A stretch of DNA of 64,000 bases, from the NCBI GenBank assembly GCA_947482825.1, contig CANKMT010000016.1, positions 1-64,000 on the forward strand, written 5' to 3'. The stretch is from Betaproteobacteria bacterium (GTDB taxonomy: Bacteria > Pseudomonadota > Gammaproteobacteria > Burkholderiales > SG8-39). The notes under the pieces were generated by a model. That model saw nothing but the letters and a program-made list of their open reading frames with translations. It ran no database searches and was not told the DNA's origin. Within the stretch, counting starts at the first letter, position 1, and every line of letters begins with the position of its first letter. Of the stretch, positions 1-64,000 are shown in pieces. Made by a program: the position numbers and the translations under genes.

Positions 1-1004
1 ATGCCGCGCATTGCGCAGATGGCGGCAATGTCGCCGCCCATCACGCCAGCGCCTACGACGTGCACGTGCTTGGCCACAAAGTCCGAGTCCTTGCCGAGGG
101 CCTTCAGCCTTTCCTGCAGGAAGAAGATGCGGATCAGGTTCTTGGTGGTCGGATGCGCGAACAACGCGTTGATCGAGTACGGTGCCGCAGTTTGTGATGC
201 GGGCTCGATGAACGGGTTGCCGTCATGCTTTTGCCAGAGGTCGAGGATCGCGTAGGGCGCCGGGTAATGCTCTTGCCGCGCGCGCTTGGCGACCTGTTTT
301 CTCGCCTGCGACACGACGAATCCGCGCAGCGGGCCGAGCATCATGCGCTGCATGAAGGCGAGTTCCTTCCGCGGCTTGGCCTCCAAGGTGACCATGCGCG
401 CGGTGTTCTCCAGCACACGCAATGGCACCGACTGGTCGGCCAGGCCCGCGCGCTTGGCGCGTCCGGCGTCGAGGGCTTTGCCGGTGAGAAGCATGTCGAG
501 CGCAGCCGCCGGGCCGATCTTCTTCGGCAGCCACTCGATGCCGTGCCATGCGGGCACGATGCCGAGCATGACTTCCGGAAACGCGAAGCGCGTGGCCGGG
601 TCGTCCAGGGCCACGATGTAGCGGCAGGCCAGCGCGAGTTCCAGCCCGCCGCCCATGCAGTAGCCGTTCACCATCGCAGTCGTCGGGAATGGCAGGTCGT
701 GCAGTTTTTGGAAGACATCCCAGCCTGCGCGCACGAAATCGAGGGCGTCCGCGGGCGTCGCGAATTTTGTGAATGCCTCGACGTCCGCTCCGGCGATGAA
801 GGAGGTCTTGGCCGAGCGGACGATCAGGCCCTTGGGCGACTGCGCTTTGATTGCGTCGAGCGCGGCCGAGAGCTCATCGATCGCCTCGCGCGAAAACGTG
901 TTGGTCGATTCGCCCTGCTTGTCGAACGTGAGCCAGACGAGGCCTTGGGCGTCCTGCTCGTGGCGCCAGTGCTTGAAGAGTGTGTTGGTGTCTGCGCGAT
1001 CCAT
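1..1004 (-). CDS. Enoyl-CoA hydratase / 3-hydroxyacyl-CoA dehydrogenase (FadB/FadJ type), C-terminus outside window
   Basis: This is the multifunctional alpha subunit of fatty-acid beta-oxidation, which hydrates enoyl-CoA and then oxidises the L-3-hydroxyacyl-CoA with NAD. The 334 visible residues hold a whole crotonase domain: oxyanion-hole segments SFIAGADVEAF near residue 68 and GYCMGGGLELAL near 114, and FPEVMLGIVP near 142. The start of the NAD-binding fold, VVGAGVMGG, lies near 320. The gene runs off the left window edge, so most of the dehydrogenase domain is not seen, and it is absent from the ORF track for that reason. The ATG lies two bases after the thiolase stop, so the two are co-transcribed subunits of one complex. 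Whether it is FadB or FadJ cannot be settled here. Confidence 0.93.
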   Translation of the reverse strand, partial: MDRADTNTLFKHWRHEQDAQGLVWLTFDKQGESTNTFSREAIDELSAALDAIKAQSPKGLIVRSAKTSFIAGADVEAFTKFATPADALDFVRAGWDVFQKLHDLPFPTTAMVNGYCMGGGLELALACRYIVALDDPATRFAFPEVMLGIVPAWHGIEWLPKKIGPAAALDMLLTGKALDAGRAKRAGLADQSVPLRVLENTARMVTLEAKPRKELAFMQRMMLGPLRGFVVSQARKQVAKRARQEHYPAPYAILDLWQKHDGNPFIEPASQTAAPYSINALFAHPTTKNLIRIFFLQERLKALGKDSDFVAKHVHVVGAGVMGGDIAAICAMRG

Positions 1005-1006
1005 GG

Positions 1007-2311
1007 TCACAGTGCCTCGACTAACATTGCGCCGCCGAGGCCGCCGCCGATGCAGATGCTGGCGATACCGCGCTTCGCGTTGTTGCGTTTCAGGACTTTG
1101 AGCAGGTGCAGGACGATCCGCGCGCCGGAGGAGCCGACCGGGTGGCCGAGCGCCACCGCGCCGCCGTCGACGTTGAGTTTCGATTCGTCGACGGCACCCA
1201 TTGCGCCATCGAGGCCGAGCTGCTCCTTGCAGTATTTCTCGTCCTTCCACGCGGCGATGCAGCCAAGCACCTGCGCGGCGAAGGCCTCGTTGATTTCGAT
1301 GTAGTCGAGGTCCTGGAGGCCGAGGTTGTTGCGCTTCAGGATCGGTGTTGCCGCATGCACCGGGCCGAGGCCCATCTGCGCGGGGTCGAGCCCCGCCCAT
1401 TCGGTGTCGACGATCTGGCCGATCGGCGTGAGATCGTGCCGCTTGAGCGCCTCCTCGTCGGCGAGCAGCACCCAGGCCGCGCCATCCGTGATCTGCGAGG
1501 AATTCCCCGGCGTGACGTTGCCGAACTTGCGGTCGAAAAAGGGCTTGAGCTTGGCGAGGTTTGCAACCGACGAGTCGCGCCGCACGCCGTCGTCCAGCGA
1601 GTACGCATTGCCGGCGCTGTCGTAGACCGCCTCGACTTCGCCGCCGCCCGGGGCAAGGTAGCCGGCGTCCTGCGCCGCGGCCACGCGCAGGTGCGAACGC
1701 ACCGAGAATTCGTCCATCTGCGCCCGCGTGATGCCGAAGCGGTGCGCGAGATTCTCAGCGGTTTGGCCCATCAGCAATCCAACCATGGGATCGGTGAGGC
1801 CTTTCATGATCGCGATGACCGGCGCGAGATAGCCGAGCTTGAGCTTGGCAAGCTGGGAAACCCTTTGCCCGGTCGATTTCGCGGCGTACCAGTTGGCGAG
1901 CCAAAGCACCATCGCGTCCGAGAAGAGGAGCGGCGCGCGGGAGAGCGCGTCGCTCCCGCCCGCCATCACGAGGTGCGAGCGCCCGGCGAGGATGTTGTTG
2001 ATGCCGGAATCGATCGCCTGCATGCCGGAGGCGCAGTTGCGCATCACGGTCCAGCCGGGCACTTTCTGGCCGCATCCCATGCGCATTGCGACGACGCGGC
2101 CGATGTTGACTTCGTCGGCGGAGGGCGATGCGCAACCGAGGATCACCTCGTCGAGTTCGGTCGGCGAGAACGCCTGCCGCATGAGCAACGCGCGCCCGGA
2201 CTGCGTGGCGAGGTCGCCTGCCGAGAACGGCCCGGGCTTGTTGCGGGCCTTGAGGAACGGCGAGCGTGCGCCGTCTACGATGAAGATCGGTCTGGATAGT
2301 GCGCTGGCCAT
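1007..2311 (-). CDS. Acetyl-CoA C-acyltransferase (3-ketoacyl-CoA thiolase, FadA/FadI type)
   Basis: This thiolase cleaves 3-ketoacyl-CoA with CoA in the last step of beta-oxidation. The 434-residue protein has the nucleophile loop RNCASGMQAI with Cys93, the EINEAFA motif, GHPVGSSGAR with the catalytic His, and the C-terminal CIGGGLGGAM segment with the second Cys. The length is closer to FadI-type thiolases (about 430 residues) than to FadA (about 390). It sits between fadE and the hydratase/dehydrogenase gene on the same strand and is probably its beta-subunit partner. The 78-bp gap to fadE shows no obvious terminator. Confidence 0.95.
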   Translation of the reverse strand: MASALSRPIFIVDGARSPFLKARNKPGPFSAGDLATQSGRALLMRQAFSPTELDEVILGCASPSADEVNIGRVVAMRMGCGQKVPGWTVMRNCASGMQAIDSGINNILAGRSHLVMAGGSDALSRAPLLFSDAMVLWLANWYAAKSTGQRVSQLAKLKLGYLAPVIAIMKGLTDPMVGLLMGQTAENLAHRFGITRAQMDEFSVRSHLRVAAAQDAGYLAPGGGEVEAVYDSAGNAYSLDDGVRRDSSVANLAKLKPFFDRKFGNVTPGNSSQITDGAAWVLLADEEALKRHDLTPIGQIVDTEWAGLDPAQMGLGPVHAATPILKRNNLGLQDLDYIEINEAFAAQVLGCIAAWKDEKYCKEQLGLDGAMGAVDESKLNVDGGAVALGHPVGSSGARIVLHLLKVLKRNNAKRGIASICIGGGLGGAMLVEAL

Positions 2312-2389
2312 GGCCGGCTCCCCCTTATGGAATTGCTGTAACGCGCGGTGTCCCGCGCCCCGTGCACTGATGCGCCAAGCCGCGCCCGG

Positions 2390-4744
2390 TCAGGCCGCCC
2401 TGGCGATGGCCGGCCGGCTGTCTTCGAGCCTGGCGAGCGTTTCGGCGCGGCCGAAGTCCTGCGGGAAATCGTCGACTTTGATCACGCCCTTGCGCAAGGT
2501 TTCCTTCTTCTGCCAGAGCGTGAACTCTTCGGCGCTGATGAAGCCTTTGTCGCGGGCGAGAGTTGCGAGGTCATCCTGCATGCGGCGCTCGAGCTTGCCG
2601 GACCTGACCGCCTCGCGCAGCTTCTTTTCGATCGGCTCGCAGGCGATCGTGGCGAGGAATGCGGCCTCGAGCTGCCCGGTGGGGTCGGCTTCGGACTTGG
2701 ACAGGTACATGCCCGTGGTCAGGCGGTCGCGTGCGGCGGAAGGCGCGAGCAGCAGCGAGGCGCACTGGTGGTTCAACTCGTCGGAGGGCGGCGCGAAGCG
2801 CCTTCCAAGCGGGAACAGCACGACGCGCAGACCCGCGGCCACGACACGGCTTGGGAAGTTGGCGATCACCCCGTCGAGCGCCTGCTGCGCCTGGTAGAGG
2901 ATGTCCTGCATCGCGTAGTGCACCATCGGGAGGTCTTCGGCGGGACGGCCGGTGTCCTCGAACCGCTTCAACGTCGCGCTGCCCAGATAGAGCATGGAAA
3001 GGGCGTCGCCAAGGCGACCGGAAATCTTTTCCTTTCTCTTGAGCGCGCCACCCAGAACCAGCATCGACACATCCGCGAGGAATGCAAACGCCGCCGAGAT
3101 CCGCGAGAGATCCTTGTAGTACCCGCGCGTTTCGGGCGCCGCGAGCTCGGGCGCCGAAGCGAAAGCCGATCCGGTCAGCGCGTGGAAGAACGCGCGCAGC
3201 TGGTTGCCCGCGGTGTGGACGATGTGCCCGGAGAGCGCGCGGTCGAATTCGATCGAGCCGGCCGCACGGTCTTCGTTCTTGGCCGCGAGCATTTCGCGCA
3301 ACACGTAGGGATGGCATCGGATCGCGCCCTGGCCGAACACGATCAGGGTGCGCGTGAGAATGTTGGCGCCCTCCACCGTGATCCCGACCGGGATCACCTG
3401 GTAGCCGCGGCCGACCCAGTTGTTGGGCCCCAGGCAGATGCCCTTGCCGCCATGGATGTCCATTGCGTCGTCGACGACCTTGCGCACGCGCTCGGTCATG
3501 TGCAGCTTCATGATCGCGGAAACCACCGAGGGCTTTTCGCCGGCGTCTACCGCGCCTGCCGTCATGATTCGCGCGGCATCCATCATGTAGGCGTTGGCGC
3601 CGATGCGCCCGAGCGCTTCCTCGACGCCTTCGAGCTTGCCGATCGGCGTCCTGAATTGGCTCCTCACGCGGGCATAGGCGCCCGTGTAACGCGCCATCGC
3701 CTTGGCTCCACCCACCGAAGAGGTCGGCAGCGAGATCGCGCGGCCCGCGGCGAGGCAGTTCATGAGCATCATCCAGCCTTTGCCGGCGTACTCGCGTCCG
3801 CCGATGATCCACTCCAGCGGCATGAACACATCCTTGCCCGAGTTCGGTCCGTTCTGGAACACCGCGTTCAGCGGCAGGTGGCGGCGGCCGATATTCACCC
3901 CCGGAGTGTTGGTCGGAACAAGCGCGCACGTGATGCCGAGGTCCTCACGTCCGCCGAACTGCGCACCAAGCAGCTTTTCCGGGTCGTAGAGGCGAAACGC
4001 GAGGCCCAGCAGCGTGGCCACCGGCCCGAGCGTGATGTAGCGCTTGTCCCAGGTGACGCGCATGCCGAGCGTTTCCTTGCCTTGCCACATTCCCTTGCAA
4101 ACGATGCCGAAGTCGGGAATCGAGGCGGCATCCGAACCCGCTTCCGGGTTCGTGAGCGCAAAGCATGGAACCTCCTGTCCCCTGGCCAGGCGCGGCAGGT
4201 AATAGTTCTTCTGTTCTTCGGTCCCGTAGTGCAGCAGCAACTCGGCGGGTCCGAGCGAATTGGGCACCATCACGCTGACCGAGGCGGCGTTCGAGCGGGT
4301 CGCGAGTTTCATGACCACGGCCGAGTGGGCGAGGGCCGAGAACTGCAGCCCGCCGTACTTCTTCGGGATGATCATGCCGAGGAAGCCCTTGTCCTTGATG
4401 TATTGCCAGACCTGGGGCGGCAGGTCGTAGCTCTCGTGCGTGATCTCCCAGTCGTTGGTCATCGCGCAAAGCTCTTCGCAGGGGCCGTCGAGGAAGGCCT
4501 GTTCTTCGGCCGTCAGGCGCGCTTCCGGCGTGCGCAACAGCTTGTCCCAGTCGGGTTTGCCGGAGAACAGGTCGCCGTCCCACCAGACCGTGCCGGCGTC
4601 GATCGCTTCCTTCTCGGTCTGCGACATGTCCGGCAGGATGCGCCGGTACAACGAGAGGACCGGATTGCTGAAGACCGCGCGCCGCAGTGGAGGCACCAGG
4701 GCGATGGCCGCAAGGATTGCAACGATGATCAGGATGGCTGTCAT
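2390..4744 (-). CDS. fadE: FadE-type acyl-CoA dehydrogenase
   Basis: This FAD enzyme makes the first double bond in acyl-CoA beta-oxidation. At 784 residues it has the long FadE architecture, about twice a typical acyl-CoA dehydrogenase. An N-terminal hydrophobic segment (residues about 2-20) is followed by a region including [17 protein letters not shown], the central dehydrogenase fold with [18 protein letters not shown], a helical domain with [18 protein letters not shown], and a C-terminal DUF1974-like extension of about 250 residues. The start follows the psrA gene by 45 bp on the same strand. Its place in a psrA-fadE-thiolase-hydratase order supports fatty-acid control by PsrA. Confidence 0.95.
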
Positions 4745-4789
4745 GGACGTCTCCTTCGAGGATGGCTTGAACGCGCTGCTTATCGGCTC

Positions 4790-5479
4790 TTAGGCGGCCT
4801 TGCGGACGGTATTCGACGACGAGCCGGGCATCGGGGCGAGCAGCCCGGCAATAAGGAACTGGACGAGGCGCTCCTGCAGCGCTCGCGAATCGTGGCGGTC
4901 TTCGGGCTTGAAGCCGGCGATGAGCTGCACCGTGTCGGTGGCCGCGAGCGTGTACGAAAGCGTGCCGAACATGAAGTGCATGCGCCAGAACAGTTCCCCG
5001 CTTGGCAGTTCGGGCAGCGCCCTTGCAAAGGCGGCCTTGAAGCGCTCCATCGTGCCGGCATACATGCCGCCGATCAAGGTACGGATCGGCTTGGACGGTT
5101 CGGTGTACGTACGGCCTAGCAGGCGCACGAAATTGCGCCCGCCGTTCCTGCTGTCCTCGATCATCGATAGCGATTCGCCAATGAAGGCGCGGATGATCGC
5201 TTCGGGCGACAGGGGCTTGCCGCGGGCCTCTTTCTCGAGGCGGTCGAGTTCCGCGAGGCGGGCCGCGTTCATGGGGTCGAGGCGCCGCTGGAAGACCGCT
5301 TCGATCAGCGCGTCCTTGGAGCCGAAGTGGTAGTTGACTGCGGCGAGGTTCACGCCGGCTTTGGTGGTCAGCAGGCGCATCGAGGCGCCTTCGAATCCGT
5401 GCTGCATGAACAATTCTTCTGCGGCATCGAGGATGCGGCGGCGGGTTTCGTGCTGGGGTTTTACGGCGCGTAGCGTCAT
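4790..5479 (-). CDS. psrA: TetR-family fatty-acid-responsive repressor, PsrA-like
   Basis: The 229-residue regulator has an N-terminal TetR helix-turn-helix (residues about 10-55) with TTKAGVNLAAVNYHFGSKDAL, very close to that of PsrA, the acyl-CoA-sensing repressor of beta-oxidation genes in gammaproteobacteria and betaproteobacteria. The rest is the ligand-binding helical domain. The ORF track starts at 5512, but that codon lies inside the operator palindrome, so the internal ATG at 5479 is the better start. It is first in the psrA-fadE-thiolase-hydratase operon and probably represses itself and the operon through the box at 5508-5525, with long-chain acyl-CoA relieving repression. PsrA identity is inferred from HTH likeness, operator and context. 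Confidence 0.85.
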   Translation of the reverse strand: MTLRAVKPQHETRRRILDAAEELFMQHGFEGASMRLLTTKAGVNLAAVNYHFGSKDALIEAVFQRRLDPMNAARLAELDRLEKEARGKPLSPEAIIRAFIGESLSMIEDSRNGGRNFVRLLGRTYTEPSKPIRTLIGGMYAGTMERFKAAFARALPELPSGELFWRMHFMFGTLSYTLAATDTVQLIAGFKPEDRHDSRALQERLVQFLIAGLLAPMPGSSSNTVRKAA

Positions 5480-5507
5480 GGGAGATCGGCAACGGAGTGG
5501 TTGATAT

Positions 5508-5525
5508 TTCAAACGAACGTTTGAA
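5508..5525. promoter_or_regulatory. PsrA-type operator palindrome
   Basis: The sequence ttcaaacgaacgtttgaa is an inverted repeat with 8-bp arms around a 2-bp centre. It contains CAAAC-N4-GTTTG, which fits the published PsrA box pattern (G/C)AAAC-N2-4-GTTT(G/C). It lies 29 bp upstream of the chosen psrA ATG, where an autoregulatory site is expected. Assignment to PsrA is inference. Confidence 0.8.
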
Positions 5526-5576
5526 TCATACTGATTGCGTCGAACCCGGTCAATCCCCGCGGGATGGAGAGACCGC

Positions 5577-6728
5577 TTAGTCGTCCAGCCCGGTCATGCC
5601 CTTGCGGTGCGCCAACAACTTCGAGCCGGCGATCCGAAAGGCTACTTTGCCCGGCCAGGCGAGAGTCCCCGCCTGCCTGCGGCTGAAAAGGATGCCGTCG
5701 GTGCGGGCGAGGATCTGTGTCCTTGCCTTGGGTCCGCGCGGATCCATCGGATCGATCACTTCGCACACCGCCATGCCTCTGCGCACGCGGGCACCCTTGG
5801 CGAGGTGGTACACGAGGATTCCGGGCTTCGGGCAGTAGCCCACATCCATGCCGCCGATGGGCGTCGCCGCGGTCTTGAGCCTGGGCAGCGGCCCCGCACG
5901 GCCGGCAATCAACCCGCGACGCACGAGAAAGCGATAGAGGTTGAGCGCATCCGATTCGCCAAGGGCGTGGCTGACCTCATGCTGGCTGCGATATTCGACA
6001 GTGGCCGCAAGGCACGCCTGCGGGATGTTTGCGCCGGGAAAGCGTTCGGCCAGCCTCGACCACAAAGCACTATTGGCGCCGAAGAAAGTGAGGGTCGTTG
6101 GGTAGGGATCGTTGTACATGGTCGCGTCGACGCGCAGATCGGCGGCCAGCGCCTGTGCAGCGCCCGGCCAGTCACGGCGCGAGATAAACAGGTGGAGGAT
6201 GGCCTCCGAGTCGCAGTGCAGGTCGAGCACGATGTCGGCATCGACCGACAGTTTCATCATTTCGGTCCTGAGCACCTGCAACTCGTTGACCGGTTTCATG
6301 GCGCGGAGCGCAGCCAGGGCGGCTGCGCGGATCATCGCGATGTTGTCGCGCGCGTTCCGCCCGAGATTGGCGCCAACGCGGTCGGCCACGGCGCCCGAAA
6401 GGTCGTGCCAGTTGCGGTTGAAGTTTTCGCGGCCGAAGAAATCGTACCGGCCCAGGTGGTTGTTAAAGCTCACCTGCGACATCCCGATCGGGTTGACTGC
6501 CGGCACCACCACGATTTCGCCCTTGATCCTGCCGAGCCGGTCCGCCTCTGCCAGCATCGGCATGAGGTGGTGCAGCGCCATGGCGCCGGGGAATTCATTG
6601 GCGTGGATGGCTGCTTGGAGATACGCCTTGGGACGCGCGCCGGATTTGCCGAAGCGGTGAAAAGCAATGACCCGTTGGGTGCCGGGTGTCATCGAGGGCA
6701 GGGCTATCAATCCTTTCAGGCGGGCCAA
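5577..6728 (-). CDS. Succinylglutamate desuccinylase/aspartoacylase-family zinc hydrolase
   Basis: This 383-residue protein of the M14-related AstE/AspA family would hydrolyse an N-acyl amino acid or similar amide in the cytoplasm. Zinc-site motifs are visible: AIHANEFPGA with H42 and E45, and VLDLHCDSE with H171. A likely catalytic Glu lies in TVEYRSQHE near residue 247. The C-terminal region (about 290-375) resembles the beta-rich domain of this family. No signal peptide is seen. It lies upstream of psrA on the same strand, with a 51-bp gap containing the PsrA operator. The substrate is not deducible, and no arginine-succinyltransferase genes are nearby, so it is probably not AstE itself. 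Confidence 0.85.
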   Translation of the reverse strand: MARLKGLIALPSMTPGTQRVIAFHRFGKSGARPKAYLQAAIHANEFPGAMALHHLMPMLAEADRLGRIKGEIVVVPAVNPIGMSQVSFNNHLGRYDFFGRENFNRNWHDLSGAVADRVGANLGRNARDNIAMIRAAALAALRAMKPVNELQVLRTEMMKLSVDADIVLDLHCDSEAILHLFISRRDWPGAAQALAADLRVDATMYNDPYPTTLTFFGANSALWSRLAERFPGANIPQACLAATVEYRSQHEVSHALGESDALNLYRFLVRRGLIAGRAGPLPRLKTAATPIGGMDVGYCPKPGILVYHLAKGARVRRGMAVCEVIDPMDPRGPKARTQILARTDGILFSRRQAGTLAWPGKVAFRIAGSKLLAHRKGMTGLDD

Positions 6729-6798
6729 GGTATCTCCTAAGTTCTGGATGGCAAGATCGATTTTCGGGAAAAGCCGATTCGGAACTGCCTGCGCCGGA

Positions 6799-6945
6799 TC
6801 ACTGAATCACCTCGTCCGCGCGCAGCAGCACCGACTGCGGGATCGTGGGTGCAAGGGCCTTCGTAGTCTTGCGATTAATGACCGGTTCGAATGCAGTGGG
6901 CTGCTCCACCGGCAGGCATGGAGCCCCGTTCAACCCAAGCCGGGA
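6799..6945 (-). pseudogene. C-terminal remnant of an ABC transporter substrate-binding protein (PF04392 type)
   Basis: Read on the minus strand, this stretch encodes about 40 residues ending in [14 protein letters not shown] and a TGA stop. This is the hallmark C-terminus of uncharacterised ABC substrate-binding proteins, whose consensus ends [20 protein letters not shown]. The preceding [20 protein letters not shown] also fits. Nothing upstream (plus coordinates above 6945) continues the family, and no permease or ATPase partner follows, so this is the last scrap of a deleted gene. It overlaps no real gene. The rest of the 6729-7053 interval shows nothing else I can support. Confidence 0.75.
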
Positions 6946-7053
6946 GTCAGTCTACGCCCTCAGCGGCGGGCAAGGTTCGGACCAGGATTTTCGATCGAGC
7001 ATTGCTTTGGGACCGGAAGGGGTGCTGTGGATGCAGGAAGATCCGGCTACCGC

Positions 7054-7081
7054 GTTTCGAATAGATGGATATAATCGAAAC
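7054..7081 (+). promoter_or_regulatory. Promoter -10 with flanking inverted repeat, antitoxin operon
   Basis: A perfect TATAAT lies at 7070-7075, 36 bp before the antitoxin ATG. It is embedded in an inverted repeat: gtttcga at 7054-7060 and tcgaaac at 7075-7081. This layout suits autorepression by the HTH antitoxin just downstream. No good -35 is visible at 17-bp spacing, so the promoter call is moderate. Confidence 0.5.
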
Positions 7082-7110
7082 ATAAAAACGGCCTAGAAAG
7101 GAGATTTCGC

Positions 7111-7560
7111 ATGCGTCCAACAACTGCTGCACCACCGCGTACCAAACGCGCGCCAGCCCTGCGAGGGGCTTGCGAGAAATCCGCTCGCTCTGTCGTTTCG
7201 GTTATCCGTCGTACAACCGCGGGCAAGACATCTCCCGCTGCCCTGATCGACCTGGTCGATTCGCTGACCGGCGTTATCGAGCGGACAGCGGAATTGCTCC
7301 TCGCCGGCAAACACGTCCGTGTCGTCGAGGACGATGAAGCCATGACTACCCAGAATGCGGCGGACCTCCTCAATGTCTCGCGCCCTCATCTGGTCAAGTT
7401 GCTCGAGACGGGACAAATTCCCCAGCTACCCAAAGTAGGTCGCCATCGTCGCGTTGCCCGGGTTGCCGTGCTCAAGTACAAGCGTGCCCGGGATGCGCAG
7501 CGCGAATCGGCGCTCAAGAAACTAGCCGCTCTCTCGCAACGCCATCGTCTCGGCTATTGA
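7111..7560 (+). CDS. HTH (excisionase/MerR-like) antitoxin of a PIN toxin pair
   Basis: The 149-residue protein has a C-terminal helix-turn-helix of the excisionase type: TTQNAADLLNVSRPHLVKLL, residues about 79-98, followed by the wing KVGRHRRVARVAVLKYK. The first 70 residues are basic and low-complexity. The ribosome site aaaggaga sits 7 bp before the ATG. The PIN-domain gene starts 2 bp after its stop, the usual order for this antitoxin/toxin family. It probably binds the inverted repeat around the -10 to repress its own operon and neutralises the PIN ribonuclease. Function is inferred from domain and context. Confidence 0.75.
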   Translation: MRPTTAAPPRTKRAPALRGACEKSARSVVSVIRRTTAGKTSPAALIDLVDSLTGVIERTAELLLAGKHVRVVEDDEAMTTQNAADLLNVSRPHLVKLLETGQIPQLPKVGRHRRVARVAVLKYKRARDAQRESALKKLAALSQRHRLGY

Positions 7561-7562
7561 CG

Positions 7563-8138
7563 GTGCCGCCGGTTGTCGTGCTGGATGCCTGTGTCCTCTA
7601 TCCGGCAGCACAGCGCGACCTCTTCATGTGGCTGGCGGCGGGAGGCGCGATTCGCGCGCATTGAACGAACGAAATCCACGACGAGTGGATACGCAATGTC
7701 GAGCGCGACTTCGGTGTTGCAGGCAGCGTTCTGGATCGCGTGCGCAAGCTTATGGATCGGGCGGATGGCGACGCGTTGATCGGCAGATATCGCCAGCACG
7801 AGCGATTGTTTCCAAGAACCGATGCCAAGGATCGTCATGTCGCCGCGGCTGCGGTCGCCGCGCGCAAGCGCTCGGGTGCCGACATCGTCACCATCATCAC
7901 CTGGAATCTCGCGGATTTCGATCGAACTGAACTAACGCAGGCCGGAGTGGCAGCCGAGAATCCGGATGATTTCCTGTATCGCCTGCTTGCAGATTCACCG
8001 GCAATGGTCTTTGCGGCATTCACGCGAATGCGCGACAACCTCCGGAACCCTTCCAAAACGACACGGGAGTGTGCGGACACGCTTGCCGGACAAGGATTGA
8101 AGAGGTTTGCGCGGACGATCTCGGCAATGCTCGAATGA
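7563..8138 (+). pseudogene. PIN-domain ribonuclease toxin interrupted by an in-frame TGA
   Basis: One frame from GTG 7563 to the stop at 8136-8138 encodes a PIN toxin of 191 codons. VVVLDACVLYP carries the first catalytic Asp, NEIHDEWIRNV an acidic residue, DAKDRHVAAAA the third, and ITWNLADF the fourth. It is broken only by TGA at 7662-7664, in the position where the family usually has Trp (TGG) before the IHDEW helix. Everything after the stop stays in frame and conserved. It could be a recent TGG-to-TGA mutation that inactivates the toxin, or a sequencing error. The ORF track shows only the tail, starting at 7740. Confidence 0.75.
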
Positions 8139-8339
8139 TCCGGTGGCATCTGGGCCGCAGGGTGCCCGGGCCCGCCGAGCGGAGCCCGCCTGTGCAAGCC
8201 CCCGAACCTCCGCGCAGGCAGTCAGTCGGTCTTTCGCAGTCCGGAGAGCAGGTATACCATCGCTTCGGCTCCGGCGTCTGCCACGCTGGGTGAGTGGCGC
8301 ATTCGAGGCAGTCAACAACTGCTCGCGAGGGAGAACTCC

Positions 8340-10130
8340 GTGAACGAAAATGAACTTCGGTCGCTGATCGACGCTGTAAAGGCTCGCCGGCTTACGCGAC
8401 GCCGCTTCGTGCAGATCGTGGCCGGCGTGGGCCTCACCGCCCCGATGGCCACCCAGCTGCTCACCTGGTCCGGTGTGGCCCACGCGCAAGCGAAATCCGA
8501 TTACAAGGCCACGAAGCGTGGCGGCGGCGGCCCGCTCAAACTGTTGTGGTGGCAGGGCGCCACGCTCCTCAATCCGCATTTCGCGGTGGGCACAAAGGAC
8601 CAGGAGGGCTCGCGCATTTTCTACGAGCCGCTCGGTGCATGGGATACGGATGGCAATCTGGTGCCCATTCTGGCCGCCGAGGCTCCCAGCCTGCAGAACG
8701 GCGGCCTGGCGGCCGACGGCAAGTCGGTCATCTGGAAGCTGAAGAAAAACGTGCGCTGGCACGACGGCAAGCCGTTCACCGCGGACGACGTGCTGTTTAC
8801 CTGGGAATACGCCTCCGACCCCGCCACTGCCGCGGTGACCACGGGCAGCTACAAGGACGTCAAGGTCGAGAAAATCGACAGTCACACGGTGCGTGTGCTG
8901 CTGCCCAAGCCAACCCCGTTCTGGGCCGACGCATTCGTCGGGACCCGCGGGATGATCCTCCCCAAGCACCTGTTCGACGCCTTCAAAGGCGACAAATCGC
9001 GCGATGCGCCAACCAACCTGAAGCCGGTGGGCACCGGCCCGTACAAGTTCACCGACTTCAAGCCGGGCGACATGGTGCGCGGGCAGATCAACATGGACTA
9101 TCACGAGCCCAACCGCCCGTTCTTCGACTCGATCGAGATGAAAGGCGGCGGCGACGCGGTGTCGGCGGCGCGCGCGGTGATGCAGACCGGTGAGTTCGAC
9201 TACGCCTGGAACATGCAGGTCGAGGATGAGATCCTGCTGCGCCTGGAAAAAGGCGGCAAGGGCCGCGCCAGCATTGTGCCGGGCGGAAACATCGAGCACA
9301 TCCAGCTCAATACCACCGATCCGTGGACCGAAGTCGAGGGTGAGCGCGCGAGCGCGAAGTCCAGGCACCCGACGTTGTCGGACCCGGCGGTGCGCGATGC
9401 GTTGAATCTGCTGGTCGATCGCCAGGCGGTGCAGGATCACATCTACGGCCGCACCGGCATTGCGACACGCAACTTTCTCAACAATCCGGAGCGCTTCCGC
9501 TCGAAGAACGTCAAATTCGAATTCAACGTCGACAAGGCCAACCAGGTGCTCGAGACCGCGGGCTGGAAGAAGGGCGCCGACGGCATACGCGCCAAGGACG
9601 GCAAGAAGCTCAAGTTCGTGTTTCAGACTTCGATCAACGGGCCGCGCCAGAAGACACAGGCGATCGTCAAGCAGGCCTGCCAGAAGGCCGGCATCGACAT
9701 CGAGGTGAAAGCCGTTACGGCGTCGGTGTACTTTTCCTCGGACGTGGCGAACCCCGACACTTACACCAAGTTCTTCTGCGACATCCAGATGTACACCACG
9801 ACGATGACGCAGCCCGATCCGGAACTGTTCATGGATCAGTTCACGTCCTGGCAGTTCTCCACCAAGGAGAACAAGTGGCAGGGGCGCAACATCACGCGCG
9901 TGCGCAGCGACGAATACGACAAGACCTATCGCGCGGCCGAAGGCGAGCTCGACCCGGTGAAGCGTGCCGCGATGTTCATGCGCCTGAACGACATCGCAGT
10001 CGAATTGAGGGCGGTCATTCCGGTGGTGTTCCGGCCGCGCGTGGCGGCGATCTCCAACAAATTGCGCGCACCGCTTTCAGGCTGGGACAACGATCTGTGG
10101 CTGCTGAAAGACTGGTACCGCGAGGCATGA
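8340..10130 (+). CDS. Peptide/solute ABC transporter periplasmic substrate-binding protein (SBP family 5)
   Basis: The 596-residue extracytoplasmic solute receptor belongs to the DppA/OppA family. The start is GTG at 8340. A Tat-like signal is visible: TRRRFVQIVAG at residues about 18-28, then a hydrophobic stretch and a probable cleavage after VAHAQA near 44. Family motifs include RWHDGKPFTADDVLFTWEY near 140 and PVGTGPYKF near 228. It heads a run of permease, permease, ATPase, ATPase on the same strand, so the set is a complete importer. Cargo may be a peptide, glutathione-like molecule or opine and cannot be told from sequence. The 200 bp upstream hold no gene. Confidence 0.93.
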   Translation: MNENELRSLIDAVKARRLTRRRFVQIVAGVGLTAPMATQLLTWSGVAHAQAKSDYKATKRGGGGPLKLLWWQGATLLNPHFAVGTKDQEGSRIFYEPLGAWDTDGNLVPILAAEAPSLQNGGLAADGKSVIWKLKKNVRWHDGKPFTADDVLFTWEYASDPATAAVTTGSYKDVKVEKIDSHTVRVLLPKPTPFWADAFVGTRGMILPKHLFDAFKGDKSRDAPTNLKPVGTGPYKFTDFKPGDMVRGQINMDYHEPNRPFFDSIEMKGGGDAVSAARAVMQTGEFDYAWNMQVEDEILLRLEKGGKGRASIVPGGNIEHIQLNTTDPWTEVEGERASAKSRHPTLSDPAVRDALNLLVDRQAVQDHIYGRTGIATRNFLNNPERFRSKNVKFEFNVDKANQVLETAGWKKGADGIRAKDGKKLKFVFQTSINGPRQKTQAIVKQACQKAGIDIEVKAVTASVYFSSDVANPDTYTKFFCDIQMYTTTMTQPDPELFMDQFTSWQFSTKENKWQGRNITRVRSDEYDKTYRAAEGELDPVKRAAMFMRLNDIAVELRAVIPVVFRPRVAAISNKLRAPLSGWDNDLWLLKDWYREA

Positions 10131-10142
10131 GAGGGTAGGGCG

Positions 10143-11102
10143 ATGGGCAAGTACGTTCTGCGGCGCCTGCTCATCGCCATCCCCAGCCTGATCGGGATCA
10201 GTATTGTCCTGTTCACCGTGGTCGCGCTCGCGCCCGGCGATCCGTTCGAGGAACTGGCCACCAATCCCAACATTCCGGCCGAGGTGCGCGCCAATCTGCG
10301 CCTCAAGTTCGGTCTCGATGATCCGGTTGCGGTGCGCTACGTGCGCTGGTTCACATCGATGCTGCAGGGCGACTGGGGGTTTTCGTTCGTCAGCCGCGTG
10401 GATGTGGATACGCTGATCCTGCAGCGCATTCCGGTCACGCTGCTGGTGATCGGCTCCTCGCAACTGCTGGCGCTGTTGATCGCGCTGCCGGTAGGCGTGT
10501 ACGCCGCGACGCGGCCCTACTCGGTCTTCGACCAGATCGCCAACACCCTGGCCTTTATCGGGTTTTCGCTGCCGACTTTCTTTACCGGCATCCTGCTGAT
10601 CCTGGTGTTCAGTATTTGGCTTGACTGGCTGCCGTTCGTGTATCGCGCCGACATCGCCTCGACCGGCTGGCGCTGGGTCTGGGATCACTTCAAGCAGGCG
10701 ATCATGCCGGTCGCCGTGCTCGGCCTCGCACAGGGCGGGTCCTGGACCCGTTACGTGCGTGCCGCGGTGCTCGATGTGATCCGCTTGGACTACGTCACCA
10801 CGGCTCGCTCCAAGGGGCTCTCCGAGCGTGTCGTCGTGGTGAAGCACGTGGTGCGCAACGCGCTGATCCCGGTCGCGACGCTGGTGTTTCTGCAGATGCC
10901 GGCAATATTCGGCGGTGCGATCATTACCGAACAGATCTTCCGTGTGCCGGGTATCGGGTCGCTGCTGATCAGCGCGATCCTCGCCAACGACACACCGGTG
11001 ATCATTGCGGTCACCTTCGTGTTGTCCTGCCTCGTGGTCCTGTGCAATTTCACTGCCGACGTCATCTATGGCTGGCTCGATCCCCGCATTTCCTACCGCT
11101 AA
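10143..11102 (+). CDS. ABC transporter permease, DppB/OppB type
   Basis: The 319-residue inner-membrane permease has the usual six hydrophobic segments. The N-terminal signature YVLRRLLIAIPSLIGISIVLF and the cytoplasmic EAA-like loop TTARSKGLSERVVVVKHVVRNALIP (residues about 217-241) contact the ATPases. It starts 12 bp after the substrate-binding gene and overlaps the next permease by about 35 bp, indicating translational coupling. It forms the transmembrane pore with the DppC-type partner. Confidence 0.95.
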   Translation: MGKYVLRRLLIAIPSLIGISIVLFTVVALAPGDPFEELATNPNIPAEVRANLRLKFGLDDPVAVRYVRWFTSMLQGDWGFSFVSRVDVDTLILQRIPVTLLVIGSSQLLALLIALPVGVYAATRPYSVFDQIANTLAFIGFSLPTFFTGILLILVFSIWLDWLPFVYRADIASTGWRWVWDHFKQAIMPVAVLGLAQGGSWTRYVRAAVLDVIRLDYVTTARSKGLSERVVVVKHVVRNALIPVATLVFLQMPAIFGGAIITEQIFRVPGIGSLLISAILANDTPVIIAVTFVLSCLVVLCNFTADVIYGWLDPRISYR

Positions 11103-12009
11103 CGCGCTGTCCGACGCCGCGGCGCGGGCACTCCCGGTTACGCCGGGCGCGGAAGCATGGCGACGCTTTCGCCGCCATCGCCTCGCGCTCGCCGGCGCAG
11201 TGATCCTCGGCATCCTGGTGTTCGGCGTGCTGTTCGGACCCTGGCTGTGGCCGGTTCCGATCAACGAGATCGACTTCGGCGCGAAACTGAAGACGCCCTC
11301 CTGGCAGCACCCGTTCGGCACCGACGATCTGGGCCAGGACCTGCTCGCGCGCATGCTCTACGGCGGGCGGATCTCGCTTGCCGTGGGCGTGGCCGCGATG
11401 CTGATCGCGGTGATTGTCGGCACGTTCGTGGGCGCGGTCGCGGGCATGTCGCGTGGCAGGGTCGACATCGCGCTGATGTGGATCACGGATCTGTTCCTTT
11501 CGCTGCCGCAGATTCCGCTCCTGTTGCTCATCATCTATCTGTTTCGCGACTCGCTGAAAGTCTGGGTGGGACCGGAAGCCGGCGTGTTTGTCCTGGTGGT
11601 CGCCGTGGTCGGGGGTTTTCGCTGGATGCCGGTCGCGCGCCTCGTGCGCGCACAATTTCTGTCCTTGCGCGAGAAGGAGTTCGTCGAAGCGGCGCGCGCG
11701 CTCGGTGCGACGACCAGCCGCCAGGTGGTGCGCCACATCCTGCCCAACTCGCTTGGCCCCGTGATCGTGGCGGGTACCATCGACGTGGCCGCTGCGATCA
11801 TCGCCGAGTCAACGCTGTCGTTCCTCGGTTTGGGATTTCCGCCCGATATCCCCAGTTGGGGGCGCCTCTTGTTCGACGCCAAGGACTACCTCGACATCGC
11901 CCCGCACTGGGCATTATTTCCCGGTGGTGCGATCTTCCTTGCTGTGCTGTCGATCAGTTTCTTTGGCGACGGGCTGCGCGATGCGCTCGATCCGCGCAAG
12001 GTGATGTAG
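11068..12009 (+). CDS. ABC transporter permease, DppC/OppC type
   Basis: This is the second pore subunit, 313 residues from ATG 11068. The longer track start at 11005 would extend the overlap to about 100 bp and adds residues unlike the family. The protein has the N-terminal helix of DppC proteins after WRRFRRHRLALAG, the typical HPFGTDDLGQDLLARMLYGGRISL segment, and the EAA loop EAARALGATTSRQVVRHILPN. The stop is immediately followed by the GTG of the first ATPase gene. Confidence 0.93.
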   Translation: MAGSIPAFPTANALSDAAARALPVTPGAEAWRRFRRHRLALAGAVILGILVFGVLFGPWLWPVPINEIDFGAKLKTPSWQHPFGTDDLGQDLLARMLYGGRISLAVGVAAMLIAVIVGTFVGAVAGMSRGRVDIALMWITDLFLSLPQIPLLLLIIYLFRDSLKVWVGPEAGVFVLVVAVVGGFRWMPVARLVRAQFLSLREKEFVEAARALGATTSRQVVRHILPNSLGPVIVAGTIDVAAAIIAESTLSFLGLGFPPDIPSWGRLLFDAKDYLDIAPHWALFPGGAIFLAVLSISFFGDGLRDALDPRKVM

Positions 12010-13023
12010 GTGGCGGCGCATCCCCCTTCCGCGCAATCTCCTCCAACGTCGCACCTGCTCGAGGTCCGTGGGCTCAAGACACAGTTCGCCACCGATCACG
12101 GCACGATTCACGCCGTCGACGGGGTGGATCTGTACATCGACCGCGGCGAGACGCTCGGCGTGGTCGGCGAATCGGGCTGCGGCAAGAGCGTGACCGCGAT
12201 GTCGGTGATGAAGTTGATTCCCACCCCGCCGGGACGTATCGCCGCCGGCGAGATCATCTGGGAAGGCCGCGACCTCGTTCCGCTAGATTCGGCCGAGATG
12301 TGCAAGCTGCGCAGCAAGGAAATCGCCATCGTGTTCCAGGAACCGATGACCTCGCTCAACCCGGTCTATCCAATCGGCGAGCAGATCGCCGAGTCGATCG
12401 AGCTGCACCAGGGGCTCACCCGGCGCGAGGCGCTTGACCGGGCGATCGAGATGTTGAGTCTGGTTCGTATCGCGGATCCCCAGCGCAGGGTGCGCGACTA
12501 TCCGCACCAGTTCTCGGGCGGCATGCGCCAGCGCGTCATGATCGCGATGGCCCTGTCGTGCAACCCCAAACTGTTGATCGCGGATGAACCCACCACCGCG
12601 CTCGATGTGACCATCCAGGCGCAGATCCTCGATCTCCTCGCGGAACTCCAGGCGAAGTTGGGCATGGCGGTGATGCTGATCACGCATGCGATGGGCGTGG
12701 TCGCGGAAACCGCCCAGCGGGTCGTCGTCATGTACGGCGGCAAGGTCGTCGAGGAGGCGAGCGTGGAAGATCTGTTCGGTCAACCCCTGCACCCCTATAC
12801 CCAGGGCCTGATCCGCTCGATTCCGCGGATCGATACCGCAGCGACCGAGAAAAAGCGCCTCGAGGTGATCGGTGGGACCGTGCCGAACCTGCTCGACCCG
12901 GCGCCCGGGTGCGGGTTTGCGCCGCGCTGTCGTTTCGTGCGCGCCGAGTGCACCGAGCGCACGCCGCCGTTGCGCACGGTGCGCTCCGGCCACAAAGTCG
13001 CCTGCGTGCTGGTGGACGGGTGA
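12010..13023 (+). CDS. ABC transporter ATP-binding protein, DppD/OppD type
   Basis: The 337-residue cytoplasmic ATPase of the importer has Walker [11 protein letters not shown] near residue 54, signature [15 protein letters not shown] near 172, Walker [13 protein letters not shown] near 193 and the switch His in ITHAMGVV. The C-terminal oligopeptide-transporter motif with Cys-rich [18 protein letters not shown] matches the family's [4Fe-4S]-like tail. Start is GTG directly abutting the previous stop. Note H-A-M rather than the usual H-D-L after the switch His. Confidence 0.95.
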
Positions 13024-13025
13024 CG

Positions 13026-13997
13026 ATGGCCGAACCGCTGCTGCGCGTAGAGAACCTCGTCAAGCACTTCCCGGTGAAGGGCGGGTTCTTCTCGCGCGAG
13101 GTGGATCACGTGCGTGCCGTCGACGGCGTGAGCTTGCATATCGATGCGGGCGAGACCCTCGGTCTGGTGGGTGAGTCCGGCTGCGGAAAATCCACCAGCG
13201 GCCGCTGCATCCTGCGGCTGATCGAGCCGACCTCGGGTGAAGTCTGGTTTGAGGGAAAGAATGTCACCGCGATGCAAGCCGATGCGCTGCGGCTCGTGCG
13301 CCGCGACATGCAGATCATCTTTCAAGACCCCTACGCCTCGCTGAATCCGCGCATGACCGTGGGCGCGATCGTCGGTGAGGCACTGACCATCCATGCGCTG
13401 GCCGACACTGCGAAGGCCTACGACGACCGGGTGGTCGACCTGCTTGAGACCGTGGGCCTGCACGCCGATCACCGTCTGCGTTACCCGCATGAATTCTCAG
13501 GCGGCCAGCGCCAGCGGATCGGCATCGCGCGCGCCCTGGCGGTGTCGCCCAAGCTGATCATCTGCGACGAGCCGGTCTCTGCCCTGGACGTCTCGGTGCA
13601 GGCACAGGTCATCAACCTGCTCGAGGACTTGCAGCAGAAATTCAACCTCACCTACCTCTTCGTCGCGCACGACCTGTCGGTGGTCGAACACATCAGCACC
13701 CGCGTCGCGGTCATGTACCTGGGCCGGATCGTCGAGATCGCATCCGCGCGCGATCTGTACACCGCGCCCAAGCACCCCTACACCGAAGCCCTGCTCTCGG
13801 CGGTGCCGATCCCGGACCCGAAGGTGAAGAGGAAGCGCATCGTGCTCGAAGGCGATGTGCCCAATCCGATCAAGCCGCCTGCGGGCTGCCACTTTCATCC
13901 GCGCTGCCCGCGCGCGGAAGAACGTTGCAAGAGCGAAGCGCCGCTGCTGCGCGAGATCGCGCCGGGGCGCGTTTCAGCCTGTCATTTCTCGGCCTGA
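13026..13997 (+). CDS. ABC transporter ATP-binding protein, DppF/OppF type
   Basis: This is the second ATPase, 323 residues from ATG 13026, two bases after the previous stop; the longer track start would overlap heavily. Walker A is [13 protein letters not shown] near residue 50, the signature [15 protein letters not shown] near 157, and Walker [13 protein letters not shown] near 178. The switch region is VAHDLSVV. The C-terminal [18 protein letters not shown] follows the DppF pattern. It ends the five-gene transporter operon. Confidence 0.95.
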
Positions 13998-14026
13998 GCC
14001 GGGTTCTGGACCGGGAGGCGGGATCG

Positions 14027-14216
14027 ATGGACACGACGAAGGCGCACCGGCTGGACCGGCTGATCGCAGCGGAATTGCCGTGGTTGCGCACCGACGCGGA
14101 GCTGAAGGCGTTCGAGGCCGTGCCCTACGCCGAGCGCATCGCGTGCCAGTATCTACAAGGACGTGCACGAGCGGCTCGACCCGTTCGCGTTGCGGCACGA
14201 AATACAATGGGGTTGA
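14027..14216 (+). pseudogene. Gene remnant, possibly N-terminus of an acyl-CoA synthetase
   Basis: An ATG at 14027 opens about 40 codons (LDRLIAAELPWLRTDAELKA, then FEAVPYAERIA) that look like real coding sequence. Near 14150 the sense-like reading moves to another frame as SIYKDVHERLDPFALRHEI and stops at 14214-14216. The pattern VPYAERIA followed by SIY resembles the N-terminus of some AMP-dependent acyl-CoA synthetases, but this is a weak resemblance. It is probably a truncated, frameshifted leftover between the transporter operon and the next ABC gene. I do not assign a function. Confidence 0.3.
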
Positions 14217-14291
14217 GGCGATCGGGGGCCAGTCCGGATGGAGTCGGCCTCCAACTCCGGCCGAGCAGCCCATATCGGCGATAATCGGGGT

Positions 14292-16112
14292 ATGTCAGCA
14301 GTACACCCCGTTTCCCCGGAAGTTCCCCCCGCCTCAAGCTCGTCCCTGCAGCAGCCGCGCCGCAGCGAATGGCGCACGGTCGCCGGCCTGCTCCCCTATC
14401 TGTGGGACTACCGCTGGCGCGTCGGCCTTGCCCTAATCCTGCTGGTCGCGGCCAAGCTGGCCAACGTCGGCGTGCCGCTGGTGATGAAGCAGATCGTCGA
14501 CGACCTCGATCCGAGGCTTGCGGTGATCGCGGTGCCGTTGGCGCTGCTCGCGACCTACGGCATCCTGAGATTCATGACCACGCTGTTCGCCGAATTGCGC
14601 GACGTGGTCTTCGTGCGTGTCGCGCAGCGCGCGATCCGTCGTGTGGCGCTGGGGGTGTTCCGCCACCTGCACGACCTGTCCCTGCGATTCCACCTCGACC
14701 GGCAGACGGGCGGAATGACGCGCGACATCGAGCGCGGCACGCGCGGCATTTCGACGCTCCTTTCATACCTCATCTTCTCGATCATCCCGGTGATCCTGGA
14801 GTTCGCTCTGGTGGCCGCGGTGCTGCTCGCGAAGTTCGACTGGCGCTTCGCCGCGATCACATTCGGCGCGGTGGCGGCGTACATCACCTACACGTTCTTC
14901 GTTTCTGAATGGCGCATCGAGATCAGGAAGCACGCCAACGAGCTCGACTCGAAGGCCAACACCCGCGCGATCGACAGCCTGCTCAACTACGAGACGGTCA
15001 AGTACTTCGGCAACGAGGAGTTCGAGGCGCGCCGCTACGACGAGAGCCTGCAGCGCTACGAGGCCGCCGCGGTGAGGAACGAGATGTCGCTCGGCCTGCT
15101 CAATATCGGGCAAAGCCTGATCATCGCCGTGGCGGTGACCGCGCTCATGTGGCTCGCGGCCGGCGGGGTGGCCGAGAAGAAGCTCACGCTCGGCGACCTC
15201 GTCCTGATCAACGCGCTCCTCATCCAGCTGTACGTTCCGCTCAACTTCCTCGGCATGGTGTACCGCGAGATCAAGCAGTCGCTCGTCGACATGGACAAGA
15301 TGTTCAACCTGCTCTCGCAGAACCTCGAAGTGCGCGACAAGCCCGGCGCGCCGGACCTGCCGCCTGATCCTTCGCGCGTGGAATTCCGCAACGTGAGCTT
15401 CAGCTATGAACCCAATCGCCAGATCCTGTTCGACGTGTCGTTCGAGATCCCGGCGGGCGCGCGGGTTGCAGTGGTCGGGCATTCCGGTTCCGGCAAGTCG
15501 ACCCTTGCGCGCCTGCTCTACCGTTTCTACGACGTGACCGACGGCTCGATCGCCGTCACCGGCAACGACATCCGCGACATCACCCAGAAGAGCTTGCGCG
15601 CTGCAATCGGCATCGTTCCCCAGGACACAGTGCTCTTCAACGACACGATCCGCTACAACATCCACTATGGCCGCACTGCGGCGAGCCACGACGAGGTCAT
15701 CGAGGCGGCCCGTGCCGCGCATATCCACGAGTTCATCGAGACGCTGCCGGCAAAGTACGAGTCGCCGGTCGGTGAGCGCGGGCTCAAACTCTCGGGCGGC
15801 GAAAAGCAGCGCGTGGCGATTGCGCGTGCAATCCTCAAGAACCCTCGCATCCTGATCTTCGACGAAGCAACCTCGGCGCTCGACTCCGAAACCGAACGCT
15901 CTATTCAGGGCGAACTGACGCGCATTGCTCAGGGACGCACTACGTTGGTGATCGCCCACCGGCTCTCGACCATCATGGACGCCGACCAGATCCTGGTCAT
16001 GGACGCCGGCCGGATCGTCGAGCGTGGCACGCATCGCGAATTGCTCGAAGCTGGCGGCCAGTACGCCCAGATGTGGGCGTTGCAGCAGCAGGAGGAAGCC
16101 TCAAAGGAATGA
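14292..16112 (+). CDS. Atm1/heavy-metal-type ABC exporter (fused permease-ATPase)
   Basis: The half-transporter is about 606 residues from ATG 14292; the track start at 14238 lacks a ribosome site. The N-terminal membrane domain (about 30-320) includes NTRAIDSLLNYETVKYFGNE, a segment typical of the Atm1/HMT1/MsbA-like subgroup that exports glutathione-linked sulfur or metal compounds. The nucleotide domain has Walker A VVGHSGSGKST, signature KLSGGEKQRVAIARA, Walker B ILIFDEATSALD and switch VIAHRLSTI. It should act as a homodimer in the inner membrane. The cargo is inferred from subfamily only. Confidence 0.9.
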   Translation: MSAVHPVSPEVPPASSSSLQQPRRSEWRTVAGLLPYLWDYRWRVGLALILLVAAKLANVGVPLVMKQIVDDLDPRLAVIAVPLALLATYGILRFMTTLFAELRDVVFVRVAQRAIRRVALGVFRHLHDLSLRFHLDRQTGGMTRDIERGTRGISTLLSYLIFSIIPVILEFALVAAVLLAKFDWRFAAITFGAVAAYITYTFFVSEWRIEIRKHANELDSKANTRAIDSLLNYETVKYFGNEEFEARRYDESLQRYEAAAVRNEMSLGLLNIGQSLIIAVAVTALMWLAAGGVAEKKLTLGDLVLINALLIQLYVPLNFLGMVYREIKQSLVDMDKMFNLLSQNLEVRDKPGAPDLPPDPSRVEFRNVSFSYEPNRQILFDVSFEIPAGARVAVVGHSGSGKSTLARLLYRFYDVTDGSIAVTGNDIRDITQKSLRAAIGIVPQDTVLFNDTIRYNIHYGRTAASHDEVIEAARAAHIHEFIETLPAKYESPVGERGLKLSGGEKQRVAIARAILKNPRILIFDEATSALDSETERSIQGELTRIAQGRTTLVIAHRLSTIMDADQILVMDAGRIVERGTHRELLEAGGQYAQMWALQQQEEASKE

Positions 16113-16165
16113 CTTGGGGCCATAATCCTTCCGAAGGGGGAAATTACTTCATGCCAAGTTTCAAG

Positions 16166-16190
16166 AAAACGGGCCAGACCCTTAATTTTG
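16166..16190. repeat. REP-like motif copy 1
   Basis: The stretch around aaaacgggccagaccctt, between the Atm1-type gene and pbpG, resembles the arms of the large hairpin at 26.7 kb (aaaaggggccaggctc). It also resembles the GGGTCTGACCCC-type REP words common in betaproteobacteria. A second fragment, cttggggccataatcc, lies just upstream near 16120. Apart from this, the 137-bp gap probably also holds the pbpG promoter. Confidence 0.45.
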
Positions 16191-16249
16191 CTTGCTTTTT
16201 CTTTTTTGGTCACCTAGACTCGGCGAAAATTCGCCCAAGGCAAGGCACC

Positions 16250-17167
16250 ATGCAAGCACAACCCCGCCACCTGCACAGCCTCGAGAAGACGGTCGCAGTC
16301 CTAGCGTTGTTCGCGGTTCTCGCGCTCACTTTCGGGTTCGCGCAAGGCGCGGGCAACAAGAAGAAGCCCCAGGGCGACGAATACGATCGTGCGCAGGCGG
16401 CGCAACCCGAAAAGGTCTTCCTGCGCTCGAGCAGCGTGCTTGTGCAGGACGCGACCAGCGGCGAGACGATCCTCTCGAAGAATGCCGACGCCGTGCTGCC
16501 GATCGCCTCGATCACCAAGCTCATGACCGCGATGGTCGTGCTCGACCGGGGCCTCGACCTCGAGGATCGCGTGGTCATCAGCACCGAAGACATGGACACG
16601 CTCAAGGGCACGCAGTCGCGCCTGCGCCCTGGCGCGGCCTTGTCGCGCAACGAATTGCTGCTGCTCGCGCTGATGTCCTCGGAGAACCGGGCCGCTGCTG
16701 CGCTGGCGCGCACGTATCCCGGCGGCACTGAAGTGTTCGTGGACGCGATGAACGAAAAAGCGCGCGCGCTCGGCATGCTCAGTTCGCGGTTCGCCGATTC
16801 CACCGGCCTGACGTCGGCCAATGTCTCGAGTCCGCCTGACCTCGCGCGGCTGGTGCAGGCTGCGCATGAGTACCCGGTCATCCGCCAGTACTCGACGCAA
16901 GACCAGGCGCAGGTGAACGTGTTCGGGCAGGCGCTGCAGTACCGCAACACCAACGGACTGGTGCGCGGGCACACGTGGGACATCGGTCTTTCGAAGACCG
17001 GCTTCATCAACGAGGCGGGACGCTGCCTCGTCATGCGCGTGCGCGTGGCGAGCAAGGATCTGGTGGTGATCCTGCTCGACTCTTGGGGCAAGAATTCCCG
17101 CATCGGCGACGCGCAGCGCATCAAGAAGTGGCTGGAGACGAACTCCGCCCTGCGCCACCGGAGCTAG
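16250..17167 (+). CDS. pbpG: D-alanyl-D-alanine endopeptidase (PBP7 type)
   Basis: The 305-residue periplasmic serine peptidase trims peptidoglycan cross-links. The ATG at 16250 gives a good signal peptide, ending near FGFAQGAG; the track start at 16073 runs back into the upstream gene. Active-site motifs of the S11 family are all present: SITK (SxxK), SEN (SxN) in MSSENRAAAA, and KTG in LSKTGFINEAG. Length matches PBP7 rather than the longer DacA/DacC carboxypeptidases, which have an extra C-terminal domain. It stands as a single gene. Confidence 0.92.
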   Translation: MQAQPRHLHSLEKTVAVLALFAVLALTFGFAQGAGNKKKPQGDEYDRAQAAQPEKVFLRSSSVLVQDATSGETILSKNADAVLPIASITKLMTAMVVLDRGLDLEDRVVISTEDMDTLKGTQSRLRPGAALSRNELLLLALMSSENRAAAALARTYPGGTEVFVDAMNEKARALGMLSSRFADSTGLTSANVSSPPDLARLVQAAHEYPVIRQYSTQDQAQVNVFGQALQYRNTNGLVRGHTWDIGLSKTGFINEAGRCLVMRVRVASKDLVVILLDSWGKNSRIGDAQRIKKWLETNSALRHRS

Positions 17168-17201
17168 GCCCCCGTCCGGCGGGAAGGGACGCAAGTCGCG
17201 C

Positions 17202-18164
17202 ATGGCAGGCACCGGCCTGGTGAGCTTCCACGGAAGCGCCGTCCCGCCCGACAATTTCCTCGAGGATGTCGTCGCGGGCCTGTCGCTCCCGCAAAAACAG
17301 CTGCCCCCGAAGTATTTCTACGACGCCCGCGGTAGCGAGCTCTTCGAGGCGATCTGCTCGCTGCCCGAGTACTACCCGACCCGCGCCGAAATCTCGCTCA
17401 CGCGCCAGCACATCGCAGAGATCGCCCGCTTTGCCGGTGCCGGTTGCGAGCTGATCGAGTATGGCAGCGGCGCGAGCACCAAGTCGCAGATCCTGATCGA
17501 CGCGCTGGCGCCCGTCGCCTATGTGCCTGTCGACATCTCGGAGTCCGCATTGCGCGCCGCGGCCGCGCAACTGGCAGCGCGGTTCCCATGGCTGAACGTG
17601 AGGGCGGTGGTGGGCGATTTCGGCCGGCCGATGGCGATTCCCGCGTTCGGCGGCCCGGGACGCAAGGTGGTGTACTTCCCAGGCTCGACGATCGGCAACC
17701 TGACCCGCGAAGAGGCGCTCGCCTTCTTGCGCATGACGCGCGGGCAGGTAGGGCCCGGCGGCGCGATGCTGGTCGGGGTCGACCTGAAGAAGGACCCGAA
17801 TCTGCTGCATGCCGCATACAACGACGCGCAAGGGGTCACCGCGCGGTTCAACCTGAACCTTCTTCACAGGGTGAACGCGGAACTCGGGGGCGACTTCGTC
17901 GTCGCGAAGTTTGCGCACTATGCGTTCTACAACGCCCCGATGGGACGCATCGAAATGCACCTGGCAAGCCTGGAGCGGCAGATGGTCAACGTTGGGCGCC
18001 ACCGCTTCTCGTTCGCGCCGGGCGAGTCGATCCACACCGAGAACTCCTGCAAGTATTCGATCGAGGAGTTCCAGGCGCTTGCCGCCCTGGGGGGCTTCTG
18101 CGGGGAAAAAGTCTGGCAGGACGCCGAGGGCCTTTTCAGCCTGCACGGCCTGGTGGCTGCGTAG
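17202..18164 (+). CDS. egtD: L-histidine N-alpha-methyltransferase EgtD
   Basis: This 320-residue SAM enzyme would trimethylate histidine to hercynine, the first step of ergothioneine synthesis. Seen are the EgtD-type N-terminus PPKYFYDARGSELFEAIC, the SAM site LIEYGSGASTKSQIL, VDISESAL, and PGSTIGNLTREEALAFL. The gene starts 34 bp after pbpG and ends 11 bp from the convergent IclR gene. No EgtB sulfoxide synthase is adjacent, unlike most egtBD operons; egtB may be elsewhere, or the product may be hercynine. The family also contains EgtD-like enzymes of other specificity. Confidence 0.9.
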   Translation: MAGTGLVSFHGSAVPPDNFLEDVVAGLSLPQKQLPPKYFYDARGSELFEAICSLPEYYPTRAEISLTRQHIAEIARFAGAGCELIEYGSGASTKSQILIDALAPVAYVPVDISESALRAAAAQLAARFPWLNVRAVVGDFGRPMAIPAFGGPGRKVVYFPGSTIGNLTREEALAFLRMTRGQVGPGGAMLVGVDLKKDPNLLHAAYNDAQGVTARFNLNLLHRVNAELGGDFVVAKFAHYAFYNAPMGRIEMHLASLERQMVNVGRHRFSFAPGESIHTENSCKYSIEEFQALAALGGFCGEKVWQDAEGLFSLHGLVAA

Positions 18165-18175
18165 GCCGGCGTCTT

Positions 18176-18964
18176 TTAACGACCCGCCCGGTGGCCCAAA
18201 GCCCGGCAGATCTTCTCCGCCGTGTCCTTTACCAGCGCTCCCCACTGAGGCTTCATGCGATCGGCGGGTGTAGAAAGCGAAAGCGCTGCGATCAGGCCTC
18301 CGTGGTCGTCGCGGATCGGCGCCGCCACGCAGCGCACGCCGATCTCGACCTCTTCGTTGTCCGTGGCATAGCCCTGCTTCTGTGTGCGATCGAGGTCGCG
18401 CTCGAGCATCGCGAGGGTCGTCATCGAGTTCTTGCTATGCGCGACAAGCCCGGTGCGGCGGGCGTATTCGCGCAGGCGCGCTGAACCGTCTTCCAGCAGG
18501 AAGAGCTTGCCGGCCGCGGTTACATGGAGCGGCGCCCGGGCTCCAATCACATGGACGATGCGCATGGCCGAGCGGCCGCTGCTGGTGCGCTCGACGTACA
18601 CTATCTCGTCGTCCTGGCGCACCGAAAGGTTCACCGTCTCGCCGGTCTGGCCGTGGAGTTCGCGCATGATGGGAAGGGCGACTTCGCGCACGCTGATCCT
18701 CGACCTCACGAGCGTCCCCAGCTCCAGCAAGCGCATACCCAGCCGATAGCTTCCGGGTTCGATCCGGTCGACCAGGCGGTCGGCCGACATCGCTGCCAAA
18801 ATGCGGTGCGCGGTCGAGGGATGCAGGCCGGTGATCTGCGCAATCTGCTTGAGCCCGAGGGGTTCGGGATGTTCGGCAAGCACATCGAGCAGTTTCATCA
18901 TTCGCTCGACGACCTGGATGGGGTTCTTCTGGCTGTCCTTGGCTGCGGGCATTGTTTGCTGCAA
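18176..18964 (-). CDS. IclR-family transcriptional regulator
   Basis: The 262-residue regulator has an N-terminal winged HTH (residues about 18-80; LKQIAQITGLHPSTAHRILA) and a C-terminal IclR effector domain (about 95-255) with HVTAAGKLFLLED and the conserved GVRCVAAPIRDDHGGLIAALSL. It is divergent from the FMN-dependent 2-hydroxyacid dehydrogenase gene, with a 124-bp shared upstream region, so it most likely controls that gene. The ligand is unknown but could be a hydroxy or keto acid. Confidence 0.92.
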   Translation of the reverse strand: MQQTMPAAKDSQKNPIQVVERMMKLLDVLAEHPEPLGLKQIAQITGLHPSTAHRILAAMSADRLVDRIEPGSYRLGMRLLELGTLVRSRISVREVALPIMRELHGQTGETVNLSVRQDDEIVYVERTSSGRSAMRIVHVIGARAPLHVTAAGKLFLLEDGSARLREYARRTGLVAHSKNSMTTLAMLERDLDRTQKQGYATDNEEVEIGVRCVAAPIRDDHGGLIAALSLSTPADRMKPQWGALVKDTAEKICRALGHRAGR

Positions 18965-19088
18965 AGCATCAATTCGATGAGGGCCACATTGTAGCGACGT
19001 TTATCCCACGATGTGAAACGAACATAGCGGGGCAGCGTGCTACGATATGCCCCTACAAGTCGCTGATTTCGTTGGGGGGAGAATTCAG

Positions 19089-20228
19089 ATGCAAGTGGTC
19101 ACTAACATCGCGGACTTGCGCCGCATGGCGCAGAAAAGGGTCGCCAAGGCGATCTTTGACTACGTCGACCGAGGCTCCTACGACGAGAGCACGCTGCGAG
19201 CCAATACGACGGATCTCGATGCGCTCAAGTTCCGTCAACGTGTAGCGATAAACGTTGATAGTCGTTCAACGTCGATCAAAATGATCGGAAGCGACGTTAA
19301 GATGCCGGTTGCGATCGCGCCCACCGGCCTGACCGGGCTCAACTGGGCCGATGGTGAGATTCTCGGCGCACGGGCAGCTGAGCGCTTCGGCATCCCGTTC
19401 ACGCTTTCGACCATGTCGATCTGTTCGATCGAGGACGTCGCCGGCGCGGTCACCAAGCCTTTCTGGTTCCAGCTTTACGTCATGCGTGACCGCGGGTTCG
19501 CTGCCTCGCTGATCGAGCGGGCCAAGGCCGCCAAGTGCTCGGCCCTGATGCTGACGCTCGACCTGCAAATCCAGGGCCAGCGTCATCAGGACATCAAGAA
19601 CGGCCTCGCAGTGCCGCCGAAACTGACCCTTGAAACCCTGCTCGACGTCATGACCAAGCCCGCCTGGGCGCTGAACGTGATGACCAGCCGGCGCAGGTCG
19701 TTCGGCAACCTCGAGGGCCGCATCAAGAACGCCGATACGCTGACCACATTGTCGCAATGGATCGCCGGGCAGTTCGACCCCACGCTTTCGTGGGCCGACG
19801 TCGAATGGGTCAAGTCGCAATGGGGCGGCAAACTCATCCTCAAGGGGATTCTCGATGCCGAGGACGCGAAGATCGCCGCCGGCTGCGGTGTGGATGCGAT
19901 GGTCGTGTCCAATCACGGCGGCCGCCAGCTCGACGGCACGGTGTCGTCGATCCGCGCCCTGCCCGAGATCGTCCAGGCCGTCGGGGACCGCACCGAGGTG
20001 TGGTTCGACGGCGGCATTCGCTCGGGGCAGGACGTGCTCAAGGCGGTCGCACTCGGCGCGCGCGGCACGATGATCGGTAAATCCTTCCTGTATGGACTCG
20101 GTGCGATGGGCGAAGCGGGCGTTACCAAGGCGCTCGAGATCATCCACAAGGAGCTCGACGTTACGATGGCGCTTTGCGGCCTCAGGGACATCAAGGACGC
20201 GAGTCCTTCGATCCTGCGCGCCGCGTGA
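19089..20228 (+). CDS. FMN-dependent alpha-hydroxy-acid dehydrogenase (LldD/mandelate dehydrogenase family)
   Basis: The 379-residue flavoenzyme oxidises an L-2-hydroxy acid such as lactate to the 2-keto acid. The start is ATG 19089 (MQVVTNIADLRRMAQ), behind the purine-rich ggggggagaattcag. Family motifs are present: IAPTGLTGLNWADGE (FMN loop), FWFQLYVMRD, catalytic His in VVSNHGGRQLDG, and phosphate-binding DGGIRSGQDVLKAVALGA. No quinone partner is adjacent, as expected for the respiratory LldD type. The IclR gene upstream is its likely regulator. Whether the substrate is lactate, mandelate or another acid is open. Confidence 0.92.
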   Translation: MQVVTNIADLRRMAQKRVAKAIFDYVDRGSYDESTLRANTTDLDALKFRQRVAINVDSRSTSIKMIGSDVKMPVAIAPTGLTGLNWADGEILGARAAERFGIPFTLSTMSICSIEDVAGAVTKPFWFQLYVMRDRGFAASLIERAKAAKCSALMLTLDLQIQGQRHQDIKNGLAVPPKLTLETLLDVMTKPAWALNVMTSRRRSFGNLEGRIKNADTLTTLSQWIAGQFDPTLSWADVEWVKSQWGGKLILKGILDAEDAKIAAGCGVDAMVVSNHGGRQLDGTVSSIRALPEIVQAVGDRTEVWFDGGIRSGQDVLKAVALGARGTMIGKSFLYGLGAMGEAGVTKALEIIHKELDVTMALCGLRDIKDASPSILRAA

Positions 20229-20278
20229 AGGGCGTGTCCCGAACCTCCCGTCGCCTGCACTAAGAGGGGAAGCGCGAA

Positions 20279-22634
20279 GTGCCGATGACCCGCCCCACAC
20301 AGCAGATAGAACAGCTGATAGCGCGGGTCACGCTGTGGTTCCTCGTATTCTTCAGTTTCATCGCCTCGGCCGCGGTCCTCGTCCTGCTCCCGCATGGGAG
20401 CGGTGCTGCCAACGCGGCGCGCGTCACCGCGCCCCTGGCGATCTTTGTCGCCTGCCTTTTGGCCGTCCTCCTCGCGCGATGGAGCCGCGCGCGGACCGGG
20501 GCCGGACTCGTGATCGCGGTTGCCTACCTCACCATCCTCAACTATGTCGTGGTGGGCGGATTGGGATTGCACAGCTACGCCAATGCGCTGCTGGCAATCC
20601 TGATCGTGATCACCGCCCTGTTGATCGGGTATCGCGCGGGCCTGGCCGCCGCGGTGGTCGCAATCGTCACGGCGCTCGGCCTTTATTTCCTCGAGAAACG
20701 CGGCGATTTCCTGGATCCGGATGCTGTTGCAGCGATCCCGATCGCCAACATCCTGATCGTCTACTGCATCCTGTTCGGCGCTCTTGGCGCCGTGTTATCT
20801 GCATTTTCCAGGGCGTTCCGCGAAATACTGCACTCAACAGCGGATCAGGAGCATCGCTTTCGGCAGTTGTTCGACGCAGCGCCGCTGGGGTAGGTGATCC
20901 ATCGCGCCGGTCGCGTCCTGATGATCAACCGGGTCGCCGCGGCGGCTGCCGCCGCTAGCGGGGCCGAGGACATGATCGGAAAGGACGTCTTCGGCTTTCT
21001 ACATGGGGAGCAGCGCGAGGCGGCGCGCAAGCACCTGGCGGCCGCCGAAGCGGTCGAGACCTGCGTAAACCTGCCAGTCGAGTTTCGCATCACGGTCGCC
21101 GACGGCAGGGAGCGCCGTTTCGAGGCCACCACCACGCCAATCGTGCTGGCCGACGGCCCTGCCTTGTTTACGATGCTGCGCGACGTGACCCGGGCGCGCG
21201 AGGCGAGCGCCGCGCTGGCTGCGGCCAAGGAGCAGGCCGAATCCTCGAACCGCGCGAAGTCGCAGTTCCTCGCGAACATGAGCCACGAGATCCGCACGCC
21301 GCTGAACGACGTGCTAGGAATGGCCGACCTCCTGCGGGGCACGCCGCTGAGCGCAGAGCAGCGGCGTTACTGCGAAGCGATCGCCGCTTCTGCGCGTTCA
21401 TTGCGCGACCTGCTTGACGGCGTGCTCGACCTGGCAAAGATCGAAGCCGGCAAGATGGACCTGGAGCACGAGGAGTTCGATCTTTCGCGATTGGTCCAGG
21501 ATCTCGTTTCGATCTACCGCGAGCTGGCGGGCGCGGCCAAGACCGAGTTTGTCGCGTCGGTCGAACTGCCCGCGGGCAGCCGCTACATCGGCGACTCGCT
21601 GCGTGTGCGGCAGGTGCTGGGCAATCTCTTGGGCAACGCGGTCAAGTTCACCGAAGGCGGCAAGATCGAATTCGAGGTTCGCCCGCGCGAACCACGCAAC
21701 GGCGATGCGCGAAAGTGGATTCTCTTTACCGTCAAGGACAGCGGGATCGGGATGGACGAGCAAGCGCGCGCCAAGCTCTTCCAGCCTTTCACCCAAGCCG
21801 ACACCTCGACCACGCGCCGATTCGGTGGAACCGGTCTGGGGCTCGCGATCGCAAGGAATCTCGTCGATCTCATGGGAGGCACGCTTGAAGTCCAGAGCGC
21901 CCCAGGCGCCGGCTCGACGTTCAGCGTCAGTTTGCCTTTTGACGGGGCGGAAGCGTCGATCGACGAGTCGCGAGCGCCCTGGGAGCTGTCCGGTACGCGC
22001 GGCGCCGCCGCCAGTCTGCGCTCGCAGTCCGTGCTCCTCATCGAAGACAACGAGATCAACCAGGAAGTGGCCCGCACTGTGCTCGAGCAGGCCGGGCACC
22101 GCGTGCAGGTGGCCGGCGACGGCGCCGAGGGCGTGCACAAGTGGGCGCGCGGGCGGTTCGATTGCGTGCTCATGGATTGCCTGATGCCGGTCATGGACGG
22201 TTACGAGGCCACCCGCGAGATCCGCGCGCGCGAGGCCCGGCGCGGCGCAGGGCACGTTCGGATCATCTCCCTCACGGCGAGCAACATGGCGGAGGATCGC
22301 GCGCGCTGCCTGGCCGCAGGCATGGACGACTTCCTCTCAAAGCCTTTCGAGTCGGCCTCCCTGCTCGCACTTGTCGAAGGCCATAGTGTGCGCCCCGAGG
22401 CGAAACCCCTTGTGGCCTCGAGTCCCGCATCGTGCGACCCGGCCGCGCTCGCGGTCCTGCTGAAACTCGACCGCAAACAGCCGGGGTTCCTGGGCAAGCT
22501 GATCGCGATTTTTGCGCATCGACCAGGCCATCGAGCTGGCGGACCGGATGCACGACGCGTTCGTGCACGCCAGGCCGATGCTGATCGAGCACCTGGAAGG
22601 TTACAAGTCCGGACGCAAGGCCGACATTTCCTGA
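20279..22634 (+). pseudogene. Hybrid sensor histidine kinase, broken by an in-frame TAG and a 3-prime truncation
   Basis: One frame encodes a membrane input domain with about six hydrophobic segments (20279-20830), a PAS domain, HisKA with FLANMSHEIRTPLNDVLGMA, a HATPase with GGTGLGLAIARNLVDLMGG, a receiver domain with the phospho-Asp in VLMDCLMPVMDG, and the first helix of an HPt-like domain. TAG at 20891-20893 splits the PAS domain at LFDAAPLG*VIHRAGRV, where one residue is expected; TTG-to-TAG would explain it. After KLIAIF (about 22510) the frame no longer codes sensibly. A different frame gives a 43-codon tail ending at 22634, 14 bp before mnmC. The histidine phosphotransfer site is missing. 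The track's 714-residue ORF runs on antisense into mnmC and is not real there. Confidence 0.85.
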
Positions 22635-22648
22635 ACCGCGGTCCGGCC

Positions 22649-24499
22649 TCAGCGGTTGCGGCGCGCGGCGCGCCGCCCAAAGCGCTCCGGCGCCACCGCG
22701 TCGGCGAGCCGCGCCTCCACGGGCAGCGGCTCCGATTCCAGACGGCTGGCGAGCAGCTCGGCCATCAGCGAGCACCACAGGATGCCGCGCGAGCCGTACG
22801 CGAAGGCGCCATGGATTGCCTCGAGACCGGGAAGCGCGCCTACCAACGGCAGGCGGTCAGGCGCCACGGCACGAAATCCGACCCGCCCTTCAAGCGCGGA
22901 AGGTTCGAAGCCGGCTTCGGCCCCCGGAAGGATTCGCGCGAGTCTTTCGAGGTTGCCGGCATGGCTGTCGGCCCTTGGCGATGGGTCGGTGTCGTCGATG
23001 TCGAAACTCGCGCCGGCCACCGCGAATCCGTCAACTGAAGGAATCACCATTCCGCCGCGCAGGAGCACGGCGCGAGGTGCGGAAAACTTCGCCGATGGCA
23101 GGTAGGTGACCTGCCCGCGTACGCTGCGCAACGTCACGTCGGCCATCGGTGACAGCCGCAAGGCGTCTGCGGCGTTGGCCAGGATGGCCACCGGGGCTTC
23201 GGCAATGAGGTGCCCGCCGGCCTCGCGCGCGGCCCAGCCGCTTGCGCTGCGCGTGAGCGTTGCGACTTCAGTGTCGAACAAGGTTCGTGTGCCGGCCTTT
23301 GCGAGCAGCGAGCGCGCGAGGCTCGCAGGCTGCACCCAGCCCGCGCTTTCGAACCACAAGCCGCCGGTTGCAACCGGTGCGCCCACCCTGGCCGATGCCT
23401 CGGCTGCAGAGAGATGGGCCGCGTACCCGACGGGGTAACCCAACTGTTCGAGCGCCGCGCGCTGCGAGGCGTCCTCTTCGTCGCTGCGCGGCATCTGCAG
23501 GACCCCGCATCGCGACCATGAGAGGCCGTCGAGCTGGGGCCACTGCGTGATCGCATAGAGATAGGCGGCGCGGCTCAATTGCGCGAGCAGGCTGTCGTCG
23601 CGCGTGACTAGCGGGTGGAACACGCCGGCGTGGTTGCCCGAGGCTTCCATGGCCGGCGAGGGGCGGCGGTCGACAAGCACGGTTTCCCAGCCACGCGAAG
23701 CAAGCCGCTCGCAGACGGCGCTGCCGGCCAGTCCGGCGCCAATGACAATTGCACGCCGGTCCGGGATCGGGGGTGTTGCGACGGTGCGCGAGAAGCGGCC
23801 GCAAAGCATTTCGCGCTTTCTGGCGAATCCGGGGCGTTTCTCGACTGAAAATCCCGCAGTGCCGAGGCAGTCGCGCACGGCGGATGCGACGGTGTAGGTG
23901 GCGAAGGTGGCGCCGTCCGCGGCGAGCCTGGGGAGCTTTCCGAGGACCTGTGCCGACCACATGTCCGGGTTCTTTGCTGGCGAGAACCCATCGAGGTAGA
24001 AGGCGTCCGCGGCGAGGCGCAGTTGCGGCATTGCGGCCGCCACGTCCGCGAAACAAAGAGTCAGCACGACACGGCCGCCCTCGAACTCGATGCGATGCAT
24101 GCCGGGCACGAGCATCGGCCAGGTCTCGCGCAACTCGCGCGCGAGCGACTCGAACTCGGGGTGCAATGCATGCAGTTGCGCCAGGTCGGAAACGGCAAAC
24201 GGATGCTTCTCGACCGAAACGTAGTGCAGCTTCGCGCATTGCCCGGGTCCGGCCTTCCATGCGGCCCAGGTCGCGAGGAAATTCAGCCCGTACCCGAAGC
24301 CGGTCTCGAGGATCGTGAATCGTGGCCGCAGGCGCCAGCGTTCCGGCAGGCCGTTGCCGCCGAGGAACACGTGCCGGGCCTGCCGTGGTCCCCCTTCGGC
24401 CGAGTGGTAGATGTCGTCGTATGCAGCGGAGTACGGCGTGCCGTCATCGAACGCGAGTTGTGCGGGGATCAGTGGCGCGGGGAAAGTGTGGGAGGACAC
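22649..24499 (-). CDS. mnmC: Bifunctional tRNA 5-methylaminomethyl-2-thiouridine biosynthesis protein MnmC
   Basis: This 616-residue enzyme completes mnm5s2U34 in tRNA wobble positions. The N-terminal methyltransferase (MnmC2, residues about 1-235) has the SAM loop LETGFGYGLNFLATW and catalytic FYLDGFSPAKNPDMW. The C-terminal FAD oxidoreductase (MnmC1, from about 250) begins with VIGAGLAGSAVCERLASRG and ends with GALPGLEAIHGAFAYGSRG. Both halves look intact. It faces the broken sensor kinase tail to tail. Confidence 0.96.
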   Translation of the reverse strand: MSSHTFPAPLIPAQLAFDDGTPYSAAYDDIYHSAEGGPRQARHVFLGGNGLPERWRLRPRFTILETGFGYGLNFLATWAAWKAGPGQCAKLHYVSVEKHPFAVSDLAQLHALHPEFESLARELRETWPMLVPGMHRIEFEGGRVVLTLCFADVAAAMPQLRLAADAFYLDGFSPAKNPDMWSAQVLGKLPRLAADGATFATYTVASAVRDCLGTAGFSVEKRPGFARKREMLCGRFSRTVATPPIPDRRAIVIGAGLAGSAVCERLASRGWETVLVDRRPSPAMEASGNHAGVFHPLVTRDDSLLAQLSRAAYLYAITQWPQLDGLSWSRCGVLQMPRSDEEDASQRAALEQLGYPVGYAAHLSAAEASARVGAPVATGGLWFESAGWVQPASLARSLLAKAGTRTLFDTEVATLTRSASGWAAREAGGHLIAEAPVAILANAADALRLSPMADVTLRSVRGQVTYLPSAKFSAPRAVLLRGGMVIPSVDGFAVAGASFDIDDTDPSPRADSHAGNLERLARILPGAEAGFEPSALEGRVGFRAVAPDRLPLVGALPGLEAIHGAFAYGSRGILWCSLMAELLASRLESEPLPVEARLADAVAPERFGRRAARRNR

Positions 24500-24554
24500 T
24501 CGCCCTACCGTGCTTCAACCAAGAGCATCCATTTGGTCAGCATTCAGAGATATG

Positions 24555-24620
24555 CCGATGGCAGTATTTCACCCTGGAAGCCAAGCCCAGAGCCGACCAA
24601 TAGATAAAATTGGCAGCAAT
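24555..24620. repeat. 65-bp dispersed noncoding repeat, copy A
   Basis: The stretch starting ccgatggcagtatttcac and ending aattggcagcaat aligns along its length with 33917-33981. Shared blocks are gatggcagta, ggaagccaa and tggcagca. It fills much of the 175-bp gap between mnmC and the TacA-type gene, which otherwise shows nothing. Confidence 0.5.
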
Positions 24621-24674
24621 TCGATTGCCGGACGCTCTTCTCCTGCAACTTCGCGGCAGACGTCGGCAACCAAG

Positions 24675-24956
24675 TCAACGACCCGTGTGCGCGGCGTGGC
24701 GCTTGAGCGCGCGCTTCAACGCTGCATTTGGTTTGGCGGGCCGATCGATCTCCGCAAGAAATGCCAGGAAATCCTTCGGGATCAGGGTGATCGATTCATG
24801 CGCCTGCACGACCTGCTCGGCCGACGCGAGCGCATGCGAGAGAACGAACTCGGAGATGCTGACTCGAGTGTAGGTGGCCGCCTTGTCGAGAAGTTGACGC
24901 GCGTGAGCGTCGCAGCGGATGTGAAGCCGGCCGTTCCTGATCATCTTCGTTCCCAA
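24675..24956 (-). CDS. Orphan TacA/DUF1778-type antitoxin
   Basis: The small protein has the DUF1778 ribbon-helix-helix pattern: RLHIRCDAHARQLLDKAATYTRVSISEFVLSHALASAEQVV, then the typical ESITLIPKDFLAFLAEIDRPAKPNAALKRALKR. TacA antitoxins repress their operon and neutralise a GNAT tRNA-acetylating toxin encoded downstream. I chose TTG 24956 because GGAGG lies 5 bp before it; ATG 24944 or 24986 are alternatives. Downstream there are only about 175 bp before mnmC, with no acetyltransferase reading frame, so the toxin is missing. It may be a remnant or an antitoxin acting on a distant toxin. Confidence 0.7.
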   Translation of the reverse strand: MGTKMIRNGRLHIRCDAHARQLLDKAATYTRVSISEFVLSHALASAEQVVQAHESITLIPKDFLAFLAEIDRPAKPNAALKRALKRHAAHTGR

Positions 24957-25177
24957 AGGTACCTCCCAATCCTCGTTCCTTTGCATTGTCCGCCAACTGC
25001 GCGGGCAGTGCACTGTCAGGTGCGCGATCAATGCCCTCGCATTCCACGTCGAGGTCCATGTGGAAGTCTGCGAGCGCTGTGTCTTCGTGGAGAAGGGTAA
25101 AATCTAGCTCGAACCCGATTTTGGCGCTGCCGCCGCGGAATCCCGCGTCGCCGCGTGCCTAGATGGAGGAATTGTCC

Positions 25178-26695
25178 ATGAATAAGCCCGCAGATTTGAA
25201 ACTCGCGACCGTCCCCATGTGGATCAACGGCAAGGCCGTCGTTCCCGCGCTGCGCATGGGCGAGGTCTTCAATCCGGCCACCGGCTCGGTAGCCAAGCAG
25301 GTGCCGTATGCCGATGCCGCGACCATCGACGCCGCCGTCAAGGCCGCCGCGGCCGCCCTGCCGGCCTGGCGCGATGCGCCGCCGCTGCGCCGCGCGCGCG
25401 TGATGCAGAAATTCCTGCAGCTCCTGCAGGATCACCAGAAGGAACTGGCCGAGCTGGTCACCGCCGAGCACGGCAAGACGCTGCCGGACGCGATGGGTTC
25501 GGTGCAGCGGGGCATGGAAGTGGTCGAATTCGCCTGCGGCATTCCACATCTGCTCAAAGGCGAGTTCTCCGAGAACGTCGGCACCGGAGTGGATTGCCAC
25601 TCGCTGCGCCAGCCGGTGGGCGTGTGCGCGGGCATCACGCCGTTTAACTTCCCGGTCATGGTGCCGCTGTGGATGTTCCCGGTGGCGATTGCGTGCGGGA
25701 ACACCTTCATCCTCAAGCCGTCCGAAAAAGTTCCGTCGGCTTCGGTGCGCATGGCCGAACTGTTCAAGGAAGCCGGCCTGCCCGATGGCGTGCTCAACGT
25801 CGTGCATGGCGACAAGGCCGCGGTCGATGCGATCCTGGCGCATCCCGGCATCAGCGCCGTGTCATTCGTCGGCTCTACGCCGATCGCGAAATATATCTAC
25901 GAAACCTGCGCTCACCACGGTAAGCGAGTGCAGGCACTGGGCGGCGCCAAGAACCACGCAGTCGTATTGCCCGACGCGGACATGGAGTTCGCCGCCGACG
26001 CGATGATCGGCGCGGCCTACGGGTCGGCGGGCGAGCGCTGCATGGCGATCTCTGCGGTCGTCGCCGTGGGCGACGCGGCGGACCCGATCGTGGCCTTGCT
26101 CAAGAAAAAGGCCGAGGCGATCAAGATCGGCCCCGGCACGATGGACGGCGCCGACATGGGTCCGCTGGTCACCGGCGCGCACCGCGACAAAGTCAAGGGT
26201 TACGTCGATGCCGGCGTGAAGGAAGGGGCGAAGATCGTGTCCGATGGGCGCGGCTACGTGGTCAAGGGCCACGAGAACGGGTTCTTCATCGGCACCACGC
26301 TGTTCGACGAAGTGAAGCCCGGGATGAGCATCTACAAGGACGAGATCTTCGGCCCGGTGCTGATCGTGCTGCGCGTGAAGACGCTCGACGAGGCGATTGC
26401 GCTCGTGAATTCGAACCCGTACGCCAACGGCGTCGCGATCTTCACCGAATCCGGTGGCGCCGCGCGCCGGTTCGAGAACGAGATCCAGGTCGGCATGGTC
26501 GGCGTCAATGTCCCGATCCCGGTGCCGGTCGCGTTTTATTCGTTCGGCGGCTGGAAGAACTCGCTCTTCGGCGACCTCCACGTGCACGGCGCCGAAGGCG
26601 TCAAGTTCTACACGCGCACCAAGGTCGTCACCACCCGCTGGCCGCATACAGACACGCCGGTGCGCGGCGGGTTCAACATGCCGACCCTGGGGTAA
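25178..26695 (+). CDS. mmsA: CoA-acylating methylmalonate-semialdehyde dehydrogenase
   Basis: The 505-residue NAD- and CoA-dependent aldehyde dehydrogenase converts methylmalonate semialdehyde to propionyl-CoA, or malonate semialdehyde to acetyl-CoA, in valine, beta-alanine or inositol breakdown. The start is ATG 25178, with ggagga 7 bp before it. The MmsA pattern is clear: FVGSTPIAKYIYETCAHHGKRVQALGGAKNH, and catalytic Cys in GSAGERCMAISAVVAVG. There is no Glu base in the usual GG(A/T)E site, which is typical of CoA-acylating members. The stop is inside the A-rich start of the hairpin element that follows. No mmsB is adjacent. Confidence 0.95.
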   Translation: MNKPADLKLATVPMWINGKAVVPALRMGEVFNPATGSVAKQVPYADAATIDAAVKAAAAALPAWRDAPPLRRARVMQKFLQLLQDHQKELAELVTAEHGKTLPDAMGSVQRGMEVVEFACGIPHLLKGEFSENVGTGVDCHSLRQPVGVCAGITPFNFPVMVPLWMFPVAIACGNTFILKPSEKVPSASVRMAELFKEAGLPDGVLNVVHGDKAAVDAILAHPGISAVSFVGSTPIAKYIYETCAHHGKRVQALGGAKNHAVVLPDADMEFAADAMIGAAYGSAGERCMAISAVVAVGDAADPIVALLKKKAEAIKIGPGTMDGADMGPLVTGAHRDKVKGYVDAGVKEGAKIVSDGRGYVVKGHENGFFIGTTLFDEVKPGMSIYKDEIFGPVLIVLRVKTLDEAIALVNSNPYANGVAIFTESGGAARRFENEIQVGMVGVNVPIPVPVAFYSFGGWKNSLFGDLHVHGAEGVKFYTRTKVVTTRWPHTDTPVRGGFNMPTLG

Positions 26696-26803
26696 TAAAA
26701 GAATAAAAGAATAAAAGGGGCCAGGCTCGATTTTCCCTTGAGGCCGTCAATCTTTTGCGGTCTTCGCGGAAAATCGAACCTGGCCCCTTTTATTCCTTTT
26801 ATT
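26694..26803. repeat. REP-like long hairpin, possible bidirectional terminator
   Basis: Three tandem aataaaag units (26694-26717) lead into ggggccaggctcgattttcc. After about 30 bp the inverted copy ggaaaatcgaacctggcccc follows, with ttttattccttttatt. The arms match over about 34 bp with one mismatch and one indel. The element sits between convergent genes and overlaps the stop codons of both mmsA and the RraA-like gene. It resembles betaproteobacterial REP/BIME elements and could stop transcription from both sides. Confidence 0.8.
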
Positions 26804-27527
26804 TGCGTTTCGCGTTGGCGAGGTCGGGGACCGAGGCGCCGGCTGCGATCTGCGCGAGGCGGTCCTCCTCGTAGCGCACCAGCCGCTTGACGACGGCCAT
26901 CACGTCGGCGGCGCGGGAGAGGGGAACGAAGCAGACGCCCACTTCATCGGCGACCACGAGGTCGCCCGGCCGCACTTGGATGCCGCAGATCGTGACCGGG
27001 ACGTTGATCGCCGTGGTTTCGATGCGCCACTTGCCGGTGACCGGGCTCGCGCCGCGCGACCAGACCGGGTAGCCAATGGCGCGCTGGTGGTCGATGTCGC
27101 GCACGGCGCCGTCGACGATCGCGCCGAGCTCTCCCTGGCGCTTGCCGATCGACGCCGAGATCGCGCCCATGCTCGAGATGCCTTCGATGCCCTGGATCAC
27201 GAGCACGTCGCCGGGTTCGGCCAGGTTGTGCGCCTCAATCTCCCCCAATCGCGACACCTTTGCGGCGACCGCTTCGGCCACCGGGATGTCGAGTCTGCGG
27301 TTCAGCGCGGTGAGCGCTTGTCCGGCGATGCGCGCGCCGGGGTCGGTCGGCCGCAATACCGCCGCCGGAACGCCGCACGCGATGCCGAGTTCGTCGCAAG
27401 CGTCGGAGACCAACCCCGACAGGTCGCCGAGCGCGCGGTATGCGGATAGCAGCTCCGCGGGCAGGCGCGGCAATTCCAGCGTGCCGATCTTGTCGCGGGG
27501 GATCTTGCCCGTGAGTGTCTTCACCAT
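26799..27527 (-). CDS. RraA-family protein (aldolase/regulator-like)
   Basis: The 242-residue protein has the RraA/4-hydroxy-4-methyl-2-oxoglutarate aldolase fold: SDACDELGIACGVPA near residue 40, EPGDVLVIQGIEGISSMGAI near 103 and GAIVDGAVRDIDHQRAIGYPVWSRG near 133, carrying the conserved G-x-V-D-G-x-x-R-D metal-site pattern. Family members are either divalent-metal aldolases/decarboxylases of keto acids or RNase E inhibitors. The metal-site Arg-Asp and the catabolic context favour an enzyme. Its gene follows the SMP-30 gene by 3 bp on the same strand. The stop codon lies in the hairpin element. Confidence 0.85.
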   Translation of the reverse strand: MVKTLTGKIPRDKIGTLELPRLPAELLSAYRALGDLSGLVSDACDELGIACGVPAAVLRPTDPGARIAGQALTALNRRLDIPVAEAVAAKVSRLGEIEAHNLAEPGDVLVIQGIEGISSMGAISASIGKRQGELGAIVDGAVRDIDHQRAIGYPVWSRGASPVTGKWRIETTAINVPVTICGIQVRPGDLVVADEVGVCFVPLSRAADVMAVVKRLVRYEEDRLAQIAAGASVPDLANAKRK

Positions 27528-27530
27528 GGC

Positions 27531-28406
27531 TCAGCCCGCGAAGCGCGCTTCGGGCAGCCCGCGCACGCCCGGGCGCACCGAGAGCACGCTGCCGGCAAGC
27601 GGCTGCTTGGCGAGGTCCTCGGGCGTGAGCCGCTGCGTGGCCGTGCTGACGTAAAGCGTGTCGAAGTCCGTGCCGCCGAAGCAGCAGCAGGTTGGGTTGG
27701 CCACCGGCATTTCGATCACCCGGTCGACCTTCCCGGCCGGCGTGTAACGCACCAGCCGCCAGCCGCCGTATTCCGCATTCCACAGGCAGCCGTCGGCGTC
27801 GATGCACGATCCGTCGGGCCGCCCCGGATGCCCGGCGGTGTCGCAAAAGACGCGCTCATTCGAAACCTCTCCTGACGCATGGTCGAAATCCCATGCGCGG
27901 ATCACCTGCCGATAAGTGTCGGCGAAATACATCGTGCGGTTGTCCGGGCTCCACGCGATGCTGTTCGGCACGATCACGTCTGCGAGGATGTGCGTGCATA
28001 CCAGATCCGCCGAAAGCCGGTACAGCGAACCGGTGGGCTCGCGCCTCTCATCGCTCATCGTGCCGGCCCAGAAGCGCCCGGCGCGGTCGCAGCGCCCGTC
28101 GTTGAAGCGGTTCTCGGGCAGGTGAGATTCGGGCTGGGCAACCGTTTGCAAGGCACCGATTTGCGGATCAAAGAAATAGAGCCCGGTCTGAAGAGCAGCA
28201 ATCATTCCGCCGCGCTCGCGGAACGCCACGCTGCCCACGACCGACGGCAATGCAAAGGTCTTCACGCCGCCGTCACGCGGATCCCAGCGCTTGAGCGAAG
28301 GACCGCGGCTGTCCACCCACCACAGCACCTGCTCGCGCTCGCACCAAAGCGTGCATTCGCCGAGACGATCGTTGCCTTTGACCGCACAGTCGACTTGAAA
28401 TGGCAT
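27531..28406 (-). CDS. SMP-30/gluconolactonase-family lactonase
   Basis: The 291-residue six-bladed beta-propeller probably opens a sugar or hydroxy-acid lactone. Metal-site motifs of the SMP-30 family are visible: LGECTLWCEREQVLWWVD near residue 16, ENRFNDGRCDRAGRFWAGTM near 100, VPNSIAWSPDNRTMYFADT near 146 and GRPDGSCIDADGCLWNAEYGGWRLVRY near 194. The start is ATG 28406; the long track ORF back to 28940 is shadow sequence over the divergent dehydrogenase. It is co-transcribed with the RraA-like gene and divergent from the 2-hydroxyacid dehydrogenase. Confidence 0.92.
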   Translation of the reverse strand: MPFQVDCAVKGNDRLGECTLWCEREQVLWWVDSRGPSLKRWDPRDGGVKTFALPSVVGSVAFRERGGMIAALQTGLYFFDPQIGALQTVAQPESHLPENRFNDGRCDRAGRFWAGTMSDERREPTGSLYRLSADLVCTHILADVIVPNSIAWSPDNRTMYFADTYRQVIRAWDFDHASGEVSNERVFCDTAGHPGRPDGSCIDADGCLWNAEYGGWRLVRYTPAGKVDRVIEMPVANPTCCCFGGTDFDTLYVSTATQRLTPEDLAKQPLAGSVLSVRPGVRGLPEARFAG

Positions 28407-28442
28407 TGCCGGTTTCCCTCCGGGCGGGCACGATAGCACGCC

Positions 28443-29414
28443 ATGAAAGTCGTATTCCACGGAACCCTGATCCACCACCTGAAGGGCCTGTTCCTCGCCA
28501 AGGCGAAGACGCGCTGGACGGTGGATCGCTTCTTCGAGGAGGAGTCCCGCGAGGATTTCGCGCGCGCGCTGGCCGAAGCCGACGTGTTGATCTCCATGGC
28601 GTGGAATCCGGGCTTCCCGCCCGCGCCGAAGTTGAAGCTCATCCAGGTGCCGGGCACCGGTTACGAAGGCATCGATTTCAGCGCAGTGCCCGACGGTGCC
28701 GCGGTCTGCAACGCGTACGGCCACGCGGAGGGCATGGCCGAGTACACGCTGCTCGGCATGCTCGCGTGGTGCCACCGGTTCTACAACGCCGACCGTACCT
28801 TTCGCGAGGGAAGCTGGGAGTTCAGCGGACGCATGAACGGGCCAGTCAACGAGGAGCTCTTTGGCAAGACGCTCGGCATCGTCGGCTTCGGATCGATCGG
28901 CCAGGCGGTTGCGGAGCGCGCGAAACCTTTCGGCATGCAAGTCATTGCGATCAACCGCACGCAGCGCGAGGCGCCCCCCTGCGTCGATGAATGGGTCGGG
29001 TTCGACCGGATGGACGAAACGCTGCCGAAGCTCGACTACATTGTCGTGGCCGCAGCGCTCGGCCCGGAAACCGAAGGACTCATTGGCAGCGCCCAGTTCG
29101 CGAAAATGAAAAGCTCGGCCGTGATCCTCAACGTCGGGCGCGGTGCGATCATCGAGGAGACGGCGCTATTCGAAGCGCTCAAGTCGAAGCGCATCCGTGG
29201 CGCAACGATCGACGTCTGGTACGGCAACTACCCGTCGAAGGACAATCCCCGCGTGCCACCTGCGAAGTTTCCCTTCCACGAACTCGACAACCTCTACATG
29301 ACGCCGCATACCTCCGGGTGGACCACCGGCATGATCGACCGGCGCTGGACCGGGATCGCCGAAAACCTCGACCGCTTTGCGCGTGGCGCGCCGCTTCTGC
29401 ATCGACTCAAATGA
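28443..29414 (+). CDS. D-2-hydroxyacid dehydrogenase, NAD(P)-dependent
   Basis: The 323-residue member of the D-isomer-specific 2-hydroxyacid dehydrogenase family has NAD-binding LGIVGFGSIGQAVAERA near residue 146, then MKSSAVILNVGRGAIIEE with its Arg region and the His site MTPHTSGWTTG near 290. It interconverts a 2-hydroxy acid and a 2-keto acid. Its stop overlaps the next start (ATGA), so it is translationally coupled to the enolase-superfamily gene. The substrate is unknown; the neighbours suggest a sugar acid or a branched hydroxy acid. Confidence 0.92.
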   Translation: MKVVFHGTLIHHLKGLFLAKAKTRWTVDRFFEEESREDFARALAEADVLISMAWNPGFPPAPKLKLIQVPGTGYEGIDFSAVPDGAAVCNAYGHAEGMAEYTLLGMLAWCHRFYNADRTFREGSWEFSGRMNGPVNEELFGKTLGIVGFGSIGQAVAERAKPFGMQVIAINRTQREAPPCVDEWVGFDRMDETLPKLDYIVVAAALGPETEGLIGSAQFAKMKSSAVILNVGRGAIIEETALFEALKSKRIRGATIDVWYGNYPSKDNPRVPPAKFPFHELDNLYMTPHTSGWTTGMIDRRWTGIAENLDRFARGAPLLHRLK

Positions 29415-30502
29415 AAATCACCGATTGGTCGCTGCATTTCTACGAACTGCCTTACGAGCGCGAGGTCGTCTGGGCGAACGCGGTCGAATCCGCCGGCCTC
29501 TATGCGCTGCTGACGCTCACCGACGAGACCGGCGCGCAAGGCGTCGCCGAAGGCACGATCAAGTCGACCTGGACCGGCGTGTCGCCGCGCTCGCTCGCCG
29601 CCTCGTTCGAGGACTTCCTGATTGCCAAGGTCCTCGGCGCGCAATGCGATGGCGTGGCCGCCCTGATGAAACGTCTCGACGGCGTCCCCGAGAATCGCCT
29701 CGCGAAGGCCATGATCGACAACGCCGCATGGCAGATCGAGGCCTGCCGCACCGGGCAGCCCCTGTGGAAACTGTGGGGCGGTTCGCCGCTGGTGGAACTC
29801 ACCTGGGCGATCACCCGCCAGCCGCCCGCAGTGATGGCGGCAGAGGCCGCCGATGTGTGCACGCGTTACGGTTTCGGCACGCTGAAGGTCAAAGGCGGGC
29901 AGGGACTCGCGACGGATCTCGTCGCGATGCGCGAGATCCGCGCCGCGGTTGGCGACAAGGTCATCCTGTACGTGGACGCCAACAGCTACTACAAGCGCGC
30001 GGAGGGCCTCTCGTACACGCACGCCATGCGCGACTCGGGCGCCACGGTGTCCGAGGATCCGTGCCCTCTTCAACCGGACGCGGAGTTCTCGGCACTCCAG
30101 GCCGGGGCAGGCATCCCGATCCTTGTCGACCGCACTTGCACATCCGTGCTCGATGCGGCCCACTACCTCGAGAAAGGCGCGACGGCGCTCTCTACCAAGA
30201 CCGGGCGGATCGGGTATTCGGAATCGAAGGCAATCTCGGCCCTTGCGGCGGAGCAAGGGGCGCGGGTTGCGCTCGGCCTGTTTGCAGAGAGCGCGCTCGG
30301 CACGCTCATCAGCCTGCAATACGGCGCGGCGATCCCGCCGGCCCTGCGCCTGGTGGCTGCCGAGCAGACCTTCTACCTTGGCATCCGCGAACAGGTGATC
30401 ACCGCAATGCCGCCGGTGAAGAATGGACACATCGAACTTCCGGGCACTCCGGACATCGCCAAGCTGGTGGACTGGGAGGGCGTGAAGCGGTTCGCCGTGT
30501 AG
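29411..30502 (+). CDS. Enolase-superfamily dehydratase/racemase (mandelate racemase/muconate lactonizing type)
   Basis: The 363-residue protein starts at ATG 29411, overlapping the previous stop by 4 bp; the longer track start is artefactual. It has a capping domain then a (beta/alpha)8 barrel: the KxK-type motif LKVKGGQGLAT near residue 157, metal ligand Asp in LYVDANSYY near 186, Glu in SEDPCPLQ near 213, and STKTGRIGYSES near 258. It probably abstracts the proton alpha to a carboxylate, then dehydrates, cycloisomerises or racemises. The exact reaction is not readable from motifs. Confidence 0.88.
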   Translation: MKITDWSLHFYELPYEREVVWANAVESAGLYALLTLTDETGAQGVAEGTIKSTWTGVSPRSLAASFEDFLIAKVLGAQCDGVAALMKRLDGVPENRLAKAMIDNAAWQIEACRTGQPLWKLWGGSPLVELTWAITRQPPAVMAAEAADVCTRYGFGTLKVKGGQGLATDLVAMREIRAAVGDKVILYVDANSYYKRAEGLSYTHAMRDSGATVSEDPCPLQPDAEFSALQAGAGIPILVDRTCTSVLDAAHYLEKGATALSTKTGRIGYSESKAISALAAEQGARVALGLFAESALGTLISLQYGAAIPPALRLVAAEQTFYLGIREQVITAMPPVKNGHIELPGTPDIAKLVDWEGVKRFAV

Positions 30503-30514
30503 CGCCTGCCGGCC

Positions 30515-31405
30515 TCAGGCCGCTTCCAGCAGCACCGAGTCCCGCACCGAGTCCATGTCGTTGGTCGTCGTGCGGCGCAGTTCGCGCGGCTCGTTGATGT
30601 CGAAACGGCGGCCCCGATGGATCGTGGCCCGGTTGTCCCAGATCACGAGGTCGCCCACGCGCCACTCGTGCCGGTAGACGAACTCGCGCTGCGTCGCATG
30701 CTCGAGAAGCTCCTGCAGTAGCATGCGGCCCTCTGCGAGCGTCTTCTCGACGATGTGGGTCGCATGGATGCCGACCCAGAGAACCTTGCGTCCGGAGCCC
30801 GCGTGCGTGCGCACGAGCGGCCATTGCACCGGCGGCATCTTCGCGATTTCCGCGGCGGAGGGCTTGTCGCCGAGCCACATGCGCGAATGCAGCGCCGCGT
30901 GCACGCTGTGCAGCGGCGCAATCTCCGCCTTGAGTTCATCCGACAGCGAGTCGTAGGCCGCGCGCAGGTCGGCGTACTCCGTCTGGCCGCCCTTGGAGGG
31001 AACGACGACCGAATGCAGCATCGAGTACTTCGCCGCCGGGCGCTGGAACGAGCTGTCGCTGTGCCAGAGCTGGTTGGCGAGGTTCGAGATCGTCTTGCGG
31101 TCCGCGGCACCGTGGAGCCCGCCTTCGGGCCGCACGTTCGAGATGTCGATCGTCACTTCGTGCTTGAAGCGGCTCGGCGCACCCGGGCTCAGCTTTTTCA
31201 GGCCGGCGTCCAGCGTGCCGAAACTCGACGCAAAGGCCACCTGCTGGTCCTCCGTGAGCGGCTGGCCGCGGAAGACGAGCACTGCATACTTGTCCATCGC
31301 GTCGTCGATGGCGCGTACGGTGTCCGCGTCGACCGGCTTGGTGAGGTCGATGCCGGTGGCTTCGGCTGCGAACAGCGGATGGAGCGGTTTGAGTTGCAGG
31401 CTCAT
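30515..31405 (-). CDS. TauD/TfdA-family alpha-ketoglutarate-dependent dioxygenase
   Basis: The 296-residue non-haem Fe(II) oxygenase carries the iron triad: H and D in LWHSDSSFQ near residue 107, and the distal His in RATIHRGRRFD near 270. A downstream Arg in RRTTTNDM is suitable for 2-oxoglutarate. The N-terminus LHPLFAAEATGIDLTKPVD is typical of TfdA-like members. Family members hydroxylate and cleave taurine, 2,4-D, alkyl sulfates or amino acids. The start is ATG 31405. It converges on the dehydratase gene and is divergent from the DUF2817 gene. The substrate is unknown. Confidence 0.93.
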   Translation of the reverse strand: MSLQLKPLHPLFAAEATGIDLTKPVDADTVRAIDDAMDKYAVLVFRGQPLTEDQQVAFASSFGTLDAGLKKLSPGAPSRFKHEVTIDISNVRPEGGLHGAADRKTISNLANQLWHSDSSFQRPAAKYSMLHSVVVPSKGGQTEYADLRAAYDSLSDELKAEIAPLHSVHAALHSRMWLGDKPSAAEIAKMPPVQWPLVRTHAGSGRKVLWVGIHATHIVEKTLAEGRMLLQELLEHATQREFVYRHEWRVGDLVIWDNRATIHRGRRFDINEPRELRRTTTNDMDSVRDSVLLEAA

Positions 31406-31452
31406 GGCAGTTGGTCTCCGCGATTGCGTTGATTCGACGATATTATGCGCCG

Positions 31453-32541
31453 ATGGACAAGACCGGAAACTGTTTCGCTGCGAACTACGCAGAGGCTCGC
31501 GCAGGGTTCCTCGCGGCCGCAAAGGGCCTCGGCCTGGACGTGGAAACCGCCCTCAACCCGCTCAAGGGCGCGCAGGGGGAAGAGCTCGCCACAGATGCCG
31601 TGCTGCTCGGCGAGGCCGAAGCCGCGTCGCTCCTGATCGTCACTTCGGGCACGCATGGCGTCGAGGGGTTCTGCGGCTCGGGCTGCCAGCGCGCGTTGCT
31701 CGATGACGAGGACATGCACCGCCGCATCGAGGCCGCCGGCGTGGCGGTGCTGCTGGTTCACGCGGTCAATCCCTACGGGTTCTCGCACCTGCGGCGCGTG
31801 AACGAAGACAACGTCGACATGAACCGCAACTTCCGCGATTTCGCCGACGCGAAGGAATTGAACCTGGCCTATGCGCAGGTCCACGACCTGTTGCTCCCCG
31901 CCGAGTGGCCGCCCACCGAAGCCAACCGCGCTGCGATCGTCGAATGCATCAAGCAGATGGGAATGGCGGCCTTCCAGGCGGCGGTGTCGGCGGGGCAGCG
32001 GTCGCACAAAGATGGCCTTTTCTATTGCGGCAATGCGCCCACGTGGAGCAATCGCACCATCCGCGCGCTGCTCAGTAAGCACGGCGCCGCGCGCAAGCGC
32101 ATCGGCTGGATCGATATTCACACAGGCCTCGGGCCTTACGGGCATGGCGAGAAGATCTTCGCAGGCGCCAACGACGCAGCCGAACTCGCGCGATCGCGCG
32201 CCTGGTGGGGCGCCGACATCATGTCGTACTACGAAGGCAAGTCGGCCTCGATCGAAGTGCAGGGCTCGATGGTGATGTCGATCTACGCCGAATGCCCGCA
32301 GGCCGAGGCCACCGGCATGGGCCTGGAATTCGGCACGATCCCATTCGATGCGGTGCTTGCCGCGTTGCGCGGCGACCATTGGCTCGCGATCCATCCGGAT
32401 GCGGACGCCGCGAAGCGCGGAGCGATCAAGCGCGCGATCCTCGACGCGTTCTTTATCGACGCAGACGACTGGAAAGGCATGGTGGCGGGACAGGCGCGCG
32501 TGTCGGTGCTGCAGGCGGTGGTCGCGCTTGCAGAGAAGTAA
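31453..32541 (+). CDS. DUF2817 (M14-like) zinc hydrolase
   Basis: The 362-residue protein shows carboxypeptidase-like zinc motifs: TSGTHGVEGFCGSG (HxxE) near residue 66, AVNPYGF near 107, DMNRNFRDF near 123 and WIDIHTGLGPYG with a ligand His near 221. DUF2817 proteins are predicted M14-family amidohydrolases or deacylases, and few are characterised. The start is ATG 31453; the track start at 31411 would overlap the divergent promoter. The gene is divergent from the TauD-like gene and ends 9 bp from the convergent intradiol dioxygenase. Confidence 0.87.
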   Translation: MDKTGNCFAANYAEARAGFLAAAKGLGLDVETALNPLKGAQGEELATDAVLLGEAEAASLLIVTSGTHGVEGFCGSGCQRALLDDEDMHRRIEAAGVAVLLVHAVNPYGFSHLRRVNEDNVDMNRNFRDFADAKELNLAYAQVHDLLLPAEWPPTEANRAAIVECIKQMGMAAFQAAVSAGQRSHKDGLFYCGNAPTWSNRTIRALLSKHGAARKRIGWIDIHTGLGPYGHGEKIFAGANDAAELARSRAWWGADIMSYYEGKSASIEVQGSMVMSIYAECPQAEATGMGLEFGTIPFDAVLAALRGDHWLAIHPDADAAKRGAIKRAILDAFFIDADDWKGMVAGQARVSVLQAVVALAEK

Positions 32542-32550
32542 TCCGGCCCC

Positions 32551-33138
32551 TCAGGCCACCAGCACGAAATCGAAAGCCAACTGCGCGCCGGCTTTGCGCG
32601 CGACAAGCTCGGGTCGGTACAGGCTGTCCCGCGCGTTGCCGGCATCATCCGGAAAATACGTCTGCGTGGTGAGGATGCGTCCGCCTTCCTTTGCGCGCAC
32701 CTTTACATGGATGTGCCGGGCGCGGCCCGGGTAGAGCGCCGGCAGGATCGTCTCGAGCCGGTAGCGTCCTTGCGCGTCCGTGACCTGGTGGCCGCGCAGG
32801 CGAAATCCGGAGTTGTCGTACTCGCCGCTCGAATCGGCGTGCCAGAAGTCGAGCCAGGCCCCTGCGAGGGGCTTGCAATCCGTGCCGAGCACCAATCCTT
32901 CGAGCACGATGGGTTCGCCTTTGGCGTCCGCACGGAAGTTCGCCTTGAGCGGCGTGCGCGGCGAATAGAACGGGCCTTCGGTCTGCGCCGGCGTCATGCG
33001 CCCCGGCTTGCATTCGGGCGTTGGCGCGAGGCGGGGGCCCTGCGCGAGCAGCCGCGTGGACGTACCTGCGATTGCCGCGAGGGCGAGGGTTGCGCCGAGG
33101 AAGGCGCGACGGTTGTGTTCGTGAAGGCGGTCTGTCAT
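32551..33138 (-). CDS. Exported intradiol ring-cleavage dioxygenase-like protein
   Basis: The 195-residue protein has the protocatechuate 3,4-dioxygenase/catechol dioxygenase fold core: MTPAQTEGPFYSP near residue 48, LAGAWLDFWHADSSGEYDN near 91, RGHQVTDAQGRYRLETI and LYPGRARHIHVKV, together giving the Tyr and His iron ligands. Unusually it begins with a Tat-like signal (HNRRAFLGATLALAAIAG), so it would act outside the cytoplasm after folding. Exported intradiol-type enzymes exist in several bacteria with uncertain roles. The gene is converged upon by the DUF2817 gene. Confidence 0.88.
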   Translation of the reverse strand: MTDRLHEHNRRAFLGATLALAAIAGTSTRLLAQGPRLAPTPECKPGRMTPAQTEGPFYSPRTPLKANFRADAKGEPIVLEGLVLGTDCKPLAGAWLDFWHADSSGEYDNSGFRLRGHQVTDAQGRYRLETILPALYPGRARHIHVKVRAKEGGRILTTQTYFPDDAGNARDSLYRPELVARKAGAQLAFDFVLVA

Positions 33139-33170
33139 GGCGAATTTCCTATCGTTCCGGCGGCTCCCGC

Positions 33171-33464
33171 TCATTTGCGGCCGTACGCGCTGTCGTGATC
33201 GAAATGCAGGGCGAAAAAGCGTATGTACTCGCCCTCGCGGGTAACGACCGCTCGGCACCTGAGGGTGACGCGGATCGTGAACCGGCCTTTCATCGATTTC
33301 AGCTCTTCCCACTTCAGGCCGTGGTCGGCATAGACCTGCTCCCAACTCAGGCCGGACACCTTGCGCAGAGTCTTGATCGCCTGACGCAACTCGTTTGCGT
33401 CGAGAGCGAAGAGCTGTGCCTGAAAGTCAGGAAAATTCAAATCGAGGCGGATGCCCTCGCTCAC
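33171..33464 (-). CDS. RelE/YhaV-like toxin
   Basis: The product is about 97 residues from GTG 33464, whose GTGA overlaps the antitoxin stop. It shows a RelE-like arrangement: helical LNFPDFQAQLFALDANELRQAIKTLRKVSGL, then basic beta strands GRFTIRVTLRCRAVVTREGEYIRFFALHFDHDSAY. It is probably a translation-dependent mRNA interferase. The track start at 33545 runs into the antitoxin gene. Toxin identity rests on size, pairing and strand pattern. Confidence 0.65.
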   Translation of the reverse strand: MSEGIRLDLNFPDFQAQLFALDANELRQAIKTLRKVSGLSWEQVYADHGLKWEELKSMKGRFTIRVTLRCRAVVTREGEYIRFFALHFDHDSAYGRK

Positions 33465-33727
33465 GCGCGCTTGCTCTTCCGCTTTGTTGCCTTGCCGGCC
33501 AGACTGTCGAGATCTGTAGCGGCCGGCGGGGTGCGTTTCGCCCACTCGCCTGCGCGGCTAAGCTGTTCGAGCATCGCCGGCTCATGCGCCCAGGCCTCGG
33601 TCGAGGGAATCAGCGTCATCGGACGCAGCAGTACCGCGCCATCCGGCTGCTGTTCGACCTGGAAGTACTGGCCAGCGTATTTCTTGCCGAGTGAAAGCTG
33701 TCCGCTGTTGCCCACCATTTTCAGCAT
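33461..33727 (-). CDS. AbrB-fold antitoxin (PrlF-like)
   Basis: The 88-residue protein has an AbrB/MazE-type swapped-hairpin N-terminus (MVGNSGQLSLGKKYAGQYFQ) followed by DGAVLLRP, then a Pro-rich and basic tail that should wrap the toxin. The ribosome site gaggactcc precedes ATG 33727. It overlaps the RelE-like toxin gene by 4 bp, antitoxin first. An AbrB-fold antitoxin with a RelE-type toxin recalls PrlF-YhaV. It is likely autoregulated. Confidence 0.68.
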   Translation of the reverse strand: MLKMVGNSGQLSLGKKYAGQYFQVEQQPDGAVLLRPMTLIPSTEAWAHEPAMLEQLSRAGEWAKRTPPAATDLDSLAGKATKRKSKRA

Positions 33728-33916
33728 CCGGAGTCCTCTACGGTGAAGTTGTTAAATCATGCGGCATGGTAGCATGAAAATAGGGTGATCCGAGTGTCCG
33801 GGTCTTCGAGCGGGACTTCCCGACCTGGGATCGAGCCAGGGGTCAGCGTGTTTTGGGAGCAAATGAACTCGTCGGCTTTCGCGCTGAAGGGGCGAAGCGG
33901 CCAAAGGCGCAGGGAG

Positions 33917-33981
33917 TCGATGGCAGTAATTTGCCCCGGAAGCCAATACTGGCGCGGGCCTCGGCCGAAAAATGGCAGCAT
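33917..33981. repeat. 65-bp dispersed noncoding repeat, copy B
   Basis: The stretch starting tcgatggcagtaatttgc and ending aatggcagcat is a diverged copy of 24555-24620. It sits in the 268-bp gene-free stretch 33728-33995 between the antitoxin and the hydrolase gene. I see no tRNA, terminator or ORF in that stretch. Confidence 0.5.
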
Positions 33982-33995
33982 TGGGCAAGCTCCGG

Positions 33996-34832
33996 CTAGC
34001 GCAACGCCGGTGCATGCCGCTCGAGGAAAGCCGCCACGGCGCCTGCCCACTCCTCGCGCGCGAACACGAACCCGCTGTTGTGCCCGCCGCGCATTTCGAG
34101 AAACTGCTTCGGCTCGGCCGCGGCGGCGAACAAGGCCCGCCCGTGATCGAACGGAATGACCTCGTCGTCGCGGCTGTGCGCGATCAACACCGGCGCCTTG
34201 ATCTGCCGCAGGTTCGAGACGTTGTCGTAGCTGAAGCGCGAGATCAGCCGCACCGGCAGGAACGGATAGACCTTCGCCGCGATGTCCGGGATCGAAGTGA
34301 AGGTCGACATCAATATGAGCGCACGCGGCGCTTGCCGCGCAGCTAGCCAGCTTGCAACCCCGCCGCCCAATGACTCCCCCGCGATCACGATGTCCTGCGG
34401 CTTCGTTTCCCGCGATTGCACCAGCCAGTTCCACGCGGCAAGTGAATCCCGATACGTGCCTTCCTCGGAAGGCGAACCGGTGCTCTTGCCATAGCCGCGA
34501 TAGTCGATCGCCAGCGTGGCGTAGCCAAGGCGGTTGAACATCTGCAGGTAGTCGAGGCGATGCGAGATGTTCCCGGCGTTGCCGTGGAACAGCAGCACCG
34601 TGCCGCGCGCGGCCTTGCCGCCGCCCGGGGCCGGGACCCACCAGCCGTGCAGCGTCTCGCCATCCTCCGTGCGCACTTCGATCGATTCGTATGCGAGTCC
34701 GATCGTCTGCGGCGTGGGCGCAAGCTCGCGCCCTGCTTCGGGGATATAGAGGAGGTGCGACTGGAACAGGGCGACGAGCGCCACGATCACGCCGTAGCCG
34801 ATCGCAAAAGTCACGAGAGCATTCCACAACAT
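33996..34832 (-). CDS. Membrane-anchored alpha/beta hydrolase (Bem46-like)
   Basis: The product is about 278 residues from ATG 34832. One N-terminal hydrophobic helix (WNALVTFAIGYGVIVALVAL) probably anchors it in the inner membrane. The catalytic machinery is complete: oxyanion HGNAGN near residue 94, nucleophile elbow GESLGGG near 146, Asp in AHSRDDEVIPFDHG, and His in MRGGHNSGF. It resembles Bem46/YfhR-type serine hydrolases of unknown substrate. The track start at 34916 lacks the family's N-terminus. It is divergent from parE. Confidence 0.9.
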   Translation of the reverse strand: MLWNALVTFAIGYGVIVALVALFQSHLLYIPEAGRELAPTPQTIGLAYESIEVRTEDGETLHGWWVPAPGGGKAARGTVLLFHGNAGNISHRLDYLQMFNRLGYATLAIDYRGYGKSTGSPSEEGTYRDSLAAWNWLVQSRETKPQDIVIAGESLGGGVASWLAARQAPRALILMSTFTSIPDIAAKVYPFLPVRLISRFSYDNVSNLRQIKAPVLIAHSRDDEVIPFDHGRALFAAAAEPKQFLEMRGGHNSGFVFAREEWAGAVAAFLERHAPALR

Positions 34833-34996
34833 GCGCAAATCCGGCCCGCCTTCGAAGTCGGCTGACGATACATTACGCCTCCTGTCCGGACGCCCGCTTT
34901 GGGCACCGGCGCCCAATCGCCTACAATTGGTAGTATTCGTTCCCTTGCGGGACCCCTAGGGATAGCGGTCTATCCTATTTTTCAAGCACTTAGAGA

Positions 34997-36976
34997 ATGT
35001 CCAAGAAAGCAGTCTACGACGCTTCATCGATCCAGGCCCTCAAGGGGCTCGAGCCCGTGCGCCGCATGCCGGGCATGTACACGCACACGATCCATCCGCT
35101 GCACATCGTCCAGGAGGCCATCGACAACGCGGTCGATGAGGCGCTTGCAGGCTACGGGAAGAAGATCACCGTAACCTTTCGCAAGGATAGCTCGGTCGAG
35201 GTCGAGGACGAAGGCCGCGGCATCCCGGTCGACATGCACCCGGAGGAAAAGAAGCCGGCGGTTGAAGTCGCGTTCACGATGCTGCATGCCGGCGGCAAGT
35301 TCTCGAAGTCGAGCGACGCGGTGTATCACATCTCCGGAGGCCTGCACGGCGTCGGCGTTGCGGTGACCAACGCGCTTTCGACGCGGCTCGAAGTCGATGT
35401 GTACCGCGACGGCGCCAAGCACACGATCGCGTTCGAAGGCGGCGAGCTGGTGCAGAAGCTCAAGTCCGAGCGCAGCAGGCAATACGCGGGCCGCACCGGC
35501 ACCGTGGTGCGCGCATGGCCGGACCCCAAGTATTTCGACAGCCCGAACATCCCGATGGTCGAACTCGAGCACCTGATCCGCTCGAAAGCCTACCTGCTGC
35601 CCGGCCTGACCACGGTCCTGCGCGTGGAAGGCAAGGAAGACAAGAGTTGGTTGTACGAGCGCGGCATGGCGCAGTACTTCGACTTCATGCTGCAGGGTCG
35701 CGAACTCGTCGCGCCGCTGTTCACCGGGGAGCGCCATTTCGACGAGAAGACGGCCGCGGACTTCGCCGACATCCAGGCGGGAGAAGGGGCCTCGTGGGCC
35801 ATCGGCTTCGTGCCCGATGGCGACGTGTTCCAGGACAGCCACGTCAACCTGATTCCCACCCGCTCCCACGGCACGCACGAGGCGGGCTTTCGCAACGGCA
35901 TCTTCGAGGCGATCCGCGCCTTCATGGAAACGCGCAGCTTGACGCCCAAGGGCGTCAAGCTGATCGCGGAAGACGTCTGGAGCCGCGCGTGCTTCACGCT
36001 CTCGGCGCGCATCGTGCGCACCCAGTTCCACGGCCAGACCAAGGAAAAGCTCACCACGCGCCATGCAGCCAAGCTGGTCGAGACCTGCGTGAAGGATGCT
36101 TACGAACTCTGGTTGAACCAGCACCCGGAGGACGGCAAGCGCATCGTCGAGCTTGCGATCGAGCAGGCCAACACGCGCCTGTCAAAAGGCAAGAAATTCG
36201 AGCGCAAGAAATCCTCGGGCGTCGCTACGCTGCCGGGCAAGCTCGTCGATTGCGCCTCGGACGACACTTCGCGCACCGAGCTGTTTCTCGTCGAGGGCGA
36301 TTCGGCCGGCGGCTCGGCCAAGGAAGCACGCGACAAGGACACCCAGGCGATCCTGCCTCTGCGCGGCAAGGTGCTGAACACCATGTCCAAGGACGCGCGC
36401 ACCGTGCTCGCCAACAAGGAGCTGCAGGCGATCGCCACTGCCATCGGTTGCGATCCCCACGGCATCGACGACAGCCCAGACCTTTCGGGCATCCGCTACG
36501 GCAAGATCGTGCTGATGACCGATGCCGACGTCGACGGGGGGCATATCCAGGCGCTGCTGCTCACGTTTTTCTTCATGCACATGCCGAAGATCGTCGAGAC
36601 CGGCCGCATCTGGGTCGCGCAGCCGCCCCTCTTCAAGATCGAGGTGCCGTCGCAGGGGAAGGGCAAGCCGGCGCGGCGCGTGTACTGCCTCGACGACGAT
36701 GAACTCGACGAGGCGCTGGCTGCGCTCAGGAAAGAGAAAGTGCGCGAAGGCAGCTGGGAGATCTCACGATTCAAGGGGCTTGGCGAGATGAGCCCGGAGC
36801 AGTTGTGGGAAACCACGATGAACCCGGATTCGCGGCGCCTGGTGCGCATGCAGCTCGACCGCGCGGACATCGAGCGGGTGCGCGGCAAGTTCGAGTTGCT
36901 GATGGATTCCGGGGAAGCGGAAGGAAGAAGGAACTGGATGCGGGAGCATTGGCGGACGGTGGAGGCGGATGTTTGA
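34997..36976 (+). CDS. parE: DNA topoisomerase IV subunit B
   Basis: The 659-residue ATPase subunit of topoisomerase IV, which decatenates daughter chromosomes. N-terminal GHKL ATPase motifs are seen: EAIDNAVDEALAGYGK near residue 38 and GLHGVGVAVTNAL near 115. The Toprim motifs are LVEGDSAGGSAKEARDKDTQAILPLRGK near 433 and MTDADVDGGHIQALL near 507. It lacks the roughly 165-residue insertion of proteobacterial GyrB, and parC lies downstream, so ParE is the right call. A short ggatag/ctatcc hairpin at 34960-34975 precedes the start. Confidence 0.97.
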   Translation: MSKKAVYDASSIQALKGLEPVRRMPGMYTHTIHPLHIVQEAIDNAVDEALAGYGKKITVTFRKDSSVEVEDEGRGIPVDMHPEEKKPAVEVAFTMLHAGGKFSKSSDAVYHISGGLHGVGVAVTNALSTRLEVDVYRDGAKHTIAFEGGELVQKLKSERSRQYAGRTGTVVRAWPDPKYFDSPNIPMVELEHLIRSKAYLLPGLTTVLRVEGKEDKSWLYERGMAQYFDFMLQGRELVAPLFTGERHFDEKTAADFADIQAGEGASWAIGFVPDGDVFQDSHVNLIPTRSHGTHEAGFRNGIFEAIRAFMETRSLTPKGVKLIAEDVWSRACFTLSARIVRTQFHGQTKEKLTTRHAAKLVETCVKDAYELWLNQHPEDGKRIVELAIEQANTRLSKGKKFERKKSSGVATLPGKLVDCASDDTSRTELFLVEGDSAGGSAKEARDKDTQAILPLRGKVLNTMSKDARTVLANKELQAIATAIGCDPHGIDDSPDLSGIRYGKIVLMTDADVDGGHIQALLLTFFFMHMPKIVETGRIWVAQPPLFKIEVPSQGKGKPARRVYCLDDDELDEALAALRKEKVREGSWEISRFKGLGEMSPEQLWETTMNPDSRRLVRMQLDRADIERVRGKFELLMDSGEAEGRRNWMREHWRTVEADV

Positions 36977-37071
36977 GAATGGTCGGCGTTCTTGTTGGAT
37001 CCCGAGCGATTTCTCAAAATGAGGAGATTGTAGAAAGGCAAAACCGGTAAGGCGTAACTCAGGAGAAGAAG

Positions 37072-37329
37072 ATGGCGCGCAGGACTAAAAAAGCCCTCTG
37101 GGAACGCGGCTATAAATCCCACTGCCTCTGGCGCGGCAAGGAAAAGCTCGCCAAGATCCGGCTCGAAGCCGATGCCGAGCTCAAATACGTATGGGAAGCA
37201 GCGGGGCGCACCGGCGAGTCCGGCACGCTCTCGGCGGCCAAGGCCGCCGCCGAGTACGCCTTGCTTCTCGCCGATCGACAACTGCCGCTCTTCGATTTCG
37301 AGGAGCCGCGGCTCCAGGCAACGAACTAG
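37072..37329 (+). CDS. Small protein between parE and parC with a clamp-binding-type motif
   Basis: The 85-residue basic protein is not assigned to a known family by me. It has a good ribosome site (aggaga) and starts 95 bp after parE; its stop is 3 bp before parC, so it is part of the same transcript. The N-terminal half is Lys/Arg- and Trp-rich (WERGYKSHCLWRGKEKLAKI), the middle is helical and Ala-rich, and residues 70-74 read QLPLF. This matches the QL(S/D)LF pentapeptide by which proteins bind the DNA polymerase beta clamp. A replication or segregation link is inference from motif and position. Confidence 0.8.
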   Translation: MARRTKKALWERGYKSHCLWRGKEKLAKIRLEADAELKYVWEAAGRTGESGTLSAAKAAAEYALLLADRQLPLFDFEEPRLQATN

Positions 37330-37332
37330 GAC

Positions 37333-39648
37333 ATGGACGACACCAACACCCTCGACCTCTTCTCGGCCGATTCCGGCGACGATTCCGCGCCGATCGAGCA
37401 GCACGCCGCACAGGCCTACCTCGGCTACGCGGTTTCAACCGTCAAGGCGCGCGCGCTGCCGGAGATCGCCGACGGCCTGAAGCCCGTGCAGCGCAGGATC
37501 CTGTATGCGATGGGCGACACCGGCGCCGACGGCTTCGCCAAGTGCGCGCGGTTCGTCGGCGAGGTGCTCGGCAAGTACCATCCGCACGGCGACTCATCGA
37601 CCTACGAAGCCATGGTGCACATGGCGCAACCCTTCTCGATGCGCTACCCGCTCATCGACGGGCAGGGCAACTTCGGCTCGCGCGACGGTGATTCGGCCGC
37701 GGCCTACCGCTATACCGAGGCGAAGCTCTCGCGCTACGCCGAGCTCATGCTCGCCGAGATCGGCGAAGGCACGGTCGACTTCATCAAGAACTACGACGGC
37801 AAGTTCGACGAGCCGCAGTTGTTGCCGGCGAGGATGCCGTTCGGCCTGCTCAACGGCTCTTTCGGCATTCCCGTAGGCTTTTCCACGCGCATCCCGCCGC
37901 ACAACCTGCGCGAAGTCGCGCTGGCCGCGGCGCTGGTCATCCGGAACCCTAAAGCGAGCGTGGACGATGTGCTCGCGCTGCTGCCCGGCCCGGATTTTCC
38001 CGGGGGCGGCCAGATCATTTCGAACGCCGCCGAGATCAGGCAGGCGTACGAGATCGGCCGCGGCTCGATTGCCATGCGTGCGCGCTGGCATGTGGAGCCG
38101 CTCGCGCGCGGCCAGTGGCGCATCGTCGTCGACGAGCTGCCGCACGGCGTTTCGTGCCGCCAGGTGCTTGAGGAAATCGAGGCCCTCGTGAATCCCAAGC
38201 CCGCCACCGGCAAGAAAGAGGTTTCGCAGGAGCAGAAGCGCCTCAAGCAGTTCGTGCTCGACATCGTCGAAACGGTGCGCGACGAATCGGACCGCAAGAG
38301 CCGCATGCGCATCATCATCGAGCCGCGCTCCTCGCGCCAGGACGCCGACGAAATGATGAAGGCGCTGCTGGTGCACACCAGTCTCGAGATGCGCTACCCG
38401 CTCAATCTCACCTGGCTGGGGCTCGATGGCCTGCCCGAGACCAAGGGCATCGTCGGCGTGCTGACGGAGTGGACCGGCTTTCGCATTGCCACGGTGAAGC
38501 GCAGAACACAGCATCGCCTGAACAAGGTCGAGGACCGCCTGCATATCGTCGAGGGCCGCATCAATGCCTTCGCCAGGATTGACGAGATCATCAAGCTGAT
38601 CCGCTCCTGCGACGACCAGGCCGAGGCCAAGAGGAAGCTCTCCGAGAAATGGGGCTTTTCCGAGCGGCAGGCCGAGGACATCGTCAACCTGCGCCTCGGC
38701 CAGCTCACGCGGCTGGACGGCGTCAAGCTCAATGAAGAGAAGAAGGGCCTCGAGCAGGACCGTGACGAACACCGGCGCGTCCTCGACTCGGAGCGCGTGC
38801 TGCGCAACCTCGTGGTCAAGGAACTGGAAGAGGACGCGAAGAAGTACGGTGACGATCGCCGGACGCTAATCCGCGCGGACGAGCGCACCCAGATCGAGCG
38901 TGCCGTGATCGAGGAGCCGGTCACCGTGATCCTGTCGAAGAAGGGATGGGTCCGCGCGCGTGTCGGCCACGGCATCGACCTCACGACGGTCAGCTTCAAG
39001 GATGGCGACGGCCTGGCCCAGTCGGCCGAATGCAAGACCACAGACCAGGTCGTGTTCCTCGGCTCGTCGGGCAAGACCTGGACGCTCGACGCGGCCAGCC
39101 TGCCCTCGGGCCGCGGCGACGGTGCGCCGGTCAACAGCCTGGTCAACGCCAACGGAGACGGCATTGTCTGGATGGGCACAGGCGCAATGGAACAAAGCCT
39201 CCTCCTGCACACCACGGCCGGTCACGGGTTCGTTGCACAGCTCAAGGACATGGTCACGCGCATGAAAGCAGGCAAGGAATTCATGAAGCCGGCCGAGGGC
39301 GCGCGCGTCCTGCCGCCGGCCCCGGTGGCGGACTTCAAGGGCGATGTGAGTCCGCGAGTGGCGGCGCTGTCCTCCGACGGCCGGTTGCTGGTGTTCCTGC
39401 TCGACGAAGTGCCGCTGCGCCCGAATGGCGGACTGGGAGTGCAGCTGATCGCGCTGCCCGACAATGTCACCCTCGCCGCGGTGGCTGTCACCGACGGCAC
39501 CAGCCTCACGCTCTCCGGCATGAAGCGCGGCAAGCGCCAGAGCGTGGAACTCGGCAAGAAGGAACTGCGCGAGTACGACGGCCGGCGCGCCCAGCGCGGC
39601 CGGGTGGCCGACGTGGGCCTCAAGGATGTCGATCTCCTGAGCAGCTAG
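37333..39648 (+). CDS. parC: DNA topoisomerase IV subunit A
   Basis: The 771-residue breakage-reunion subunit of topoisomerase IV. The N-terminal domain has [13 protein letters not shown], the quinolone-region helix [19 protein letters not shown] with wild-type-like Ser and Glu, and the active-site Tyr in [15 protein letters not shown] near residue 120. The C-terminal region (about 500-770) is a degenerate beta-pinwheel without a GyrA box, as expected for ParC. Residues 6-10 read TLDLF, close to a clamp-binding motif but without the Gln. It ends before a GC-rich hairpin. Confidence 0.97.
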
Positions 39649-39652
39649 GCGC

Positions 39653-39678
39653 TCGCCCGCCCGCTTGACGGCGGGCGA
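39653..39678 (+). terminator. GC-rich hairpin after parC
   Basis: tcgcccgcc and ggcgggcga form a perfect 9-bp stem around an 8-base loop, 5 bp after the parC stop. There is no U-tract, so it may be a weak or Rho-assisted terminator. The TTGACG of a possible promoter for the next operon lies across its loop. Confidence 0.45.
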
Positions 39679-39728
39679 ACGCAACTTCTACACTGGGTCA
39701 TCGGAAGGAACACTGTGCCGATAATCGG
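39665..39728 (+). promoter_or_regulatory. Candidate promoter and operator of the IclR-led operon
   Basis: TTGACG (39665-39670), an 18-bp spacer and TACACT (39689-39694) make a reasonable sigma-70 promoter, 43 bp before the ATG. Downstream lies ccgataatcgg (39718-39728), an interrupted palindrome, flanked by repeats of the word tcggaa with gaacact. Such repeats would suit autoregulation by the IclR-family protein. Confidence 0.45.
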
Positions 39729-39737
39729 AACACTCGA

Positions 39738-40538
39738 ATGACCCCTGCCAACCAGTCCGTTGCGCGCGCGCTGCAGATCATGCGCGCGCTCGCCGATTCG
39801 CGCGAGAGCCTCGGCGTGCGCGAAGTGGCGCGGGCCGTAGGCGTGTCGCCCTCGATCGCCCAGCGGCTGATTTCGACGCTGGCGGATTTCGGCTTCGCCG
39901 AGCAGGAATCCTCGCGCCGCTACCGCGTGGGCGTCGGGGCATTCGCCGTCGGCAATGCGTTCCTTTCGGGCAATACCCTTGCGCGAGAGTCGCTCCCTGA
40001 ACTGCAGGCGCTGGCCGAACGTCACCACCTGAACAGCTACCTCGGCGTCCTGCGCGGACGCTCGATCGTCTACCTCGCCGCTTTCCAGAGCAGTGGCCCG
40101 ATCGCGATCAAGAGCGCGCCCGGCGCCGAAACGTACCTGCACACCACGGCCCTGGGCAAGGCGATCCTCGCGCAGATGACCTTGGATGAAGCGATGGCCT
40201 TGCTCGGCGCGCAACCCTACCGGCGCTTGACTGCGCGCACCAAGACACGCTTTGCGCCGCTCGCGGTCGAACTGCGCGCCGCGAAGGAAAACGGCTACGC
40301 GATCTCGGACGAGGAAAACCTCGTCGGCGTCTACGCGATCGGCGCATCTGTGCGAGACGCAAGCGGCGCGACCGTCGCGGCGATCAGCGGCGCGCTGGCT
40401 CGCCATGAACTCAGCCGCGCGAAACTGCCCGGCCTGTGCCGCCTGGTGCGCGAGGCGGCCGAGCGAATTTCGATGCGCCTGGGCGCGGCGACCCTGCCGG
40501 CACAGGCGCGCAACGGACTCACTCAGAGGAGAACCTGA
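39738..40538 (+). CDS. IclR-family transcriptional regulator, first gene of catabolic operon
   Basis: The 266-residue regulator has a winged HTH (residues about 5-65; VREVARAVGVSPSIAQRLISTL) and an IclR effector domain with HTTALGKAILAQM and ENLVGVYAIGASVRDASGATVAAIS. Its stop overlaps the ATG of the M24 peptidase gene, so it is the promoter-proximal gene of the long operon reaching to about 50.9 kb and most likely its substrate-responsive regulator. Confidence 0.92.
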   Translation: MTPANQSVARALQIMRALADSRESLGVREVARAVGVSPSIAQRLISTLADFGFAEQESSRRYRVGVGAFAVGNAFLSGNTLARESLPELQALAERHHLNSYLGVLRGRSIVYLAAFQSSGPIAIKSAPGAETYLHTTALGKAILAQMTLDEAMALLGAQPYRRLTARTKTRFAPLAVELRAAKENGYAISDEENLVGVYAIGASVRDASGATVAAISGALARHELSRAKLPGLCRLVREAAERISMRLGAATLPAQARNGLTQRRT

Positions 40539-41725
40539 TGCTGATGAACACCCCGCGCCTGATGGAGCGCATGAAACGCGAAGGCATGGATGCCATCGTT
40601 GCCACCGCCCCGGAAAACGTGACCTACACCAGCGGCTTCTGGGCCATGAGCCAGTGGATCCGGCGCGGGCCGCAGGCCTACGTTCTGACGCCCGCCGAAG
40701 GGCGGGGCGAACAGGCCGTGGTCGCGAGCACCGGCACGCTCGACCTGCTCGCCGACCAGGAGGTGCCGATCAAGGATGTGCGACGGTACGGGTTCTTCGC
40801 CATCGAGAGCGACATTTGCGTGGATCACGATGAGCGCGACCAGCGCGTTTCGAGGATGCTCGACGAGGAAGATTGCGGCGACGCGGTCAATGCGCTGGTG
40901 TCGGCGATCAGGGATCGAGGTCTCGACAACGCCTGCATCGGCGTGGACGAGATGGGCATCATTCCGCAGTACCTCGACAAGCTTGCGGTGGCCCTGCCGC
41001 GCGCCACGATCAAGCGCGCCGCCGAGACTTTCCGGCATGCGCGCGCAGTGAAGACCGCGGAGGAAGTCGTCCGGCTGCGCGGTTCGGCACGGGTCGCCGA
41101 GCTGTCGATCGATGCTGCGCTCGCAGTAGCGAAGGAAGGCGCCACCGAGCGGGAACTCGCCTACGCGTTCCACGCCAAGACCATTGCCGAAGGCGGCACG
41201 CCGGTGCTCGGCGTGATCTGCACCGGCCCGCGCAGCGCGCTCTCCAGCGGCCAGCCGACCGACCGCAAGCTGGTGCGCGGCGACGTGATCCGGTTCGATG
41301 TCGGCGGCCGCCACGGGCACTATCGAGCCGATATTTCGCGCATCGCGGTGCTCGGCGAAGCCTCCGACAAGGTGAAGGCCTATCACCGCGCGATCCGCGC
41401 GGGGCTCATGCATGCGTACGACCTGATCAAGCCCGGTGTGCGCACCGCAGACGTGTTCAACAAGGTGGTCGAAACCGTGCGCAAGGAAGGCATCCCGCAC
41501 TACAGGCGCAACCACGTGGGTCACGGCATCGGTCTTGACGGCTACGACGCGCCGAACATCACCCCCGGCAGCGGCGAAGTCTTCGAACGCGGGATGTGCA
41601 TCTGCGTCGAGACGCCGTACTACGAGATGGGCTTTGCCGGCCTTCAGGTCGAGGACATGCTGCACGTGACCGCCGACGGCATCGAGTCGCTAATGAGCAC
41701 CTCCAGCGAACTGCGCATCCTCTGA
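40538..41725 (+). CDS. M24-family metallohydrolase (Xaa-Pro/creatinase/DoeA-like)
   Basis: The 395-residue protein has the creatinase N-terminal domain (about 1-150) and a pita-bread catalytic domain with all five metal ligands: Asp in IRFDVGG and in YRADISR, His in HVGHGIGLDGYD, Glu in CVETPYYE and Glu in LQVEDMLHV. The ribosome site agagga precedes ATG 40538, which overlaps the previous stop by one base. In catabolic operons such proteins often cleave small C-N bonds (creatine, ectoine ring products) instead of peptides; that role is inferred here. Confidence 0.9.
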   Translation: MLMNTPRLMERMKREGMDAIVATAPENVTYTSGFWAMSQWIRRGPQAYVLTPAEGRGEQAVVASTGTLDLLADQEVPIKDVRRYGFFAIESDICVDHDERDQRVSRMLDEEDCGDAVNALVSAIRDRGLDNACIGVDEMGIIPQYLDKLAVALPRATIKRAAETFRHARAVKTAEEVVRLRGSARVAELSIDAALAVAKEGATERELAYAFHAKTIAEGGTPVLGVICTGPRSALSSGQPTDRKLVRGDVIRFDVGGRHGHYRADISRIAVLGEASDKVKAYHRAIRAGLMHAYDLIKPGVRTADVFNKVVETVRKEGIPHYRRNHVGHGIGLDGYDAPNITPGSGEVFERGMCICVETPYYEMGFAGLQVEDMLHVTADGIESLMSTSSELRIL

Positions 41726-41726
41726 G

Positions 41727-43013
41727 ATGCAGGGCGCTCGAATGCAGGCCGCTGGACTCCAGTGCGTGCGATGCGCGGCCGCGTACCCGCTCGCCCACCA
41801 TAACCTCGATTGCCCGGCCTGCCGGGGCGCGCTGCGCGCCAACCTCACGGTGATTTATGGCGACGGTCTGTCGGGCGCGCGTCCGCGCCCCGCGCCTTCG
41901 AGTGCCGGCTCGATGTGGCGCTTTGCCGATGCGCTGCCGGTCGCTCGCAGCGAGGCCGTGACGATGGGCGAGGGCGGCACGCCGCTCACGTCGCTCCCGC
42001 GCGCGGCGGCTGAGATCGGCGTAGCGGCGCTGTATGCCAAGGACGAATCGCGCAACCCAACCTGGTCTTTCAAGGACCGGCTCGCGAGCGCGGCGATCTC
42101 CTCGGCCAAAGCCATGGGTGCGAAAGTCATCGCATCGAGTTCATCGGGCAATGCCGGCGCTGCGGCCGCGGCCTACGCCGCCCGCGCGGGCCTGCCGTGC
42201 ATCGTGTTCACTTTTCAGGGCACGGCCGGCCCGATGGTCACGCAGATGCGGGCCTACGGCGCGATGGTCATCGCCACGCGCGACAAGGCGCACCGCTGGA
42301 CACTGCTCGAAGAGGGCGTGCGCGAGTACGGATGGTTCCCGACCTCGCCGTTCTTCGGCCCGGCCGCGGGCAGCAATCCTTTCGGCATCGAGGGCTACAA
42401 GACGCTCGCCTACGAGATCGCCGAGCAACTCGACTGGCAGGTGCCCGACTGGTGCGTGCTGCCGGTGTGCTATGGCGATGCGCTGGTCGGAATGTGGAAG
42501 GGTTTTCTCGAGATGCGCGCCTGGGGCTGGATCGACCGGCTGCCGCGCCTTGTCGCCGCGGAAATCTACGGCTCTTTCGGCAAGGCGCTCTCCGATAACC
42601 TCGAAGCCCCGCCCGCAATGCCGAGGACACACGACACGGTCGCCGTTTCGATCGGCGCCGCGCAGGGCACTTTCCAGGCGCTCGACGTGCTGCGGCGCTC
42701 GGGCGGTTGCGCGGTCAGCGTCGCCAACGCGGATTTGATGCGCTGGCAGTCGGCGCTCGCGGCGAAGGAAGGGCTGTATGGCGAGCCTTCCGCGCTGGCG
42801 CCTCTGGCCGCGGTCGAGCAGTTGCGCAGGACCGGTGTGATCAGCGCGGGCGATCGCGTGGTGACGTTGTTTACCGCGGCGGGCCTCAAGGATCCCGAGG
42901 TCACCGCGCGCAGCTTGCCGGAACTCCCTGTGGTGGATGGCCAATTCGCCACCACGCTGGACGTGCTTACCGAACGATTCGGGTTCGATGCGGCTGCAAT
43001 GAAGGCTCACTGA
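41727..43013 (+). CDS. Threonine-synthase-like PLP enzyme with N-terminal zinc ribbon
   Basis: The 428-residue fold-type II PLP enzyme opens with four cysteines (C13, C16, C29, C32; CVRC and CPAC) that form a zinc ribbon. It then has the Schiff-base Lys in NPTWSFKDRLASAAI and the phosphate loop ASSSSGNAGAAAAAYAA. Members include threonine synthase and diaminopropionate- or hydroxy-amino-acid-eliminating lyases. No other threonine genes are near, and it lies in a catabolic operon, so it may deaminate or eliminate from a pathway intermediate. The start is one base after the M24 stop. Confidence 0.88.
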   Translation: MQGARMQAAGLQCVRCAAAYPLAHHNLDCPACRGALRANLTVIYGDGLSGARPRPAPSSAGSMWRFADALPVARSEAVTMGEGGTPLTSLPRAAAEIGVAALYAKDESRNPTWSFKDRLASAAISSAKAMGAKVIASSSSGNAGAAAAAYAARAGLPCIVFTFQGTAGPMVTQMRAYGAMVIATRDKAHRWTLLEEGVREYGWFPTSPFFGPAAGSNPFGIEGYKTLAYEIAEQLDWQVPDWCVLPVCYGDALVGMWKGFLEMRAWGWIDRLPRLVAAEIYGSFGKALSDNLEAPPAMPRTHDTVAVSIGAAQGTFQALDVLRRSGGCAVSVANADLMRWQSALAAKEGLYGEPSALAPLAAVEQLRRTGVISAGDRVVTLFTAAGLKDPEVTARSLPELPVVDGQFATTLDVLTERFGFDAAAMKAH

Positions 43014-43029
43014 CCAAGGAGAAATCAAA

Positions 43030-43992
43030 ATGAAACCAAGAATTGCATTGTTCGCAGCGGCGGCTGCTTTCGCCGCGGCTTTCGCCGCAGTTCCGGCGCA
43101 TGCGCAGTTCCCAGAGCGGCCGATCACGCTGATCGTGCCGTGGGCGCCGGGCGGCAGCACCGACGTGAGCAGCCGGGCGCTCGCCAAGGCGGCGGAAGGC
43201 GCGCTTGGCCAGCCGGTCGTGGTGGTCAACAAGCCCGGCGCTTCGACCACCATCGGCATGGCCGACCTCGCCCGCGCCAAGCCGGACGGCTACACGATCG
43301 GCACGCTGTCCTCGTCCTCGTACATGCTCAAGGCGCAGGGGCGCGACCTGCCCTACGACGCGGTCGAGGCCTTCACCTACGTGAGCTACTACGGCGACAA
43401 CCTGATCGGGATCGCGGTCCTCAACGAGGCGCCCTGGAAAAAGCTCGCCGACCTGCTTGCGGAGGGCAAGGCGCAACCCGGCAAGTTCAAGTTCGGCACC
43501 GCCGGCGTGGGCAGCACCCAGCACCTGACGCTGGAAGCCCTCATGCTCGCGACCGGTTCGAAGTTCGTGCATATCCCGCAGCAGGGCTCGGCCGGTTCGA
43601 TGCCCGCGCTGCTGGGCAAGCACGTCGATTTCATTTCCGAAGTGTCCGTCTGGGCGCCGTTCGTTGCGCAAGGCCAGGCGCGGCTGCTGGCCGTATCGAC
43701 GCCCAAGCGCGCCGATGCCTATCCCGACGTGCCCTCGCTGGGCGAACTGGGATTCGACTCGTTGCGTTCGGTGCAGGCGATCATCGGGCCCGCCGGAATG
43801 CCCGAACCGGTGCGGCAAAGACTCGAGGCGGCATTCCGCAAATCCTTGGCAGACGAAGGCTTCAGGAACACGATGAAGAAACTCAGCATGGAAATCGTCG
43901 ACTTGCCGGGGCCCGAAGTGAAAAAGCTCGTGCAGGGCGAACTGCAGCGCGCCACCGGCCTGGTGCAACGAATGAAAGCCACGGGCGGCTGA
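43030..43992 (+). CDS. Bug/TctC-type periplasmic substrate-binding protein
   Basis: The 320-residue receptor of a tripartite tricarboxylate transporter. A signal peptide (cleavage near AHAQF, residue about 26) is followed by the Bug hallmark FPERPITLIVPWAPGGSTDVSSRALA, then KPGASTTIGMADLARAKPDGYTIG and GSTQHLTLEALML. The ribosome site aaggag is seen. TctB and TctA genes follow directly, so this is a functional set and not one of the many orphan Bug proteins. The ligand is likely a carboxylate and is not known. Confidence 0.95.
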   Translation: MKPRIALFAAAAAFAAAFAAVPAHAQFPERPITLIVPWAPGGSTDVSSRALAKAAEGALGQPVVVVNKPGASTTIGMADLARAKPDGYTIGTLSSSSYMLKAQGRDLPYDAVEAFTYVSYYGDNLIGIAVLNEAPWKKLADLLAEGKAQPGKFKFGTAGVGSTQHLTLEALMLATGSKFVHIPQQGSAGSMPALLGKHVDFISEVSVWAPFVAQGQARLLAVSTPKRADAYPDVPSLGELGFDSLRSVQAIIGPAGMPEPVRQRLEAAFRKSLADEGFRNTMKKLSMEIVDLPGPEVKKLVQGELQRATGLVQRMKATGG

Positions 43993-44000
43993 GAAACGGC

Positions 44001-44438
44001 GTGCTTACCCTGCGGACCGGCCGGCTGGCCGCCTGGGTACTCGGCGCGCTGGCGCTGGTGTTCTGCGCAGCCTCGTGGAAGTTGGGCTATTGGATCAAGG
44101 GCGCCCCCGGCCCCGGCCTGTTGCCGCTGGGGACCAGCCTGCTGTTGGCCGTCTGCGCCGCGTTCCTTGTCCGGGCACCCGGCCTGCCTGACGAAGACCC
44201 CGGCTTCGGCAAGGCCCCGCTCATGGCCTTTGCGCTGCTTTGCGCCTACGGATTGTCTTTGCCGTGGGGAGGCGTAGTGCTGCCTTCCGTGGTGTTCGGC
44301 ACGTTGTGGATGCGCCTCTTGCACAAGCGCCCGGTCCTCGCGTCGATTGCAGTGTCGGCGCTCGTGAGCGGCGTTGGCGCGATGCTGTTCAAGGGGATGC
44401 TCAGGATTCCCTTGCCCCTCTGGCCCGCAATCTCGTGA
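44001..44438 (+). CDS. tctB: Tripartite tricarboxylate transporter small membrane subunit TctB
   Basis: The 145-residue protein has four hydrophobic helices, the first being LAAWVLGALALVFCAASWKLGYW, and the TctB-type GAPGPGLLPLGTSLLLA segment. The start is GTG 44001, 8 bp after the receptor gene; the long ORF in the track is an extension through that gene. Its stop overlaps the GTG of tctA, the expected coupling of the two membrane subunits. Confidence 0.87.
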   Translation: MLTLRTGRLAAWVLGALALVFCAASWKLGYWIKGAPGPGLLPLGTSLLLAVCAAFLVRAPGLPDEDPGFGKAPLMAFALLCAYGLSLPWGGVVLPSVVFGTLWMRLLHKRPVLASIAVSALVSGVGAMLFKGMLRIPLPLWPAIS

Positions 44439-45934
44439 CCAGTGCAATCGACCTGCTGATGTACGGGTTCTCGCTGGCAATCCGCCCGGAGAACCTGATG
44501 TACGCATTCATCGGGTCGGTGGTCGGCACGTTCGTCGGCGTGCTCCCGGGCCTCGGGCCGGTGGCGACGATCGCGATATTGCTGCCGCTCACCTACCAGG
44601 CCGGTTCGCCGCTGGGCGCGATCATCATGCTGTCGGCGATCTACTACGGCGCGATGTACGGTGGTTCGACCACCTCGATCCTGATGCGCCTGCCCGGGGA
44701 GGCCGCCTCGGTGATCACTTGCCTCGACGGTTATGAGATGGCAAAGCAGGGTCGCGCGGGGCCGGCCCTTGCGATTGCGGCCATCGGCTCGTTCGTCGCC
44801 GGGACGCTCGCCATCATCGGCCTGTCGTTCGTCGGCCCCGCGTTCGCGCGCTTCGCGGTCGACTTCGGCCCGCCCGAAATGTTCGCGCTTGCGCTGCTCG
44901 GCGTGGCGTTGTGCGCGTCGCTCTCCGGCGGCCCGCCGCTGCGCGGCATTGCGATGGCGCTGGCCGGCATCCTGCTCGGCCTCGTGGGCGTCGACACGAT
45001 GACCGGGGTCGAGCGCCTGACGATGGGCTCGTTCAACCTGACCGGCGGCATCGAGCTGGTGCCGATGCTCATGGGCCTCTTTGGGCTGGGCGAAGTGCTG
45101 CACAACGTGGCCGTGCGCGCCGGGGCTGTGCCGCTGACCACGAAGATCGGCAAGCTGATGCCCACGCGCAGCGACTGGCGCGAGTCGGCGCCGGCAATCG
45201 GGCGCGGTTCGCTGATCGGCTTCCTGATCGGGCTGTTGCCCGGCGGCGGCGCGATTCTCGGTGCGCTCATCAGCTATGCGGTGGAAAAGAAAGTCTCGGC
45301 GCATCCGGAAAGATTCGGCAAGGGCGCGATTGCGGGAGTCGCCGGTCCGGAATCGGCGAACAACGCGGCGGCCACTTCCTCGTTCGTGCCGCTGCTGACG
45401 CTCGGCCTGCCGGGCAATGCGGTGACCGCGGTGCTGTTCGCCGGATTGATGATCCAGAACATCCAGCCCGGGCCGCTGATGCTGGTGCAGCATGCGGACA
45501 TCTTCTGGGGCGTGATCGCCTCGATGTACCTCGGCAACCTGATGCTGCTGGTGCTCAACCTGCCGCTGGTCGGGTTGTGGGTGCAACTGCTGCGGGTGCC
45601 GTTCTGGCTGCTTGCGCCTGCGATCGTGATGATTGCGGTATTCGGCACGTATTCGCTGCGCAACAACTGGTTCGACGTCGGCGTGCTGCTTGTGTCGGGC
45701 GGCGTCGGCTACCTGTTCCGGGCCGCCGCGTACGAGGCCGCGCCGCTTGCAATGGCTTTCATCCTTGCCGACATCCTCGACACTTCACTGCGCCAGGCGC
45801 TGCTGATGGGTGATGGCGGGGCGTCGATCTTCTTTACCCGGCCGCTTTCGGGTACGGTGCTCGCGGTTGCCGCGACCGTCGTCGCGGTGCAACTCTACAG
45901 CTACGGCCGGCGCCGCCGCCGGCAGGGGGCCTGA
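44435..45934 (+). CDS. tctA: Tripartite tricarboxylate transporter large membrane subunit TctA
   Basis: The 499-residue multi-spanning permease starts at GTG 44435 in a GTGA overlap with tctB. TctA signatures are present: GVLPGLGPVATIAILLPLTY near residue 38, SAIYYGAMYGGSTTSILMRLPGE near 66, LIGLLPGGGAILGALISYAVEKK near 265 and GPESANNAAATSSFVPLLTLGLPG near 305. It forms the ion-coupled channel of the transporter. The molybdenum hydroxylase gene follows after one base. Confidence 0.95.
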   Translation: MTSAIDLLMYGFSLAIRPENLMYAFIGSVVGTFVGVLPGLGPVATIAILLPLTYQAGSPLGAIIMLSAIYYGAMYGGSTTSILMRLPGEAASVITCLDGYEMAKQGRAGPALAIAAIGSFVAGTLAIIGLSFVGPAFARFAVDFGPPEMFALALLGVALCASLSGGPPLRGIAMALAGILLGLVGVDTMTGVERLTMGSFNLTGGIELVPMLMGLFGLGEVLHNVAVRAGAVPLTTKIGKLMPTRSDWRESAPAIGRGSLIGFLIGLLPGGGAILGALISYAVEKKVSAHPERFGKGAIAGVAGPESANNAAATSSFVPLLTLGLPGNAVTAVLFAGLMIQNIQPGPLMLVQHADIFWGVIASMYLGNLMLLVLNLPLVGLWVQLLRVPFWLLAPAIVMIAVFGTYSLRNNWFDVGVLLVSGGVGYLFRAAAYEAAPLAMAFILADILDTSLRQALLMGDGGASIFFTRPLSGTVLAVAATVVAVQLYSYGRRRRRQGA

Positions 45935-45935
45935 A

Positions 45936-48218
45936 ATGGATTCTGCGAGGCACCTTTACACCGGCGCGGAGATCCGCGCCGATTACCTCGACAAGGTCAC
46001 CGGCGAAGCGAAATTCGCCAGCGACATCGTCGTGCCCGGCATGCTGCACGGGCGCATCCTGCGCAGCACGATGCCGCACGCGCGCATCGTCCGCATCGAT
46101 GCTTCGGCTGCGTTGGCCATGCCTGGCGTAGTCGCGGTGCTGACCGGCGCCGACCTCGCGGGCATCGATTCCTGGGGACTGTACCTGCGCGATCGCCCCG
46201 TAATCGCCATCGACCGGGTGCGCTATGTCGGCGAGCCGGTAGCCGCAGTTGCAGCGGTGGACGAATTCACCGCCGAGGAGGCGCTTGACGCGATCATCGT
46301 CGACTACGAACCCCTGCCGCACGTCACCAACGCCGAGGAGGCCATGGCCCCGGGGGCGCCGATCCTGCACGAGACCATGGACAAGCTGAAGGATTTCTAC
46401 TTCAGGGGCGAGACGAAGACGGTCCCCGGCAGCAACATCTTCCAGCACTACCAGTATGAAACCGGCGACGTGGACAAGGCATTCGCCGATGCGCACCGCG
46501 TCTTCGAAGACGCCTTCAGGTTCCCGATGGTGTTCCACTACGCGATGGAGCCCCATGCGGTGGTCGCCGATTTCCGGGACGACTCGATCGCGCTGTGGAG
46601 TTGCGCGCAATCGCCCACCGCCGTGCAAAAGGTATTGTCGAAACTGTTTTCGATCCCGCTGGCGAAAATACGTGTCGTCTCGCCGTTCGTCGGCGGCGGA
46701 TTCGGCGGCAAGGCCTCGGTAAAGATCGACCCGCTGGTGGCGGCGCTGTCGAGAAAGGCGAAGCGCCCGGTGCGCGTGTGCCTGTCGATCGCCGAGTCGA
46801 TGCTCACCTGCCGCAGGCTGGACGGCCGCGTGGAACTGAAGACCGCGGTCGCGGCTGACGGGGCGCTGCTCGCCAAGTCGGTGCGCGTGGTGCTCAACGG
46901 CGGTGCCTACGCCGATACCGGGCCTGCGGTGGCGGTCAAGGCTGCGATCCGCGCAATCGGTCCGTACCGCATCCCGAACCTGCGGCTGGAGTCGTTCGCC
47001 GTCTACACCAACACCGTGCCCGGCGCGGCGTTCCGTTCGATCGGCGGGCCGCAGGCCGTCTGGGCGACCGAATCGCAGATGGACGTGATCGCCGATGCGC
47101 TGGGCATCGATCCGGTGGCGTATCGCCTCGCCAACATGCTGGGCAAGGGCGAGCACGTTCGCCCGGACCTGCGCGCGCTCGACGTGGACATGCCTTCCAT
47201 GATGAAGAAGGCGATCGCGCTGATGGACGCCGAGGCCGGCAACGACAAACGTTCGCGCGGCGTGGCGGTGGCCGCCACCGATCCGGGCGTGCTGCCGGTG
47301 GGCGGTGCGATCGTGCGAATGAAGGCCGACGGCTCGGTGCTCGTCCTCGCCAACACGGTGGAGATCGGGCAGGGTACGCACGGCGTGCTGCGCTCGGTCG
47401 CGGCGCGCGCCCTTTCCCAGCCTCTCGCGAATGTCAGCGTCCCGGCGCCGGATACCGACATCGCGCCCTATGACTGGGGCACTGGGGCGAGCCGCTCTTC
47501 GGTCGTGATCGGCCTCGCGGTCGAGGAAGCCTGCGCGCAGATTTCCAAAGAAGTGAGGGAACTCGCTGCGGACCTCTTCGGCGGCGATGCCGCGGCCTAC
47601 GTGCTTGCCGACGGCGGTGTCGCCGGACCGCATGGATTCAGCTCCATCGCAGACCTGCTGCACCGGCTGAACGGCGTGGACAGCGGCGAGTTCGTCGGCA
47701 TTGGGCGGATCACGCCGCGCTCGAAGAATGGCGGCCTCGCGCTTGCGCCGCTCTTCTGGGAGACCGCGGTCGGCGTGGGCGAGACCGAAGTCGATACCGA
47801 AACCGGCGAAGTGCGCCTCGTGCGCTACGTGAGCGCGGCCGATGTCGGCCGGGTGCTGAACCGCAAAGCGGCCGAGGGCCAGGACGAGGGCGCCGCGGTG
47901 CAGGGCCTCGGCCACTCGCTCTACGAGGAGTTGCTCTACGAGGACGGGCAGCCGATCAATGCCAGCATGATCGATTACCACGTCCCGGCAATGGACGAGA
48001 CGCCGCGCCAGTTCGTGACGCTGCTTGTCGAGAGCGGGGACGGGCCCGGGCCGGGCGGCGCGCGCGGCATGGGCGAAGGAGGCATCCTGCCGGTCGCGCC
48101 GGTGATCGCCAATGCGCTCGCCCGCCGCTACGGCGCGCGGGTGCGCGACCTCCCGCTGACCCCTGAGAAGGTCTGGCGCGCGCTGCGCGAGGCTGCGGCG
48201 CGCAAGGGGAAGGCATGA
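45936..48218 (+). CDS. Xanthine-dehydrogenase-family molybdopterin-binding subunit
   Basis: The 760-residue molybdenum-cofactor hydroxylase large subunit has aldehyde-oxidase a/b hammerhead sequence near 10-120 (LDKVTGEAKFASDI) and molybdopterin-binding VSPFVGGGFGGKASVK near 245, FRSIGGPQAVWATESQMD near 365 and NTVEIGQGTHGVLRSVAA near 470. The catalytic Glu lies in GGARGMGEGGILPVAP near 715. Such subunits insert oxygen from water next to a ring nitrogen or oxidise aldehydes. The usual FAD (medium) and 2Fe-2S (small) subunit genes are absent on both sides, which is odd; partners must be elsewhere or replaced. Confidence 0.93.
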   Translation: MDSARHLYTGAEIRADYLDKVTGEAKFASDIVVPGMLHGRILRSTMPHARIVRIDASAALAMPGVVAVLTGADLAGIDSWGLYLRDRPVIAIDRVRYVGEPVAAVAAVDEFTAEEALDAIIVDYEPLPHVTNAEEAMAPGAPILHETMDKLKDFYFRGETKTVPGSNIFQHYQYETGDVDKAFADAHRVFEDAFRFPMVFHYAMEPHAVVADFRDDSIALWSCAQSPTAVQKVLSKLFSIPLAKIRVVSPFVGGGFGGKASVKIDPLVAALSRKAKRPVRVCLSIAESMLTCRRLDGRVELKTAVAADGALLAKSVRVVLNGGAYADTGPAVAVKAAIRAIGPYRIPNLRLESFAVYTNTVPGAAFRSIGGPQAVWATESQMDVIADALGIDPVAYRLANMLGKGEHVRPDLRALDVDMPSMMKKAIALMDAEAGNDKRSRGVAVAATDPGVLPVGGAIVRMKADGSVLVLANTVEIGQGTHGVLRSVAARALSQPLANVSVPAPDTDIAPYDWGTGASRSSVVIGLAVEEACAQISKEVRELAADLFGGDAAAYVLADGGVAGPHGFSSIADLLHRLNGVDSGEFVGIGRITPRSKNGGLALAPLFWETAVGVGETEVDTETGEVRLVRYVSAADVGRVLNRKAAEGQDEGAAVQGLGHSLYEELLYEDGQPINASMIDYHVPAMDETPRQFVTLLVESGDGPGPGGARGMGEGGILPVAPVIANALARRYGARVRDLPLTPEKVWRALREAAARKGKA

Positions 48219-48242
48219 ATATCCATAAATCGGTGGTGGACC

Positions 48243-49208
48243 TTGCATGACGTAAGCATCTCGGCCGACGGGCGCGACCCGCCCAAGGCATTCGACGCCA
48301 AGTTCGCCGCCGGCGAGGCCGGCGGCGCGGCGCAGATCTGGCTCGCCAACCATCTGTTCCAGCGCGATCCGGTCGCGCTTGCCTCACGGGTGCTCGGCGC
48401 AAGCACGCGCCTACGCGTCGCGCTGATGGCGATGAGCCCGTTCACCGTGCACCCGGTGCAGGCAGCGATGGCCGCTGCAACGCTGGATGAGTACTACCCC
48501 GGCCGGGTGACGCTGTGCTACGGGGTCGGCGCCCCAGTCGACCTCGACTCGGTGGGCATCGCTGCGCAGAAGCCCTTGCGGCCGATGCGCGAGGCGCTGC
48601 AGATCTCGCGCGCATTGCTGGCGGGCGAGACCGTGAAGCACGATGGGCAGACTTTCCGGGTTCACGGGCGCGGCCTCGCCACCGGCGCGCGCCGCGTGCC
48701 GATCGTGCTGGCCGCCTCCGGCCCGCAGATGCTGGAACTCGCGGGGGCCGCCGCGGACGGCGTGCTGATCAGCGCTTCCAGTTCGGTCGAGTTCGTGCGC
48801 TGGTGCATGGACCACGTGCGCCGCGGCGCGGCCGGGCGCAAGGTACGGGCCAGCGGGCTCGTCTATGCCTCGGTAAGCGCGGATAGCGCCGAAGCCGGCG
48901 CGCGCGTGCGCCGCATGCTCGCGATCACGCTGCGCGGCGAACACCACCGCTTGAATCTCGAGCTCGCCGGCACGCACCTCGACCAGGCCGCGCTGCGCGC
49001 CGCGGCGGCACGCAACGATTGGGCGGCCGCCGAGGCGCTGATCTCCGAAGAAGTCATCGCTCGTCACTCGGCCAGCGGCGACGCGGCCGGCGTGCGTGCG
49101 CGGTTCGCCGAATACCATGCCGCAGGCCTGGATGAGGTCGTTATCGCAGGTGCGCGCGACGGCGCGCAGATCGCGGCGCTGCTCGCCGCCGTGCAACCAG
49201 TTTTGTGA
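48243..49208 (+). CDS. Luciferase-like (LLM class) flavin-dependent oxidoreductase 1, N-terminus uncertain
   Basis: About 320 residues of the bacterial-luciferase-like fold: AAQIWLANHLFQRDPVALASRVLGAS near residue 29, YYPGRVTLCYGVGAPVDLDS near 80, and VPIVLAASGPQMLELAGAAADGVLIS near 150. The only in-frame start is TTG 48243, poorly spaced. An ATG at 48247, well placed behind ggtgga, is one base out of frame (ATG AC GTA AGC ATC). One lost base there would restore a normal MxVSIS start. The gene may thus be weakly expressed, frameshifted or miscalled. With FMNH2 from a reductase it could oxygenate the pathway substrate. Confidence 0.8.
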   Translation: MHDVSISADGRDPPKAFDAKFAAGEAGGAAQIWLANHLFQRDPVALASRVLGASTRLRVALMAMSPFTVHPVQAAMAAATLDEYYPGRVTLCYGVGAPVDLDSVGIAAQKPLRPMREALQISRALLAGETVKHDGQTFRVHGRGLATGARRVPIVLAASGPQMLELAGAAADGVLISASSSVEFVRWCMDHVRRGAAGRKVRASGLVYASVSADSAEAGARVRRMLAITLRGEHHRLNLELAGTHLDQAALRAAAARNDWAAAEALISEEVIARHSASGDAAGVRARFAEYHAAGLDEVVIAGARDGAQIAALLAAVQPVL

Positions 49209-49218
49209 AAGGACTGCC

Positions 49219-50226
49219 ATGAAATTCAGCGTTTGCCTGTCGACCGGTTTCGAAGGCGTGATGTACCCGATCCCGTTCGCCGGGCCGGAGGATTTCGTCG
49301 CGCAGGCGAAACTGTGCGAGCGCCTGGGCTACGACTCGGTGTGGGGCAACGACCACATCACCACCCAGGACTACGTGAAGGACCTGTTCCCCGGCAAGCC
49401 GCCGAATTTCTACGAGCCGCTGATCACGCTGGCCGCAATCGCCGGCGCGACGACGAAGATCGGCCTGGGCACGGCGCTGCTGGTGCTGCCGATGCGCGAG
49501 CCGGTGTACCTGGCCAAGCAGGCGCTCACGCTCGACCACATGAGCAACGGCCGCTTCATGCTCGGCGTGGGCCTGGGCGCCTACCGCGAAGAGTTCCTTG
49601 CCTGGGGCGGTAACCGGGTCAAGAGCGCGCGGCGCGGCGACATCATGGACGAGGGGTTGCAGGCCCTGATGCTGCTCCTGAACGAGCCCGAGGCGAGCAT
49701 GGAAGGCAAGTACGCGGGATTCAAGGGTGTGCAGATGTTCCCGAAAGCACGGCGCCAGCCGTTCCCGCTTTACGTGGGCGGCCACAACGTGGAGGCGGTG
49801 GAGCGGGCCGCGCGCGTCGGGCAGGGCTGGCTGCCCGGCTGGCGGCCGTGGAACGAACTGGCCGAACGCATCGTGCTGCTCAAGCGGCGTGCCGCCGAGC
49901 ATGGCCGCGACCCCGCGCAGGTCGAAGTCGCGCCGCAGTTCTCGGTGACCGTCGGCAAGACCCCGGAGGCGGCCGAGAAACGCTACATGGCCAGCGGCCT
50001 CGTGGCGCATCGCCAGTCGCTCGCCTACACGGGGCGCGACCTTTCCCAACAGGTGACCGCGAACCTCGTGGGGTCACCCGAACTCCTGCGTGAAAAGGTG
50101 GGCAAGCTGGCCGAGATCGGTGTCGACCACTGCTGCGCGCTGATGTTCCCGGCCGACACGGTCGCCGAAATGAACGACCAGGTGCAATGGTTCGCCGAGG
50201 ACGTGATCAACAAGGTCAGTGCCTGA
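49219..50226 (+). CDS. Luciferase-like (LLM class) flavin-dependent oxidoreductase 2
   Basis: The 335-residue TIM-barrel flavin monooxygenase starts at ATG 49219 (MKFSVCLSTGFEG) behind aaagga. Family features: LCERLGYDSVWGNDHITTQDY near residue 31, MSNGRFMLGVGLGAYREEFLAWG near 110, and PLYVGGHNVEAVERAARVGQGWLPGW near 183. It follows LLM 1 by 10 bp. The two share only fold-level similarity and may act on successive intermediates or form a heteromer. The reduced flavin probably comes from the next gene product. Confidence 0.9.
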   Translation: MKFSVCLSTGFEGVMYPIPFAGPEDFVAQAKLCERLGYDSVWGNDHITTQDYVKDLFPGKPPNFYEPLITLAAIAGATTKIGLGTALLVLPMREPVYLAKQALTLDHMSNGRFMLGVGLGAYREEFLAWGGNRVKSARRGDIMDEGLQALMLLLNEPEASMEGKYAGFKGVQMFPKARRQPFPLYVGGHNVEAVERAARVGQGWLPGWRPWNELAERIVLLKRRAAEHGRDPAQVEVAPQFSVTVGKTPEAAEKRYMASGLVAHRQSLAYTGRDLSQQVTANLVGSPELLREKVGKLAEIGVDHCCALMFPADTVAEMNDQVQWFAEDVINKVSA

Positions 50227-50239
50227 AGCAGCCGCCGCG

Positions 50240-50857
50240 ATGACCGTGCAAGCGCATATGGCGCTCGACTACGAGTCCATCTTTCCGGGATCCCTGGATC
50301 GCGCGCACCGCTACAAGCTGTTTACCGGGACGGTGATCCCGCGGCCGATCGCATTGGTGACCACCCTCGGCGCACAGGGGCAGGTGAATGCGGCGCCGTT
50401 CAGCCAGTTCATCATCGTCGCAGTCGACCCGGGGCTGCTGGGGATCTCGATCGGCCCCGACCCGCGCGGCCACAAGGACACGCTGGTCAACATCCAACGC
50501 GAGGGGGAGTTCGTCATCAACACGGTGCCCGGCCCGCTGGCCGAAATCGTGCAGCGTTGCGGCGAGGACATGCCGCCCGAGGTCAGCGAAATCGAGGTCA
50601 CCGGCCTGGGCCTGCTCCCGTCGGACGTTGTCAGGACGCCCCGTGTCGCGCAATCGCGGGCACAGTTCGAATGCCGGCTCGAGAGGATCGTCGAGGTGGG
50701 CAACGGGCCGAACCACTTCATCATCGGCGAGGTCGTGCTGGTGCATATCGGCCGGGGCCTGCACGAGGACTGCAGGGTGGATGCGCGCAGGCTCGATCCC
50801 CTGGCGCGCATCGGGGGCAGGAACTATTCGCGGCTCGGAGATATCATTGAAACCTGA
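50240..50857 (+). CDS. Flavin reductase-like domain protein
   Basis: The 205-residue protein has the split-barrel FMN-binding fold of two-component monooxygenase reductases: LFTGTVIPRPIALVTTLGAQG near residue 25, NAAPFSQFIIVAVDPGLLGISIG near 47, and KDTLVNIQREGEFVIN near 76. It probably supplies reduced FMN to the two LLM enzymes just upstream. The start is ATG 50240; a GTG at 50219 overlapping the previous stop is possible. It is the last gene of the long operon; 116 bp without a gene follow. Confidence 0.88.
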   Translation: MTVQAHMALDYESIFPGSLDRAHRYKLFTGTVIPRPIALVTTLGAQGQVNAAPFSQFIIVAVDPGLLGISIGPDPRGHKDTLVNIQREGEFVINTVPGPLAEIVQRCGEDMPPEVSEIEVTGLGLLPSDVVRTPRVAQSRAQFECRLERIVEVGNGPNHFIIGEVVLVHIGRGLHEDCRVDARRLDPLARIGGRNYSRLGDIIET

Positions 50858-50973
50858 ACACGGGCCGGACGGCGGATCGATTGATTTCTATATTTGGCAA
50901 AGTAGTTGACCGGAATGCCGCGCAGATATTAGATCTACGCAATGTAAAGTCATTCTTTTCGGCGCCTTCCTGA

Positions 50974-52215
50974 ATGCTTCCTGTCGCCTGGCCGATGGTG
51001 CGCCCGGCGCTTGCGCCGGTGTCGATCGTGGTCCTCGCCGCGTTTTGCGTGGCGGCCGGCCCGGCCCTGCCGGCGTCCCTGGCCGGCTTGCCGGCGCTCG
51101 GCCCCTATGTCGCGCTGCTGGCCGCCGGGGCGATTGCGCTCTGGTTCAACCGCGGGCGCGCCTTCATCGCCGCGGTTTCGATGCTTTGCGCCTACGCCGG
51201 CTATCGGTACGCGATCGACCTCAGCCCCTTTGCGGCCAAGGTCACCTACACCGCGCTGGTGGTGATCGTGCCGGCCAACATCCTCGCCTCAATGGTGCAG
51301 GCCGAGCGGGGCGTCTTCCACCACCATAACCACCGCTGGCTGCTGGTCATCGTCGCGGAGCTTCTGCTCGTGCTCTGGATCGCGAGCGCCGGTCGCACCA
51401 GCCTGTCGGGCGAATCGTGGAAGGCGATCTTCGAGCATTGGGCGCTCAACAGTCCGCCGACGCCGCTCATCGGGCGGCTCCTCTTCGCAGCCGCCCTCAG
51501 TGCGGTGGCGTGGCGCGCGTATCCCAGGCCATCCGCAATCGAGCCGCGCGCGCTCGACATCGGGCTTGCGGGCGCGCTGGCTTCGTTCTTCATCGCTGCG
51601 GAATGGGGCGCCTCGCCCGCGGTGTTCGCTGCTTTCATGACTGCGGCAGGCACAGTGCTCGTCGTCGCGGTGCTGCAGGAGACGCATCGCCTTGCATTTG
51701 CCGACGAGCTCACCGGCCTGCCCGGCCGCCGCGCGCTGAACGAGCGGCTGGCTGCGCTCGGTCCGGTGTGCGCCGTGGCGATGGCCGACGTGGACCATTT
51801 CAAGAAATTCAACGACGTGCACGGCCACGATACCGGCGACCAGGTGCTCAAGCTGGTCGCGGCGCGGCTTGCCGGGGTCCGGGGCGGCGGGGTCGCGTTC
51901 CGCTATGGCGGCGAGGAGTTCTGCGTGGTCTTCGACGGCCGCACGGCGGCCGAGGCCCTGCCGCACCTGGAAGACATCCGGGCGTCCGTAGAGGATTACA
52001 AGATGGCCGTTCGCAGCGAAGAGCGGCCCCGCGATGCCGAGGCCGGCACCCGGTTGCGCGGCGCGACGTTGCCACAGAAGATGATTTCGGTGACGATCAG
52101 CATCGGCGTGGCCGACCGGCGCGAACTCGACGTGAAGCCGTTGGCCGTGGTCAAGGCCGCCGACGAAGCGCTCTACCGCGCAAAGGGCGGCGGCCGCAAC
52201 CGGGTTTCAACGTAA
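50974..52215 (+). CDS. Membrane diguanylate cyclase (GGDEF)
   Basis: The 413-residue protein has an N-terminal half with about seven hydrophobic segments (residues 10-240) and a C-terminal GGDEF domain: DELTGLPGRRALNERL near 247, MADVDHFKKFNDVHGHDTGDQVL near 270, and active-site RYGGEEF near 309. It should make cyclic-di-GMP in response to a membrane signal. The product-inhibition I-site RxxD is not present five residues before GGEEF, so it may escape feedback. It is transcribed with the NnrU-like gene 17 bp downstream. Confidence 0.93.
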   Translation: MLPVAWPMVRPALAPVSIVVLAAFCVAAGPALPASLAGLPALGPYVALLAAGAIALWFNRGRAFIAAVSMLCAYAGYRYAIDLSPFAAKVTYTALVVIVPANILASMVQAERGVFHHHNHRWLLVIVAELLLVLWIASAGRTSLSGESWKAIFEHWALNSPPTPLIGRLLFAAALSAVAWRAYPRPSAIEPRALDIGLAGALASFFIAAEWGASPAVFAAFMTAAGTVLVVAVLQETHRLAFADELTGLPGRRALNERLAALGPVCAVAMADVDHFKKFNDVHGHDTGDQVLKLVAARLAGVRGGGVAFRYGGEEFCVVFDGRTAAEALPHLEDIRASVEDYKMAVRSEERPRDAEAGTRLRGATLPQKMISVTISIGVADRRELDVKPLAVVKAADEALYRAKGGGRNRVST

Positions 52216-52232
52216 CGCTTCAAGGAATTTCC

Positions 52233-52799
52233 ATGGAAATCCTGCTTTTCGGCCTGGCCCTCTTCCTCGGCATCCACCTGGTGCCGGCGCTGCCGCCGCT
52301 GCGCGCAGCATGCGTCGCGAAGCTTGGGGAGAATCGCTACAAGGGCGTGTTCTCGATCGTATCGGCCGTCGGACTTGTACTGATCATTGTTGGATACGCG
52401 TACGCGCCGCGCGGGGAGCAGATTTTCATCCCTTCGGTGGGCGCGCGCCATGCATCGCCGCTGGTGGTGATCCTGGCCTTCATCCTGCTGGCCGCCGCAA
52501 ACATGCGCAGCCACTTGCGGCGCATCCTGCGGCACCCGATGCTGATCGGGGTCGGGTTGTGGGCGCTGGTGCACCTGCTGGCCAACGGGCACGCGAAGGC
52601 GACGATCCTGTTCGGGGCTTTTCTCGTCTACGCGGCGCTGGACCTGGGCTCGGCGGTGGCGCGCGGCGCCGTAAAGACTTTCGTGCCGCAATTGAAGTAC
52701 GACCTCATGGCCGTCGGCGGCGGCATCGGACTGGCGCTGCTGGTGCTGTGGATGCATCGCATCCTGTTCGGGGTCGCCCCGGTGCCCTGGAGCCTCTGA
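52233..52799 (+). CDS. NnrU-family membrane protein
   Basis: The 188-residue inner-membrane protein has about five hydrophobic helices and the NnrU pattern: FLGIHLVPALPPLRAACVAKLGENRYKGVFS near residue 10, then MRSHLRRILRHPMLIGVGLWALVHLLANG near 90. NnrU was first linked to nitrite/NO metabolism, and homologues are related to isoprenoid-modifying membrane enzymes; the role is uncertain. ATG 52233 follows a purine-rich caaggaattt site. The longer track ORF runs back through the cyclase gene and is not real. Confidence 0.87.
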   Translation: MEILLFGLALFLGIHLVPALPPLRAACVAKLGENRYKGVFSIVSAVGLVLIIVGYAYAPRGEQIFIPSVGARHASPLVVILAFILLAAANMRSHLRRILRHPMLIGVGLWALVHLLANGHAKATILFGAFLVYAALDLGSAVARGAVKTFVPQLKYDLMAVGGGIGLALLVLWMHRILFGVAPVPWSL

Positions 52800-52816
52800 G
52801 GGCAGCGCAGCCCCGG

Positions 52817-53020
52817 CTACTTCTCGCCGATCTTCTTGGGCGGCTTGCCCTTGAGGGTGGTTTCGAGGACCGTGCCGATCGCGGCGCCGGCAACGGTGCA
52901 GATCAGGGTCCACCAGGACCAGAGGCCCTTCCACACCTCCATGTCGGCCATCACGATGCGCACCATCACCACCAGGATGAACACCGGAAATAGCATGCCG
53001 AAGAAGAAACTGAGTTTCAT
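52817..53020 (-). CDS. Small two-helix membrane protein, hypothetical
   Basis: The 67-residue protein has two hydrophobic segments: FFFGMLFPVFILVVMVRIVM and LWSWWTLICTVAGAAIGTVL, with a basic C-terminus KGKPPKKIGEK. I do not recognise a family. It converges on the NnrU-like gene and is divergent from the RidA-like gene. Hydrophobic pattern and isolated position support a real small gene. Confidence 0.65.
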   Translation of the reverse strand: MKLSFFFGMLFPVFILVVMVRIVMADMEVWKGLWSWWTLICTVAGAAIGTVLETTLKGKPPKKIGEK

Positions 53021-53149
53021 AAAGCCGACCTTACCAAAGTTTCAACCCGCGTGGAGGTGCGTTTTCAGGGTTTCTTCGCAACTCTTTGAATTGATAATAT
53101 CCCGACTTCGGCGCCAATCGTCGCCTGAAAAGAAGCGGGAGGCAGTGAA

Positions 53150-53566
53150 ATGCTCGAAAACATCAGCGGGAAGCGCCGTCGCATCGTCGTGCCCGAGGTG
53201 AAGGAGCCGCCGGAAGGCTACTGGTCGAACTGCTTCGTGATCGGCAATCTTGTGGTCATCGCCGGCATGGTGGGCAAGGACAGCAGGGACGAACTCGTCG
53301 GCCCGGGCGACGCCTATGCGCAGTCGGTCGCCGCCTTCGAGCGCATGAAGCTCTTCGTCGAGGCCGCCGGCGGGAAGATGAGCGACATCGTCAAGCTCAC
53401 CGTCTACCTCGCCGACATCCGCCACCGCATCCCGTTTGTGGAGGCCAGGAAAAAATTCTTCAGCGGCGATTTCCCGCCGTGCGCAATTGTGGGCGGGCTC
53501 CTGTTTGCCCAGCCCGAGTACCTCGTCGAGATCGAATCGATGGCGATCCTGGGTTCGGGCGGTTAA
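53150..53566 (+). CDS. RidA/YjgF-family protein lacking the archetypal Arg
   Basis: The 138-residue trimeric-fold protein has the RidA pattern VVIAGMVGKDSR, AYAQSVAAFERMKLFVEAAGGKMSDIVKLTVYLAD and VEARKKFF. RidA proper hydrolyses reactive enamines using an Arg in its PxRS segment; here the segment reads FPPCAIVGG, so that Arg is missing and the activity is probably different. Such Rid-like proteins are often found with catabolic genes. It starts at ATG 53150 and is followed by the HD gene after 3 bp. Confidence 0.87.
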   Translation: MLENISGKRRRIVVPEVKEPPEGYWSNCFVIGNLVVIAGMVGKDSRDELVGPGDAYAQSVAAFERMKLFVEAAGGKMSDIVKLTVYLADIRHRIPFVEARKKFFSGDFPPCAIVGGLLFAQPEYLVEIESMAILGSGG

Positions 53567-53569
53567 GGC

Positions 53570-54160
53570 GTGGCGCCGGTCGTCGGCAAGCGCTTTCGCG
53601 AGGCCCTGGTGTGGGCGGCGGAGTTGCACGAAGACCAGAAGAGGAAAGGCGGCAATATCCCTTATGTCGCGCACCTGATCGGCGTGGCCTCCATAGTGCT
53701 GGAGCACGGCGGGGACGAGGACCAGGCCATAGGCGCGTTGCTGCACGATGCGCTGGAAGACCAGGCGCACCGCATGACGCCCGGTGAGATCCGCGCGCGA
53801 TTCGGCGTAAAGGTCGAACGGATCGTCGAGGCCTGCACCGATGGCGACCCCGAGGAACAGCGCGACCGGGATCCGGCCCGATGGCGCGTGCGCAAGCAGA
53901 AATACATCGACGAGGTCGCCGCCAAGCCGGCCGAAGCGCTGCTGGTCTCGATGGCCGACAAGCTCTACAACGCCCGCGCGATCCTGGAGGACTACCGCGA
54001 GATCGGCGACAAGCTCTGGCCGCGCTTTACCGCCGGCCGCGACGGCACCCTTTGGTACTACCGGGCGCTGCTTTCAGCCTTCAGGCCGCGGGCCGAAGGC
54101 CGGCTCTGGCACGAACTGGACCGCACCGTCGCCGAGATCGAGCGGCTGGCCCGGTCCTGA
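53570..54160 (+). CDS. HD-domain phosphohydrolase (SpoT/MESH1-like small protein)
   Basis: The 196-residue protein starts at GTG 53570. HD motifs are visible: helix RKGGNIPYVAHLIGVASIVLEHGGDEDQAIGALLHDALED with the HD pair near residue 63, and SMADKLYNARAIL near 122 with the Asp. Arrangement and length match small (p)ppGpp-hydrolase-like HD proteins with no synthetase or TGS domain. The substrate could be a guanosine nucleotide. It is coupled to the RidA-like gene and ends adjacent to the convergent folE stop. Confidence 0.87.
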   Translation: MAPVVGKRFREALVWAAELHEDQKRKGGNIPYVAHLIGVASIVLEHGGDEDQAIGALLHDALEDQAHRMTPGEIRARFGVKVERIVEACTDGDPEEQRDRDPARWRVRKQKYIDEVAAKPAEALLVSMADKLYNARAILEDYREIGDKLWPRFTAGRDGTLWYYRALLSAFRPRAEGRLWHELDRTVAEIERLARS

Positions 54161-54868
54161 CTATCCCCGGAACCCGTTGCCCATCAGGGCGAGGAATTCG
54201 CGCCGCAGCGCCGCGTCTTCGAGAAAGCAGCCGCGCATCACGCTGGTGGTCATCTTCGAATCCATGTCCTTGACGCCGCGCCACTGCATGCAGAAGTGGT
54301 TGGCTTCCATCACCAGCGCGAGGCCGTCGGGTTTCATCTTGCCTTCGAGCAGGTCGGCCAGCTGCACGACCGATTCCTCCTGGATCTGCGGGCGGCACAG
54401 GACCCATTCGGCCAGGCGCGTGTACTTCGACAGGCCGATCAGGTTGGAGGCCTGGTTGGGCATCACGCCGATCCAGAGCTTGCCGATGATCGGGCACAAA
54501 TGGTGCGAGCAGCAGCTGCGCACCGTGATCGGCCCGACGATCATCAGCTCGCTCAGGCGCTTGTCGTTCGGGAACTCGGTGAGGCCCGGCATCGCGTTGA
54601 AGCGGCCGCCGAAAATCTCGTTGATGTACATCCTGGCCACCCGCCGTCCGGTGTTGCGCGTGTTGTGGTCGGCCTCGATGTCGATGACCATGGACTCGAG
54701 CAGCGACTTGACCTTGGCCTCGACCTCCTCGAGCAGCTTCTCGCGCTCCCCGGGCTTGATGAACTCGGCAATGTTGTCGTTGGCGAAATAGCGCTTGTTG
54801 GCGGCCTTGATGCGCTCGCGGATGACTTGCGACATCGGCACGCCGAGGTCGCTTCGGGTCTTGGGCAT
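54161..54868 (-). CDS. folE: GTP cyclohydrolase I
   Basis: The 235-residue enzyme makes dihydroneopterin triphosphate, the first step to folate. Zinc ligands are visible: Cys and His in RSCCSHHLCPIIGKLWIGVMP near residue 135, and the second Cys in EANHFCMQWRGVKD near 195. The substrate-site QLADLLE region is also seen. The folE stop abuts the HD gene, so these converge with no gap, and folE is divergent from the MetE-like gene. It is slightly longer at the N-terminus than E. coli FolE (222 residues). Confidence 0.96.
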   Translation of the reverse strand: MPKTRSDLGVPMSQVIRERIKAANKRYFANDNIAEFIKPGEREKLLEEVEAKVKSLLESMVIDIEADHNTRNTGRRVARMYINEIFGGRFNAMPGLTEFPNDKRLSELMIVGPITVRSCCSHHLCPIIGKLWIGVMPNQASNLIGLSKYTRLAEWVLCRPQIQEESVVQLADLLEGKMKPDGLALVMEANHFCMQWRGVKDMDSKMTTSVMRGCFLEDAALRREFLALMGNGFRG

Positions 54869-54933
54869 CTAATGCTCCGGGACTGGGATTGATAGGCGAT
54901 TGTAGGACAGCGCGGCTATACTTTCAGTTCCCG

Positions 54934-55965
54934 ATGAAATCGCCCCTGATCCCCACCACCGTCGTCGGCAGCTACCCGCAGCCGCACTGGCTTGTCGACC
55001 ACGCATTGCTTTCCAAGGTCGTGCCGCGCGTGCGCATGAAGGAGATGTGGCGTGTGCGCGAGGAATACCTGCATGAGGCGCAGGACGACGCCACGCTGGT
55101 GGCGATCCGCGACATGGAGCGCGCCGGGATCGATATCATCACCGACGGGGAGATGCGGCGCGAAAGCTATTCGAACTACTTCGCCACGGCGCTGGAGGGT
55201 GTCGATACCGACAACCCCGGCATCATCCGGAACCGCATGGGGGTGGAGACGCGGGTGCCGCGCGTGGTCGGGAAGATCTCGCGCCGCCATGCGGTGGAGG
55301 TGCGCGACCTGCAGTTCCTGCGCGCCAACACCGACCGCCTGATCAAGATCACGCTGCCCGGCCCGTTCACGATGGCGCAGCAGGCGAAGAACGAGTTCTA
55401 CGGCACGATCGACGAGGCGGCGATGGACTTTGCAGCCGCGGTGAACGCGGAGGTGCGCGACCTGCAGGCTGCCGGGGCGGACGTGATCCAGCTCGACGAG
55501 CCGTGGCTGCGAAATGACCCGGAAGCCGCCAAGCGCTTCGCCATTCCCGCGATCAATCGCGCGCTGGAAGGCATCACGGTGCCCACCGTCATCCACCTGT
55601 GCTTCGGATATGCCGCCGTGGTGCCGGGCCAGAAGCCGACGGGGTATTCGTTCCTGGCCCAGCTTTCGGAGAGCACCGCCGAGCAGGTTTCGATCGAGTG
55701 CGCGCAGCCCAACCTCGACCTCGGCGTGCTCTCGGAACTCTCCAACAAGAAGATCGTGCTGGGCGTGATCGACCTCGGCAGCGCGAAGATCGAGACCGGC
55801 GAGGAAGTCGCGGCACGCATTCGCAAGGGGCTCGAGCATGTGTCGGCGGAGCGCTTGATCGCCGCGCCCGACTGCGGCATGAAATACATGGATCGCTCAG
55901 TGGCCTTCGGCAAGCTCAAGGCGCTGAGCGAGGGCGCATCAATCGTGAGAAAGGAGATTTCCTGA
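54934..55965 (+). CDS. Cobalamin-independent methionine synthase C-terminal-like protein (MetE-like)
   Basis: The 343-residue protein corresponds to the catalytic C-terminal barrel of MetE alone: N-terminal TTVVGSYPQPHWL, DIITDGEMRRESY, ITLPGPFTMAQQAKNEFY, IQLDEPWL, then the zinc ligands His and Cys in VIHLCFGY, Glu in SIECAQPN and Cys in APDCGMKYM. Stand-alone proteins of this kind use unknown methyl donors or act on other substrates. ATG 54934 is chosen. Its stop overlaps the next ATG by one base, so it is coupled to the NHL-repeat protein. Confidence 0.9.
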   Translation: MKSPLIPTTVVGSYPQPHWLVDHALLSKVVPRVRMKEMWRVREEYLHEAQDDATLVAIRDMERAGIDIITDGEMRRESYSNYFATALEGVDTDNPGIIRNRMGVETRVPRVVGKISRRHAVEVRDLQFLRANTDRLIKITLPGPFTMAQQAKNEFYGTIDEAAMDFAAAVNAEVRDLQAAGADVIQLDEPWLRNDPEAAKRFAIPAINRALEGITVPTVIHLCFGYAAVVPGQKPTGYSFLAQLSESTAEQVSIECAQPNLDLGVLSELSNKKIVLGVIDLGSAKIETGEEVAARIRKGLEHVSAERLIAAPDCGMKYMDRSVAFGKLKALSEGASIVRKEIS

Positions 55966-56933
55966 TGGCAACGATCCTGGGAAGTGGCGAGCACCGCTAT
56001 CGCGTGGTGGAAGACTGGGCGAAGCTGCCCGAGGGCTGGGAATTCAAGGACGCGGCGGCGGTGGCCGTGGACAGCAAGGACCGCGTCTACGTCTTCAACC
56101 GCGGCGAGCATCCGATGATGGTGTTCGACCGCGAGGGCAACTTCATCAAGTCCTGGGGCGAAGGCACTTTCCCGCGCGCGCACGGCCTGCACATTGATGC
56201 AAACGACATCCTCTATTGCACCGACGACCTCGGCCACATCGTGAGGAAGTGCACCACCGACGGCAAGGTGCTGCTGGAGTTGGGCGTACCCGGAAAGCCG
56301 ACGCCCTACATGAGCGGCCTGCCGTTCCACCGCTGCACCCATACGGCGTTGTCGCCCAAGGGTGAGATCTACGTAAGCGACGGCTACGGCAACTCGCGCG
56401 TGCACAAGTATTCGCCTGACGGCAAGCTGCTGCTGTCCTGGGGCGAGCCGGGCACCGACCCCGGCCAGTTCAACATCGCGCACAACATCGTCACCGACGC
56501 CGAGGGCTGGGTCTACGTCGCCGACCGCGAGAACCACCGCGTGCAGGTCTTCGACGGCAACGGCAAATACGAAACGCAATGGACCAACATGCACCGCCCC
56601 TGCGGCCTCTACTGCTGCCAGAAAAATGGGGCCAGGCTCAATTTCATCATCGGCGAACTCGGCGCCGCCATGCCGGTCAACCGGCAGATGCCGAACGTCG
56701 GGCCGCGGCTCACGATCGTCGACAAGAAAGGCAACAAGATTGCGCGCCTCGGCGGCGAGGCGGGGCCGGGGCTGGAGACCGGCAAGTTCGTCGCGCCGCA
56801 CGGCCTTGCGGTCGATTCGCGCGGCGACATCTACGTGGGCGAGGTGAGCTACACCGAAGCCCCGCGCCTTTTCCCGGACATGAAGATCCCGTGGCGCATG
56901 CGTTCGCTGCAGAAACTGGAAAAAGTGGCCTGA
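55965..56933 (+). CDS. NHL-repeat/6-bladed propeller protein (peptidyl-glycine lyase-like)
   Basis: The 322-residue propeller is built from NHL repeats: AAAVAVDSKDRVYVFNRG, HGLHIDANDILYCTDDLGH, LSPKGEIYVSDGYGNSRVHKYSPDG, FNIAHNIVTDAEGWVYVADRENHRVQVFDGNG and HGLAVDSRGDIYVGEV. It resembles the alpha-amidating lyase-like family common in betaproteobacteria; its function is unknown. There is no signal peptide. Residues about 220-228 (QKNGARLNF) are encoded by a REP-like word, so a repeat fragment seems to have been absorbed into a loop. It is translationally coupled to the MetE-like gene. Confidence 0.88.
   Translation: MATILGSGEHRYRVVEDWAKLPEGWEFKDAAAVAVDSKDRVYVFNRGEHPMMVFDREGNFIKSWGEGTFPRAHGLHIDANDILYCTDDLGHIVRKCTTDGKVLLELGVPGKPTPYMSGLPFHRCTHTALSPKGEIYVSDGYGNSRVHKYSPDGKLLLSWGEPGTDPGQFNIAHNIVTDAEGWVYVADRENHRVQVFDGNGKYETQWTNMHRPCGLYCCQKNGARLNFIIGELGAAMPVNRQMPNVGPRLTIVDKKGNKIARLGGEAGPGLETGKFVAPHGLAVDSRGDIYVGEVSYTEAPRLFPDMKIPWRMRSLQKLEKVA
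56622..56645. repeat. REP-like motif copy inside the NHL-repeat gene
   Basis: aaaaatggggccaggctcaa continuing into atttc shares ggggccaggctc plus attt with the left arm of the hairpin at 26.7 kb. Here it is in frame within a coding sequence and keeps the reading frame open. The 12-bp identical core is unlikely to be coincidence but could be. Confidence 0.5.
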
Positions 56934-56955
56934 CCGGGCTGGTGCGGACGGCGCC

Positions 56956-57921
56956 ATGGAACGCACCGAGCGCTTTTACCGCATGGAACAGTTGCTGCGC
57001 GAGCGCAAGAGCGTGCCGCGCGAGGTGTTCCTCAAGGAGCTCGAGGTGTCGCCCGCCACCTTCAAGCGCGACCTCCAATACCTGCGCGACCGCTTCAAGG
57101 CGCCGATCGAGTGGGATACCGAGACGCAGGGCTACCGGCTCGACCCGAACTCGCCGCAACTCGAGTTGCCCGGGCTGTGGTTCTCGCCGGCCGAAACCTA
57201 CGCCCTGCTCACGATGCAGCACCTGCTGGAGACCCTGCAGCCGGGCCTTCTGACGCCGCACGTGAAACCGCTGCTGGACCGCCTTCGCGCGGTGCTCGAC
57301 AAAGGCGACCATAGCGCCGAAGAAGTCGAGCGGCGCATCCACGTGCTCCAGCAGGCCGCACGCAAGGCGAAGCTCGGACATTTCGAGGTGGTGGCTGCCG
57401 CGGTACTCAAGCGAAAGCGTCTCGCGATCGCGCACCACAACCGCGAGCGGAACGAGGTGACCGAGCGAACGATCTCGCCCCAGCACCTCGTCCACTACCG
57501 CGGCAACTGGTACGTGGACGCTTGGTGCCACAAGGCCGAGGGTGTGCGCAGTTTCGCGCTGGACGCGATCCGCGCGGCTTCGTTGCTGGACGAGAAAGCG
57601 AAGGACGTGCCCAAGGCCCAGCTCGACGAGCACTTCCAGTCCGGCTACGGCATCTTCGCCGGCAAGGACGTGCAGTGGGCGAAGCTGCGGTTCACGCCAG
57701 CGCGCGCACGCTGGGTCGCGAGCGAGGACTGGCACCCGAAGCAGAGATCACGCTTCGATGCCGACGGCAGCTACGTGCTCGAAGTGCCCTACAGCGACCA
57801 CCGCGAGTTGTTGATGGACATCCTCAAGTTCGGGGCGGATGTGGAGGTGCTGGGGCCGGCCTCGCTGCGTGCGAAGACGCGTGACCAACTGAGAGAGGCG
57901 GTGAAGCGTTACCTGGGATAG
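56956..57921 (+). CDS. WYL-domain transcriptional regulator
   Basis: The 321-residue protein has an N-terminal DeoR-type winged HTH (YRMEQLLRERKSVPREVFLKELEVSPATFKRDLQYLRDR, residues about 6-45) and a central WYL domain with HHNRERNEVTERTISPQHLVHYRGNWYVDAWCHKAEGVRSFALDAI (about 155-205). A WCX-like C-terminal extension ends in LKFGADVEVLGPASLRAKTRDQLREAV. WYL proteins sense nucleic-acid-related or nucleotide ligands and often control DNA-damage or defence genes. It stands between the NHL gene and higBA, at the edge of the accessory tract. Confidence 0.92.
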   Translation: MERTERFYRMEQLLRERKSVPREVFLKELEVSPATFKRDLQYLRDRFKAPIEWDTETQGYRLDPNSPQLELPGLWFSPAETYALLTMQHLLETLQPGLLTPHVKPLLDRLRAVLDKGDHSAEEVERRIHVLQQAARKAKLGHFEVVAAAVLKRKRLAIAHHNRERNEVTERTISPQHLVHYRGNWYVDAWCHKAEGVRSFALDAIRAASLLDEKAKDVPKAQLDEHFQSGYGIFAGKDVQWAKLRFTPARARWVASEDWHPKQRSRFDADGSYVLEVPYSDHRELLMDILKFGADVEVLGPASLRAKTRDQLREAVKRYLG

Positions 57922-57949
57922 CCGGCCGCTGCAGCGTCGGCACGATCAT

Positions 57950-57972
57950 TTCGTTACGCTTGACGTAACGAA
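57950..57972. promoter_or_regulatory. higBA operator palindrome
   Basis: ttcgttacg and cgtaacgaa form a perfect 9-bp inverted repeat around cttga, 23-45 bp upstream of the higB ATG. A TTGACG in its centre could serve as -35, with tagctt at 57983-57988 as a poor -10. HigA binding to repress the operon is the natural reading. Confidence 0.7.
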
Positions 57973-57994
57973 TAATAGTCGTTAGCTTTGACGC

Positions 57995-58279
57995 ATGATC
58001 GTGAGCTTCAAGGACAAGCGAACGCGTGAGATCCACGAAGGAGTATTTGTAAAGGCGTTCTCCGGTTTTTCGCGCCAAGCGGAGATGAAACTCGATCAGC
58101 TCGATGCCGCGACCAAGGCGCAGGACCTCGCGAGTCTTCCCGGCAACCGGTTCGAGGCTTTGAAGGGCGATCGCAAGGGGCAGTACAGCATCCGGATCAA
58201 TGACCAGTGGCGAATTTGCTTCGAATGGCCGACCGGGTCGCCGGGACCGACGAACGTCGAAATAGTCGATTACCACTGA
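57995..58279 (+). CDS. higB: HigB-type RelE-superfamily toxin
   Basis: The 94-residue ribosome-dependent mRNA interferase has the HigB pattern: N-terminal MIVSFKDKRTREIHEG, LDAATKAQDLASLPGNRFEALKGDRKGQYSIRINDQWRICFEW, and a C-terminal VEIVDYH with the catalytic-region His. Toxin first, antitoxin second is the usual hig order. The higA start lies 11 bp downstream. It looks intact. Confidence 0.93.
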   Translation: MIVSFKDKRTREIHEGVFVKAFSGFSRQAEMKLDQLDAATKAQDLASLPGNRFEALKGDRKGQYSIRINDQWRICFEWPTGSPGPTNVEIVDYH

Positions 58280-58290
58280 CGAGGAATTTC

Positions 58291-58584
58291 ATGGGACGCA
58301 GTGCAATCCATCCAGGCGAACATCTGGCTGAACAACTCGCGGAACTGGGCATGAGCGCTGCCGAGCTTGGACGGCGACTCAAGGTGCCGACCAACCGGAT
58401 TACGGGGATCCTCAACGGTCAGCGGGCAATCTCCGGTGATTCCGCGCTTCGTTTGGCGCATTTCTTCGGGAACAGCGCTGAGTTCTGGCTGAATCTGCAG
58501 AAGCTGTACGAACTTCGACTGGCAGAGCAGAAAACCGGTGCAATGATCAAGAAGCTCCCGAAGCTGGTTGAACTTACCGGGTAG
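58291..58584 (+). CDS. higA: HigA-type XRE antitoxin
   Basis: The 97-residue antitoxin has a HigA/VapI HTH: AIHPGEHLAEQLAELGMSAAELGRRLKVPTNRITGILNGQRAISGDSALRLAHFFGNSAEFWLNLQ. ATG 58291 follows acgaggaattt; the track start at 58207 lies inside higB. It should neutralise HigB and bind the palindrome at 57950-57972. The 121 bp after it hold nothing recognisable except the promoter region of the next gene. Confidence 0.93.
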   Translation: MGRSAIHPGEHLAEQLAELGMSAAELGRRLKVPTNRITGILNGQRAISGDSALRLAHFFGNSAEFWLNLQKLYELRLAEQKTGAMIKKLPKLVELTG

Positions 58585-58705
58585 GGATACTTCCGGCCCG
58601 CGCCGGAACTTGCCTTTCCCAAGGTTCGGCAGATATCACACCAGCGCCATGCTCGGCCCGCATTCTTGGTAAATTCAAACCGTTCTCTGAGGGTATGGAA
58701 AATCC

Positions 58706-58936
58706 ATGGACGCAACCGTCTCGGTCAAAGGCCAGTTGGTGATCCCGTCGAAAATCCGGCGCAAATTCGGCATCGTTGCGGGGACACGGGTGCGTGTGGA
58801 CGTCGATGAGGCGGCGCACCGGATCATCCTCACGCCGGTCACGCGGAATTACATCCAGAACCTTCGCGGGAAATACAAGAGCAGGGGTCTTCTGGCAGCG
58901 CTGGCGGCTGGGAAGCGGCACGACAGGGAATTTTGA
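58706..58936 (+). CDS. AbrB/MazE-type antitoxin without adjacent toxin
   Basis: The 76-residue protein begins with the AbrB swapped-hairpin motif MDATVSVKGQLVIPSKIRRK and continues FGIVAGTRVRVDVDEAAHRIILTPV, then a basic tail. Such antitoxins (VapB type) are normally followed within a few bases by a PIN toxin. Here the convergent MFS gene ends 21 bp away, so no toxin is present. It is either an orphan or the surviving half of a pair whose toxin was lost. Confidence 0.82.
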   Translation: MDATVSVKGQLVIPSKIRRKFGIVAGTRVRVDVDEAAHRIILTPVTRNYIQNLRGKYKSRGLLAALAAGKRHDREF

Positions 58937-58956
58937 CGGCGCGCAAGTCCTCTGGA

Positions 58957-60231
58957 TCAGCGTCCGGTGGCTTTGAATTTCCCCAGCTTCCCTTTCTCCA
59001 AATTCGGCAGGAACCACACCAGCAGCCCCAGCGCCGGCAGGTAAGAGGTGAGCTGGTACACAAAGGCGATGCCGTGCGCGTCCGCAACGCGCCCCATCAC
59101 GGCCGCGCCCAATCCCCCGAGCCCGAACGAGAAGCCGAAGAACATTCCCGACACCAGCCCTATGCGCCCCGGCAGCACCTCGTGCGCAAAGACCAGGATC
59201 GCGGGGAAGGCCGACGACATCAGCAGCGCGATCAAGATCGAGAGCACGCCGGTCCAGAAGAGGTCCGCGTACGGCAGCATCAGCGTGAACGGCAACGCCC
59301 CGAGGATCGAGATCCAGATCATCGGGCGGCGGCCGATGCGGTCGGAGATATGGCCGCCCACCAGCGTGCCGGTGGCGATCGCGGCCATGAAGATGAAGAG
59401 CTGCACCTGCGCGGCCTGCACCGGGAGCTGGAAGCGCTCGATCAGGTAGAAGGTGAAGAAGGTCGTGATGCTCGAGGTGTACACGTGCTTGGAGAACACC
59501 AGCACCATGAGCAGGAACACGAAGAGCACCGCGCGCGCATGCGGGACCGGCGCCGCGACCGTCGTCTTGGGTGCCGCGCGCAGTTTGGCGAGGTGCGCCG
59601 AGTACCACATCCCCACGCGCACCAGCACGAACATCGCCAGCAGCGCTGCCAGCGAGAACCACGCGATCGAACCCTGCCCGCGCGGCAGGATGATGAACGC
59701 CGCAAGCAGCGGGCCGATCGCGCCGCCGAGATTGCCGCCCACCTGGAAGATCGATTGCGCGAGACCATAACGCCCGCCCGAGGCCATGCGCGCCACGCGC
59801 GAAGCTTCCGGGTGGAACACCGCCGAGCCGGTGCCGATGAAGGCCGCGGCCAGCAGCACCGCGTAGTAGTTGTGGGCCATCGACAGCAGCACGAGACCCG
59901 TGAGCGTGCCGCCCATTCCGACCGCGAGCGAAAACGGCTGTGGTTTCCTGTCGGTGTAGATGCCGATGGTCGGCTGCAGCAGCGAAGCCGTGAGCATGAA
60001 CGCGAGCGTGATCAGGCCGATCTGCCCGTAGTCGAGGTGGAAATCGGCCTTGAGCATCGGGTACAGCGCCGGCAGCAGCGACTGCATCAGGTCGTTGAGC
60101 AGGTGGCAGAAGCCCAGCGACAGCAGGATCGGGAAGGTGGTTTCTGCTGCCGTGAGCGGGGCGGCGGGCGCGGGGGTGGCGGTGACGGCTTTCTGCATTC
60201 CTGACAATGTCCTGAAGGGCTTTTTCGACAT
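58957..60231 (-). CDS. fsr: MFS transporter, fosmidomycin-resistance (Fsr) family
   Basis: The 424-residue twelve-helix efflux protein. Fsr features: FPILLSLGFCHLLNDLMQSLLPALYPMLK in helix 1, GTGSAVFHPEASRVARMASGGRYGLAQSIFQVGGNLGGAIGPL across helices 4-5, and GGHISDRIGRRPMIWIS in the central loop. The family exports fosmidomycin in E. coli; its natural substrate is unclear. The start is ATG 60231, with ATG 60198 (MQKAVTATP) as an alternative. It is divergent from the first nucleotidyltransferase gene, only 8 bp away. Confidence 0.9.
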   Translation of the reverse strand: MSKKPFRTLSGMQKAVTATPAPAAPLTAAETTFPILLSLGFCHLLNDLMQSLLPALYPMLKADFHLDYGQIGLITLAFMLTASLLQPTIGIYTDRKPQPFSLAVGMGGTLTGLVLLSMAHNYYAVLLAAAFIGTGSAVFHPEASRVARMASGGRYGLAQSIFQVGGNLGGAIGPLLAAFIILPRGQGSIAWFSLAALLAMFVLVRVGMWYSAHLAKLRAAPKTTVAAPVPHARAVLFVFLLMVLVFSKHVYTSSITTFFTFYLIERFQLPVQAAQVQLFIFMAAIATGTLVGGHISDRIGRRPMIWISILGALPFTLMLPYADLFWTGVLSILIALLMSSAFPAILVFAHEVLPGRIGLVSGMFFGFSFGLGGLGAAVMGRVADAHGIAFVYQLTSYLPALGLLVWFLPNLEKGKLGKFKATGR

Positions 60232-60239
60232 TATCCGCC

Positions 60240-60608
60240 ATGGCGGGGATCGTGAGATTGCCCGGTTCGAAATTGAAAGCTATCTTTCCTGCCGTGAAGA
60301 ATGAAATTGCCGAATTTGACGTTCCAGCGGACAGGCTTGCCGCGCTGTGCCAGCGGTACGGCGTGGCGAAGCTGAGTCTCTTCGGTTCCGCTGCGCGCGG
60401 CGAAATGACCCCGGACAGCGATGTCGACCTCATGGTGGAGTTCGCGCCCGCGAGTAAGGTCACGCTGTGGGACATGCCGGAGATGCAGGCCGAGTTCTCT
60501 GCGCTTCTTGGCGGGCGGCGGGTCGACATTGTTCCTCCGGAGATAATGAGGAATCCATTCCGGCGCAAATCGATCCTTGCGGATCTCAGGGTCTTATATG
60601 AAGCCTGA
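60240..60608 (+). CDS. Minimal nucleotidyltransferase 1 (MNT/MntA-like)
   Basis: The 122-residue protein has the nucleotidyltransferase core SLFGSAARGEMTPDSDVDLMVEF (residues about 47-69) with the GSxxRG and DxD metal-binding residues, and a later Asp in RRVDIVPPE. MNTs usually pair with a HEPN protein as a toxin-antitoxin system in which the MNT AMPylates the HEPN toxin. No HEPN gene is here; a second MNT gene follows instead after 21 bp. Confidence 0.85.
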   Translation: MAGIVRLPGSKLKAIFPAVKNEIAEFDVPADRLAALCQRYGVAKLSLFGSAARGEMTPDSDVDLMVEFAPASKVTLWDMPEMQAEFSALLGGRRVDIVPPEIMRNPFRRKSILADLRVLYEA

Positions 60609-60629
60609 GACGAACGATGGCGGCTGCCC

Positions 60630-60941
60630 ATGAACACGAGACGCGAATTCGCTATCGACGCCCAACGGACCGAGCTTGCATCCATCTGCGTCGAACTTGG
60701 GGTACGTCGACTCGAACTCTTTGGCTCTGCCTTGCGCACGGACGAACCGAGGGACCTCGATTTCCTGGTCGATCTCGGCGAACGCCCTCCGGTCGAGTAC
60801 GCGAACGCCTATTTCCAGCTGCTGGAGCGGCTGCAGGGATTGTTCACGCGGCCGATCGATCTCGTAACACCGGCCGGTCTCGGAAATCCGTACTTTCGCG
60901 AGCGCGTAGAGCAGGAAAAAACCTTGCTATATCAAGCCTGA
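60630..60941 (+). CDS. Minimal nucleotidyltransferase 2 (MNT/MntA-like, variant motif)
   Basis: The 103-residue protein is related in fold to the previous one: LELFGSALRTDEPRDLDFLVDLG has the GS motif and the DxD-like pair but lacks the RG after GSA and the usual SD before D. A later Asp lies in RPIDLVTP. It ends with ERVEQEKTLLYQA, typical of MNT proteins. It is not a recent duplicate, since the two proteins differ outside the core. No HEPN partner follows. Confidence 0.8.
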   Translation: MNTRREFAIDAQRTELASICVELGVRRLELFGSALRTDEPRDLDFLVDLGERPPVEYANAYFQLLERLQGLFTRPIDLVTPAGLGNPYFRERVEQEKTLLYQA

Positions 60942-61065
60942 TCGCCTTGATGAACTCCGTGGGCAGGTTGCTCGCCCGACTTTGACAAAGGCCGTAAGGG
61001 GCAGGCTCATCCCCTGAGCCACCCCCAGGCTCACACTTGCCTCCCCACCTTTGGAGGAGACCTCC

Positions 61066-61371
61066 ATGCAAGCCACAGTCAGCCCGCTTACGCCCCGCAC
61101 CGCTTCGCTCAGTTTCCATGCCCGCGCCCGCATGCAGCAGCGGGGCATCCGCGAGTCCGCTTTGGACATGCTCCTCTCCTACGGCAAGGAGGCCCACGAC
61201 CACCACGGCGCGGTGATCTTGTATATGGACAAGGCCGCGCAGAAGCGGCTCGAAGCTGCCTCGCGCCTGAAGAGCGAGGTGCGTCGCCTCGCCGGCCTGT
61301 ACGCCGTGCTGTCGCGCCACGGGCAGGTCCTCACCGTCGGGCACCGCACCCGGCGGATCAACCGGGTTTAG
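61066..61371 (+). CDS. DUF4258-like small protein
   Basis: The 101-residue protein contains SFHARARMQQRGIRESALDMLLSYG, the R-x-x-x-R-G-I arrangement seen in DUF4258 proteins that have a ribonuclease-toxin-like fold, and ends VLTVGHRTRRI. The ribosome site ttggagga is strong. A small ggctca/tgagcc hairpin lies just upstream at 61004-61020. No antitoxin partner is obvious. The DUF assignment is by pattern only. Confidence 0.6.
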   Translation: MQATVSPLTPRTASLSFHARARMQQRGIRESALDMLLSYGKEAHDHHGAVILYMDKAAQKRLEAASRLKSEVRRLAGLYAVLSRHGQVLTVGHRTRRINRV

Positions 61372-61377
61372 CGCGCC

Positions 61378-61674
61378 ATGTTTCGTTCACCGGCGATCAG
61401 CTTGCGTGTTGGGGAGCCGAATGCGCGGCTCGATGCGTTGCTGGAGAAGGTGGGGGTGGAGACTGCGGCTTGCATCCGTGCCGGGCGGGAGAGCGTGCGG
61501 CGCGACCTGGCCGAGGCGCTGGAAGAGCAGGGGTATGTGGGGACGGGCGAGGGGAGCGTGCTGGTGGTGGGGATGGGGAAGCCCAAGGCGAAGGAGCTGG
61601 GGCGGAGGTTGAGGCAGAGGGCGGTGATTTTTCACCGGAAGGGGGAGAGGACGGAGCTGGTTTTTGTGGGGTAG
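61378..61674 (+). CDS. Hypothetical protein, basic, unrecognised
   Basis: The 98-residue ORF starts 6 bp after the previous gene. It has an N-terminal helical half (NARLDALLEKVGVETAACIRAGRESVRRDLAEALEEQGY) and a C-terminal half rich in Lys and Arg. The base composition becomes markedly G-rich (ggtggggatggggaag) toward the end. I do not recognise a family. The strand and spacing support it, but it could be a chance ORF. Confidence 0.45.
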   Translation: MFRSPAISLRVGEPNARLDALLEKVGVETAACIRAGRESVRRDLAEALEEQGYVGTGEGSVLVVGMGKPKAKELGRRLRQRAVIFHRKGERTELVFVG

Positions 61675-61810
61675 GTATAACAGAAGTGGTAATTGGATTG
61701 GCTTGGGAGGCGCGTGGATGTTAGGTCTACGAGAATAGAAGTTTAACAATCAGGCATCCAAAGACGGTACTTATGTCGTCCGCGACGACGGACTGAGATC
61801 CGGATTGTCC

Positions 61811-61839
61811 TTTACAAAAAGTTACCCAACGGGTAATAT
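61811..61839 (+). promoter_or_regulatory. Promoter with internal operator, XRE module
   Basis: TTTACA (61811-61816), a 17-bp spacer and TAATAT (61834-61839) form a good promoter 29 bp before the next gene. The spacer and -10 contain the perfect palindrome ttaccc-aac-gggtaa (61822-61836). The XRE protein encoded second in the operon is the likely repressor. The rest of the 61675-61868 gap shows nothing else. Confidence 0.65.
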
Positions 61840-61868
61840 TCAGGGGGTGCTTAGATATTGGAGACGCG

Positions 61869-62066
61869 ATGATCCGCAAAGGGCAAAAGGTCTACATCCG
61901 GCCCGAATGGCAGGACGACGGCGATGACGAATTCCTGTGGATCGCGATCGAGGACGAGGACCGCGGCCTGGTCAAGGTGGTGACCTTCATGCCAGAACTT
62001 CGATTTTCCCCTGTTTCATGGATCGAAACCCGGATGCTGATCGCAGGTGACTCAACCCTCTACTGA
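61869..62066 (+). CDS. Small acidic protein paired with XRE regulator
   Basis: The 65-residue protein (MIRKGQKVYIRPEWQDDGDD...) is of unknown family. It is acidic in the middle and looks like a small beta-rich fold. It overlaps the downstream XRE gene by 20 bp, so the two are coupled and probably act together, for example as an accessory module of a mobile element or a toxin-antitoxin-like pair. Confidence 0.65.
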   Translation: MIRKGQKVYIRPEWQDDGDDEFLWIAIEDEDRGLVKVVTFMPELRFSPVSWIETRMLIAGDSTLY

Positions 62067-62256
62067 CGTTCTGCGTGACGCCCGAACGAAACTTGGGCTG
62101 ACTCAGGCGCAGGCCGCGCGAATGGCATTCGTGTCACTGCGGGCTTGGATCAAGTATGAATCCGGCGAGCGAAAGATACCGGCGCCTACGTGGGCGGTCT
62201 TTCGTCTGCTCACAGGGATCGCTACGCTAGTCCAGATACGAAGCGAAACTCGATAA
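62047..62256 (+). CDS. XRE-family helix-turn-helix regulator
   Basis: The 69-residue protein starts at GTG 62047 and is almost wholly an HTH: DARTKLGLTQAQAARMAFVSLRAWIKYESGERKIPAPTWAVFRLLTG. It is likely to bind the ttacccaacgggtaa palindrome upstream of its operon and repress itself and the 65-residue partner. Small regulators of this type also occur as controllers near restriction-modification genes, and a methyltransferase lies 390 bp downstream. Confidence 0.78.
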   Translation: MTQPSTDVLRDARTKLGLTQAQAARMAFVSLRAWIKYESGERKIPAPTWAVFRLLTGIATLVQIRSETR

Positions 62257-62297
62257 ACCAGAGGTCTGATCAATTCATTCTAAGTGGAGAGCACAAG

Positions 62298-62573
62298 ATG
62301 ATCACTTCACGTGTCCCCGAATTTGAAACACCGACCTTTGACGGAATGAGGGCTTGGTTCAAGGCAATGGCCAAGCGCAGGCTGCTTTTTCACCCTGACG
62401 ATCCACCCACCAGGATTGTCTCGATCGAGAACGGTAACCGCGTGTTCAGCCGGCACGAATGTCGGTTGCTGAGGGCGATCCTTACCGAAATGTTCGAGCG
62501 TTTCGGTGATCAGGTTTACGAAGCGGCGTACCCAGTGGTCATGAAGGAGTTCCGTGCAATGATCAAGCGCTGA
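62298..62573 (+). CDS. Hypothetical protein upstream of DNA methyltransferase
   Basis: The 91-residue ORF starts at ATG 62298 behind agtggaga. The sequence (FETPTFDGMRAWFKAMAKRRLLFHPDDPPTRIVSIENG...) reads as a compact helical protein, not recognised. Homologues could be small plasmid or phage proteins. It is separate from the XRE gene by 41 bp and from the methyltransferase by 72 bp. Confidence 0.6.
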   Translation: MITSRVPEFETPTFDGMRAWFKAMAKRRLLFHPDDPPTRIVSIENGNRVFSRHECRLLRAILTEMFERFGDQVYEAAYPVVMKEFRAMIKR

Positions 62574-62645
62574 ACTTAGCGCTGCCGGTTTTGGAGGCCA
62601 TCGTCAATAAGGGCGCTCTTCGGATATCCTGGATAAACTGCAGAC

Positions 62646-63800
62646 ATGACTAAGAAGATAGGCAAGGTTGGCAACGTAAAGAAGGCCCCTCGAAATAAGG
62701 CGAGACAAGAAGTTGCTGAATATCGAGTTAACGGGCGGGCCGCATATCGCAAGTTGAGGTTTATCGATCTTTTCTGCGGTATCGGTGGGTTCCGGATTGC
62801 GTTCGAGCGGGCAGGGGCAGAGTGTGTTTTCTCCAGCGACTATGACCAGCACTCTCAGATCACGTATGAGGCAAACTTCAAAGAGAAGCCTCACGGAGAC
62901 ATCTATGAAGTTGCCGACGCCGATATCCCGGTGTTTGACATTTTGTGTGCGGGCTTCCCATGTCAGCCGTTCAGTATCGCCGGTGTCTCCAAGAAACTAA
63001 GTCTCGGTCGGAAGCACGGATTTGACGACGAAAAGCAAGGTAACCTGTTCTTCCGGATCGCCGATATCCTGAACTATCACCAACCCGCAGCGTTTGTACT
63101 TGAAAACGTGAAGAATCTGAAAAGTCACGACAAGGGTCGGACGTTTCAGATCATTTACGACACTCTAACTTCTGCACTTGGTTACCAAGTTCAGTACCGC
63201 GTGATCGACGCTCAAGGTCTTGTCCCGCAGCATCGGGAGAGAATTTTTCTGGTCGGATTTAAGCCGAGTCGTCTATTTGAGTTCCCGGATGTTCCGAAGT
63301 CCGGGCCCCGCCTAGGCTCGATACTGGAAGAGGACGTCGACAAGAAGTACACGCTTTCTGATCATCTCTGGAAATATCTCCAAGACTATGCAGACAAGCA
63401 CAAGGCTGCAGGTAACGGCTTCGGCTTTGGAATTGTCGGGGCCGACAGCGTGACCCGAACTTTGAGCGCGCGTTACCACAAGGATGGATCGGAAATTCTT
63501 GTGGGGCAGGCGCGCGGGAAGAATCCTCGTCGATTGACGCCTCGAGAATGCGCTCGGTTGATGGGCTATCCGAAGGACTTCAAAATTCCCGTATCCGACA
63601 CTCAGGCATACAGGCAGTTTGGAAATTCCGTAGTCGTGCCTGTGGTCGAGCGAATTGCGAAGAACGTAATGGAGGCTCTGGCTCGGCCGGTGGAAGAACG
63701 GCCGCTACTTGTCCTCAATGATGCAAAAAAGTCACGGCATTCAGCCTCTCCAACAAAGAGAGCTATGGGGAGCAGAAAAGGGAGTCGAGTTCTAGCGTGA
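62646..63800 (+). CDS. DNA (cytosine-5)-methyltransferase of a type II restriction-modification system
   Basis: The 384-residue enzyme methylates a cytosine C5 in a short target. All main motifs are in order: [16 protein letters not shown] near residue 39, [10 protein letters not shown] with catalytic Cys near 104, VI ENVKN near 150, [14 protein letters not shown] near 193, then a short target-recognition region, [17 protein letters not shown] near 297 and [12 protein letters not shown] near 325. The N-terminus is Lys-rich. Codon use appears more AT-rich than in the core genes, suggesting transfer. No restriction enzyme gene is seen upstream; the vsr gene follows, so the nuclease may lie beyond the right edge. 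Confidence 0.95.
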
Positions 63801-63882
63801 CTTAGTCAAAATCAACCCAAGGTTCCCAATTCCAAGCGGTTGAATCGTATCGAAAGTGCGGGGAGTATCATCCTCCTCACCA

Positions 63883-64000
63883 ATGACCGATATCGTAGAT
63901 AAGAGGACGCGCAGCCGGATGATGTCCGGCATCCGCGGGTCGAATACATCTCCCGAACTAGCGGTTAGAAAGCATCTTCATGCCGCAGGGTTCCGGTATC
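63883..64000 (+). CDS. vsr: Very short patch repair endonuclease Vsr, N-terminal part
   Basis: The ATG at 63883 opens 39 codons that run off the window and match the Vsr N-terminus: KRTRSRMMSGIRGSNTSPEL, then AVRKHLHAAGFRY. Vsr nicks T:G mismatches caused by deamination of 5-methylcytosine and is typically encoded next to C5-methyltransferases, as here. It is not in the ORF track because it is partial. The 82-bp gap before it has no strong ribosome site. Confidence 0.9.
   Translation, partial: MTDIVDKRTRSRMMSGIRGSNTSPELAVRKHLHAAGFRY

Follow-up and report, generated by a model that had tools for sequence, protein, structure and literature searches.

The route by which topoisomerase IV is recruited to freshly replicated DNA is understood best in E. 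coli, where it runs via MukBEF. Hda, a partner of the sliding clamp DnaN, inactivates DnaA. The published consensus of clamp ligands is QL[S/D]LF or QxxLF, in which mutations at positions 1, 4 and 5 are the most harmful; B. subtilis PolC carries QLSLF at its C-terminus (PMC12309361). A revised version of the consensus reads Q-aliphatic-x-[L/M]-[F/L], and the look-alike QALRF of RecB did not bind the clamp (PMC13254535). SocB of Caulobacter and RipA of pneumococcus, two small proteins, act as toxins, and the mutations that suppress them map to the DnaN pocket (PMC12795458).

The locus described here belongs to a betaproteobacterium of the order Burkholderiales (GTDB family SG8-39). It was found in a stretch of 64,000 nucleotides of contig CANKMT010000016.1, called the window below, where a small gene separates parE from parC. 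In the reading that we prefer, with a probability of about 0.6, this gene encodes a clamp-borne accessory or adaptor protein whose Q-x-x-L-F tail sits in the DnaN pocket.

A small gene between parE and parC

The gene spans positions 37072-37329 of the forward strand and codes for 85 residues (MARRTKKALWERGYKSHCLWRGKEKLAKIRLEADAELKYVWEAAGRTGESGTLSAAKAAAEYALLLADRQLPLFDFEEPRLQATN). It starts 95 bp past the end of parE (topoisomerase IV subunit B, 34997-36976, forward strand, identified by tblastn of relatives), and a gap of only 3 bp separates its end from parC (subunit A, 37333-39648, forward strand). The Shine-Dalgarno sequence AGGAG, read directly at 37061-37065 on the same strand, lies 6 nt 5' of the ATG. 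An earlier note on this DNA had claimed a good ribosome site here, in agreement with this reading, and its positions for the ORF, for QLPLF (residues 70-74), for TLDLF in ParC (residues 6-10) and for the 3-bp gap are all correct.

The ORF is a genuine protein-coding gene, with homologues throughout its family. Within the genus its dN/dS is 0.12-0.19, which denotes purifying selection: third positions show 29-32 differences, first and second positions 4-14 each. The window is rich in long spurious ORFs, which speaks for a chance frame in a GC-rich intergenic gap, but that reading is refuted by the purifying selection, by the presence of the gene in 85 of the 98 family genomes and by its conservation at unlinked loci.

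In its own GTDB family, a search with a single sequence detected the gene in 36 of 37 genomes; 24 other families of the order gave no match. The 85 genomes cited above came from a 30-sequence profile; they include 40 of the 41 good-quality ones, with one full copy each. Outside the family, the same profile matched one genome in an order sample of 300 and, in a class sample of 369, none besides the window's own genome. A broader profile, run against a phylum sample of 299, returned only the same outside genome as the order sample. The named public records that hold the gene are uncultured Betaproteobacteria or Burkholderiales. Two metagenome bins, titled Nitrosovibrio sp. Nv4 and Bordetella parapertussis, also hold a small gene of SG8-39 type, and their names look wrong. 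In one genome a C-terminal fragment of the protein follows the full gene (G013:C50:23410-23487), with QLGLF retained.

Further copies, nearly all unannotated, were detected by tblastn on a plasmid of Cupriavidus malaysiensis, on the megaplasmid of Cupriavidus metallidurans and its relatives, and on ICE-like plasmids of Burkholderia glumae and B. cenocepacia. The ICE-like copies adjoin genes for ParB, DUF2857, PFL_4669, DUF3158 or a DNA methyltransferase. They carry QPDLF, are unannotated, and have ParB/DUF2857 and PFL_4669/DUF3158 genes around them. The Cupriavidus homologues possess an additional conserved N-terminal arm that begins with MQLDF. A phage origin was considered and rejected: the phage collection yielded no match to the protein, and viral contigs gave only partial matches of 20 residues.

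A conserved Q-x-x-L-F on a predicted flexible tail

QLPLF, at residues 70-74 of the protein (37279-37293, forward strand), had been singled out in the earlier note as a match to the clamp pentapeptide, and its homologues bear this out. Among 30 members with a mean column identity of 45%, Q70, L73 and F74 are invariant. They are so too in 90 of 90 distinct homologues, a set that takes in the Cupriavidus and ICE-type copies and reaches down to 26% identity, and in all 40 sequences kept by a 70% identity filter. In the homologue alignment, positions 69, 72 and 75 each vary with an entropy of about 2-3 bits. Invariant Q, L and F amid such free variation are what one expects of a short docking peptide. 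Conservation of the ORF and of its motif was the point on which the earlier note had staked its reading, and both are conserved.

The commonest forms are QLDLF, QLSLF, QLPLF, QLGLF and QMGLF, and QLRLF is also seen. They match QL[S/D]LF or QxxLF (PMC12309361) and mostly Q-aliphatic-x-[L/M]-[F/L] (PMC13254535); a few members with P or R at position 2 (QPDLF, QRDLF) fall outside the strict consensus. Two seeming exceptions were spurious, one protein having in reality QLQLF and a short fragment QLGLF. In the homologues, the motif is C-terminal or nearly so. The plasmid, chromid and ICE-like copies retain it at 26-38% identity, and several of them end exactly at its LF. Being present and conserved beyond its surroundings, the motif makes the protein a candidate sliding-clamp ligand.

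The AlphaFold2 model of the protein (mean pLDDT 81, 33 aligned sequences) contains five strands, at residues 8-13, 16-21, 24-32, 38-43 and 46-50, and a sole helix at residues 53-69 (37228-37278, forward strand) that leads into QLPLF. The motif itself falls in the low-confidence tail after the helix. A second model, of a relative, agrees, with five strands and one helix at a pLDDT of 82; in both, the pLDDT is about 50-72 across the last 10-15 residues. The clamp-ligand motif is thus predicted to be exposed on a flexible segment. The protein had been described as basic and helical: it is indeed mildly basic (16 K/R to 12 D/E, concentrated in the N-terminal third), but the model with its five strands does not make it helical.

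Five residues of the folded domain are invariant: W10, H17, Y39, W41 and E61. The protein matches no family in Pfam, NCBIfam or PHROGs and, as far as these go, its family is unnamed so far; the clamp ligand itself is already known. Neither by sequence nor by fold does the domain have a relative in the PDB. Foldseek against BFVD gave a weak likeness of predicted fold to gp8 of phage N4 and to other small phage proteins (E 0.01-0.04), which is one of simple small folds only. The N4 protein acts on the clamp loader; kinship with it was dropped, as gp8 has neither sequence similarity to the protein nor a Q-x-x-L-F.

One ordinary DnaN is encoded in the genome; its alignment to solved beta clamps covers the full length, and TDGHRLA, FPDYTRVIP and VVMPMR are retained. 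The Hda of this genome begins with MRQLVLEI, and so has a ligand-like QLVLEI at the N-terminus: clamp-ligand-like peptides therefore occur in a known partner in this genome, which serves as an internal positive control. A role of the small protein as a stand-in for a lost Hda was rejected, since Hda is present in the family alongside it.

Could the invariant Q-x-x-L-F bind another protein instead, or pack on the domain? Some look-alikes fail, as QALRF of RecB does (PMC13254535), and the assignment is made here by sequence only. We nevertheless regard such a role as improbable: the free variation at positions 69, 72 and 75 speaks against structural packing, model confidence is low past the helix, and most members match the canonical consensus exactly. 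Judged by its motif, the small protein is likely to bind the DnaN clamp.

Topoisomerase IV and the N-terminus of ParC

The order parE-small gene-parC, all on the same strand, occurs in about 37 genomes of many genera, the window's genus included; adjacent genes often overlap or stand a few bp apart. In the remaining genomes, which are more than half of the carriers, the gene lies between divergent ilvA and convergent uvrD, near fdrA, or elsewhere. No neighbouring gene is common to the parE/parC sites and the ilvA/uvrD or fdrA sites. A recurring ORF (C3) beside the group-B genes was taken for an antisense ORF, as it overlaps ilvA on the other strand, at the same distances. The protein tree splits along the line between linked and unlinked genes (support 100/99), on few columns and with long plasmid branches that are unstably placed; these branches apart, the genomes with the parE-small gene-parC order form essentially one side of it.

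The ParC proteins of these genomes are about 70-90% identical to that of the window. In other genomes of the same family the identity is only about 50%, as in other families. The closest topoisomerase IV from outside belongs to another family, f6; it is of the window's type, with a ParC 68-70% identical to the window's, and the short parE-parC gap of the one f6 genome examined lacks the small gene. The gene and the type of topoisomerase IV are therefore separable. Two ParC types coexist inside one GTDB family, and one of them is shared with f6, which hints at horizontal transfer of the topoisomerase IV operon.

The earlier note had proposed a clamp-bound partner of topoisomerase IV that tethers decatenation to replication forks. 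Its clamp half is strongly backed by the conservation of the motif and by the flexible tail; the tether to topoisomerase is not established. That the protein bridges ParC/ParE to the clamp, tying decatenation to the fork, is suggested by the gene order, which is kept, with all three genes on one strand, in many genera (about 37 genomes), by the grouping of the linked genes on one side of the tree, and by the N-terminus of ParC, which itself carries xxDLF. We consider this role unlikely nonetheless. More than half of the carriers belong to the other clade, where the gene lies beside ilvA/uvrD, fdrA or others and the motif is equally conserved; the plasmid and ICE-like copies adjoin other genes as well, and the f6 genome has a related topoisomerase IV with no small gene in its gap. 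Constant linkage to, or co-occurrence with, one parE/parC type, as for a topoisomerase IV accessory, was thus not what the linkage survey and the f6 genome gave. Moreover, an adaptor would be superfluous for ParC, which in much of the order has an N-terminal xxDLF of its own. In the window's clade a tether to topoisomerase IV is possible, but the evidence does not require it; the position between parE and parC may reflect insertion into a well-expressed operon.

The ParC motif of the window is TLDLF at residues 6-10 (37348-37362, forward strand), the form with T of a motif, [QT]x[DE]LF, that recurs at the N-terminus of ParC in the order. T-x-D-L-F stands at the start of ParC in every genome with the parE-small gene-parC order and a readable ParC start. 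In the family's remaining genomes, ParC carries sequences such as QNDLF or QKDLF at this place: 12 of the 13 fit [QT]x[DE]LF and the thirteenth has SGDLF, so that all readable ParC of the family start with xxDLF. In other Burkholderiales families, [QT]x[DE]LF was found in 40 of 73 ParC N-termini (21 with Q, 19 with T), a start codon being required within 15 codons upstream. Another 9 of the 73 have other forms of xx[DE]LF, and the remaining 24 include several near variants, e.g. QLNLF, QPGLF, QASLF, QLDMF and TLDMF. Elsewhere in the class, outside the order, [QT]x[DE]LF occurs in 1 of 29 ParC. The sample behind these counts is phylogenetically uneven, and its start codons are putative. A T at the first position deviates from the published clamp-ligand consensus. 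We found no published link between ParC and the clamp in the open-access papers searched.

The earlier note had mentioned TLDLF of ParC in passing; it merits more weight than that and may matter more than the small protein. A tentative extension, which we hold to be possible yet doubtful, is that topoisomerase IV of Burkholderiales is a clamp client through the [QT]x[DE]LF on a flexible N-terminal arm of ParC, which would tie decatenation to the clamps behind the fork. The operon of the window's clade would then add a second ligand, the small protein, giving a two-ligand coupling of decatenation to replication.

Proposed role and comparison with known clamp partners

For the small protein as a clamp-borne accessory, the following mechanism can be drawn. 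The hydrophobic pocket of DnaN is the most likely docking site for the Q-x-x-L-F of the flexible tail; docking there would bring the domain of five strands and one helix to replication forks or to clamps that remain behind them. Residues W10, H17, Y39, W41 and E61, together with the basic arm at the N-terminus, presumably make contact with DNA or with another protein. In the window's lineage, the protein would then assist chromosome replication constitutively, as an accessory or adaptor carried by the clamp. We infer the physical binding to DnaN, the partner of the folded domain and the physiological role alike. For this domain, which has no solved relative and belongs to no family in Pfam, NCBIfam or PHROGs, the mechanism is reached by inference.

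Competition offers another role: a solitary small domain armed with a strong ligand of the pocket could throttle replication or the exchange of polymerases, be it as a regulator or as a toxin. SocB and RipA provide the precedent at the DnaN pocket (PMC12795458), and the copies on plasmids and ICE-like elements point the same way. Such an inhibitor is quite unlikely here, for it fits badly with a single-copy core gene that 40 of the family's 41 good genomes contain; in one clade, moreover, the gene order suggests co-expression with an essential housekeeping enzyme. Nor was a fixed antitoxin-like partner of the gene seen: no neighbour is shared among its different sites.

Two directly testable predictions about bacterial clamp clients follow, one from the lineage-core small protein with its invariant clamp ligand and one from the clamp-ligand-like ParC N-terminus in much of the Burkholderiales.

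Among described systems, SocB and RipA are reported as small proteins acting on the DnaN pocket, as predicted here (PMC12795458); the likeness is drawn from these descriptions, and they are toxins, whereas the present gene is core, single-copy and has no evident antitoxin neighbour. Hda resembles the small protein in being linked to replication and in bearing a clamp ligand at one end, but it has an AAA+ DnaA-like domain, which the 85-residue protein, with no match in Pfam or NCBIfam, does not. From clamp ligands such as PolC the protein differs in having no polymerase, AAA+ or nuclease domain and no known fold relatives; what it shares with PolC (PMC12309361) is a Q-x-x-L-F at a flexible terminus, with Q, L and F invariant throughout its small family.
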